Positions 1 to 39,759 of a stretch of DNA of 39,759 bases are shown one piece after another (position 1 is the first letter of the stretch; every line of letters begins with the position of its first letter). A model generated the notes under the pieces. That model saw only the letters and a program-made list of their open reading frames with translations. It was not told where the DNA came from and did no database searches. The position numbers and the translations under genes are program-made. This DNA is from a bacterium (GTDB lineage Bacteria; Cyanobacteriota; Vampirovibrionia; Gastranaerophilales; Gastranaerophilaceae), in assembly GCA_017433195.1 (NCBI GenBank), contig JAFRHR010000031.1:1-39759 (forward strand), given 5' to 3'.

Positions 1-17
1 AAAAACCAATTGGAAAA

Positions 18-536
18 ATGAGAGCAAAATTTACCGAAGAGCAAAAACAGTTTGTGTTAAAGGCGGTGCATGTTATAGATGCATTTGCCAAATTGCAGTA
101 TAAAGATAAACTGGAGCTATCTGTTAAAGAGATTGAGGAGATATACAGAGAGGTTAAGAATATTAATGCAGAAAATGACGATGTTAAGGCAATTAAAAAA
201 CTTACATTAGATGAGATATTGAAGTTCAGAGAAAAAATCTCTAAAACCCATGTGCAGAAAATTGTAAAAATTAAAATCGAAAAAGAAATGATAAAAAAAG
301 AAGCGCAGCAGTTAAAAGTAGATTTGCTTAAAATTGAAAATAATTTCTTCTGGAAATTGCTTGATATGGTTGAAGAAAAATCCCGTGAAATACGTTTAAA
401 ATATGAAAAAGCGGAAATAAATTTCAAAAGGCTGAATAATCAGTATTATGAGTTAAAAAATTCAGAGCCTATGGCAACGGATAAAGATATAATAATGTGT
501 AAAATGAATATTCAGAAATTGTTGATTGATATTTAA
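18..536 (+). CDS. Coiled-coil hypothetical protein, possibly 5'-truncated by the window edge
   Basis: I do not recognise this gene. The 172-residue product is rich in Lys, Glu and Ile. From about residue 65 to 150 it is a long charged helical stretch with heptad-like spacing, so a soluble coiled coil is likely. There is no signal peptide, membrane segment or recognised domain. The ATG at 18 has only a weak purine stretch upstream (TTGGAAAA). The frame stays open to base 3, so the true start may lie outside the window. It ends 4 nt before the converging umuC gene, with no terminator visible in the gap. Confidence 0.6.
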   Translation: MRAKFTEEQKQFVLKAVHVIDAFAKLQYKDKLELSVKEIEEIYREVKNINAENDDVKAIKKLTLDEILKFREKISKTHVQKIVKIKIEKEMIKKEAQQLKVDLLKIENNFFWKLLDMVEEKSREIRLKYEKAEINFKRLNNQYYELKNSEPMATDKDIIMCKMNIQKLLIDI

Positions 537-540
537 ATTG

Positions 541-1695
541 CTATTTTTTGTAAAAGCCTGCATGAATTGAGTTTTGCCCATATTTGTTGTTAATTTTATC
601 GAGTGCTTTTGCAATTTTTGAAGATTCTTGCGTATTGTTTTCAAACAGAGATAACTGAGTTTCTGTTGTATATGAAATATCGTCTAAAACAATCCCTGTA
701 CTTCTGTAAACAGTGTCCTGTGTATAAATTTTTTCAAACAAATTGTAGATAACTTTTGAAATATCGAGTTCAAAATTTGTAGGATAGTCTAACTTGTCTT
801 TTAAAACGTAATACTTAAAATCCTTTGTTTTAAGCATTACTTCAACTGAGGAGCAGTAGCCTCCAAAACGCCTCAGTCTTTGACATGCTGTATGTATGTG
901 AAAGTTTAGCTCTGATTTTAATTTATTCTTATCATTTGTCGGTTTCCTTAAAGACGAGGTATCCTGTATGCTTTGTGGCGGCTTTTCTTCCTCAAGCGGG
1001 TACATAGATTTTCCGAGAAGTTCGTATTTTAGCATTACTCCGTTTTTCCCGAATTTTTCGGATAGCCATTTGTCTGTTTTTTCGGTTATATCTTTTGCCG
1101 TGTACATAGATAAGTCTGTCATTTTTTTACTGAGGTTTCTTCCTATTCCCCAAATATCAGAAATTTCTATATCCTTTAAAATGTCATCGTAATTATCCAG
1201 TATAACCATAATTCCGTCAGTGTTTTTTGACTTGTCGCTTGCATACTTTGCTAATGTTTTCGATGAACTTACACCAATAGAGACGGGAATGTCTGTTTTA
1301 TCTTTTACTTCTTTCTGCAGTAATTTTGCGACTCCGCTGTAATCTGTCTGAAAATACTTATCAAGTCCTGTTATATCGGCAAAGGCTTCGTCAATTGAAT
1401 ATATCTGAATTTGCGGACAAAATTTTTCTATTACTTTCATTACTCTTTCGGAGTAATTTCTGTAAATTTCGTGCCGCCCGGAAATGTATATTACATCAGG
1501 AAAATCCTGCTTTGCCATAAATAGAGGAATCCCCATAGGTATTCCCATTTGCTTTGCCTCTTTTGAACGGCTTACAATGCAGGCATCGTTATTTGATAAA
1601 ACACAAACAGGTTTGTGCTTTAAATCAGGGTTTTCTGCCTGTTCACAGGACACAAAAAACGAATCACAATCTATCAGTGCAATTATCTTTTCCAT
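541..1695 (-). CDS. umuC: Y-family DNA polymerase, UmuC-like (translesion synthesis)
   Basis: An error-prone translesion DNA polymerase of the UmuC/DinB superfamily that copies past damaged bases. At 384 residues it is a little shorter than E. coli UmuC (about 420). The palm-domain metal ligands are visible: D9 and D11 in ALIDCDSFF, and D102-E103 in YSIDEAF. The finger motif VCVLSNNDACIVSRS (about residues 30-43) is typical of UmuC rather than DinB. Near the C-terminus QLSLF (about 346-350) matches the beta-clamp-binding consensus. No umuD lies next to it, so this is an orphan UmuC; any UmuD-like partner must be encoded elsewhere. There is no Shine-Dalgarno sequence before the ATG; a -10 box lies 6 nt upstream instead, suggesting a leaderless mRNA. 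It converges on the coiled-coil gene with a 4-nt gap. Confidence 0.93.
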   Translation of the reverse strand: MEKIIALIDCDSFFVSCEQAENPDLKHKPVCVLSNNDACIVSRSKEAKQMGIPMGIPLFMAKQDFPDVIYISGRHEIYRNYSERVMKVIEKFCPQIQIYSIDEAFADITGLDKYFQTDYSGVAKLLQKEVKDKTDIPVSIGVSSSKTLAKYASDKSKNTDGIMVILDNYDDILKDIEISDIWGIGRNLSKKMTDLSMYTAKDITEKTDKWLSEKFGKNGVMLKYELLGKSMYPLEEEKPPQSIQDTSSLRKPTNDKNKLKSELNFHIHTACQRLRRFGGYCSSVEVMLKTKDFKYYVLKDKLDYPTNFELDISKVIYNLFEKIYTQDTVYRSTGIVLDDISYTTETQLSLFENNTQESSKIAKALDKINNKYGQNSIHAGFYKK

Positions 1696-1701
1696 AAAAG
1701 T

Positions 1702-1730
1702 ATTTTACTATGATTTTTGTTCTGATACAA
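1702..1730 (-). promoter_or_regulatory. Predicted umuC promoter, leaderless type
   Basis: Reading the minus strand, TTGTAT (1730-1725) is followed by a 17-nt spacer, TAAAAT (1707-1702), then 6 nt and the umuC ATG at 1695. A start about 7 nt past the -10 box would fall on the A of the ATG. The -35 box matches consensus at only 3 of 6 positions, the -10 at 5 of 6. The -35 box overlaps the U-tract of the upstream hppA terminator. Confidence 0.5.
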
Positions 1731-1761
1731 AAAGAGGATGAATTAAAAACTCATCCTCTTT
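1727..1761 (-). terminator. Intrinsic terminator of hppA
   Basis: On the minus strand an 11-bp perfect stem (AAAGAGGATGA / TCATCCTCTTT, loop 9 nt) is followed by a T run. It begins 27 nt past the hppA stop, as expected for a rho-independent terminator. The stem is flanked by A/T on both sides, so it could act weakly in the other direction. Confidence 0.85.
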
Positions 1762-1787
1762 AAGTTCGTTATAAGTCTGTTGTTAAC

Positions 1788-4199
1788 TTACTCTTTTGTA
1801 GGTATTCTCATTGCATAGAATGATCTGATTACGAAAATCAGCGCAACTATCAACAATACCAAACCTGCCCAAAGAGCAATATCTCTGAACTTATCAGCAA
1901 TTGCTATTTCCATTGCAAGTAAACCGAATAAAGTTGTGAACTTAATAATCGGGTTCATTGCAACAGATGAAGTATCTTTGAACGGATCACCAACAGTGTC
2001 ACCGACAACAGTTGCTTCATGTAGCGGTGTTCCTTTTTCAGCCATATCTACTTCAACAATTTTCTTTGCATTATCCCAGCAGCCGCCGGCATTAGCCATA
2101 AATACGGCCTGGAATAAACCAAATACTGCAATTGCAATCAGGTAACTTACAAAGAAAGATACCGGAATTAACTTGTCTCCGACAGGAGCTGACAGACAAG
2201 CAAGTGCCAAAGCGAATGCGAACAGTGCGATAAATATGTTGAACATACCCTTTTGAGCATATTGTGTACATATTTTTACAACTGCTTTTGAATTTGCAAG
2301 ATTTGCAGATTTGTCATCGTGTTCTCCGAGTTTAATGTGGCTCTTGATGAATTCAACTGCAGAGTATGCACCTGTTGTAACAGCCTGCATAGATGCTCCG
2401 GAGAACCAGTAAATAACAGCACCGCCTGCTATTAAACCTAATAATGTATAAGGATTTAAAAGGTTTAATATCATTTCGGGCTGGATACCCAAAGTTTCTT
2501 TTATAACAAGTATCAACGAGAAAATCATTGTCGTAGCCCCGACAACAGCCGTTCCGATTAATACCGGTTTAGAAGTTGCTTTGAAGGTGTTTCCTGCTCC
2601 GTCATTTTCTTCTAAGTATTTTTTAGCATTTTCGAAATCAGGTTTAAAACCGTAATCTCTTTCAATTTCCTGAGCAACGTCAGGAACTTCTTCTATTAAT
2701 GACAATTCGTAAACGGATTGAGCATTATCTGTAACAGGTCCGTAACTATCAACTGCAATTGTTACAGGTCCCATACCAAGGAAGCCGAATGCCACCAAGC
2801 CGAAAGCAAATACTGAAGGATAAATCATAACTGCTTCCGGAATAAAGGTACTTGCATAATATGCTCCGCCCATAAGCAGAACAACAATTGCACCGATCCA
2901 GAAACCTGAGAAGTTTCCTGATACAATTCCTGAAAGAATTGTTAAGGAAGCGCCGCCTTCTTTTGAAGCAGTAACAACTTCTTTTGTGTGTTTTGCTTTC
3001 GGACTTGTAAATAATTTTGTAGCTTCCGGAATTAAAGCAGCACCTAATGTACCGCAGGAAATGATTATAGAAAGTACGAGCCATAAGTTTTCAACAGGCA
3101 GAGAACTTAATAACCATTTGCTTACGCCGAAAGTCATACATATTGATAAAACTGATGTTATCCATACTAAGTTTGTTAAAGGTGTTTCAAAATCAAACTT
3201 ATTTGTGTTTTTAGCATAGACTTTGGTTATTGCACCGTTAATCCAGTATGAAATAACTGATGTTACTATCATTAAGAATCTCATAGTGAAGATCCAGGCA
3301 AGTAACTGAACCTGAAAATCTTTAAATACGCCTAACAAGATGAAACTTACTAGAGCAACTCCTGTTACACCATATGTTTCAAATCCGTCAGCTGTAGGTC
3401 CGATAGAGTCACCTGCGTTATCACCTGTACAATCGGCAATAACACCGGGGTTTCTCGGATCGTCTTCTTTGATTCCAAACTGAATTTTCATTAAATCAGA
3501 ACCGATATCGGCAATCTTTGTAAAGATACCACCGGCAACACGAAGTGCAGATGCCCCCAAAGACTCACCTATTGCAAAACCTATAAAGCAAGCTCCTGCA
3601 ATTTCACCCGGAACAAACAAAAGAATTACAAGCATCATAATTAATTCAACTGATACAAGTAATACTCCGATACTCATACCTGCTTTTAAAGGTATATTAA
3701 GGATGTTAATCGGATTGCCTTTTAAAGAAGTGAATGAAGTTCTTGCGTTAGCAAGAGTGTTCATTCTTATTCCGAACCAAGCAACTGAATAAGAACCCAA
3801 GATACCGATTACAGACCAGCCAAGTATTGTTAATACGCTTGATAAAGGTAATTTTTGTAAGTAACCGAAGTAAAAAGCTATACATAAGCCGATTAATACT
3901 TCAAGTACAAGTAAAAATTTACCCTGCTGAACCAAATAAGTTTTGCAGGTTTCAAAAATGGTGTTTCCTACGTCAGCCATTTTTGAGTGTACTTTAATGT
4001 TTTTAATTCTTAAATACTCGATGAACCCGAATATAACTCCGATTACGGAAACTGCTAATCCAATTAGCAGGATATTGTAACTTTGCTGGCTTGCAGCCTG
4101 TATATTCGGAACAACGAGAGATGCCTCACCGGCAAATGACGGCATTGATAATGCAAAAAGAGCAGCAATCAATGCACAAAAACCATTAATTTTTTTCAT
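1788..4199 (-). CDS. hppA: Membrane-bound (V-type) proton-translocating pyrophosphatase
   Basis: An integral membrane pump that couples hydrolysis of pyrophosphate to ion export, building ion-motive force and removing PPi from biosynthesis. The product is 803 residues with about 16 membrane spans. The catalytic loop is at 245-264 (EDDPRNPG, then DCTGDNAGD), with DIGSD at 231-235 and a SYGPVTDNA motif at about 485-493. K540 in GNTFKATSK is the position that in this family separates K+-independent (Lys) from K+-dependent (Ala) enzymes, so this should be K+-independent and H+-pumping. The start at 4199 is chosen because AAGGAG lies 5 nt upstream; an in-frame ATG 45 nt further upstream lacks this. 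Residues 1-24 look like a cleavable signal peptide, unusual in bacterial members. The usual DNVGDNVGD signature is altered to DCTGDNAGD, placing it in a divergent subgroup. Confidence 0.95.
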   Translation of the reverse strand: MKKINGFCALIAALFALSMPSFAGEASLVVPNIQAASQQSYNILLIGLAVSVIGVIFGFIEYLRIKNIKVHSKMADVGNTIFETCKTYLVQQGKFLLVLEVLIGLCIAFYFGYLQKLPLSSVLTILGWSVIGILGSYSVAWFGIRMNTLANARTSFTSLKGNPINILNIPLKAGMSIGVLLVSVELIMMLVILLFVPGEIAGACFIGFAIGESLGASALRVAGGIFTKIADIGSDLMKIQFGIKEDDPRNPGVIADCTGDNAGDSIGPTADGFETYGVTGVALVSFILLGVFKDFQVQLLAWIFTMRFLMIVTSVISYWINGAITKVYAKNTNKFDFETPLTNLVWITSVLSICMTFGVSKWLLSSLPVENLWLVLSIIISCGTLGAALIPEATKLFTSPKAKHTKEVVTASKEGGASLTILSGIVSGNFSGFWIGAIVVLLMGGAYYASTFIPEAVMIYPSVFAFGLVAFGFLGMGPVTIAVDSYGPVTDNAQSVYELSLIEEVPDVAQEIERDYGFKPDFENAKKYLEENDGAGNTFKATSKPVLIGTAVVGATTMIFSLILVIKETLGIQPEMILNLLNPYTLLGLIAGGAVIYWFSGASMQAVTTGAYSAVEFIKSHIKLGEHDDKSANLANSKAVVKICTQYAQKGMFNIFIALFAFALALACLSAPVGDKLIPVSFFVSYLIAIAVFGLFQAVFMANAGGCWDNAKKIVEVDMAEKGTPLHEATVVGDTVGDPFKDTSSVAMNPIIKFTTLFGLLAMEIAIADKFRDIALWAGLVLLIVALIFVIRSFYAMRIPTKE

Positions 4200-4234
4200 A
4201 AACTCTCCTTTTTCCACACCTTTTGGACTCGTTA

Positions 4235-4263
4235 ATTTTAGCAAAAAAAAAGGAATAGTGCAA
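4235..4263 (-). promoter_or_regulatory. Predicted hppA promoter
   Basis: On the minus strand TTGCAC (4263-4258), a 17-nt spacer and TAAAAT (4240-4235) precede hppA by about 35 nt. The -35 box lies in the loop and 3' arm of the upstream gene's terminator hairpin. The -35 match is weak (3 of 6). Confidence 0.35.
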
Positions 4264-4271
4264 ACTATTCC
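4243..4271 (-). terminator. Intrinsic terminator of the EF-hand gene
   Basis: On the minus strand an 8-bp perfect stem (GGAATAGT / ACTATTCC, 4-nt loop) is followed by nine T residues. It lies 30 nt past the stop codon of the gene at 4301. Confidence 0.9.
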
Positions 4272-4300
4272 ACAAATTTTAATATATACTGAATTGGTTT

Positions 4301-4648
4301 TTATGCGACAAATACCATGTTTCTCTGGCGTACGTTAAATCCGTCAAATTCCGGATATTTTTCCGTATTTTCTTTAAGAAGATTTTGTTCACCATCTTTT
4401 TGGTTTTTCAGGGCAAACTCTTCATTTTCTGTTTGGGTTAATACTGCCTGAATTGCATTAATTCTTGTCAGAAGTTTATTGCAAATATCTTCGTTTCCGA
4501 GTATTTCGCTCAGCGATAACTTATTATCCTTATCTGTGTCGTATTTCTTAAAATCTTCAGTCCTGATTCCTGCTGTTTTTGCTGTTGATTCGCCTACATT
4601 TCGGGTGCCGAAAGCGTTCCAAAGCATAGCTTGTGAAATTTCTGTCAT
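4301..4648 (-). CDS. Small EF-hand (calcium-binding) protein
   Basis: A 115-residue protein of unknown role with one well-formed EF-hand loop at residues 37-48 (DTDKDNKLSLSE). Acidic residues occupy loop positions 1, 3, 5 and 12, which fits Ca2+ binding; the usual Gly at position 6 is Asn. The rest is helical and polar, with no signal peptide or membrane segment. AGGAG lies 5 nt before the ATG and a strong terminator follows, so it is probably transcribed alone. The N-terminus (NAFGT at 11-15) loosely resembles the short F-containing N-terminal motif of other unknown proteins here. A single EF hand can also be a dockerin-like or structural site, so calcium signalling is not implied. Confidence 0.75.
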   Translation of the reverse strand: MTEISQAMLWNAFGTRNVGESTAKTAGIRTEDFKKYDTDKDNKLSLSEILGNEDICNKLLTRINAIQAVLTQTENEEFALKNQKDGEQNLLKENTEKYPEFDGFNVRQRNMVFVA

Positions 4649-4782
4649 AACTTCTCCTATATTTAAACGGGTTCTTTTCTCTCATGTATAAAAAGTTTTT
4701 TTTGAAAACCGAATTTCAAAAAATTTTAAAAAGTTTACAAAACGACACAATTTATTTTATGTGTGTTAAAATAAGTTTAATC

Positions 4783-7011
4783 ATGAAAAAAATAACAAAA
4801 AGCGCTTTATTGATATCAGGGTTAATTTCAGCCGGAATGGCCTTTTCTGCAGATACATTCAAGAATTCAATTCTTGATATGTCCATGAAAAAGGAACTTA
4901 ATAATACGGTCAGTTTAACTATTTATACGAGCAAGCCGTATAATGAAAATCTTTTTATTACGAAGAGAAATGCAACAACATACGTTATTTTATTTCCGGA
5001 AACGAATACTGATATAAAAAAAGAAATTTCAAAAGTTGAAACAGAAGGACTTATTCAGAAAGTTGATGTAAAAACTCAGCCGTACAATGACCAAAATGGT
5101 AAAGGTTATACAAAAGTTGTTTTAACAACTCCTGAAAATACTACTGTTTTAGCAAAGACAGAGGTTTATAATCCTGAAACTCAGGCTAAGAAAGTGGTTG
5201 AAACACAAACTAAAAAAGTTGCAGCGGCTACACTCCCGCCAGTTATAAAAGATCCTGCCCAGATAGAAGCAAAAACTCAGACTCAGGAAAAACAGGCGAA
5301 AGTTCAACCTAAAACAGAGCAAAAAGCAGATCAGAAAAAGGCACAGACTTCGCAAAAATTTGATATTATAAAGCCGGAAAATCTTCCAAAAGCTGAAACA
5401 AATAAACAGGCCGAATTGCCGGATGTTATTAAAAATAATGAAACAAAAAATGAAGTTTCTGAATCTGAATTAAAGAATGAAGGAGATAAAGAAGCAGTTG
5501 AAGACACTCTTTTGTCAGAAACTGAGACTGAGACTTTACCCCCTCCGCCTGAAAATGTTAAAGAAGCGAAAAAGAGCGAACTAGTTTTGTTCTTTGAATC
5601 AAAAACATTTTGGGGTTCAGCTGCCGGATTTGTATTGTTGTTGCTTTTAGCTATTTACTTAAAAGCTAAGAAAAAGATGAAAGAAATTATCGGAGAAGAC
5701 GATATTGATCTTGATTTGGAAAAAGTAAAAGCTAATAAACAGGAAAGTCCAGAACCGATTGAAGAAGGAACTGATGAAGAAACTGAAAGCAAAGTTAATC
5801 TTTACAGACTTTTAAATCAAACAGAAGGTGACGCGCCGGAAGAAGTAGAGGATACTTACAGTGATGATTTGGTAAATCTTCTTGATGTTGATAATGTTGC
5901 ATCTACTGTTTCAGATGAGTCAGGTAAAGAAGAATTGAGTCAGGTTAATGATGACGATATTGTGTTTGAGGATATGGTTGTAGATGAAGCAGTTGAAACG
6001 CCGTCTTCAGATGATAATGTTGAGACAGAGTTTGTTTTGGATGATATCGTTATTGAAAATTCTGAAAATGAAGAACATGAAGATAATCTTTTTGAATTAA
6101 ACACTGAAAATCAGGAAGAACCTGTTGATAATACTCCTGAAAATGCAATTGATGATTATATGAAGTATCTTGCGGATAATCCGGAAAAACTTGAACGGAG
6201 TGATACCTCTGTTTCTGTTGATGAAGATGTTGAAGAAATATCTCCTGTTGAAGAAATTCATGATGTTTCTGAGCCTGAAATAGCATTAGTCGATATATCT
6301 GATGAAGAAACTCAAATGGTAGAAAATTCATATAATGATCAGCAGGATATTTATAGTGATGCTGAAGTTTCTGAAAATGAAGTTAATATTACAGACTCAT
6401 TTGTTTCGGATGAAGAAGAGATAAAGTTAGTCCCTGCAGAATTTGAACAAACTGATGTTAATTCATTGTTTGAAAGAGAAGATTTTGCAAGTGATATAAT
6501 GCAGACTTCAGACGAAGAAGAAATAAAAATTCTTAATGGAGAATCTGATTATGAAGAATCAACAGATAATGAGCCAATTTTCGGCGAAGAAAATAATGTT
6601 CTTGATTTAAACGACTATAAACAGACAGTTAAAGTCCATCAGCCGGTTGTCAGCGCTGATGATGAGGAAATTACCGATGAGGCAATAGTTGATTACGTAG
6701 AAGAACACGATACTCCGGAAGAAGATAATTCTGTCGTTCTCGAAAACGGATTAAAAGTTATAAGTCAGGTACAGATAAAGAAAAATGCCGGATTATATAT
6801 GGTTGATTATGAAGGTAATCATGCTTTAATTGGTTTCAAAAACGATAATTATTATGTGTTAAAGAATTTTGATGAAGTTCCTAAGAGAGAATTACAGGCA
6901 AGATTATATGATAAAGCAGGCAGAAAAGAACAGTATCTGGTAAAACTCGGCAGCGAAAAAATGATAGTTGAATTTAACCAGAAAGAAATTAAGCACGTAA
7001 TGGATTTATAA
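4783..7011 (+). CDS. Single-pass envelope protein with AMIN-like N-terminus and long acidic cytoplasmic region
   Basis: Unrecognised as a named gene. With the start at 4783 the product is 742 residues: a signal peptide (about 1-22), a beta-rich domain of about 100 residues resembling AMIN domains, a Lys/Gln/Glu-rich linker, one membrane segment at about 275-297 followed by a basic cluster (KAKKKMK), then about 340 residues dominated by Asp and Glu that are probably disordered. A compact conserved-looking C-terminal domain (about 652-742) ends the protein. This layout recalls FimV/TspA-type proteins that link the cell wall to cytoplasmic partners, but no sequence identity is claimed. The longer frame from 4684 is rejected because the signal peptide begins at M34 of that frame. 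No clear Shine-Dalgarno sequence precedes 4783. The stop overlaps the next start by one base (TAATG), so the two genes are coupled. Confidence 0.8.
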   Translation: MKKITKSALLISGLISAGMAFSADTFKNSILDMSMKKELNNTVSLTIYTSKPYNENLFITKRNATTYVILFPETNTDIKKEISKVETEGLIQKVDVKTQPYNDQNGKGYTKVVLTTPENTTVLAKTEVYNPETQAKKVVETQTKKVAAATLPPVIKDPAQIEAKTQTQEKQAKVQPKTEQKADQKKAQTSQKFDIIKPENLPKAETNKQAELPDVIKNNETKNEVSESELKNEGDKEAVEDTLLSETETETLPPPPENVKEAKKSELVLFFESKTFWGSAAGFVLLLLLAIYLKAKKKMKEIIGEDDIDLDLEKVKANKQESPEPIEEGTDEETESKVNLYRLLNQTEGDAPEEVEDTYSDDLVNLLDVDNVASTVSDESGKEELSQVNDDDIVFEDMVVDEAVETPSSDDNVETEFVLDDIVIENSENEEHEDNLFELNTENQEEPVDNTPENAIDDYMKYLADNPEKLERSDTSVSVDEDVEEISPVEEIHDVSEPEIALVDISDEETQMVENSYNDQQDIYSDAEVSENEVNITDSFVSDEEEIKLVPAEFEQTDVNSLFEREDFASDIMQTSDEEEIKILNGESDYEESTDNEPIFGEENNVLDLNDYKQTVKVHQPVVSADDEEITDEAIVDYVEEHDTPEEDNSVVLENGLKVISQVQIKKNAGLYMVDYEGNHALIGFKNDNYYVLKNFDEVPKRELQARLYDKAGRKEQYLVKLGSEKMIVEFNQKEIKHVMDL

Positions 7012-8144
7012 TGAAAAAAAGTTTATTTTTTTATCTTGTTACTTTGTGTTTTTGTGTTTTCTTATTTGTGGGATGTAAAAGTGAAAATTCTGTCGAGCTG
7101 ACTTTTTCAAGCTGGGGCTCGGCATCTGAAATGGCAATTTTGAAACCTATACTTAAAGATTTTGAAAAGAAAAATCCGGATATAAAAATAAATTTTCTGC
7201 ATTTTCCTCAGAATTATTTTCAGAAAATTCATTTGCTTTTTGCATCAAACACTGCGCCTGATGTTGTGTTTATAAATAATCTGAGCCTCCCGGTATATTC
7301 TGATTTCCTCGACGATTTATCAGTTCAAGTTAATACAGAAAACTTTTACCCCAAATCTCTTGAAGTCCTTTCATATAACGGGAAATTGCTTGCTGTTCCG
7401 AGAGATATTTCAAATCTTGTTATTTATTATAATAAGGATATTTTTGATAAATTCGGTGTAGCTTATCCTAAATCAGATTGGACATTTGAGGATTTTTCAA
7501 AAATATGTGAGAAATTTAAAGAAAATGATACTTTTTGCATAAGTTACGATGAAAATACAATGTATCTGCTTCCGTTTTTAATGAGTAACGGTGAAGGAAT
7601 TTTATCTGACGATTTGAAATCTGAAATTTATTCAAATTCTGATTACGGTTTAAATTTTTATAAAAATTTGAGATACAAATACCACTATGCCCCGGAGAGA
7701 AGTGAAGCCGCAACTTCAACAATGGCTCAAATGTTTCTGAATAAAAAGTTGGCAATGCATCTTTCAGGCAGATGGCTTGTTCCGAAATACAGAGAAAGCG
7801 CAGATTTTAGATGGGATGTTATAAGTTTTCCTAACGGAAAAGCAGGCAGTATTGTTCCTGCAGATGCTTCGGGCTGGGGTATCTATAAGTATTCAAAGCA
7901 CAAAAATGAGGCAATAAGGTTAATTGAATACTTATCGTCAAAAGAAGTTATATCAAAAATTGCCAAAGACGGCCTTATTGTTCCGGCAAGAATTGATGTC
8001 ACAGAAAGTGATGTATTTTTAAACGGTAAACCTGAAAGCTCAAATGTATTTATTGATGTTATAAAAAATTCAAAGAAAACTCCTGTTAACCATGATTACA
8101 AAAAATTAACGGACAAAATCGATAAAATTCTGTCCGTTAAGTAG
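7011..8144 (+). CDS. Extracellular solute-binding lipoprotein, ABC sugar-transporter family 1
   Basis: A 377-residue periplasmic or membrane-anchored binding protein of the MalE-like family, which normally captures sugars or sugar derivatives for an ABC permease. The N-terminus is a lipoprotein signal ending in LFVGC (C22 is the lipidation site). The mature part has family hallmarks: an early beta strand with SSWG, DFEKKNPDIKINF, APDVVFINN, and YYNKDIFDKFGV at about 143-154. No permease or ATPase gene is adjacent, so it is an orphan that may share a transporter encoded elsewhere. It is translationally coupled to the acidic envelope protein upstream. The last codons contain a 10-bp inverted repeat that works as a terminator for the opposite strand. 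The ligand cannot be read from the sequence. Confidence 0.88.
   Translation: MKKSLFFYLVTLCFCVFLFVGCKSENSVELTFSSWGSASEMAILKPILKDFEKKNPDIKINFLHFPQNYFQKIHLLFASNTAPDVVFINNLSLPVYSDFLDDLSVQVNTENFYPKSLEVLSYNGKLLAVPRDISNLVIYYNKDIFDKFGVAYPKSDWTFEDFSKICEKFKENDTFCISYDENTMYLLPFLMSNGEGILSDDLKSEIYSNSDYGLNFYKNLRYKYHYAPERSEAATSTMAQMFLNKKLAMHLSGRWLVPKYRESADFRWDVISFPNGKAGSIVPADASGWGIYKYSKHKNEAIRLIEYLSSKEVISKIAKDGLIVPARIDVTESDVFLNGKPESSNVFIDVIKNSKKTPVNHDYKKLTDKIDKILSVK
8100..8140 (-). terminator. Intrinsic terminator of dnaJ, inside the 3' end of the convergent gene
   Basis: TTAACGGACA (8106-8115) and TGTCCGTTAA (8131-8140) form a perfect 10-bp stem with a 15-nt loop. On the minus strand it is followed at once by six T residues, so it terminates dnaJ. 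The whole hairpin lies within the last 15 codons of the plus-strand binding-protein gene. In the plus direction no T run follows. Confidence 0.85.
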
Positions 8145-8160
8145 TAAATTTATATTGATT

Positions 8161-9195
8161 TTATTCAAGTTCAGCTAATTCTTTGTATAATTTTATCTGT
8201 TTGTCTGTAAGATTTTTCGGAATAACAATTTTAACTTTTACGTTAAGGTTTCCGAATCCTGAAGATTTCAGCGGAAGTCCGAGATTTTTTAATCTTAGTG
8301 CCTGTCCTGAAGAAATTTTTTCAGGAATTTTTATGTTTATTTTTCCGTGAAGTGTTTCAATTTCTTTATTTGCGCCTAAGACTGCCTGACTTGGTGTTAT
8401 CTCTATTTCTTTAGTCAAATCAGCCCCGTCAACCTGATATTCACCGTCTTTAAATTTAATAATCAGGTACAAGTCCCCGACTCTTCCGTAACTGTCACGT
8501 TTGCCCTGTCCTTTAAGTCTTATTTTCTGCCCTTCTTTTACTTCTTTAGGGAGGTTTACTTTAACGCTTTTGTTTACGGAAACAATTCCTGTCCCGTTGC
8601 AGTTATGACAAAAGCCGCCGCCTTTTGGACATTGGGTGCATTTATCCATTTCAGTGTATCGAACGTTAACAGGCTCCTGTTTAAATAAATCTCTTGCCGT
8701 AATAGTTACAGTTTTTGTTACGTCCAAATCTTCCGACTTTTGTGGCTTTCTTTCGTATTGAGTATTCATATTCATGTTCTGTCCGAAGTCAAAACCTGAA
8801 AAACCTCTTGACTGGGAGTGTCCCATGTTCCCTCCGGCCATGAAATCTCCGAACAGAGAACTGAAGAAATCGGAAAATCCCCCGCTTTGTCCGAAGTCAA
8901 AACCCTGACCGCCTGTGTTATGGAATTTGAAGTTAAAGTTTTCAAAACCCGGAGGTGGTGTATAATCAGCACCTCCCTGCCAGTTTGAACCTAAACTGTC
9001 ATAGCGCTGACGTTTGTCTTTATCGGATAAAACTTCATATGCTTCGTTTATATCTTTAAATTTTTCTTCCGCTTCTTTTGTTTTATTTACGTCAGGGTGA
9101 AATTTTCTTGCAAGTTTTCTGTATGCTGATTTGATTTCAGCCTGTGTTGCATCACGTTTTACGCCTAACGTTTCATAATAATCTTTGTATTTCAT
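8161..9195 (-). CDS. dnaJ: DnaJ/CbpA-type co-chaperone with a reduced zinc site
   Basis: A J-domain co-chaperone that stimulates a DnaK ATPase and delivers unfolded clients. Of 344 residues, 1-68 are the J domain with HPD at 33-35; about 80-145 are a Gly/Phe-rich linker; from about 157 follow the two beta-barrel substrate-binding domains. Full-length DnaJ has four CxxCxGxG repeats forming two zinc sites. Here only two CxxC pairs remain (C186/C189 and C196/C199), enough for one zinc ion. That is intermediate between DnaJ (four) and CbpA (none). AGGAG lies 6 nt before the ATG. No grpE or dnaK neighbour is present, so this is probably a secondary paralogue; the symbol is a family-level call. Confidence 0.9.
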
Positions 9196-9276
9196 TTTAT
9201 GCTCCTGTTATCTATATAATAATATAAAATTTGCCCTTTTTAATAAAATTTAATTATTTTTTAATTAATTTATTAT

Positions 9277-9286
9277 GTGATAAAAT
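9277..9286 (+). promoter_or_regulatory. Predicted extended -10 promoter for ftsI-murE-ilvD
   Basis: TGTGATAAAAT contains a TAAAAT -10 box (9281-9286) with TG one base upstream, the extended -10 form. It lies in the 118-bp gap between the divergent dnaJ and ftsI genes. No convincing -35 box is present, which extended -10 promoters can tolerate. The predicted leader is about 20 nt and holds the GGGGAAGAG ribosome-binding site. Confidence 0.45.
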
Positions 9287-9313
9287 TTAAATAAGTTCAG
9301 TATTGGGGAAGAG

Positions 9314-11032
9314 ATGAGAGAAAAGGACAGATCAAGATTAAAAGATTTTGACAGGAAGACAAGAAACGTACAGCTCGTCTTTTATTGTGTAATTATTGCT
9401 TTACTTTTACAGTTGATATCTCTTCAGGTATTTGATTTAAGACATTATAAGGAAAGAGCGCAAAGACAGAGAACGGGCGGCGCAAGCCACATAATGAGAG
9501 GTTCGATATACGACAGGAACGGAATTAAACTTGCTACGGATACTATTTTATATAAGATTTACTTTAATAAGAATTATTATAACGAGGAGGTCAGATCAAA
9601 AGAGGATTTGGCAAGAATTTTATCCCCTGTTTTAAAGGAACCGAAATCCGTTTTGATGTCAAAATTAAACAGAAATGAAACGATAGTTCTGCTGAAAAAA
9701 GACGTTGACCGTTTCATGAAAGATGATATTGTAAAATGCGGTCTGCGTGAAATTTCAATAGATAAAGTCAGTGTCAGGTCTTATCCTCAGGGCGGACTTG
9801 CGGCGCATGTTTTGGGATATTACAATCCTGATTCAAATATTGCACAGGGTATCGAATATACGGCAAGAGATGTGTTAATGGATGCAAAAGCTCCAAAAAT
9901 AGAAAAAACTCCAAAGGGGGATATCCTGTACGGAATATCAACAGATCCGATTATGGCAACAACTCTTCCGAAGGGGAAAGATGTTACGCTGACGATAGAC
10001 ACTGCAATTCAGCATATTTGTGAGGATGAATTAAACAAGGCAATAACAAAATTTCAGGCGCTGAGAGGTGCGGTAATTGTTATTGCTCCAAAAACGGGAG
10101 AAATACTTGCTTATGCAGTTTACCCGTCATATAACCCGAACAAATATAATGATGCTTCAATGCTTCAACTGAAAAACTGGACCTTAACTGACGTTTATCC
10201 TCCGGGGTCAACCTTTAAAATTCTTACAATTGCGTCAGCAATGGAAACAGGGCATATAAACGAGTTTTCAAAAGTTTACGACTCAGGAAAAATGAAATTA
10301 GGCTGGTGGCCTATTAAAAACTACGATTACGACAGAAATCCCTGCCCGGGGTTAATTGATTTGGTATATTTGTTCCAGCATTCAAGTAATGTTGCATCGG
10401 CAAAAGTTGCGCAGATGATGACGAAGCAGGAATTTCACGGAATGCTTAAAAAATTCGGAATCGGTGCAAAGACGGGTATCGATTTGACGGGTGAGTCAAC
10501 AGGACTTTTGAAGGCGGTTTCTAATTGGGATATGTCAGACCACGCATCTATGGGGTACGGTTATGCGGCATCTGTTACGGCAATACAAATGGCAGCAGCA
10601 GTTTCAGCTATTGCTAATAACGGCACATGGATTACTCCGCATGTCATAAAGTATTCCCCTGAGGAAGAACCAAAACATGTTCAGAAAATAGAAATAATGC
10701 AGCCTCAAAATGCAAAGGCTATTACGAGACTTCTTGCAAAAAGTATAGAAAACGGTCATACGTTAATGAAGCTGGATAATTACAGTCTTGCCGCAAAAAC
10801 AGGAACTTCAAGAAAACCGAAAGAAAATGCGACAGGTTATACAAACAAACTTTATACTTCTGTCGTAGGCTATCTGCCTGCATCAGATCCGCAGGTATTG
10901 ATTTACGTTGTTGTTGATTCGGCGCAGGGTGGCGAAATATTTGGTAATACAGTTGCAGCACCAGTATTTAAGGAAATTGCAATGCAAATTACCAGAATTT
11001 TGAATATTGCGCCTGATAAGGTTAAACATTAG
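9314..11032 (+). CDS. ftsI: Class B penicillin-binding protein (septal transpeptidase, FtsI/PBP3-like)
   Basis: A bitopic inner-membrane transpeptidase that cross-links septal peptidoglycan. The 572-residue product has one N-terminal membrane helix (about 18-40), a pedestal region, and a C-terminal transpeptidase domain with all three active-site motifs: STFK (nucleophile S299, K302), SSN (357-359) and KTGT (495-498). The motif MRGSIYDRNG (61-70) is the conserved class B N-terminal motif. Placement directly before murE matches the usual ftsI-murE order of division clusters, favouring FtsI over the elongation enzyme PBP2 (MrdA). The ATG at 9314 has GGGGAAGAG immediately upstream. The other mra-cluster genes (mraW, ftsL, murF) are not next to it. 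Confidence 0.9.
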   Translation: MREKDRSRLKDFDRKTRNVQLVFYCVIIALLLQLISLQVFDLRHYKERAQRQRTGGASHIMRGSIYDRNGIKLATDTILYKIYFNKNYYNEEVRSKEDLARILSPVLKEPKSVLMSKLNRNETIVLLKKDVDRFMKDDIVKCGLREISIDKVSVRSYPQGGLAAHVLGYYNPDSNIAQGIEYTARDVLMDAKAPKIEKTPKGDILYGISTDPIMATTLPKGKDVTLTIDTAIQHICEDELNKAITKFQALRGAVIVIAPKTGEILAYAVYPSYNPNKYNDASMLQLKNWTLTDVYPPGSTFKILTIASAMETGHINEFSKVYDSGKMKLGWWPIKNYDYDRNPCPGLIDLVYLFQHSSNVASAKVAQMMTKQEFHGMLKKFGIGAKTGIDLTGESTGLLKAVSNWDMSDHASMGYGYAASVTAIQMAAAVSAIANNGTWITPHVIKYSPEEEPKHVQKIEIMQPQNAKAITRLLAKSIENGHTLMKLDNYSLAAKTGTSRKPKENATGYTNKLYTSVVGYLPASDPQVLIYVVVDSAQGGEIFGNTVAAPVFKEIAMQITRILNIAPDKVKH

Positions 11033-11051
11033 TTAATATGGGGATATAAAG

Positions 11052-12527
11052 ATGAAACTTGGTGAATTGATAGGTAAATTGGATTACATAAAATTAGTAA
11101 ATTGCGAAAATACGGATATTGAATTAACTGGTATTTCTTACAATTCCAAACTCTCAAAAGAGGGTGATTTGTTTGTTTGTATGAGAGGTGAGCATACTGA
11201 CGGACATAAATACTTTCGGGATGCTGTAAATGCCGGAGTAAAGGCATTTTTATGCGAGGATGAACTGGACTGTAACTTGCCTCAGATTATAGTAAAATCG
11301 ACAGAACAAACTTTAGCAATACCATCGGCTCTTTTATATAATTATCCATCAAATGATTTGAATTTAATTGGGGTTACCGGTACTAACGGAAAGACAACTG
11401 TTACTCACTTAATTCAGCGTATATTTGAACATTATAACGAAAAATGTGCAATTATAGGTACTTTGGGCTATAAATTAGATTCGAGTGACAGTTATAAGGA
11501 AGCAAAACATACAACCCCGCAGGCTCCTGAATTGCAGGCCGTTTTGCATACAATAAAAGAAAATTCAATTAAAAATGTTGCAATGGAAGTAAGTTCTCAT
11601 TCTCTTTCTCAAAACAGAGTCGGGGAGTGTTCTTTTAATGCCGCTGTTTTGACAAATTTAACTCAGGATCACCTCGATTATCATATAACTATGGATAACT
11701 ACTTTGAAGCCAAAGCGCGTCTTTTTGAAAAAGTTAAAGACGGTGGTTTTGCTGTTATAAATGCCGATGATAAATATGCTCAGAAGTTTATCAAAAAGGT
11801 TCCTGAAAATGTAAAAGTTTATACCTACGGTATTGAACATATAAATTCTACTCTGCAGGCAAAAGATATTTCTTTCTCATCAAACGGTGCATCTTTTACC
11901 TGTGTCGTTGACGGCAGAGAGATAAAAATTAATCTTGCAATGAACGGAATGTTCAGTATTTATAATGTACTTGCTGCACTGACTGTCGCATATGCAAGCG
12001 GCTTTGATGTTGAAAAATCAGCAGAATGTATTTCTAAACTCCACGGGGTTGCGGGCAGATTTGAGGTAATTGTAAAAGAACCGCTCGTAATCGTTGATTA
12101 TGCGCATACTCCTGACGGTTTGGAAAATGTTTTGAATGCCGCAATGAAAATAAAACCGCAAAACGGTAAACTCATTTGTTTGTTTGGTTGCGGCGGAGAC
12201 AGAGATGCTACAAAACGTCCGAAAATGGGTGCAATTGCGGAACAGATAGCAGATAAAGTTATTCTTACAAGTGATAACCCGAGAAGCGAAAATCCTCAGC
12301 AGATTATAACAGATATTCTTGCAGGATTTAATTCCGTTCAGAATGTTACAGTTGAAGAAGACAGAGGGGAAGCAATAAGACTTTTGAAGACTGTTGCTCA
12401 AAAAGATGATGTCGTTGTCGTTGCGGGAAAAGGACACGAAGACTATCAGATTCTTGCCGACAAAACAATTCACTTTGATGACAGAGAAGAAGTAAGAAAA
12501 GTTTTTGGTGTGTTAGTGTCTGCGTAA
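11052..12527 (+). CDS. murE: UDP-MurNAc-tripeptide synthetase (meso-DAP ligase) MurE
   Basis: A cytoplasmic ATP-dependent ligase that adds the third residue to the UDP-MurNAc-dipeptide peptidoglycan precursor. At 491 residues it has the normal Mur-ligase length. The ATP-binding loop [10 protein letters not shown] is at about 107-116. The central domain has [10 protein letters not shown] and [18 protein letters not shown] at about 406-414 carries DNPR, the signature of enzymes that take meso-diaminopimelate rather than lysine, implying a DAP-type Gram-negative wall. It starts 19 nt after ftsI and ends 13 nt before ilvD, so it belongs to the same transcript. Confidence 0.95.
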
Positions 12528-12540
12528 ACGGAGAAGATTA

Positions 12541-14217
12541 ATGAAAAGTGACGAAATTAAAAAGGGAATAGCGAGAACGGCTCACAGAGGTTTACTGTAT
12601 GCAACCGGAGTCAGTAAAAAAAATATCGACAGGCCGTTTATCGGTATAGCCAGTTCGTTTACTGATTTAATCCCGGGACATATCGGAATGAGAGATTTGG
12701 AACGTCAGATTGAAAAAGGTATTCATTCAGGCGGCGGTCAGGCATTTATATTCGGAGTTCCCGCAGTTTGTGACGGTATTGCAATGGGACACTCCGGTAT
12801 GCAGTATTCACTTCCGTCAAGAGATTTAATAGCTGATTGCGTAGAAACTGTTGCTGCAGCTCATCAGCTTGATGGCTTGGTTTTGTTATCTAATTGTGAC
12901 AAAATTACTCCGGGAATGTTAATAGGTGCCTTGCGTTTAAATATCCCCGCAATTATAGTTACTGCAGGACCTATGCTTCAGGGCGAAAGCCAATGCGAAA
13001 AACTTACAATGATAAAAGGCGGTTTTGAAGCGGTCGGAAGATACAGAAGCGGTGAAATTACGGCAGAAAGACTTGAAGAATTAGAGGAGGAATGCTGTCC
13101 GTCAGCGGGTGCTTGTCAGGGACTTTATACCGCAAATACTATGGCATGTCTTACAGAAGTTTTAGGTATGAGTCTTCCGTTTTGTGCAACGGCGTCTGCG
13201 GTTTCTTCAAAGAAACGCAGAATAGCATTTGACAGCGGTATGAGAATAGTTGATTTGGTAAAAGAGGATATAAAACCATCAGATATAATTAACAGAGATT
13301 CACTCAGAAATGCAATAATATGCGATTTGGCTCTCGGAGGTTCTACTAATTCATTTTTGCATATCCTTGCAATAGCAAATGCTCTGAAACAATTAAACGG
13401 TGACGATAAGGACATTGTTTTGCTTGAGGATTTTGAAGAATTAAGCAATAAAATACACCAGATAGTAAAACTCGATCCTTCAGCCCCTCCTGTTATGACT
13501 GATTTCCATAACGCAGGCGGTATAAACGGACTATTGAAAAGACTTTATGGAGTTGTTCCTGAATTAAAAAATACGACAGGCGTTTCAGGATATTCTATTA
13601 AAGAATTGTCTCAAAATGCATGGCTTAACGAAGATTTTATAAAACCGTTTAATAATCCAATAACCGATAAGCCGGGACTTGCTGTTTTATATGGTAATGT
13701 TGCCCCCGGTGGTTCAGTTATAAAAATATCTGGAGTTGATTCTTCTTGCTATGAATTTGAAGGTGTTGCAAGACCGTTTGACAGTGAAGAAGATGCAATG
13801 TCTGCTCTTGAAAATGATAAAATCAAAGAGGGTGATGTCATTGTTATAAGATATGAAGGCCCTAGGGGAGCGCCGGGTATGAGAGAAATGCTCGCTCCGA
13901 CATCGCTTTTGGTAGGAAAAGGACTCGGCACAAAGGCGGCACTAATTACTGACGGAAGATTTTCCGGCGGTACAAGAGGAATATGTGTCGGACATATTTG
14001 CCCGGAAGCTGCAGACGGCGGTAATATTGCCCTTATAAAAGACGGAGACAAAATCAGAATTGATATTAATAAAAGAGAAATTATTCTCATGGTATCCGAA
14101 GAAGAACTTGCTGAAAGACGTAAAAATCTCAAACCGTTTACTCCAAAATGCAGGCATGGATATCTTTCAAAATATATAAAAAATGTTCAGGATGCTTCAC
14201 ATGGTGCGATTGTATAA
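12541..14217 (+). CDS. ilvD: Dihydroxy-acid dehydratase
   Basis: An Fe-S enzyme that dehydrates dihydroxy-acids to 2-oxo acids in valine, isoleucine and pantothenate synthesis. At 558 residues it is the usual length. Cluster and active-site cysteines appear in [11 protein letters not shown] (about 116-126) and [17 protein letters not shown] (about 186-202). The C-terminal signature GRFSGGTRG is present. CGGAGAAG precedes the ATG by a few bases. The gene is 13 nt behind murE and is probably cotranscribed with it, although the pathways are unrelated. No terminator is obvious in the 64 nt before the sigma-factor promoter. Confidence 0.96.
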
Positions 14218-14257
14218 AAAATAAAAAGTCGCAATTTTGTTGAATTTAAACCCTATT

Positions 14258-14310
14258 ATGTAAACATTTGTAACAAAAGACTTGAAAAAGTATATACTCT
14301 GATATATACT
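14258..14310 (+). promoter_or_regulatory. Promoter of the sigma-factor gene with a paired TGTAA box
   Basis: TTGAAA (14282-14287), a 17-nt spacer and TATACT (14305-14310) form one of the best sigma70-type promoters in the window. The predicted start near 14317 gives a leader of about 110 nt. Just upstream lie ATGTAA (14258) and TTGTAA (14268), spaced one helical turn apart. The same paired arrangement is found upstream of 29689 and 33979. The leader itself contains a second TATTATG but no clear hairpin. Confidence 0.65.
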
Positions 14311-14427
14311 GAATATATCACACGGCGTAGTAAGGTTTATTAAGGTCAAAATATACTAACACTTTTTTACCCCAAGTCTATTATGTAGAAGTATATAGGT
14401 TTATTAAAATTAAATAGGAGTTTAAAC

Positions 14428-15318
14428 ATGACTAAGTTGATCAAAATGAAAAAGAATTCAAGCAACCCCGCTAGAAGCAATGTATTGCAAGCAAGTACAG
14501 ATAGTGATTTAAATTTGTACATCAGAAAAATTTCTAATTACAGACAACTTACTCAAGCTGAAGAAAAAGAAATAGCAAGAAAAGCTGCAGCAGGCGATGC
14601 TGAAGCAAAGAAATTATTAATACAGGCTAATTTAAAATTAGTTATTACAGTAGCAAAAAAAGCGATACATATGTCAGGTTTACCGCTTGTAGATTTAATA
14701 CAGGAAGGTAATTTAGGCTTAATGATTGCTGCTGAAAAATTTAACTGGAAATTAGGTTATAAGTTTTCAACTTATGCAAGCTGGTGGATTAAACAGGCAA
14801 TGTTTAAAGCAATTTCCGAACAGTCTCACTGTATGAAGATTCCTGTTTATATTCAGGAAACCTTATCAAAATTCTCAAAAGTTAAAGCTCAGATGGAAAG
14901 AGAATACAATTGTCAGGTTAAAAATTCTGATGTTGCTGAAAAAATGAACATTTCTTCAGACAAAATTGATTCATTCCTCGGCGCATATTCAAAGACTATT
15001 TCTATCGAAGGTTCAGTAGATTACGGCAACGGTAAAGAAGTAAATGTTGCAGATTTACTTGAAGATGAAAAATCAAATGTAAGTTCAAATCTTGAATATG
15101 AAAACCTGCAGAGAGATTTGGAAATTGTAATTTCCACTTTGAAAGACAGAGAACAAAATGTTATAAAAATGCGTTTCGGACTTGGCAATATTGCTAAGAA
15201 AACGTTAGAAGAAATCGGTAATTTATATGGTGTTACCAAAGAATGTATCAGACAAACAGAGTTAAGAGCATTAGATAAACTCAGAAACAATGATTTATTA
15301 ACCTGTTATGTAGATTAA
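14428..15318 (+). CDS. RNA polymerase sigma factor, sigma70 family (RpoD-like, group 2/3)
   Basis: A 296-residue sigma factor that directs RNA polymerase to a promoter class. Region 1.2 starts at DLNLYIRKIS (about 24), region 2 has ANLKLVITVAKK, DLIQEGNLGL and KFSTYASWWIKQA, region 3 follows, and region 4.2 is TLEEIGNLYGVTKECIRQ. No region 1.1 is present, as expected for alternative (group 2 or 3) rather than primary factors. Positions that contact DNA differ from the primary consensus. In region 2.4 the Thr after the WWIRQA stretch is Phe (KQAMF). In the region 4.2 helix, TRERIRQ becomes TKECIRQ. AGGAG lies 8 nt before the ATG. It is monocistronic, between its own promoter and a strong terminator. 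Confidence 0.9.
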   Translation: MTKLIKMKKNSSNPARSNVLQASTDSDLNLYIRKISNYRQLTQAEEKEIARKAAAGDAEAKKLLIQANLKLVITVAKKAIHMSGLPLVDLIQEGNLGLMIAAEKFNWKLGYKFSTYASWWIKQAMFKAISEQSHCMKIPVYIQETLSKFSKVKAQMEREYNCQVKNSDVAEKMNISSDKIDSFLGAYSKTISIEGSVDYGNGKEVNVADLLEDEKSNVSSNLEYENLQRDLEIVISTLKDREQNVIKMRFGLGNIAKKTLEEIGNLYGVTKECIRQTELRALDKLRNNDLLTCYVD

Positions 15319-15355
15319 TTAAAAAGATTTTTTGTAGTAAAGGTAAATGTATGTT

Positions 15356-15390
15356 GCATAAAACAGTGCTGTTTTATGCTTTTTTATTTT
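15356..15390 (+). terminator. Intrinsic terminator of the sigma-factor gene
   Basis: GCATAAAACAG (15356-15366) pairs perfectly with CTGTTTTATGC (15369-15379), followed by seven T residues. It lies 38 nt past the stop codon. Confidence 0.93.
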
Positions 15391-15398
15391 AAGGAAGT

Positions 15399-15426
15399 AA
15401 AAAATCCAAAAATTGACAAATTTTTG
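15399..15426 (-). terminator. AT-rich intrinsic terminator downstream of dciA and the structured element
   Basis: CAAAAATT (15407-15414) and AATTTTTG (15419-15426) form an 8-bp stem with a 4-nt loop. On the minus strand it is followed by GATTTTTT. A T run also follows on the plus strand, so it may be bidirectional. It would end a minus-strand transcript reading through 15436-15512. Confidence 0.6.
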
Positions 15427-15435
15427 AGATTTTTT

Positions 15436-15512
15436 GCATCCGCCCTTAAGGTGTGTGAAATACAGGTAGCACACGGGACAGTCTGCTGCCTGTATTGAAA
15501 CCGTTCCTCGTT
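15436..15512 (-). ncRNA. Candidate structured RNA element of unknown class
   Basis: This short intergenic stretch has visibly higher G+C (about half) than its surroundings and carries strong inverted repeats. AATACAGGTAGC (15459-15470) pairs with GCTGCCTGTATT (15485-15496) through 12 pairs including one G-U, with a 14-nt loop. GTGTG before the stem and CACAC in the loop could form a competing helix. It lies between dciA and a terminator that works best on the minus strand, so minus is the likelier orientation. It could be a small RNA, the structured 3' UTR of dciA, or a cis-element. I do not recognise it as tRNA, SRP RNA, tmRNA, RNase P or a riboswitch I know, and 6S RNA cannot be excluded by eye. 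Confidence 0.4.
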
Positions 15513-15516
15513 GTAT

Positions 15517-15846
15517 TTACAAAAGTGACCATTTTTTCGGATCAAATTTAAAATCAGTAACTTTAATTTTTAAAGATTTTGAATATGGTTTAAATTTTTC
15601 TATCAAATCACTTTTTATAAGGGTTAATTCCTGAGCAATAATATGGTTTTCGCATGCAATACTCATAACATTTTTACCTATCATTCCGTATGGTTTTGAT
15701 TTATCTTTGAATTTTTGCGGAACAATCTTATCCCAAAATGAATACAGTGTTGCACGTTTTACTGTACGCTTGATTTCGGATTCTTCAAGCATTGTTTCTA
15801 TTATTTCAGATGTAGTTTCAAAATTTGAGTAAAGAAGTTTCCCCAT
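15517..15846 (-). CDS. dciA: DUF721 / DciA-like helicase-loading protein
   Basis: A 109-residue DUF721-family protein. In many bacteria that lack DnaC or DnaI, DciA assists loading of the replicative helicase DnaB. The family pattern is visible: an N-terminal helix, the core FWDKIVPQKFKDKSKPYG (Trp then Ile-Val then a Pro/Gly turn), a hydrophobic strand with GKNVMSIACENHIIAQEL, then a helix. It lacks the longer C-terminal extension of some members. AAAGG sits a few bases before the ATG. Its start is only 28 bp from the divergent nrnA start, so the two genes share a very compact promoter region. The gene symbol is a family-level assignment. Confidence 0.7.
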   Translation of the reverse strand: MGKLLYSNFETTSEIIETMLEESEIKRTVKRATLYSFWDKIVPQKFKDKSKPYGMIGKNVMSIACENHIIAQELTLIKSDLIEKFKPYSKSLKIKVTDFKFDPKKWSLL

Positions 15847-15874
15847 AAAAGACCTTTTGTGTTAGTATAAAGAA

Positions 15875-16834
15875 ATGGAATTAACTAATTTTGATGATAT
15901 CATAAAAAGTTCTAAAAAAATAATGATAATTTCTCATGTAAACCCTGACGGCGATACATTAGGTTCTATGTGCGCTTTAGCCCATGCAATATATCTGAGA
16001 CACAAAATTAAGCCTGATATGCAGATTTTATCAAAAATTCCGTCAAATTATGAATTTTTGCCCGGTATAGTTAATGCCAAAAGAAATTATGATAAATCTT
16101 TGGTTTATGATTTGGTAATAACTGTTGATGTAGCATCAAAAGAAAGATTATGCGACAGTATTATATTCTTTGATAAAGCAAAAACTACGGTTAATATAGA
16201 TCACCACAAAACAAATGACGGGTTTGGAGATTATTCTTTAATTGTTCCTGATGCAAGTTCTACTGGAGAAGTTTTGCATTATTTCTTCAAGAAGAATAAT
16301 TGGGAAATTGATTATGACATTGCAGTTTGTCTGTATGTTGCCGTAATGACGGATACAGGCGGCTTCAGATTTGAAAATACAACGGCAGATACATTCAGAG
16401 CTGCTGCCGATTTAATGGCATACGGAATCAGTCCTAATATTCTGTATAAAAAATGTTATGAAACAAAATCAAAAAATTTGGTACAGTTTCAAAATTATTG
16501 TGTCGATAAGGCAGTTTTTTCCGAAGATGAAAAAATAGTTTATACAACAGTATTTAAAAAAGATTTGGAACGTTTTAAAGGCGGAGATGACTTTACAGAC
16601 GGGATTTCAGAAACTTTAAGATCTATTGATAAAACTGATGTGGCTTTTGTAGTAAAAGAAGTTGACTCAAAAACAAGTAAAGTATCAATGAGAAGTAAGA
16701 AAACTGATGTAGCCAAAATTTGCGGTGCTTTTAACGGTGGCGGTCATACATTTGCCGCAGGATGTACAATAAAAAGTGATGTAAAAACTGCGGTAAAAAA
16801 ACTATTGGTGGAAATAGAAAAGGAAAATAAATAA
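15875..16834 (+). CDS. nrnA: DHH-family bifunctional oligoribonuclease / pAp phosphatase NrnA
   Basis: A cytoplasmic phosphoesterase that degrades 2-5 nt RNA fragments and, in characterised relatives, dephosphorylates pAp. The 319-residue product has the DHH domain motifs HVNPDGD (21-27), TVDVAS (about 83-88) and DHH (109-111), and the DHHA1 domain with FNGGGHTFAAG near the C-terminus; these carry the Mn2+ and substrate ligands. No good Shine-Dalgarno sequence precedes the ATG; a TAGTAT box is 6 nt upstream, so it may also be leaderless, but the match is weak. The next gene begins immediately after its stop codon. Confidence 0.92.
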   Translation: MELTNFDDIIKSSKKIMIISHVNPDGDTLGSMCALAHAIYLRHKIKPDMQILSKIPSNYEFLPGIVNAKRNYDKSLVYDLVITVDVASKERLCDSIIFFDKAKTTVNIDHHKTNDGFGDYSLIVPDASSTGEVLHYFFKKNNWEIDYDIAVCLYVAVMTDTGGFRFENTTADTFRAAADLMAYGISPNILYKKCYETKSKNLVQFQNYCVDKAVFSEDEKIVYTTVFKKDLERFKGGDDFTDGISETLRSIDKTDVAFVVKEVDSKTSKVSMRSKKTDVAKICGAFNGGGHTFAAGCTIKSDVKTAVKKLLVEIEKENK

Positions 16835-17725
16835 GTGTTTAAACATATAAAGGGCTTTATAAAAACAGTAAGGAGTATTGTAAAATCAGTTGTCGATAAC
16901 GATTTTTTCGGAGCTGCGGCAGAAATGGGTTTTTGGCTTGTTATCGGAATATTCCCTTTTATGATATTTTTGATGGCTGTTTTCGGGTGGATAGGAAAAC
17001 ACATGTTTATGCAGTCTGTCTTTCTGTTCCTTGAAAATATAATGCCAATTGATTCAATTGAGCTGATAAAAGCCGTGCTTAACGAGGTTATGTTCTTTAC
17101 AAAAGGCGGATTTTTGGCGGTATTAGGTTTTGTAATTACTCTGATACTTTCAACGAATACTATGGCAATAATTCTGAAAGGTTTAAACCGAGCTTATAAA
17201 GTAGAAGAAACAAGATCATTTATCTACACAAGAATTTTATCTCTGTTTATGGTCTTGGTTAATACGTTGGTTTTGTTTTTAAGTATTAACCTGATTATTT
17301 TCGGTAAAATTTTTATTGAAATTGCTATTACATATTTTTCACTTACGGATTTGTCGGCTCATGTAATACTTATTTCAAGGTGGCCGGTAGCCTTTCTTGC
17401 GCTGTATATAATGGCATTTTTGATGTATTACATATTGCCTGATTTAAAAAGCAGGGAAACCTTAAAAATTAAATCATCATTTTGGGGAACACTGTGGTTC
17501 TGTGTACTTTGGTTAATGGGTTCATGGGGCTTTTCGGTTTATATAAATAATCTTCACACGTATAACTTTGTTTACGGAACAATCGGTGCGTTTGCCGTTT
17601 TGATGGTATGGCTCTACTATACTTCAATTTTGATTTTAATCGGCGGAGAAATAAATTCTCAGCACTACTATAAACTCCTGAGAGCAGATAATATCAATCA
17701 GTTAAGAGAAGAAAAGACTAATTAA
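16835..17725 (+). CDS. YihY/BrkB-family inner-membrane protein
   Basis: A 296-residue polytopic membrane protein of the YihY/BrkB family (once called RNase BN by mistake; function still uncertain). About six hydrophobic segments are visible. Family features include the early FFGAAAEMGFWLVIGIFPF segment (24-42), LNRAYKVEETRSF in the middle, and VYGTIGAFAVLMVWLYYTS near the C-terminus. Translation starts at GTG directly after the nrnA stop; AAGGAA lies about 10 nt upstream, inside nrnA. It is probably cotranscribed with nrnA. Its 3' end overlaps the convergent ABC exporter gene by 4 nt. Confidence 0.88.
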   Translation: MFKHIKGFIKTVRSIVKSVVDNDFFGAAAEMGFWLVIGIFPFMIFLMAVFGWIGKHMFMQSVFLFLENIMPIDSIELIKAVLNEVMFFTKGGFLAVLGFVITLILSTNTMAIILKGLNRAYKVEETRSFIYTRILSLFMVLVNTLVLFLSINLIIFGKIFIEIAITYFSLTDLSAHVILISRWPVAFLALYIMAFLMYYILPDLKSRETLKIKSSFWGTLWFCVLWLMGSWGFSVYINNLHTYNFVYGTIGAFAVLMVWLYYTSILILIGGEINSQHYYKLLRADNINQLREEKTN

Positions 17726-19494
17726 TTTTCTTTTTCGATATTTAATTCTGATAAATCCACAAGTTTGGCAAAATCCGGATTTCTGTCATATAATTCAGAG
17801 AATGTTCCGGTATCTTTTATCTGTCCGTCAGTCATAAAAAATAATCTGTCACATGATTTTAAAGTAGAGAGTCTGTGTGCTATTGAAATTATTGTAAGAC
17901 TTCCTTTTAATGTATTTAATGTTTGAGTTATTTCATTTTCAGTCTGAACGTCAAGAGAAGAGGTTGCTTCATCTAAAATTAACAGTTGGGGATTTTTGTA
18001 TAAAGCTCTGGCTATTGATAACCTCTGCATTTGCCCCAAAGACAGTCCTTCTCCGTTTACGACAGGCGATGCGTTCAGTCCGTCTTTGTAGTTTTCAGTA
18101 ATAAAATCATACATCTGAGCTTTTTTGAGTGAATCTTTTACTTTTTCTGTATCGTATTCCGATGAACCCCAGTATATATTTTCAAGGAATGTTTTTCCCA
18201 ACAGAACTGTCTTTTGCGGAACATATCCTATAAGTCTTCGAAGTGATGACAAATCGGATATTTCTTCATTATCAAGGTATATTTTGCCTTCCTGAATCGG
18301 GTAAAGTCCCATAAGTATATCAGCAAGTGTGCTTTTTCCTGCGCCTGATAATCCTACTATCCCTATAAATTCCCCTTTTTTAATTTCTGCTGATAAATTT
18401 TTTATCACGGGTTTGTCGTTGTATGCAAAGGTTACGTTTTCCAATCTTATATTTTTTTCAAATTTAATACAGTCTCTGTATGTATCAAAGGTCATATTAT
18501 TCAAATTAAATTTCTCATAGTAATTGATTAATCTTTTGACGTGTTGGCGAGATAAGTTCATTCCGTTCAGTGAACTTTGAACTCTGTTTAGTGCGGGTGC
18601 TATTCTGAAAATTGCTGCAACCATTACGGCATAAGATGCAACCAAAATTTCTGAATTATTTTTGTTTAAAATAGCCATAATTCCAAGGAGTAATACCAAA
18701 GTCAGTATTATTAAGGTTTCTATTATGTAAGGCGGAATCCCTGAGATAAATCCGGATTCAAGGTTTAAGTCGTTAAGTTCTTTTTGTTTATCATTAAAAT
18801 CGGTTAGAAACTTAGTTTCAAGGCAGGATATTTTTACCTGTTTTATGTTATATACAATATCCTGAAGTTTTTGCAGAAAGATTTTAGTTTGCTCCGCAAT
18901 TTTTGCTGATAATATTTTAGATTTGTTTTTGAAATACAAATGTTGAAAAACAACGGTTGCAATTGAAAAAATAGTTGCAATAACAGCAGAAACAGTAAAT
19001 TTCCAAAAGAGAAGTCCGAGAATCGCGGCAACGATAACTGCGTTTACAAATAAATTCATAATTCGAAGAACAAAGTTTGACAGAGATGTCGGAATTAAGA
19101 AATTTATTATGTAAAGTTTGTCACTTGCGGAGGTTGAGGATGAAGTTTTATAATCAGAATACAGAAAGTATTCCATAAAAAGTGCTTTTAATTCATAATT
19201 CCAATTCTGAACAAATTTAGTCTGAATTTTTATCTGCCAAATCATAAAGATATTTTTTATAAGAAAAAGGGCAATAGCCATTAAGCCGATCAGATATGGG
19301 GAACATTCAAACGGAATCTTATTAATAAAAGATGCATCAGGTTTTAATAAAAGTAAAATAAAGGGATAAACAAGTGCAACTCCCAAAAATTCAAATCCGC
19401 CCGTAATGAATGTCAGAATAATATAATTAATAATAGATTTTGTTTTGCCTTTTCCGAAGTATTTTAAAAATTTAATAAAATTCTCTGTTATCAT
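17722..19494 (-). CDS. ABC exporter, fused permease and ATPase (PglK/MsbA-like flippase)
   Basis: A 590-residue half-transporter with six N-terminal membrane helices (about 20-310) and a C-terminal ATPase. The ATPase has Walker A GLSGAGKS (about 380-388), signature LSLGQMQR (about 483), Walker B LLILDEATSSLD (about 502-513) and the switch His in IAHRLST. The N-terminus (GGFEFLGVALVYPFILLLL) resembles PglK and related lipid-linked oligosaccharide or lipid flippases, so a glycolipid substrate is the best guess. There is no C39 peptidase domain, so it is not a bacteriocin exporter. No HlyD or TolC partner is adjacent, so it is probably not the type I secretion ATPase for the RTX protein. Only an imperfect TAATAT box, 6 nt before the ATG, was found upstream; no Shine-Dalgarno sequence is visible. 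Confidence 0.88.
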   Translation of the reverse strand: MITENFIKFLKYFGKGKTKSIINYIILTFITGGFEFLGVALVYPFILLLLKPDASFINKIPFECSPYLIGLMAIALFLIKNIFMIWQIKIQTKFVQNWNYELKALFMEYFLYSDYKTSSSTSASDKLYIINFLIPTSLSNFVLRIMNLFVNAVIVAAILGLLFWKFTVSAVIATIFSIATVVFQHLYFKNKSKILSAKIAEQTKIFLQKLQDIVYNIKQVKISCLETKFLTDFNDKQKELNDLNLESGFISGIPPYIIETLIILTLVLLLGIMAILNKNNSEILVASYAVMVAAIFRIAPALNRVQSSLNGMNLSRQHVKRLINYYEKFNLNNMTFDTYRDCIKFEKNIRLENVTFAYNDKPVIKNLSAEIKKGEFIGIVGLSGAGKSTLADILMGLYPIQEGKIYLDNEEISDLSSLRRLIGYVPQKTVLLGKTFLENIYWGSSEYDTEKVKDSLKKAQMYDFITENYKDGLNASPVVNGEGLSLGQMQRLSIARALYKNPQLLILDEATSSLDVQTENEITQTLNTLKGSLTIISIAHRLSTLKSCDRLFFMTDGQIKDTGTFSELYDRNPDFAKLVDLSELNIEKEN

Positions 19495-19590
19495 AGAAAT
19501 ATATTACATTAAAAAAAAATTAAGTTCATTTATTTTTAAGGTTTATAGTGTATAATTAAAAATGTACAAAAGAGAAGAGGAGTGTTTATT

Positions 19591-20316
19591 ATGCGAAATC
19601 CTATTTTGAATAATAAATTTATGAGCCAAGAAACAGTTATTGAAGGAGAACCGTTAACTATTAACGGAACAATACAAAAGACTTTTTGCTTATTTTTAAT
19701 ATTATTGTTGGGGGCCTCATATACCTGGAGTCTGTTTGCAAAAGGTTTTTTAGCAGAAGTTATGACTTATTCAATGGTTGCCGGATTTGTGGCTTTATTA
19801 ACAGCTTTAATAATTATATTCGGAAGAGTTATTTTTCTTATTCCGGTATATGCTCTTGCAGAAGGTGTACTTTTAGGCAGTCTTTCTGCATTGGCTGAAG
19901 CACAATACCCGGGTATTGTGTTTAATGCTGTTTTGGGGACTTTTGGTGCATTATTTTCAATGCTTTTTTTATACAGGATGAAATTAATCACTTGTACCGA
20001 AAAATTTAAGAGTGTTGTCTTTATATCAACAACAACTATATTTCTCATCTATATATTGGATTTGGTAGGCTCGTTTTTTGGCTACAAAGTTCCTTTTTTA
20101 TATGATTGCGGTGTGGTCGGGATTGCTGCAAGTCTTATAATTATTATTGTTGCAGCTTTAAATCTTATAATTGATTTTGATTTTATTGAAAAAGGCGCTC
20201 AAAATTTGATACCTAAAAAATTCGAATGGTTTGGCGCATTCGGCTTATTGGTAACATTGGTTTGGTTATACATCGAAATTTTGAAATTACTTTCAAAATT
20301 AAACAGCAGAAGATAG
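19591..20316 (+). CDS. Bax inhibitor-1/YccA-like (BaxI_1) membrane protein
   Basis: A 241-residue polytopic membrane protein. The N-terminus MRNPILNNKF matches the start typical of the bacterial BaxI_1 family. About seven hydrophobic segments follow, including AEGVLLGSLSALAEAQYPGI, where Bax-inhibitor proteins carry a conserved EG motif. The family is thought to include calcium leak channels, but this subgroup has no settled function. The ATG at 19591 is preferred over a GTG 9 nt upstream, because GAGGAG lies 8 nt before the ATG and overlaps that GTG. rmuC follows 9 nt after the stop and is probably in the same operon. Confidence 0.8.
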   Translation: MRNPILNNKFMSQETVIEGEPLTINGTIQKTFCLFLILLLGASYTWSLFAKGFLAEVMTYSMVAGFVALLTALIIIFGRVIFLIPVYALAEGVLLGSLSALAEAQYPGIVFNAVLGTFGALFSMLFLYRMKLITCTEKFKSVVFISTTTIFLIYILDLVGSFFGYKVPFLYDCGVVGIAASLIIIIVAALNLIIDFDFIEKGAQNLIPKKFEWFGAFGLLVTLVWLYIEILKLLSKLNSRR

Positions 20317-20324
20317 GAGTATTT

Positions 20325-21464
20325 GTGATTTATTATATCGTTTCTTTTTTAGCCGGAGCAATAATTTCGGGAATAATTGTTAGATTGGTTTCAAATTCCG
20401 AACTCATCAGAGTAAAAACTCAATTAGAAACTTTTGGTAACTTGTCGGAAGTGATGAAAGATGATTTTTCAAAGCTTGCAAATGAAGTTATAAAAAAAGA
20501 GCAGGAAGACTTGAGAAAACAAAATCAGGAGGCACTCGAACAGAAAATTCAGCCTTTAACAAAAGAGTTGTCCGAGTTTAAAACAAAGGTTGATAATTTT
20601 AATATTTCAGGTGAAAAAAATGCGGCAGCCTTAAAAGAACAGATAAAGATGCTTGCAGATAAAAATCAGACAATAGAAAATGAAACCCAAAAACTCGTCA
20701 ATGCGCTTACAATGAAACAAAATGCAAAAGGGGTGTATGGGGAAAATCTTCTGGATACCATTTTGCAATCGTGTGGAATGCAGGAAAATGTTCATTATAA
20801 TAAACAGTACAAGACATATTCTGTAAATTCTGCAGATAATGAGGTGCATGAAATTAAACCTGATGTGGTTATAAATTTGCCTGATAACAGACATTTGATA
20901 ATTGATTCCAAAGTTACTTTAACAAGTTATTTAGAGTATTTGGAAGATGAAACAAAACTTTCAAAATTTAAATCTGAAGTTAAGAAAAGAATTGATGATT
21001 TAGGAAAGAAAAATTATCAAAATGCAGAAGGTTTATATCAGCCTGATTTTATTTTGATGTATGTCCCGATAGAAAATGCTGTTAATCTTTTATACGAAGA
21101 CGCAGCGTTTATCTATGAAGCGTATAAAGATAATATCATTATTGTAAGTACTGCATCTTTGTTAACAGCAATAAGATTAGTTAATTATCTTATGTCTCAG
21201 CAAAAGCAGAGAGAAAGTGTAAATAAAATTGTCGATGCAGGGACAAGTCTTTACGAAACATTTTCACAATTCTGTCAGGAATTGATTGAAATTCAGGGGC
21301 AATTTGATAAGACGTCAGGGGCATTTAAAACTTTAATAAACAGATTCAGAAGGTCTAATCCTAATAATCCGAGTTTGTTTTCACAGGTTGAAGCCTTAAA
21401 AGAGTACGGGATAAATACTACATCAGAAATTCCGAAAGAGTTGCTGACAAGTAATGCTGAATAA
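20325..21464 (+). CDS. rmuC: RmuC-family DNA recombination-limiting protein
   Basis: A 379-residue RmuC-family protein; in E. coli RmuC limits recombination between inverted repeats. An N-terminal membrane anchor (about 2-20) is followed by a coiled coil (about 30-130) and the RmuC nuclease-like domain, with GVYGENLLDTIL, KPDVVINLPDNRHLIIDSKVT and QPDFILMYVPIENA. Asp and Lys in DSK fit a restriction-endonuclease-like fold. The frame is open further upstream, but GTG at 20325 is the start: it has AGGAG 5 nt upstream and gives the membrane anchor directly. A dyad-bearing promoter for the next operon begins 9 nt after the stop. Confidence 0.9.
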   Translation: MIYYIVSFLAGAIISGIIVRLVSNSELIRVKTQLETFGNLSEVMKDDFSKLANEVIKKEQEDLRKQNQEALEQKIQPLTKELSEFKTKVDNFNISGEKNAAALKEQIKMLADKNQTIENETQKLVNALTMKQNAKGVYGENLLDTILQSCGMQENVHYNKQYKTYSVNSADNEVHEIKPDVVINLPDNRHLIIDSKVTLTSYLEYLEDETKLSKFKSEVKKRIDDLGKKNYQNAEGLYQPDFILMYVPIENAVNLLYEDAAFIYEAYKDNIIIVSTASLLTAIRLVNYLMSQQKQRESVNKIVDAGTSLYETFSQFCQELIEIQGQFDKTSGAFKTLINRFRRSNPNNPSLFSQVEALKEYGINTTSEIPKELLTSNAE

Positions 21465-21473
21465 ATTTTTTAG

Positions 21474-21502
21474 TTTACATTAAATTGTCTTTAATGTACT
21501 AT
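21474..21502 (+). promoter_or_regulatory. Promoter with embedded operator-like dyad for pyrH-frr-cdsA-rnc
   Basis: TTTACA (21474-21479), a 17-nt spacer and TACTAT (21497-21502) form a sigma70-like promoter (5 of 6 and 4 of 6 matches). A perfect 9-bp inverted repeat, TACATTAAA (21476-21484) and TTTAATGTA (21490-21498) with a 5-nt centre, fills the spacer and touches both boxes. No T run follows, so it is not a terminator. The position fits a repressor site. The start would be near 21509, leaving a short leader with AGAGAGG before the ATG at 21524. Confidence 0.55.
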
Positions 21503-21523
21503 CAGTATAGAGAGAGGTATCCG

Positions 21524-22246
21524 ATGGATTTAAAATATAAAAGAGTTCTGTTAAAGATAAGCGGAGAAGCATTACTTGGAGAACAACAATTTGGAATAGA
21601 TAAGGCTCCTGTTGAAATGATGTGCGAAGAAATAAAATCTCTGCTGGAAAACAAAGTTCAGGTTGCTGTTGTTGTAGGCGGCGGGAATATTTTCAGAGGG
21701 ATGAAAAACAGTGCTGCGCTCGGAATGGACAGAGCATCAGGCGACTATGTCGGAATGTTGGCTACTGTTATGAATGCTCTTACAATTCAGTCAGGACTCA
21801 AAAAAATGGGAATAGACTGCAGAGTGCAATCGGCTATTGCAATGAATCAGATTGCCGAACCTTATATAAGATTAAGAGCTATAAGACACCTTGAAAAAGG
21901 CAGAGTGGTTATATTTGCGGCAGGAACAGGAAATCCGTTCTTTACTACAGATACGGCAGCGGCGCTTAGAGCATCTGAAATTAATGCAGAAATTATGTTA
22001 ATGGCGAAGAATGGTGTTGACGGAGTTTATACAGACGATCCTAAGACTAACCCGGATGCAAAATTAATCAAAGAAATGAATTATGATGAAATTATAAAGA
22101 ACGATTTAAAAGTTATGGATACAGCGGCATGTGATTTATGCAAGCAAAACAAAATTCCTATTGCAGTGTTTGATTTTAAGGCAAAAGGAAGCATGGCTAA
22201 AATCGTTTATGGTGAAAAAATCGGTACACATATTGAAAGTAAATAA
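21524..22246 (+). CDS. pyrH: Uridylate kinase (UMP kinase)
   Basis: A cytoplasmic hexameric kinase that phosphorylates UMP to UDP, feeding pyrimidine synthesis. The start at 21524 gives 240 residues, the usual length, beginning MDLKYKRVLLKISGEALLG, where family members begin. Other motifs are VAVVVGGGNIFRG, ASGDYVGMLATVMNAL and AAGTGNPFFTTDTAAALRA. A longer frame opens at 21485 but lacks a ribosome-binding site; AGAGAGG lies just before 21524. It heads a pyrH-frr-cdsA-rnc operon. Confidence 0.96.
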   Translation: MDLKYKRVLLKISGEALLGEQQFGIDKAPVEMMCEEIKSLLENKVQVAVVVGGGNIFRGMKNSAALGMDRASGDYVGMLATVMNALTIQSGLKKMGIDCRVQSAIAMNQIAEPYIRLRAIRHLEKGRVVIFAAGTGNPFFTTDTAAALRASEINAEIMLMAKNGVDGVYTDDPKTNPDAKLIKEMNYDEIIKNDLKVMDTAACDLCKQNKIPIAVFDFKAKGSMAKIVYGEKIGTHIESK

Positions 22247-22255
22247 GGAGAATAT

Positions 22256-22822
22256 ATGTCAGAAGCAGTTGATGAATTATTTTTATTTGGCGAAGAAAAA
22301 ATGGAAAAAGCAGTAAATCAGTTAAAAAGAGAATTTACTACTATTCGTACAGGCAGAGCAAATCCTGCAATTTTAGACAGAGTTTTGGTTGATTACTATG
22401 GTGCGCCGACACCTCTCAGACAGATGTCTCAGGTTACAGTTCAGGACGGAACAAACCTCGTAATTTCGCCTTACGATAAGAGTGTTTTGAAAGAAATTGA
22501 AAAGGCAATAATAAAAGCAGATTTAGGCGTTGCTCCAAACAGTGACGGTATATGCATAAGATTATCTTTCCCTCCTTTGACAGAAGAAAGAAGAAAAGAA
22601 ATTGTTAAAGATGTAAAAAGAATCGGAGAAGAATCAAAAGTTGCTGTCAGAAACGCGAGACGCGATATGACTGATGATTTGAAAAAATTGGAAAAATCAG
22701 AAAATCTTCCGGAAGACGTTGTTAAAGATAATCAGGATGAAATTCAGAAATTAACCGATAAATATACATCTTTAATTGATAATTTGGTTTCTGAAAAAGA
22801 AAAAGAGGTTTTAACGGTTTAA
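22256..22822 (+). CDS. frr: Ribosome recycling factor
   Basis: Splits post-termination ribosomes together with EF-G. The 188-residue product has the family signatures TTIRTGRANPAILDRV (about 29-44), VDYYGAPTPLRQMSQV, the second-domain beta core, and VRNARRDMTDDLKKLEK. AAGGAG lies 5 nt before the ATG. pyrH-frr is a classic pairing. Its stop overlaps the cdsA start by one base (TAATG). Confidence 0.97.
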   Translation: MSEAVDELFLFGEEKMEKAVNQLKREFTTIRTGRANPAILDRVLVDYYGAPTPLRQMSQVTVQDGTNLVISPYDKSVLKEIEKAIIKADLGVAPNSDGICIRLSFPPLTEERRKEIVKDVKRIGEESKVAVRNARRDMTDDLKKLEKSENLPEDVVKDNQDEIQKLTDKYTSLIDNLVSEKEKEVLTV

Positions 22823-23709
22823 TGACAAATATGAGTATAACAAGGCTTATAACAGGATTTATAATGGGTATTGTGTTTTTTGCCGCAATCCTATTGGGCG
22901 GTTTGCCATTGTTGCTTGCTATGATTGCTTTTGTTGTATTTGGATCTAATGAATACGTTAAAATACTTAAAAATAAAGGTTTCACTCCCAGTTTAAAAAT
23001 TATTTTACTGGCTGATTTTACGTATGCAATTACTGCGTATTTCAACAGAATCGATTTAATTCCTCTGATAATTGCGATATCTTGCGTGTCTGCTTTTATG
23101 TGGGTACTGTTCAGAGGTCGTCAGCCATATATTGCAAACGTTGCAACGACTATTTTGGGCTTTGTGTATGGCGGCTGGTTGCCTTTGTACTTTATAAATT
23201 TAAGAGATTTGGGTACAACTCCTTACTATTACGGATTCCTTAAAATGAGTTCAATTGGTGACGGGCTTTGGTTTGTTGTAATGTTGTTCTTCTGTGTATT
23301 ATTTACGGATACGGGATGTTATTATTTCGGCACAAAATTCGGAAAACATAAACTTGCTCCTGTTATAAGTCCAAATAAAACTATTGAAGGAGCAATAGGC
23401 GGCGGAGTTGTTGCTGTATTGTCATCTTTGGTCATAGGTTATTTGATTGGTATTGAATGGTATCACTCACTGATTTTCGGTATTTTGATAACTTTCTTTG
23501 CTCAGATAGGGGATTTATGTGAATCACTTATAAAGAGAGATGCCGGGGTTAAGGATTCAAGTGATATGCTTCCGGGTCACGGCGGTATTCTTGACCGTTC
23601 AGACAGTTATATTTTGAGTATTCCTGTTGCGTATTATTATATGAGTGTATTTGTTTCTGACGGAACTATAGGAACTCATTTAGTCAATTTTCTTAAAGGT
23701 TTGTTTTGA
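22822..23709 (+). CDS. cdsA: Phosphatidate cytidylyltransferase (CDP-diglyceride synthase)
   Basis: Makes CDP-diacylglycerol from phosphatidic acid and CTP, the entry to all phospholipid head groups. A 295-residue polytopic membrane protein with about eight helices and the family signature near the C-terminus: LIKRDAGVKDSSDMLPGHGG followed by DRSDS. It is translationally coupled to frr. The isoprenoid genes uppS and dxr, which often sit between frr and cdsA in other bacteria, are missing here. The start could be the ATG at 22822 or the in-frame ATG nine bases later; the first is kept for the coupling. Confidence 0.95.
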   Translation: MTNMSITRLITGFIMGIVFFAAILLGGLPLLLAMIAFVVFGSNEYVKILKNKGFTPSLKIILLADFTYAITAYFNRIDLIPLIIAISCVSAFMWVLFRGRQPYIANVATTILGFVYGGWLPLYFINLRDLGTTPYYYGFLKMSSIGDGLWFVVMLFFCVLFTDTGCYYFGTKFGKHKLAPVISPNKTIEGAIGGGVVAVLSSLVIGYLIGIEWYHSLIFGILITFFAQIGDLCESLIKRDAGVKDSSDMLPGHGGILDRSDSYILSIPVAYYYMSVFVSDGTIGTHLVNFLKGLF

Positions 23710-24389
23710 TGGCTGCTGATATAAATTTAATTGATGTTTGCGATAAAAAATTATTTGATATTGCAATGACGCATCCGTCGTTTGTTAAAGATAATGACAG
23801 ACCGTATGATGAATGCTACGAAAGACTTGAATTTCTGGGTGATGCGGTTTTAAAACTTTTGATTTCAAAAATTCTATTTAATAAATTCCCTGATTATGAT
23901 GAGGGAAGAATGACTAAAATTAGGGCAATACTTGTATCGGATGCATCTTTGGCAAAGGTTGCGGAAAAAATCGGATTAGATAAATGTCTGAGATTGGGAA
24001 AAGGCGAAGAGAAAACAGGCGGAAGGAAAAAAGAATCTATTCTTGCCTGCGCTTTTGAAGCATTGTTAGGGGCGTGCAGTATTTCCGGCAAAGTTAATGA
24101 AACAACAGAATTTTTGGAAAAAGAATTCGCAGAATATATTGAAGAAATTGATAATAATTTAGTAAAATATCATGCAAAAGAAATGCTTCAGGAATATACT
24201 CAATCGATTGACTGTAAGTTACCTGTGTATAAAACGGAACAAACAGGTTCTGCTCATAAACCCCAATTTAATTCGGTTGTTTATTATAACGATGAGGAAA
24301 TTGCATCAGCAACCGGCAGGACCAAAAAAGAGTCGCAGCAAAGCTGCGCATATAATGCGTGCGTAAAATTGGGAATCATAAAAGAATAA
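23709..24389 (+). CDS. rnc: Ribonuclease III with an altered metal-ligand position
   Basis: Cleaves double-stranded RNA in rRNA processing and mRNA decay. The 226-residue product has the nuclease domain with ERLEFLGDAVL (38-48; E41 and D45 are ligands) and a C-terminal dsRNA-binding domain (about 153-224: MLQEYTQS, PVYKTEQTGSAH, GRTKKESQQSCAYNA). The second ligand motif, usually A-D-x-x-E-A-L, reads ACAFEALLGA, with Cys114 where E. coli has Asp114; E117 is kept. The start is the ATG at 23709, overlapping the cdsA stop by one base (TGATG), rather than the TTG before it. It ends 3 nt from the convergent RTX gene. Confidence 0.94.
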   Translation: MAADINLIDVCDKKLFDIAMTHPSFVKDNDRPYDECYERLEFLGDAVLKLLISKILFNKFPDYDEGRMTKIRAILVSDASLAKVAEKIGLDKCLRLGKGEEKTGGRKKESILACAFEALLGACSISGKVNETTEFLEKEFAEYIEEIDNNLVKYHAKEMLQEYTQSIDCKLPVYKTEQTGSAHKPQFNSVVYYNDEEIASATGRTKKESQQSCAYNACVKLGIIKE

Positions 24390-24392
24390 CTT

Positions 24393-27300
24393 TTAAACCT
24401 GTTGTTCCCATGATGCGTTATCGAATATTGCAATCAGGTCGCCGATGTTTGCATCTCCACTTGTTAATGCAGCTTGAACATCATCATATCCTAATCCGCC
24501 GTTTGCATCTGTTAACCATGCAGCAACTGATTCTTTTAACTGATTCAGATTATTAAGTTTATAATTATCAGTCGAATATATTTTTTCAATTACGTCAAAG
24601 TTATTTATCTTAATTCCTGAAGTCGGTGCATCTCCCGATAAGGTCCATTCATTATAAGCCGTATTATTCACTATGTATAATTTGTTTTGCCCGTCAGCGA
24701 AAGTTCCATCTTTTTGAACATTAAATAAAGCTTTTATGTTTGCATGGTTATCTTTAATGTTTAATGTATCTGTACCTCCGGTATCGGAAATAGTTGTAGA
24801 ATTATTAAGCGAAGATACTATATAGGTATCATTTCCATTTTTTCCGTTCAATGTATCGTTTCCTTTGCCATATAATAAGTCAGCTCCGGAGGTACCGTTT
24901 ATGGTATCAGCGCCTGTTGTTCCGTAGTATGCATAATTCCCTGAATAAATTTCGTAGCCTTTTTCAGCAAGAGCTTCGCTTATTGATATTGTAGTTGCTG
25001 AAGTTGTATCCTGTATAAATATGCAGTCCCCAATATTTTCTTCAACTTTTTTGAAATAATTCTTAAAAGTGATGTAATTTTGGTTTCTGTATCTTAATAC
25101 TAAATCACTGCCTGTTGATGATGAACGAGTGAAGCTCATATCTGAATAAGAATTATTCTCAAAAATTATATTGGTATGTCCGCAGCCTTTCCAGTAAATA
25201 GTGTCTCGTCCTCCATTTTTAGCGATATTGGGATTAGGATCAGAACAGTCAATATAGATATCTGTAGATGATAATAAAGATGTAGAGGTGTGAACCGTAT
25301 CATTGTTATAGCCCAAATATATTTTAGGGTTATTATTCCCTGCGTATACAGTATTATTACCGGGTCCTGTATAATATATATCAGGACCGTCAATTCGGGC
25401 TGTATCTGATCCATGAATAGTATCATCCCCGGCATGCGTTAATACTAAATTAGAATAAAGATTATTAGATACGTATACGATATCGTCACCATCATATGCA
25501 CGTATTTCCTGTCTGATTTTCCCGTATGCGGTTATAATATCATTTTCTTCAGTTCCCCTTACATCAGCATCAGCACTTGTTATTATGTGTACCATATTAG
25601 AAGATTCATCATCGCCTGAATTTCCACCAGGATTTTCATTACCTCCTGGTGAATCATCTCCTCCTGAAGGATCATCATCGTCTGCCGGAGGCTCCAGCTC
25701 TTGATATAAATCACCTAAACATTTTATATTATTATCTATTTTGAAAATGATATGTTGGTCATTTAGATCTTTGTTTTTAAAATAATTAACGATATTAACT
25801 GTATTATTTTCTAAATCCCCTGTATATCCAACAAGTAAGTCATCACCATTTTTTAAGAATGCAATATTATTGAAATTTAAATTGTCCTCTAAAACAAATG
25901 TGTCATTATGATCACTTTGGTATCTTGTAAAGGTATTATTATTGCCTTCTTCAGCAATATACATGTGAATGGTGTTTTCACCAAGCCCTACGATAATTGT
26001 ATCATCGCCAAACCCTGTGTAGATGTCATCATATCCTCTGCCTGTATTAAGAATTTGTGCTTCAGTTTTGGTATTATCTCCGAGAATTGTTGATATATTA
26101 AATAAGTTTGATTCTTCTTCCGGTGTTACAACAATAAGGTCATCTGCTATTGCATTGTAATTATTATAATTTTGTATAGTTACGTTTCTTCTTATTTGTT
26201 CATCGTAATTTATACCTCTGTACAGAACGGCATCTTCCTCTCTTCTGTCAATTACTAAATCAGACAAACTTTCAGCCATTAGTAATCTGTCTTGTTTGTC
26301 TTGTCCTCCGCCATATTTATATGTATCATTTCCGTTATCATAGGTTGTAATATTCTGTATATTTTTTGTGTTTAAATTTTTGAAAATAATGGTATTATTC
26401 CCTATTCCTGAATGTACAGTGTCGCTGCCTGTTCCCATATATACGACATTATTCCCTGTTCCTAAATTTATTCTGTTATTTCCTGAATTTGCATATATAG
26501 TTTTATCCCCATTTCCTTTACGGATGAAGTCATTTCCGCTACCTGCCGTTATGGTATCATTACCTCCCTGCGGGTCTATATAGTCGTTTCCTCCGTATGC
26601 ATTTATTACTTCAGACTTTTCTGTAGCATAGATATAATCATTTCCTTCTGTGCCTGTTATGCCTTCGATATAGGTTTTTACTCCGCCTTTTTCATCAATA
26701 GCAACATCTAATGTTTTTTCTTCAGCACCCGGTGCTATTATATAAAAACTTGTTGCCATCGCTTCATTTCCTTCAAGGAAATAATCTTTAATCATTACAT
26801 AATTTTTATTATCTCTGTATCTTATTACTAAATTGTTGCTGTCAATTGCCCTTGTAAATACGATATCGTCATCTGTGTTATTAGTGAAAAATAATTTTGT
26901 AGAGTTATTACCCTGCCAATAGATTTTATCTTTTCCGCCTGCAGATTCCCCGTCAATATAAATGTATGTTGGAGATTCAGGAGATGTGTAAACTGAATCG
27001 TCTCCGTTCCCTAAATATATATGGGTGATTCCGCTGTTACCTGCGTAAACTATATTGTCTCCGGAACCTGTATAATATTTATCTTCGCCTGTTTCTCTTG
27101 CAACATTTGAGCCGTAAATAACATCATCTCCGTCTCCTGCATCAATTATACATTCCTGTGTGCTGTTTGATGCATAAATAATATCTTTGCCGCTTCCTCC
27201 GTTTACGGTTTGAGCGATGCTTCCGTTAGCTATAATGATATTACCTTCGGAATGAGTACTTTCTATTAGGGCAGCTTTACTGTCAATGATACGTCCTTCA

Positions 27301-28709
27301 TATTTTATTAATTGTTCTATATTAAAAATTCTTCCTTCGTTTTCAATACTTTTTACAGAAGAAATAGCATAACCGTCTTTGTCATAATAGTTTTTTATAG
27401 TGATTGCATCCTGTGCCACATCGTTTTCATCTAAATTATAATTTATGACGAGGTCTTTGTAAGATTTGCCTGCTCTTGGAACAAATTCTAATTTAGAAAC
27501 AGATGTATCATTAAATTTTATAATGTCATTACCTATGCCTGAAGTAATAGTGTCGAAGCCATCTCCCATGTTGAATACGAATGTGTTTGTTCCTGCTTCT
27601 CCGTATAACTGATCATCTCCAAGCCCGCCTGTAATTGTATCGTCTCCGGTTCCGCCTTTTAGTGTGTCATTATATTGAGATCCTATGACGAGATCATTAC
27701 CTGCCATACTGTTTATTGTTACACCTGCATTTGTCTTTGTGCCTTTAGCGTTAGCCGGTTTAACTAACTCACTTGCGTTTATATTGTCAGCAACGGCTGT
27801 ACCTGTATATTTTGTATTTATTTTTTGCGGAGATAACTGAAAATAATTTGCGGCATTAACTTCACCCAATACAGCTTCTTCTAAAACATTTATTTCTTTA
27901 GCTCCGTTTATTATTTTAAAAGTTGCACCCAAATCTTTTGATAGGTAATTTTTAATAGTAATTGTGCCTTCTTTTGTAGTAATTAGCAAATCACTTTTGT
28001 TTTTAACGGGTTTTGAAAATTCAAGTTTTTCGTTTTCAAGGTCTCCGTCAAATACTATTGTAAGGTTTTCGCCTTTTGTTAAAATAACGGTGTCATCACC
28101 AAAATTATCAGTTCTGTAGTATATTTTATTATTTCCGATGCCGCCTATAATTACGTCATTATTTCCTGATGCGATTATGGTATCATCTCCGTCAACCCCT
28201 TTTATGTTATCAATATATTTGCTTCCGTAAATACTGTCATCTCCAACCTTTCCGTCTATTTTTACGGTTATTTTTTTAGAAGTATTAGCGTCATATGCGC
28301 GTAAATCAATTACATCATCAAGTATAGAACCGTTAACAGCTGTTCCTTTTTGCGGTTCTGTAATAGGCCCGATTTTTGGAAGTGTAGCATCAGCCAATTC
28401 CCCTGCTTCGTGTGTGCATATGACTGTTCGAGTGGTTTTTCGCGTTGATTTATTTTTTGTTTCAGTGTATACAATGACAGGTAATTTTTGAATATCTTTA
28501 AAGTTCACAAAGGTTAAAAGAGTTTGTGTGTTATTATTAAGTATTACGGATAAAGTGCTTCCCGTTGCACTTGCAGTTTTTATAAGTGAGTTTAAGCTCT
28601 TTGTCCCAAAAAGCAGGTTTGTATCTTTGATTTCTATTTTTGTCACTCCGTTAAGGCTATAACTTTTTCTAAGTTTGCCTGTATCAATTTTTAGTATTTT
28701 TTCTGCCAT
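24393..28709 (-). CDS. Giant RTX-type calcium-binding repeat protein (probable type I secretion substrate)
   Basis: A 1438-residue acidic protein built of RTX nonapeptide-like repeats (GGxGxDxxx, for example GDDTITGGLGDDQLYG at about 356-371), interleaved with at least six copies of an 'xLVIxY...ITIKNYF'-type motif that matches the HCBP-related domain of haemolysin-type proteins. There is no N-terminal signal peptide; RTX proteins normally leave through type I secretion using an uncleaved C-terminal signal, and the last 100 residues here are non-repetitive. Two regions, about residues 491-700 and 1058-1280, are clearly related internal copies. A low-complexity Asp/Gly/Pro/Ser linker (about 1006-1036) lies between them. 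No enzymatic domain was seen, so surface layer, adhesion or biofilm roles are possible. No HlyB/HlyD/TolC genes are adjacent. GGAG lies 6 nt before the ATG. Confidence 0.9.
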   Translation of the reverse strand: MAEKILKIDTGKLRKSYSLNGVTKIEIKDTNLLFGTKSLNSLIKTASATGSTLSVILNNNTQTLLTFVNFKDIQKLPVIVYTETKNKSTRKTTRTVICTHEAGELADATLPKIGPITEPQKGTAVNGSILDDVIDLRAYDANTSKKITVKIDGKVGDDSIYGSKYIDNIKGVDGDDTIIASGNNDVIIGGIGNNKIYYRTDNFGDDTVILTKGENLTIVFDGDLENEKLEFSKPVKNKSDLLITTKEGTITIKNYLSKDLGATFKIINGAKEINVLEEAVLGEVNAANYFQLSPQKINTKYTGTAVADNINASELVKPANAKGTKTNAGVTINSMAGNDLVIGSQYNDTLKGGTGDDTITGGLGDDQLYGEAGTNTFVFNMGDGFDTITSGIGNDIIKFNDTSVSKLEFVPRAGKSYKDLVINYNLDENDVAQDAITIKNYYDKDGYAISSVKSIENEGRIFNIEQLIKYEGRIIDSKAALIESTHSEGNIIIANGSIAQTVNGGSGKDIIYASNSTQECIIDAGDGDDVIYGSNVARETGEDKYYTGSGDNIVYAGNSGITHIYLGNGDDSVYTSPESPTYIYIDGESAGGKDKIYWQGNNSTKLFFTNNTDDDIVFTRAIDSNNLVIRYRDNKNYVMIKDYFLEGNEAMATSFYIIAPGAEEKTLDVAIDEKGGVKTYIEGITGTEGNDYIYATEKSEVINAYGGNDYIDPQGGNDTITAGSGNDFIRKGNGDKTIYANSGNNRINLGTGNNVVYMGTGSDTVHSGIGNNTIIFKNLNTKNIQNITTYDNGNDTYKYGGGQDKQDRLLMAESLSDLVIDRREEDAVLYRGINYDEQIRRNVTIQNYNNYNAIADDLIVVTPEEESNLFNISTILGDNTKTEAQILNTGRGYDDIYTGFGDDTIIVGLGENTIHMYIAEEGNNNTFTRYQSDHNDTFVLEDNLNFNNIAFLKNGDDLLVGYTGDLENNTVNIVNYFKNKDLNDQHIIFKIDNNIKCLGDLYQELEPPADDDDPSGGDDSPGGNENPGGNSGDDESSNMVHIITSADADVRGTEENDIITAYGKIRQEIRAYDGDDIVYVSNNLYSNLVLTHAGDDTIHGSDTARIDGPDIYYTGPGNNTVYAGNNNPKIYLGYNNDTVHTSTSLLSSTDIYIDCSDPNPNIAKNGGRDTIYWKGCGHTNIIFENNSYSDMSFTRSSSTGSDLVLRYRNQNYITFKNYFKKVEENIGDCIFIQDTTSATTISISEALAEKGYEIYSGNYAYYGTTGADTINGTSGADLLYGKGNDTLNGKNGNDTYIVSSLNNSTTISDTGGTDTLNIKDNHANIKALFNVQKDGTFADGQNKLYIVNNTAYNEWTLSGDAPTSGIKINNFDVIEKIYSTDNYKLNNLNQLKESVAAWLTDANGGLGYDDVQAALTSGDANIGDLIAIFDNASWEQQV
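24870..25535 (-). repeat. Internal duplication in the RTX gene, downstream copy
   Basis: Encodes about residues 1058-1280, a block that repeats the order of motifs in 26610-27235: degenerate RTX, an 'xxYYTGxGxNxVYAGN' stretch, 'IYLGxxxDxVxTS', 'DxIYWxG', 'LVxRYRxxNY', a 'KxYF' segment and a terminal 'GTxGxDxI' RTX run. The copies are clearly divergent at protein level. Boundaries are approximate. Confidence 0.7.
26610..27235 (-). repeat. Internal duplication in the RTX gene, upstream copy
   Basis: Encodes about residues 491-700 and is collinear with the block at 24870-25535. Shared landmarks include YYTGSGDNIVYAGN versus YYTGPGNNTVYAGN, and LVIRYRDNKNY versus LVLRYRNQNY. Boundaries are approximate. 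Confidence 0.7.
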
Positions 28710-28871
28710 GGGTATCTCCTGAACTAAGATAGATTCATATTTTACTTTTATCTATAAAACTGAACAAAAAAAAATTTGCTAGTTTATATTTTAATTAAAT
28801 AATTATTTTTTTTTCATTATCAATATAGCATAAAACGGTAGACGTGGTCTCCTATATAAGTACGGTTTTTA
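28710..28871. other. AT-rich gap between the RTX gene and rpe, with a predicted RTX promoter
   Basis: On the minus strand TTGTTC (28767-28762), a 17-nt spacer and TAAAAT (28744-28739) precede the RTX start by about 30 nt; the -35 box is weak. Beyond lie runs of nine A or T residues and a more GC-rich patch (28835-28860) with a short AGAC/GTCT dyad, but no convincing terminator for rpe. Confidence 0.4.
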
Positions 28872-29522
28872 TTAGTCTCTCAGGCTTTTTATAGCCTGAA
28901 CTCTGTCGGGGTTTTTAAAAATGTAACTTCCTGCAACAAGTGAGTTTGCCCCAAGAGATGTACAAATTTTTGAAGTTGCGTTATTAATTCCTCCGTCAAC
29001 CTGAATTATAAGTTCGGGTTTTGCAATTTTTCGGATTTCCGGGATTTTCATAGATGTATAGTGAATAAATTCCTGCCCGCCAAAGCCGGGTTCAACAGTC
29101 ATAATCAAGAATAAATCAAGTTCAGAGTTCGGCAGTTCATCGACAAATCTCAGGTGGCTTGTTTTGGGTTTTATAGACATGCCCGCTTTTATTCCGAAAG
29201 ATTTAATATAAGAAATAACTTCTTTATAAGTATCTTCGCACGCTTCATAGTGAAAAGTAATTATGTCGGCTCCTGCTTCAACAAAAGGTTTTACATAAAA
29301 CTTAGGATCGTCAATCATTAAATGAACATCAAGCGGTAATTTTGTGATTTTTTTGATAGATTTTACAACCGGAACACCAATTGTTATGTTCGGGACAAAA
29401 TGCCCGTCCATAACATCAATATGTAGCCAATCTGCTCCTGCTTCTTCAACTGACTTGATTTCTCTCTCTAAATTTGCAAAATCAGCCGAAAGTATTGATG
29501 GTGAAATGATTATGTTATCCAT
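28872..29522 (-). CDS. rpe: Ribulose-phosphate 3-epimerase
   Basis: Interconverts ribulose-5-phosphate and xylulose-5-phosphate in the pentose phosphate pathway. A 216-residue TIM barrel of normal length with SPSILSADFANL (7-18), the signature HIDVMDGHFVPNITIG (34-49), VHLMIDDP, and the C-terminal VDGGINNAT. The catalytic Asp residues lie in the DVMDG and VDGG motifs. No Shine-Dalgarno sequence precedes the ATG; a good -35/-10 pair ends 6 nt upstream, implying a leaderless mRNA. Confidence 0.96.
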   Translation of the reverse strand: MDNIIISPSILSADFANLEREIKSVEEAGADWLHIDVMDGHFVPNITIGVPVVKSIKKITKLPLDVHLMIDDPKFYVKPFVEAGADIITFHYEACEDTYKEVISYIKSFGIKAGMSIKPKTSHLRFVDELPNSELDLFLIMTVEPGFGGQEFIHYTSMKIPEIRKIAKPELIIQVDGGINNATSKICTSLGANSLVAGSYIFKNPDRVQAIKSLRD

Positions 29523-29528
29523 ATAAGT

Positions 29529-29557
29529 ATTCTATAAGTTTCATAAAAAATAGTCAA
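29529..29557 (-). promoter_or_regulatory. Predicted rpe promoter, leaderless type
   Basis: On the minus strand TTGACT (29557-29552), a 17-nt spacer and TAGAAT (29534-29529) are followed by 6 nt and the rpe ATG. Both boxes match consensus at 5 of 6 positions, so the transcript is expected to start on or within a base of the start codon. Confidence 0.68.
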
Positions 29558-29579
29558 TTTTGTTATCCAAACCGGAATA

Positions 29580-29597
29580 TTGTAAAAAATTGTAAAT
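29580..29597. promoter_or_regulatory. Paired TTGTAA box upstream of the 73-residue protein gene
   Basis: TTGTAA (29580) and TTGTAAAT (29590) are direct repeats exactly 10 bp apart, 92 nt before the ATG at 29689. The same pairing occurs at 33892-33909 and, with one change, at 14258-14273. This may be an activator site; no factor is known. Confidence 0.35.
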
Positions 29598-29688
29598 TTA
29601 TGAGGGGAAAATTATTAAAAAATTTTTTTTCACGTTTTAGCATATTTGTGGGTTTACTTAAAATTAAAGAAAAGATAGGAGTCTCAAA

Positions 29689-29910
29689 ATGATAGGTATT
29701 AATTCAATTGTTAATTCAAATGCAATTCAGTTTAAAGCTAAAGCATCAACTGTTGATGCACAAACTGCAAAAATTGAAGAAAGAATGAATAAATTATTCG
29801 GTGTAAATCTTGATACATTTACAAGAGTAATTACCGAAAAACAAAATGAACAAGCTTGGCAAGAAAGAATGGCTGAAATTGATGATCCAAATTGGGATCC
29901 TTCGATATAG
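29689..29910 (+). CDS. Small hypothetical protein with N-terminal F-K-A motif
   Basis: A 73-residue protein of unknown function. Residues 1-18 (MIGINSIVNSNAIQFKAK) are polar and Asn-rich and end in FKAK, a pattern resembling the N-termini of the proteins starting at 33979 and 37559. The rest is a charged amphipathic helix ending DDPNWDPSI, with no signal peptide. AGGAG lies 8 nt before the ATG, so it is clearly expressed as a gene. It stands alone, between divergent rpe and its own-promoter neighbour kdsA, with a paired TTGTAA box upstream. Confidence 0.75.
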   Translation: MIGINSIVNSNAIQFKAKASTVDAQTAKIEERMNKLFGVNLDTFTRVITEKQNEQAWQERMAEIDDPNWDPSI

Positions 29911-29932
29911 TTTGAATTAATTGTCTTTAAAC

Positions 29933-29960
29933 TTGTCTAATTGCTTTTTTCTTATATAAT
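29933..29960 (+). promoter_or_regulatory. Predicted kdsA promoter, leaderless type
   Basis: TTGTCT (29933-29938), a 16-nt spacer and a perfect TATAAT (29955-29960) lie 6 nt before the kdsA ATG. A start at the usual distance falls on the A of the ATG. Confidence 0.65.
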
Positions 29961-29966
29961 TGTTCT

Positions 29967-30767
29967 ATGGAAAATTTCAAATTAGACACAACAAAATTAA
30001 CCATATTAGCAGGCCCATGTGTTATTGAGTCTGCTAATGTCGTTTTTAAAACTGCAGAAGAATTAAAAAAAATCTGTGCTGATTTAGATATCAATTTTGT
30101 GTTCAAATCTTCTTTTGATAAGGCAAATAGAACATCAATTGATTCTTTCAGAGGTCCGGGGTTAGAAGATGGTTTAAAAATTTTAGCTGAGGTAAAAGAA
30201 AAATTTGAAGTTCCTATAGTTACGGATATTCATTTGCCCGAACAGGCAAAACCTGTTTCGGAAGTTGCTGATATAATTCAGATTCCTGCATTTTTATGCA
30301 GACAGACTGATATTTTGGTTGCAGCTGCAAAAACAGGTAAATATGTAAACATTAAAAAAGGTCAGTTCCTCGCACCTCAGCAGATGAAATCTCTGATTAA
30401 AAAAGTTGAGGACAGCGGAAATAAAAAAATAATGCTGACTGAGAGAGGAACAACTTTCGGGTATAACAATTTGGTTGTTGATTTCAGATCAATTGCAATA
30501 ATGAAAGAGTTTGGTTATCCTGTTGTGTTTGATGCTACTCACAGTGTCCAGATGCCGGGTTCAAACGGTACATCAACAGGAGGGGACAGACGTTTTGTAC
30601 CGATGCTTGCAAAAGCAGCTATGACATGCGGAGCTGATGTTTTATTCTTTGAAATTCATCCTGACCCTGATAATGCGCTTTGTGACGGAGCAAATATGAT
30701 AGCACTTTCTTCTGCAAGAAAATTATTTGAAGAATGCAAAATGCTTTTTGAGGTTGCAAGAAAATGA
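29967..30767 (+). CDS. kdsA: 3-deoxy-8-phosphooctulonate (Kdo8P) synthase, metal-dependent type
   Basis: Condenses phosphoenolpyruvate and arabinose-5-phosphate to Kdo-8-phosphate, the precursor of the inner-core sugar of LPS, so the organism should have an LPS-type outer membrane. The 266-residue barrel has GPCVIES (16-22), [26 protein letters not shown] and [10 protein letters not shown]. Cys18 in GPC is the metal-ligand position of the metal-dependent class (as in Aquifex), where the E. coli type has Asn. No Shine-Dalgarno sequence is present; see the promoter 6 nt upstream. The stop overlaps the next start by 4 nt (ATGA), so the downstream hydrolase is coupled to it. Confidence 0.96.
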
Positions 30768-31381
30768 TTTTAAAACATTTTGTGCAGGGAGCTTTGGCAA
30801 ATAACAATTATCTTTTGATAGATGAGACTTCAAAAGAGGCTGTTTTGATTGACTGTACCGATTACAATCCCGAGATAAAAATGGAACTCGATGTCTATAA
30901 GGCAAAACTAAAATACATTTTGCTGACGCACGGACATTTTGATCATATTTTAGGAGTTGAAAATACAAAGAAAAATATTGGAGGTGAAATTGTAGCACCT
31001 CTTGCCGATAAAGAATTAATTAATCATGTGGATACTTTTTTGTATGCCTACGGGGTAGAAAATGTTAAAGTGCCCCATATTGACAGATATATTACTGGTG
31101 AGGACAGTTTATCTTTCGGCGATATTCAGATAAAAGTTTTGGACCTGCCGGGACACACTGAAGGTGGTTTGGGTTACGTAATTGAAGATAAATTATTTTC
31201 AGGTGATACAATATTTAAAGAAAGTGTAGGGCGTACTGATTTGCCCGGCGGTAGTTTTGAAAAACTTAAAGACAGTATAGAGACAAAAGTTTTTACACTT
31301 CCGGAGGACTACACAATATATCCGGGACACGGACCGTTTTCTACGGTAAAACATGAAAAAGAAAACAACAGATTTATGTAG
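30764..31381 (+). CDS. Metallo-beta-lactamase-fold hydrolase (glyoxalase II-like)
   Basis: A 205-residue cytoplasmic hydrolase of the MBL superfamily, closest by eye to the YcbL/GloB-like thioesterase group. Metal ligands are visible: THGHFDH (55-61), the His in LPGHTEGG (about 129-136), the Asp in FSGDTIF and the His in YPGHGP near the C-terminus. GRTDLPGG is also typical of this group. The substrate is not readable; hydroxyacylglutathione-like thioesters are one option. It overlaps kdsA by 4 nt and precedes pheS by 8 nt, so the three form one operon. Confidence 0.88.
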
Positions 31382-31389
31382 AGGTTAAT

Positions 31390-32424
31390 ATGAAGGTAAA
31401 ATTAGAAGAAATATATAATTCAGCTGTAAAAGAGTTAGAAAATGTTAAATCTATAGAAAATATAGAAGAGTTAAAACTTAAATACCTTAGCAGAAAAGGT
31501 GAACTTAATTCTATTAAAAAAGGTTTGAAAGATTTATCAGATGAAGATAAGAGAATTGTCGGCGCTTATGCGAATGAGATTTCTCAAAAACTCGAAAATG
31601 CAGTAAGTCAAAAATATGACGTTTTATATGCAGAAGAACTCAACAGTAAGTTAAAATCCGAAAAAATAGATATAACTCTGACAGGAAAATCTTTACCGAA
31701 AGGAAAAATTCATCCTTTGACTTCTACAACAAAAGAAATTGTATCAATTTTGCAGAGTTTGGGCTTTTCGCTTGTTGCGGATTCTGATTCTCCTGAAATA
31801 GAAACAGAATACTACAATTTTGATATGCTTAATGTTCCGAAAGACCACCCGGCAAGAGATATGCAGGATACATTCTATACAAATCTTGCCTCAAATGTAG
31901 TTTTAAGAAGCCAGACATCAGGTGCACAAATTCACGTTATGGAAAATCAGAAGCCTCCTATTCGTGTAATTGCACCGGGCAGAGTTTACAGAAACGAAAA
32001 TATTAACGCAAGAAAAAATAACTTCTTCCATCAGATAGAAGGACTTTATGTTGATAAAGATATAACTTTGGCTGATTTAAAAGGCGTTCTTAATGAGTTT
32101 ATAAGAATATATTTTGGCTCGGCAAGACCGACAAGATACAGAAGCAGCTTCTTCCCGTTTACTGAACCGTCAGTTGAAATTGATGTTCAGTGTGCAATGT
32201 GTGGCGGAAAAGGCTGCAGAACATGTTCTAATACAGGCTGGCTTGAAGTTCTCGGCGCAGGCATGGTCGATGTGAATGTCCTTAAAGGTGCAGGAATTGA
32301 TCCTGAAATATATTCGGGCTTTGCTTTTGGTATGGGCGTAGAAAGACTTGCCATGCTGAAATATGCAATTGACGATATCAGATTGTTCTACAATAACGAC
32401 AGAAGATTTTTGGAACAATTCTAA
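31390..32424 (+). CDS. pheS: Phenylalanyl-tRNA synthetase, alpha subunit
   Basis: The catalytic alpha subunit that charges tRNA-Phe. The 344-residue product has the N-terminal coiled coil (1-90), then class II core motifs: KDHPARDMQDTFYT, RVYRNENINARKNNFFHQIE (motif 2), the cysteine-containing CAMCGGKGC insertion, WLEVLGAGMVDVNVL and FGMGVERLAML (motif 3). GAGG sits 5 nt before the ATG. The beta-subunit gene pheT usually follows, but here the next gene is a convergent phage-type repressor overlapping by 4 nt, so pheT must be elsewhere. The repressor may mark an insertion that separated the pair. Confidence 0.96.
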   Translation: MKVKLEEIYNSAVKELENVKSIENIEELKLKYLSRKGELNSIKKGLKDLSDEDKRIVGAYANEISQKLENAVSQKYDVLYAEELNSKLKSEKIDITLTGKSLPKGKIHPLTSTTKEIVSILQSLGFSLVADSDSPEIETEYYNFDMLNVPKDHPARDMQDTFYTNLASNVVLRSQTSGAQIHVMENQKPPIRVIAPGRVYRNENINARKNNFFHQIEGLYVDKDITLADLKGVLNEFIRIYFGSARPTRYRSSFFPFTEPSVEIDVQCAMCGGKGCRTCSNTGWLEVLGAGMVDVNVLKGAGIDPEIYSGFAFGMGVERLAMLKYAIDDIRLFYNNDRRFLEQF

Positions 32425-33041
32425 AAACCGCTTCTGATAATTCCCGAAACTTTACCTATTATCATAAGATTTTGTAAATCTTTTGATGATATTATTTTTG
32501 TGCTGTATTCGGGGTTGTCTGATTTTACGATTACTTCATCAATGTTTTTTGAAAGTCTTTTAACAAAAAGTTCGTTTTTGTAGCAGAAGACATAAATTTT
32601 ATTATCTTCAATTTGTTCAAAATCACTGTGACGGATAATCAATTTGTCATTAGGATAAATTGATGGGGACATACTGTCGCCTTTTGCATTTATCAATGAA
32701 TAAGTACAATCGGAAGAGTATTCGCTTATTATTTCTTTGGGCAGTAATATCGGATATTTTTCTTCAGAAAAAGAAACTGTTCCCAAACCGCAGCTTACAA
32801 AAACATCAGGATAATAATTGGCAAAAAAGGTGTTTTGCGGCTGAACATATGAAGGAATATCGAGTTTAATATTAAAAAATTTTTCTATTTTTTGAATTTC
32901 TGAAACAGTAACTTCACTTCCGTTTTTAATTCGGTTACTTACAGTTTGTCGGGTGATCCCCAGACTTTCAGCGAGGACTGTCTGATTTACGGACATACCG
33001 TTTTGTTTTGTGATTATTTCAAGAACTTCCCCTAATTTCAT
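32421..33041 (-). CDS. Phage-like repressor, XRE-type HTH fused to LexA/CI-type S24 peptidase domain
   Basis: A 206-residue transcription repressor. Residues 1-60 are a Cro/CI-type helix-turn-helix (QTVLAESLGITRQTVSNRIK, 20-39). The C-terminal half is the S24 self-cleaving domain with catalytic Ser123 (KGDSMSPSI) and Lys161 (LFVKRLS). A Cys-Gly pair at 84-85 (VSCGLG) lies 39 residues before the Ser and fits the scissile bond used by CI and LexA relatives, so DNA damage may inactivate the repressor through RecA. AAGGA lies 5 nt before the ATG. It is divergent from a phage replication-type gene, with two operator-like dyads between them. No other phage genes are close, so this is a remnant, satellite or co-opted switch. 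Confidence 0.9.
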   Translation of the reverse strand: MKLGEVLEIITKQNGMSVNQTVLAESLGITRQTVSNRIKNGSEVTVSEIQKIEKFFNIKLDIPSYVQPQNTFFANYYPDVFVSCGLGTVSFSEEKYPILLPKEIISEYSSDCTYSLINAKGDSMSPSIYPNDKLIIRHSDFEQIEDNKIYVFCYKNELFVKRLSKNIDEVIVKSDNPEYSTKIISSKDLQNLMIIGKVSGIIRSGF

Positions 33042-33050
33042 ATCATCCTT

Positions 33051-33069
33051 TTGTAAATTTGTATTACAA
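33051..33069. promoter_or_regulatory. Operator-like dyad O1
   Basis: TTGTAA and TTACAA form a 6-bp dyad around a 7-nt centre, 10 bp before the repressor start. It overlaps a TAATAC box on the minus strand that could be the repressor's own -10, suggesting autorepression. Its centre is 30 bp from that of O2. Confidence 0.55.
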
Positions 33070-33072
33070 TGT

Positions 33073-33101
33073 TTGACAGTTGTAAAATATTATCTTACAA
33101 T
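33073..33101 (+). promoter_or_regulatory. Strong promoter of the divergent gene with embedded operator O2
   Basis: TTGACA (33073-33078), a 17-nt spacer and TACAAT (33096-33101) form a near-consensus promoter. TTGTAA (33080-33085) and TTACAA (33095-33100) make a dyad like O1 with a 9-nt centre, covering the spacer and most of the -10 box. Repressor bound there would block RNA polymerase. The 5' leader of about 76 nt holds two small dyads (TGTCA/TGACA and AGTC/GACT) and a strong GGAGGAG site. Confidence 0.7.
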
Positions 33102-33183
33102 TAGTTATTATATGTCAATTATTTACTGACATTTAAACACGACAAAATTTTTTAGTCAAGCGACTGTCACAAATGGAGGAGAT

Positions 33184-33762
33184 ATGCAATTTTTTAAGGA
33201 TAAGAGAATTACTATGCTTTTTAAAGAGTATTCTTATGTCGGACTCGGAGTTTATGTCCTGATTTTAAAAGAGTTACAAAAGGGTAAAGTGAGCATTGAT
33301 TACATAAGTGTAATTTCAAAAGAAAACGGGCTTTCTGAAGAGTTTATAAAATCGCTTATTGATGATTGTTGTGAAAAATTCAAAACAAAAGAGAGGGGAA
33401 GTCTGATTACAAAAGACGAAAATTATTTCTGGAGTGATGAAATTTTAAAAGAAAAAATGAAACAGGAAAAGTCGAAGCAAATGAGCAGTTTTTACGGTAA
33501 AAAGGGCGGACGACCAAAGTATGAAGTAAAAAATAATTATGTTACAAATCCTGTTAATTTAACTCCTGAGCAGGTTAAAAGTTTAAAAAATAAATTCGGA
33601 GAAAATGTAATAGAGAAAAGCATAGAAATTTTTACGGAATATATTCAAAAGAATAAAAAATTAAAAGAGAAATCTCATTATTGGTATTTCAGGAAAGACG
33701 GATGGCTGATAAATACTGCAATTAAAGAATTAGAACAAGATTCAAAATATACATCCCCATAA
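33184..33762 (+). CDS. Phage replication-type protein (Lin1244/Lin1753, DUF4373-like N-terminus)
   Basis: A 192-residue protein. The N-terminal half (FFKDKRITMLFKEYSYVGLG, YVLILKELQKG) resembles the winged-helix region of phage replisome-organiser and Lin1244/Lin1753 proteins. A basic glycine-containing linker (YGKKGGRPKYE) follows. The C-terminal part has the LTPEQVKSLKNKFGE...SHYWYFRKDGWL pattern found at the end of such initiators. It probably binds DNA to start replication of a small phage or plasmid-like element, but no origin, helicase loader or integrase is nearby. The strong GGAGGAG site and a repressor-controlled promoter suggest induction after DNA damage. An intrinsic terminator follows 33 nt after the stop. 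Confidence 0.68.
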   Translation: MQFFKDKRITMLFKEYSYVGLGVYVLILKELQKGKVSIDYISVISKENGLSEEFIKSLIDDCCEKFKTKERGSLITKDENYFWSDEILKEKMKQEKSKQMSSFYGKKGGRPKYEVKNNYVTNPVNLTPEQVKSLKNKFGENVIEKSIEIFTEYIQKNKKLKEKSHYWYFRKDGWLINTAIKELEQDSKYTSP

Positions 33763-33795
33763 ATTGATTTATACACTATTAACCGTTTAATTTAT

Positions 33796-33831
33796 GAGTT
33801 TTAAAATTTAGTTTTTAAAACTCTTTTTTTT
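33796..33831 (+). terminator. Intrinsic terminator closing the phage-like switch
   Basis: GAGTTTTAAAA (33796-33806) pairs perfectly with TTTTAAAACTC (33813-33823), followed by eight T residues. Confidence 0.9.
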
Positions 33832-33856
33832 AGCTCAAAATCAGTAAAAATGATAT

Positions 33857-33909
33857 CCTTAAAAAGTGTAATCTGTACGTCTTTTAAGGGATTGTAACAA
33901 ATTGTAAAT
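33857..33909. promoter_or_regulatory. Dyad and paired TTGTAA box upstream of the 33979 cassette
   Basis: CCTTAAAA (33857-33864) and TTTTAAGG (33882-33889) form an 8-bp dyad. Two bases beyond it, TTGTAA (33892) and TTGTAAAT (33902) repeat directly with 10-bp spacing, as upstream of 29689. A TATATA stretch near 33953 could be the -10 box. The gene starts 70 nt past the paired box. Confidence 0.4.
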
Positions 33910-33978
33910 AATTGCTTTTTTTAAGGCAAAAATATTTTTTTTTAAGTCTTTTTCTATATATAGGTTTCGGGAATAGCT

Positions 33979-35055
33979 ATGATATCAGCAAACAACAAAA
34001 TTAATGGTTCTTTTTCTGCAAAGATTGACTTACCGCAAAATTCAGGTCATTCAGCAGATGAAACTCATTTGTCTAAGAATAATTTAAGGACAAATACAAG
34101 AAGATTTGTGCAAAAAACCGGAGCCGCTTTTATTGAATGTCCTCCGAGAGGGTTGAAGGGAGACCCGAACTTTGATTTTTATGATTTTCTGACACTCGGA
34201 ACTGTTCCGTACGCAGTAGGAAGTTTGACTTTTATGGCTTTGTTTAACGGAGTTGGAAGACATTTTGATTCTTTCTCTAAATCAATGGCTGCAAAAACAG
34301 GAAATAAGTTAGCGCTCGGCGTATTATTTTACGGAATTGCGAAGGGTTTATCAAAAAATCTGATAACAAAACCTGTAAAATGGGCAACAGGCGTTGATAC
34401 TGAAATGCCTTTTGAAAATGTAGTGTATTCAATCCCTACAAAACCGGGGGAAACTAATATAACAAAAATTCAACAGAGAAAAGTTTTTGACAGTGTTGAA
34501 TTTCCGAGATTTGATCTGCTGTATGACAACAGCGGCGACAAAAATCAATACATGAAATACTATGACAGTGTTGCAAAGAGATTGGGTGTTCATGATGATA
34601 TGTCTGCATCTGATGCAAAGATTAAACCTGTTATAAAAGATATTGTTTCAAGAACTACAACTGCAAATCATATTTCTTCATATTTATGGGCAGCAACAGG
34701 AGTTGCATATGCACTTCAGCAACCGTGGGACGGTTTCTTTAATGCATTATCTTCAAAGGCATGGAAACGTGCATCAGGAAATAGCGGTATGGCTGAAAAA
34801 TTAGCAAATGTAGGTTCTAATTTAAAGAGAATAGGTTCAGGATTTGCAGATTCAGCAATTGAAAGTGCAAAATCATTATGGAACGGAGCAAATGGTGCTA
34901 CAGGTTTGAAGAAACATGCAGGAAAAATTGTATTAGGTGTGGCTCTTGCATCCAGTGTGCTTGGTGCAACTAATGCGATTATTGGCGCAAGAAAGAAAGC
35001 TCAACAGCAAAAAGCTGAAGTTATAGACAGAACAAAACAGACAACGGTGATGTAA
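33979..35055 (+). CDS. Unknown membrane-associated protein, first gene of a three-gene cassette
   Basis: Not recognised. The 358-residue product begins MISANNKINGSFSAKIDL, with an F-S-A-K motif like other unknown proteins here. Hydrophobic segments lie at about 71-92, 111-124, 232-247 and 317-336; the Gly/Ala-rich character of the last (KIVLGVALASSVLGATNAII) suggests a membrane-inserting helix. There is no cleavable signal peptide. The order of a hydrophobic pair, a KxxxKxPxK-type basic region, a polar insert and a second hydrophobic stretch is loosely shared with the next protein, so the two may be distant paralogues. A weak CGGGAA precedes the ATG. The stop overlaps the next start by one base (TAATG). 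Confidence 0.72.
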   Translation: MISANNKINGSFSAKIDLPQNSGHSADETHLSKNNLRTNTRRFVQKTGAAFIECPPRGLKGDPNFDFYDFLTLGTVPYAVGSLTFMALFNGVGRHFDSFSKSMAAKTGNKLALGVLFYGIAKGLSKNLITKPVKWATGVDTEMPFENVVYSIPTKPGETNITKIQQRKVFDSVEFPRFDLLYDNSGDKNQYMKYYDSVAKRLGVHDDMSASDAKIKPVIKDIVSRTTTANHISSYLWAATGVAYALQQPWDGFFNALSSKAWKRASGNSGMAEKLANVGSNLKRIGSGFADSAIESAKSLWNGANGATGLKKHAGKIVLGVALASSVLGATNAIIGARKKAQQQKAEVIDRTKQTTVM

Positions 35056-37559
35056 TGTACGGTGATTTATTACAAGATTATTTAAACAGAACCCCTGGAC
35101 AACCAAAAGTTGCCCCGGACGTAAAAACGCCTTCATATACACCTGCTTTAAATAATCCCGGTAAAAAAGGATATTTAACCGTTACAGATACTATTGATAT
35201 TGAAAACAAAGTAAAACCTGATAAAGGTCAGGGACATTTAATAGATGATACACTTAAAGATAAAATCAAATACTTTGGTTTTGACAGAAAATATGATGCA
35301 AAAGCTTTAGTTGATGGTTATAACGGCAGAGCAAAAGATCATCAGTTGGGAAGATTAAATGATGTTGGACTGCTTGCAGGCGGAATTGCAATAGCAAGTT
35401 ATATTGCCGCATCTAAGCAAACTCCGAAAGCAAAAGTTATGGAATTTGTAGGTTTGACATCATTCCTGCTTGCAATGAAGGTATGGCCGAAAGTTGCAAT
35501 TGAAATTCCTGCAAAATTAGTTCACGGATTTAATGTTAATAAACAGTATATAGATGATCAGGGCAGAAAAAAATCTGTATTCCAGGATTCTCAGTATATT
35601 CCCTGGGATTTATATACAGGTGAAAAACCTGATGAAAATTTGAGTTTAATCGGCGATAAGATGGGAATTAAAAAAGATATTCCTAATAGAGAAGAAGTTG
35701 TAAAAGATCAGATGAGAAAAATTGCAACTCAAAATAATGCTCTCTGGATGTTATCAGCAGGTGTAGCAACTCCGGTACTCGGGGCATTAGGTGCTTGTGC
35801 CGCTGAAGGCGTTGTTGATGATGCTATTGAAAATATTAGAGATAAAAAAGCAAATACAAAAATCAGGGATATGTTCCGTTCTTTGGTCGGAGCTGAAGAT
35901 ACAAGAAAAGTTAATACAAAGACTGCTGATAAAATTTCAGGTTTACTTAGCGGTAAACAGGGTGCAGCAGTTGATGAAGCATTTATTGATTCATTAACTG
36001 AAGCAGTTTCGGGAGAAGTAAAAGATTCTAAATTACTTGAAGGGGTAAAGGCTGATTTGACTCAGATTTTGAGACCTTCAAACCCTGTATTAAATGGAGA
36101 AGCAAAAAACAAGATATTAAATAATTTATCTTCAGAATTAGAAAAAATGAATTTAGGCAACGGAATTAATCTTTCAGAAGTTATTCCGAATATGGAAGAA
36201 TTAGATGCAAGATTAAGTGAAGCATTCAGAACTCCGGTGGGAGAAACGATTACTGTTAATTCTGAAGCTAAAGCAAAACAAATATCAGATGTTTTAGAAA
36301 CTTTGATGCAGGATAAGTTGTATGACAAAGTGCCAAAAGAGGAAATAGAAAAAGTAACAGGTACTGTAAGAAGAGTTTCAGTCGGAGGACTTAAATCTTC
36401 ATCTGCAACACTTACTGCAGAAAGTTCAAAAACTATTTCTTCTTATCTTAATGAAGTTTTAAAATTCCAGGAGACACATAAAGGTCTTGACGAATGCATG
36501 AACGTCAAAATTGGTGCAAGAGAAGATTCTGTTCTTGCCAAGAACTGGAAAAGAGTTGAAAAAGCGCTGGCTAAGTCTTTAGGTATTACAGATAAGGAAT
36601 TGAAAGCCGCAAGATTAGGCAGAATAAATGCAGAAGAATTGTTTGCAAAAAAATTAGAACAGCTTGCTGCAGCAGGAAATGAAGAAAATTACAAGAAGGC
36701 ACTTGATAGTCTCGCAAGAGAAATGGATAAACTTAATATAAAACTTAACGGATCTGAAGCAGGTTCTTCTGTTATAGAAGATTTGTTCGGCGCTGTTGAT
36801 AAGAACTATGAGACTACAAAGAAGGGAATAAACAGAGTTGCAGGAGAAAGTAACGGAGCTCTCAGCAGATCAAAATTCCTTGAAGCTTTAACTGAAGAAC
36901 GTTTTGAAGGCGCAGGTTCTCATAAAAATAATTTTGTTACAGGCGCAAGAGAAAGAATAAATTCGGTTAAATCTACTTATAACAGAATTATTAACGCATT
37001 TGATGTCTTTAAAAGAGCAGGTGCGATTGATAAGGCAGATAAAGAAGCAGTTGATGTAGCAAATAAAGTTAAAGATGTTGTATTAAATGCTCATTCAAAA
37101 GATTTTTCCGAAAAATTCTTTACTGATAATAATTTGAGTTTCTACAAGAAAATTTATAACTTTATGTGTGGCGGAAAAGCAAAAGAAACGCAGGAAGTTT
37201 TGGATGGTGTATCCGCTGCAATGAATGGTTCTTTAGATGAATACAGAAAAAAACTTTATAATATAGTCGGAAACGATGCAAGTAAGATTAAAACTAAACA
37301 CACTGTTACGGAAAATGCTGAAAAATTATACAGAGAAGGCGGCAGCGTATATTCAAAAGGTGAAGCTACCGCAAACAAAATATTTAATTCTATAGGTAAA
37401 GCACCTTCTGAGTTTTTAAAGGATTTATCTCAAAAACAATATAATTCAAATAAATGGTTAAGAACATTTGGTGCTATCGGTGCAGGTGTTTTTGCAATTA
37501 CGACAGCAGCACAGTTTGCATTCGGCGGAAAAGACGATGCAATAAAGGAGGTTAAATAA
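35055..37559 (+). CDS. Large unknown membrane-associated helical protein, second gene of the cassette
   Basis: Not recognised. The 834-residue product has hydrophobic segments near 104-140 (LLAGGIAIASYIAA and FVGLTSFLLAM) and 232-252 (ALWMLSAGVATPVLGALGAC), then about 550 residues of charged, mostly helical sequence with many Lys, Glu and Asn. A final hydrophobic segment (about 806-826, FGAIGAGVFAITTAAQFAFGG) is just before the C-terminus. It has no signal peptide and no enzymatic motif. Terminal hydrophobic anchors around a long helical middle suggest a scaffold or membrane-tethering protein, but that is inference. It is coupled by TAATG overlaps to both neighbours, so the three proteins are probably made in step. 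Confidence 0.72.
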   Translation: MYGDLLQDYLNRTPGQPKVAPDVKTPSYTPALNNPGKKGYLTVTDTIDIENKVKPDKGQGHLIDDTLKDKIKYFGFDRKYDAKALVDGYNGRAKDHQLGRLNDVGLLAGGIAIASYIAASKQTPKAKVMEFVGLTSFLLAMKVWPKVAIEIPAKLVHGFNVNKQYIDDQGRKKSVFQDSQYIPWDLYTGEKPDENLSLIGDKMGIKKDIPNREEVVKDQMRKIATQNNALWMLSAGVATPVLGALGACAAEGVVDDAIENIRDKKANTKIRDMFRSLVGAEDTRKVNTKTADKISGLLSGKQGAAVDEAFIDSLTEAVSGEVKDSKLLEGVKADLTQILRPSNPVLNGEAKNKILNNLSSELEKMNLGNGINLSEVIPNMEELDARLSEAFRTPVGETITVNSEAKAKQISDVLETLMQDKLYDKVPKEEIEKVTGTVRRVSVGGLKSSSATLTAESSKTISSYLNEVLKFQETHKGLDECMNVKIGAREDSVLAKNWKRVEKALAKSLGITDKELKAARLGRINAEELFAKKLEQLAAAGNEENYKKALDSLAREMDKLNIKLNGSEAGSSVIEDLFGAVDKNYETTKKGINRVAGESNGALSRSKFLEALTEERFEGAGSHKNNFVTGARERINSVKSTYNRIINAFDVFKRAGAIDKADKEAVDVANKVKDVVLNAHSKDFSEKFFTDNNLSFYKKIYNFMCGGKAKETQEVLDGVSAAMNGSLDEYRKKLYNIVGNDASKIKTKHTVTENAEKLYREGGSVYSKGEATANKIFNSIGKAPSEFLKDLSQKQYNSNKWLRTFGAIGAGVFAITTAAQFAFGGKDDAIKEVK

Positions 37560-39364
37560 TGATTAAGTCTGTAGGTATATCGAATTTAACTTCTTTCAGT
37601 GCCGATTCTGCACAGGGTAAGCAAGCCCAAAAATTTGATTTGAGCGGATTAGACAGCAATAAAAATATGATTATGCAATATCTTAATGCGACATCTGTTG
37701 TAAATCAGGCAGCAGTTACTGCTCCTCAGGTTCAAAATGTACAGAATGCTCCTGCTCAGACAGTTTCAAATTATAAAAATAATTTAAAATCTATGATAAA
37801 CAATAATGAATCGGTAATTTTGGCAATAATTCCGAGAACTTTCAACGCAAAAGATGCAGACGGAAATGAAAAAATCGATTCTAATAAAGGTGAACAAAAC
37901 AGTACATTCTTAAGTTGTATTGAAAGACTTGATGAAGTAAAACAAAATGGTTTTAATACATTGCACCTTCTTCCTATTCACCAGCCGGGTGATGAAAATG
38001 CAATGGGAACAGCAGGTTCAGTTTATGCACCGAAAGAAATAGTCGGTGCAGACGGAAAGATTGCAATTGATCCTGCATTAATCGATAAAAACGATCCGAG
38101 AAGTCCGCAGGAACAGTTCAAAGCATTTATCGATGCTTGTCACGAAAGAAACATCAAGGTAATGATTGATTTACCGAGCTGCGCATCTTGTGATTTGTAC
38201 GATAACGAACCTGAATTAATGGCAAGAACAAGATTTGGGGTTGAAAAAACTCCTCAGGGATGGGCAGATATCAGAATGTTCCAGCCTTGGGAAGATGAAA
38301 GCAAGAGAACATTAAATCCGAAACTTTTGGAAATGCATAAACAATTCGTTGATAATTGTATCGAATTAGGAATTGACGGAATCAGAGCCGATGTAGCCAG
38401 AGCGAAACCGACTGAATTCTGGAGTGTTTTAATTCCTTATTCTCATCAGAAGGACAAAGAATTTGCATGGTTAGGAGAAACATATACTTATGAATGTGCA
38501 TCACCTCAGGTAAATATGCCTTATGACAGACCGAAAGATTCTTTAAAAGCGGGATTTGATTCATATTACGGACAATATCACATTTTCCACGAATGGCAGA
38601 ATGCAAAAGAATTTAATACCTATGTAAAAGAAAATCTTGCAATGACTAAAGAAAACGGTTTGGCAGGAAAATCATTAATCGGTTCTTTCTCAACTCACGA
38701 TGACGTATCTCCGATGGTACACGGCGGTGCTGATTACTGCAATATGACAACAGTTATTCAGGCAACAATTCCGCAATGTAATCCTTATTTTGTAGATGGT
38801 TATCAATCAGGTGATTATTACAAATACAATTACGCTAATAAATCTTACGATAAGAAAAACGGTCAGGAAATTAATCAGGAAAAAGACGAAAACGGTAAAA
38901 ACAATGTAATGACCGTTCACCCATACAAACTTGATATCTTTAATTTATCAAGAAAACCGGGTGGTGATGAACCTGAAATCGGACAGTTTGCTCAAAAAAC
39001 TTTTGAAATGAGAAATAACTATAAAGATGTTATTACTAAGGGTTCTTATATAGAATTAGAGAAAAAAGCAGACAAGAATGATCAGGTAATTGCGTATGCA
39101 AGACATCTTAACGGAAAGACTCTTCTCGTAGTTGCAAACAAAGATGTAAACTGCCCGTCATCTGCTGTAATTTCAGTTCCTACATTGAAAGCTACTCAAA
39201 AGTTAAACAATTTAGTTCCTAATTACGGTGAAAAGAGCGAATTGCAGGTTGCAGACGGCGAATTGAGAGTTGAACTCGGCAAAGCAAGAGCAATGGTATT
39301 TGAAATCGATACCCCAAATATCGAACAAAATGCTCAGGGACACGTTTTTAAAGAAAATATGTAA
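37559..39364 (+). CDS. GH13 alpha-amylase-family protein, GlgE-like, with divergent region I
   Basis: A 601-residue protein of the alpha-amylase clan. Residues 1-20 (MIKSVGISNLTSFSADSAQG) carry an F-S-A motif instead of a signal peptide. The barrel begins near 87. The catalytic triad is visible: nucleophile D278 (GIDGIRADVA), acid/base E307 (WLGETYT) and D381 (STHDD). Region I, normally DxxxNH, reads DLPSCA at 204-209, so Asn and His are missing; the maltosyltransferase GlgE also lacks NH there (LALQCS). IRADVARAKPTEFW resembles the GlgE region too. A DADGNEKID stretch (99-107) could bind calcium. It is shorter than GlgE and lacks its N-terminal domain, so the reaction (transferase, hydrolase or none) is open. 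It is the third gene of a coupled cassette. Confidence 0.8.
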   Translation: MIKSVGISNLTSFSADSAQGKQAQKFDLSGLDSNKNMIMQYLNATSVVNQAAVTAPQVQNVQNAPAQTVSNYKNNLKSMINNNESVILAIIPRTFNAKDADGNEKIDSNKGEQNSTFLSCIERLDEVKQNGFNTLHLLPIHQPGDENAMGTAGSVYAPKEIVGADGKIAIDPALIDKNDPRSPQEQFKAFIDACHERNIKVMIDLPSCASCDLYDNEPELMARTRFGVEKTPQGWADIRMFQPWEDESKRTLNPKLLEMHKQFVDNCIELGIDGIRADVARAKPTEFWSVLIPYSHQKDKEFAWLGETYTYECASPQVNMPYDRPKDSLKAGFDSYYGQYHIFHEWQNAKEFNTYVKENLAMTKENGLAGKSLIGSFSTHDDVSPMVHGGADYCNMTTVIQATIPQCNPYFVDGYQSGDYYKYNYANKSYDKKNGQEINQEKDENGKNNVMTVHPYKLDIFNLSRKPGGDEPEIGQFAQKTFEMRNNYKDVITKGSYIELEKKADKNDQVIAYARHLNGKTLLVVANKDVNCPSSAVISVPTLKATQKLNNLVPNYGEKSELQVADGELRVELGKARAMVFEIDTPNIEQNAQGHVFKENM

Positions 39365-39367
39365 TAA

Positions 39368-39549
39368 GTCATTCTGAGGTGCGGGAGCGGGTGTTGCGAA
39401 GCAACACATTCCCGAGAGACGCGATGAAGAATCTCTTTTTCGGTAGACTAAAGCCTACTCTGTAACTTTCTGTATAATTCATATTGTCATTCTGAACTTG
39501 TTTCAGAATCTTTATAGTTAATTAGATGCTGAAATAAATTCAGCATAAC
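39368..39549. repeat. Palindromic repeat array, first copy of a composite unit (A-B-C)
   Basis: Contains three related palindromic elements. A (39368-39440) starts GTCATTCTGA and ends GAAGAATCTC, with an inner hairpin GTGTTGC/GCAACAC at 39391-39407. B (39486-39511) has arms ATTCTGAA/TTCAGAAT around 5 nt. C (39524-39549, opposite orientation) has arms ATGCTGAA/TTCAGCAT around ATAAA. The changes in B and C are compensatory, keeping the stem. There is no coding frame. The 'TCATTCTGA...GAATCT' family is a known type of intergenic repeat in diverse bacteria. Confidence 0.85.
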
Positions 39550-39556
39550 ATTTTTC

Positions 39557-39755
39557 GTCATTCTGAGAATTTGAAAAAAAACGAAGAATCTCTTTTTTTG
39601 TAGACTAAAGCCTACCCTACGAACTACTCTGTAACTTTCGGTATAATTCATATTGTCATTCTGAACTTGTTTCAGAATCTATCCGATTGTAAAGAAAAAA
39701 AATAAGCTTTTTTATCAGTAATGTTTGTAAGACCCTGAAATAAATTCAGGGTGAC
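39557..39755. repeat. Palindromic repeat array, second copy of the composite unit (D-E-F)
   Basis: Repeats the order and orientation of the first copy: D (39557-39598, GTCATTCTGA to GAAGAATCTC), E (39655-39680, identical to B) and F (39730-39755, opposite orientation, arms ACCCTGAA/TTCAGGGT around ATAAA). The link between D and E (GTAGACTAAAGCCTAC onward) is nearly identical to that between A and B apart from a 12-bp insertion. The whole is a tandem duplication with a period of roughly 170-210 bp. The array runs to the window edge and may continue. Confidence 0.85.
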
Positions 39756-39759
39756 AAAA

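Follow-up and report, generated by a model that had tools for sequence, protein, structure and literature searches.

A conserved cassette of two paralogous, predicted membrane-associated proteins and a divergent GH13 enzyme in Gastranaerophilaceae as a candidate alpha-glucan system

The locus described here raises the question of whether three closely packed genes, one encoding a GH13 enzyme and two encoding proteins that resemble no described family, act together, and on what. The window, which is the whole stretch of 39,759 nucleotides analysed (contig JAFRHR010000031.1), comes from a member of the Gastranaerophilaceae, a lineage next to Cyanobacteria that is common in the gut and for the most part uncultured. 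The genes are three open reading frames (ORFs) on the + strand, encoding P1, P2 and P3 with 358, 834 and 601 amino acids, respectively. The sequence TAATG is found at both the P1-P2 and the P2-P3 junctions, which is an exact overlap of 1 nt, as a first-pass annotation of this DNA had described. The Rfam and tRNA scans of the whole window gave no match. The features are as follows.

33979..35055, + strand: P1, 358 aa, predicted four-helix membrane-associated protein, apparently of a new family (ORF, AlphaFold2, hydropathy)
34012..34020, + strand: N-terminal F-x-[GA] tag of P1, FSA, residues 12-14 (tag counts against shuffles)
34189..34245, + strand: P1 hydrophobic helix 1, residues 71-89 (AlphaFold2, hydropathy)
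34309..34365, + strand: P1 hydrophobic helix 2, residues 111-129 (AlphaFold2, hydropathy)
34660..34716, + strand: P1 hydrophobic helix 3, residues ~228-246, family mean (AlphaFold2, hydropathy)
34927..34983, + strand: P1 hydrophobic helix 4, residues 317-335 (AlphaFold2, hydropathy)
35053..35057, + strand: P1-P2 stop/start overlap, TAATG
35055..37559, + strand: P2, 834 aa, paralogue of P1 (ORF, HMM comparison, AlphaFold2, hydropathy)
35067..35084, + strand: N-terminal short helix of P2, LLQDYL, residues 5-10 (motif counts, AlphaFold2)
35355..35411, + strand: P2 hydrophobic helix 1, residues 101-119 (AlphaFold2, hydropathy)
35445..35501, + strand: P2 hydrophobic helix 2, residues 131-149 (AlphaFold2, hydropathy)
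35739..35795, + strand: P2 hydrophobic helix 3, residues 229-247 (AlphaFold2, hydropathy)
35802..37454, + strand: P2 long helical region, residues ~250-800 (AlphaFold2)
37467..37523, + strand: P2 hydrophobic helix 4, residues 805-823 (hydropathy)
37544..37551, + strand: strong Shine-Dalgarno sequence of P3's own, AAAGGAGG
37557..37561, + strand: P2-P3 stop/start overlap, TAATG
37559..39364, + strand: P3, 601 aa, divergent GH13 enzyme without a signal peptide
37559..37777, + strand: variable N-terminal tail of P3, residues 1-73, with an FSA tag at residues 13-15 and the short helix MIMQYL at residues 37-42 (homologue alignment)
38390..38392, + strand: P3 catalytic nucleophile codon, D278 (invariant)
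38477..38479, + strand: P3 acid/base codon, E307 (invariant)
38699..38701, + strand: P3 third acid codon, D381 (invariant)

Within the family, the order P1-P2-P3 on one strand was found in all 58 loci not cut by contig ends, out of 60 loci extracted. The gaps in the 58 loci range from −32 to +33 nt between P1 and P2 and from −127 to +56 nt between P2 and P3, where mechanical calling of the ORF starts overstates the overlaps. Among a further 80 named loci, whose genomes are in part those of the first set, 69 cassettes are complete; these named relatives appear in public records as Candidatus Gastranaerophilales and similar Cyanobacteria-labelled MAGs. Junction spacings of +1, −1 and −4 were all seen in relatives. 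Tight packing is thus what is conserved, and an overlap of exactly 1 nt is a frequent variant of it. The same 136 of the 146 family genomes (41 genera) contain P1 and P2, and the same 10 lack both; these 10 genomes retain just a GH13 paralogue of P3 of ~510 aa and ~40% identity. The losses are concentrated in three genera (g12, g16 and g19) and thus stem from few independent events. These genome-wide statements are based on searches and sequence stretches.

When 240 genomes of the class were searched with a P1 profile, matches came from another family of the same order (f2) and from two families outside the order (f4 and f10). Across the phylum, a search of 339 genomes yielded one further family of the window's order (f15), and this sample gave no match beyond that order. 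The order P1-P2-P3 was kept in 7 of 7 loci examined outside the family. At two loci, from two genera of another order of the class, P2 and P3 form a single ORF (1030 aa and 986 aa, one of them from a single-contig genome), in which the GH13 domain sits directly after the last hydrophobic helix of P2. The gene order across Gastranaerophilales, which the first-pass annotation had proposed to check, was kept in every complete locus examined; rather than a separation of the three genes in relatives, the conserved order, the joint presence and loss, and the P2-P3 gene fusion support that P1, P2 and P3 form a unit. Its near-universal presence in the family and its orthologues in another order make the cassette a probable element of core biology in these bacteria. 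Among relatives of Cyanobacteria from the gut and the environment, the cassette shows almost no change.

The extent assigned at first, 33979-39364, holds for the three genes; however, a fourth component, the giant GH13 enzyme P4, lies outside these coordinates. P4 was recognised from distant loci, without the help of flank clustering in the family: in family f4, a conserved gene encoding ~1280-1490 aa (P4) and a sugar transporter adjoin the cassette. P4 is a second GH13 enzyme, which scores just over the cut-off of the Pfam Alpha-amylase model and contains the conserved regions WRIDAAKD, IIAELTDF and SHDYS. The P4 family profile matches neopullulanase/cyclomaltodextrinase structures (1ea9, E = 2e-28). 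P4 is present in 134 of the 146 family genomes; P4 and the cassette occur together in 133, are both missing from 9, and are found singly in 4, with P4 alone in 1 and the cassette alone in 3 (Fisher p = 3e-11, a value that ignores the kinship of the genomes). The P4 search gave no match in two near-complete genomes with the operon (G044 and G051). By coordinate comparison, 23 genomes from 8 genera have P4 directly 3′ of P3 and on its strand. P4 likewise follows P3 in two further families of the order, at L270 and L279, and in L270 a TreZ/GlgB-like GH13 enzyme comes after P4. The P4 gene of the window's genome lies on contig C31 (L260:4895-9442, minus strand).

The f4 transporter gave its top scores with sucrose-type GPH symporters, below the family cut-off, and transporters of similar type adjoin P4 in one genome (G296) and GlgA in another (G005). 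A 980-aa GT5-like enzyme adjoins the cassette at two loci (L175 and L179). The search for the A6-type giant GT5 enzyme gave nothing outside f4 and f10 at E = 1e-20, and the enzyme is for this reason not counted as a component. Flank clustering of 140 loci for a conserved fourth gene gave just the clade-specific uppP, queD, kdsC and panD, which differ from clade to clade and resemble housekeeping genes. The sugar-related neighbours favour cytoplasmic handling of maltodextrin or alpha-glucan.

Membership of these genes in one functional alpha-glucan-related system deserves considerably more confidence than the details of the mechanism. Computationally, the unit and its conservation, the paralogy of P1 and P2, the fusion, the joint presence with P4, the GH13 catalytic residues and the sugar-metabolism neighbours in relatives were observed. 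The mechanism that we hold with moderate confidence is a membrane-tethered cytoplasmic complex of P1, P2 and P3 for the processing of alpha-glucan or maltodextrin, with P4 in the system. The paralogous four-helix proteins P1 and P2 would together make up a cytoplasmic-membrane platform, and P3 would be held at its cytoplasmic side via P2 and the flexible N-terminal tail of P3 itself, or, in some lineages, by direct fusion to the last helix of P2. P3 would be a retaining GH13 enzyme of the transferase or amylase type, acting on alpha-1,4-glucan or malto-oligosaccharides and not on maltose-1-phosphate. P4, as a giant enzyme of the neopullulanase/cyclomaltodextrinase type, would be part of the same system, and the two enzymes would process malto-oligosaccharides imported by a GPH symporter or freed from stored glucan. 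The physical complex, its sidedness, the substrate, and the reaction and its direction are all predicted in this scheme. If it is right, it would define a membrane-tethered organisation of intracellular alpha-glucan enzymes, assign a role to two core 'hypothetical' genes, P1 and P2, and provide a concrete partner set of P1, P2, P3 and P4.

The same neighbourhood can be read differently, namely as a cassette that makes or exports a cell-surface alpha-glucan, in which P1 and P2 serve in membrane export and P3 and P4 trim or polymerise the chain. Two multi-helix proteins alongside GH13 enzymes, the position of the GH13 domain beside the last helix of P2 in the fusions, the GT5-like synthase next to the cassette at L175 and L179, and the location of uppP upstream of the cassette in 65 of the 140 loci are all consistent with this. 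However, P1 and P2 resemble no transporter in sequence or in fold, the enzymes carry no signal peptide, and uppP, like queD, kdsC and panD, depends on the clade as a housekeeping gene would, which makes a surface glucan improbable.

The N-terminal regions of the proteins bear on how the enzymes may be held. The N-termini of P4 are diverse, and F-x-[GA] occurs within the first 60 residues in 27 of 29 (5.8 in shuffled sequences). The same tag was found in 25 of 61 P1 tails (3.9 in shuffles) and 12 of 59 P3 tails (3.6 in shuffles), and in 1 of 59 P2 tails. The GT5-like enzymes contain SF[GKA]G just ahead of the catalytic domain, which is not the case in canonical GlgA. A short helix-like N-terminal motif is common to P2 (23/59) and P3 (31/59), with ~0.5 in shuffles, and is confined to these two among the tails compared; residues 4-12 of P2 form a low-confidence helix in the AlphaFold2 model. 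The F-x-[GA] tag is also found on unrelated proteins: in two genome samples, a first pattern gave a modest excess (6 versus 0-5) and a stricter pattern a clearer one (13 of 576, against 3 in the six control windows). Because the patterns were chosen after viewing the sequences, which are related by descent, the tag serves here as a lead. The counts suggest that the tag and the helix motif may be docking or sorting peptides.

Sorting by such peptides would also fit a system in which P1 and P2 give a coat or a shape to a glucan granule inside the cell, or to an internal membrane compartment, with P3 and P4 as residents. The frequency of the tag in P4, P1 and P3 (3.6-5.8 in shuffles), the helix motif of P2 and P3, and the tagged GT5-like synthases agree with this idea. 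However, unrelated proteins carry the tag as well, P2 does not, and the patterns are post hoc in sequences of shared descent; we regard a granule or compartment as unlikely. The membrane-tethered complex can also be extended into a new bacterial alpha-glucan machine, possibly ancestral in Vampirovibrionia, in which several glucan enzymes dock by short N-terminal peptides on the P1/P2 membrane platform; this extension is put forward only tentatively. The docked enzymes might then include P3, P4, the TreZ/GlgB-like GH13 enzyme and the GT5-like synthases, with the F-x-[GA] tag and the P2/P3 helix as speculative docking peptides.

P1 and P2 gave no significant match in Pfam or NCBIfam, nothing in PADLOC, and no relative in the PDB by sequence or by fold (best fold E = 0.025 and 0.22, respectively, with a probability of 0.15 for the former). 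A match of P1 to a tape-measure protein in PHROGs (E = 6.6e-4) was judged spurious, as it is weak and extends over a hydrophobic stretch. A phage or defence origin of the cassette was rejected in view of the spurious PHROGs match, the lack of a PADLOC hit and the class-wide pattern. In the hhalign comparison, residues 38-271 of P1 align with residues 42-244 of P2 (probability 94, E = 1.4e-7), and distant members of P1 score against the P2 HMM with values up to 2.6e-10. Judged by these profile comparisons, P1 and P2 are paralogues that belong to no described family in the resources searched, which agrees with the earlier impression of two unrecognised, perhaps distantly paralogous proteins and leaves them without a match to well-known unrelated families.

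Both P1 and P2 have four hydrophobic helices in the same pattern, with moderate Kyte-Doolittle values of 1.0-2.0, and in P2 a helical region of ~550 residues lies between helices 3 and 4. The AlphaFold2 models are fairly confident, with a pLDDT of 81.8 and a pTM of 0.78 for P1, and a pLDDT of 80.6 and a pTM of 0.69 for P2. Hydrophobic segments without a signal peptide had been noted before, and by inspection no signal peptide is visible on P1, P2, P3 or P4. The charges around helix 4 gave no decisive signal on sidedness. Membrane insertion and topology are predicted from these patterns. Because the hydropathy is moderate, the helices could be buried rather than membrane-spanning, in which case P1 and P2 would be soluble subunits that scaffold or regulate the GH13 enzymes, as the long continuous helices in the models might also indicate. 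P1 and P2 nevertheless have the four-segment pattern in common, distant relatives largely retain it, and the segments are rich in Gly/Ala with flanking K/R, so that we give the buried arrangement little credence.

The triad of P3 (D278/E307/D381), reported as complete in the first-pass annotation, is invariant in 39 P3 homologues and lies in conserved regions II, III and IV. The P3 family profile matches solved GH13 enzymes (1gju, E = 1.1e-24; 4gkl, 3.8e-23; 3dhu, 2.7e-18). P3 itself matches solely GH13-type models in Pfam and NCBIfam, all below the curated cut-offs; no GlgE (GH13_3) model is over its cut-off, and the window protein misses the Pfam Alpha-amylase model. The best structural-sequence relative is the Thermotoga maritima maltosyltransferase (1gju/1gjw), whose GH13 catalytic regions are alike; as far as known, this enzyme is stand-alone without membrane partners, whereas P3 has a long variable N-terminal tail.

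P3 shares with GlgE the GH13 domain, the catalytic Asp and Glu, and KPxxFW after the nucleophile, and the N-terminal 230-250 residues of GlgE are outside the match. An alignment places the region-I Cys of P3 opposite Q324 of GlgE, and this Cys was dropped as a shared residue. In Streptomyces coelicolor GlgE, N352, K355, Y357 and N395 bind the phosphate of maltose-1-phosphate (PMC4526890). All four are replaced in P3, where the residues opposite are K230, Q233, W235 and V279. Mak_N_cap (PF18085) was found in 0 of 25 genomes searched with a positive Corynebacterium glutamicum control, although a maltokinase without the N-cap would escape this search. P3 is therefore most likely no GlgE functionally, and a maltose-1-phosphate maltosyltransferase that extends glycogen at the membrane is highly improbable despite the profile match to GlgE structures (E = 4e-15), which ranks behind the T. 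maritima maltosyltransferase and amylases. The initial label 'GlgE-like' thus stands for the GH13 similarity and fails for the function. A paralogue of P3 in the window's genome (L181) begins with the signal peptide MKKFIILLIFLLVSSQAFA and P3 has none, which argues for a cytoplasmic P3, in line with the cytoplasmic or membrane-attached enzyme supposed at the outset.

The enzymes are of a known kind, GH13 alpha-glucan enzymes, and the P1 and P2 families and their pairing with GH13 enzymes are, as far as profiles can tell, undescribed in the resources searched. The open-access literature gave just general statements on starch/glycogen fermentation (PMC3787301, PMC4040986) and no such system. The closest structural relatives of P4 are of the neopullulanase/cyclomaltodextrinase type (1ea9, 1sma), although P4 exceeds them more than twofold in length, contains long insertions and bears an F-x-G tag at its N-terminus. 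Neopullulanase and cyclomaltodextrinase are maltodextrin enzymes. In Sus-type systems and amylosomes, starch enzymes are assembled at the membrane or on a scaffold, and P1-P4 resemble them only by analogy in how they would work. The enzymes of those systems are exported, whereas the enzymes described here lack export signals and P1 and P2 are unrelated to known families; no SusC/SusD, dockerin or cohesin domain was found in P1-P3 with Pfam and NCBIfam. A full-length GlgA-type synthase is widespread in the relatives and is kept in the cassette-less genome G011, which indicates that classical glycogen synthesis does not require the cassette.

A tag of the form [IVQ][NS]F[KTGS][GAS], located N-terminally behind a short variable head, is carried by about 2% of the family's proteins, which are of unrelated types. 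In the sampled stretches of genomes G072 and G031 (L182-L221), the tag was found in 13 of 576 proteins, against 3 in six control windows, with the pattern set post hoc, after the sequences had been inspected; tagged ORFs begin, for example, with MEINQNYLNRINFKGN and MKITPITIGKQSFGAN. The tag, so defined, is a possible general sorting signal of the Gastranaerophilaceae lineage.

An SF[GKA]G tag lies directly N-terminal to the catalytic domain in long GT5 proteins, which are starch-synthase-like and measure 750-1070 aa, and canonical GlgA without this tag was also found in relatives, alongside the long tagged proteins:

L290 1142-4096, minus strand, long tagged GT5 protein
L293 2599-4860, plus strand, the same type
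L294 2691-5903, plus strand, the same type
L295 2937-5450, plus strand, the same type

Exported GH13 proteins related to P3, the GH13 enzyme of the cassette, were located as follows:

L181 7202-8722, minus strand, P3 paralogue that carries a signal peptide (contig C17 of the window's genome)
L272 8287-9822, minus strand, similar exported GH13 in genome G008

The latter adjoins P4, the giant neopullulanase-type GH13, which is on the opposite strand.

Three further features were recorded in the window:

24393-28709, minus strand, protein of 1438 aa that contains calcium-binding repeats of the RTX type (Pfam HemolysinCabind, E 6e-27)
32421-33762, repressor-like ORF (HTH and S24-like, judged by eye) and Lin1244-like ORF (sub-threshold match)
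39426-39759, direct repeats of the 'GTCATTCTGAACTTGTTTCAGAATCT' type (57-nt unit, 98% identical)

The RTX-repeat protein is possibly secreted or surface-located. The repressor-like and Lin1244-like ORFs, immediately upstream of P1, the first cassette gene, are perhaps the remnant of a mobile element. The direct repeats occupy the contig end, downstream of P3.
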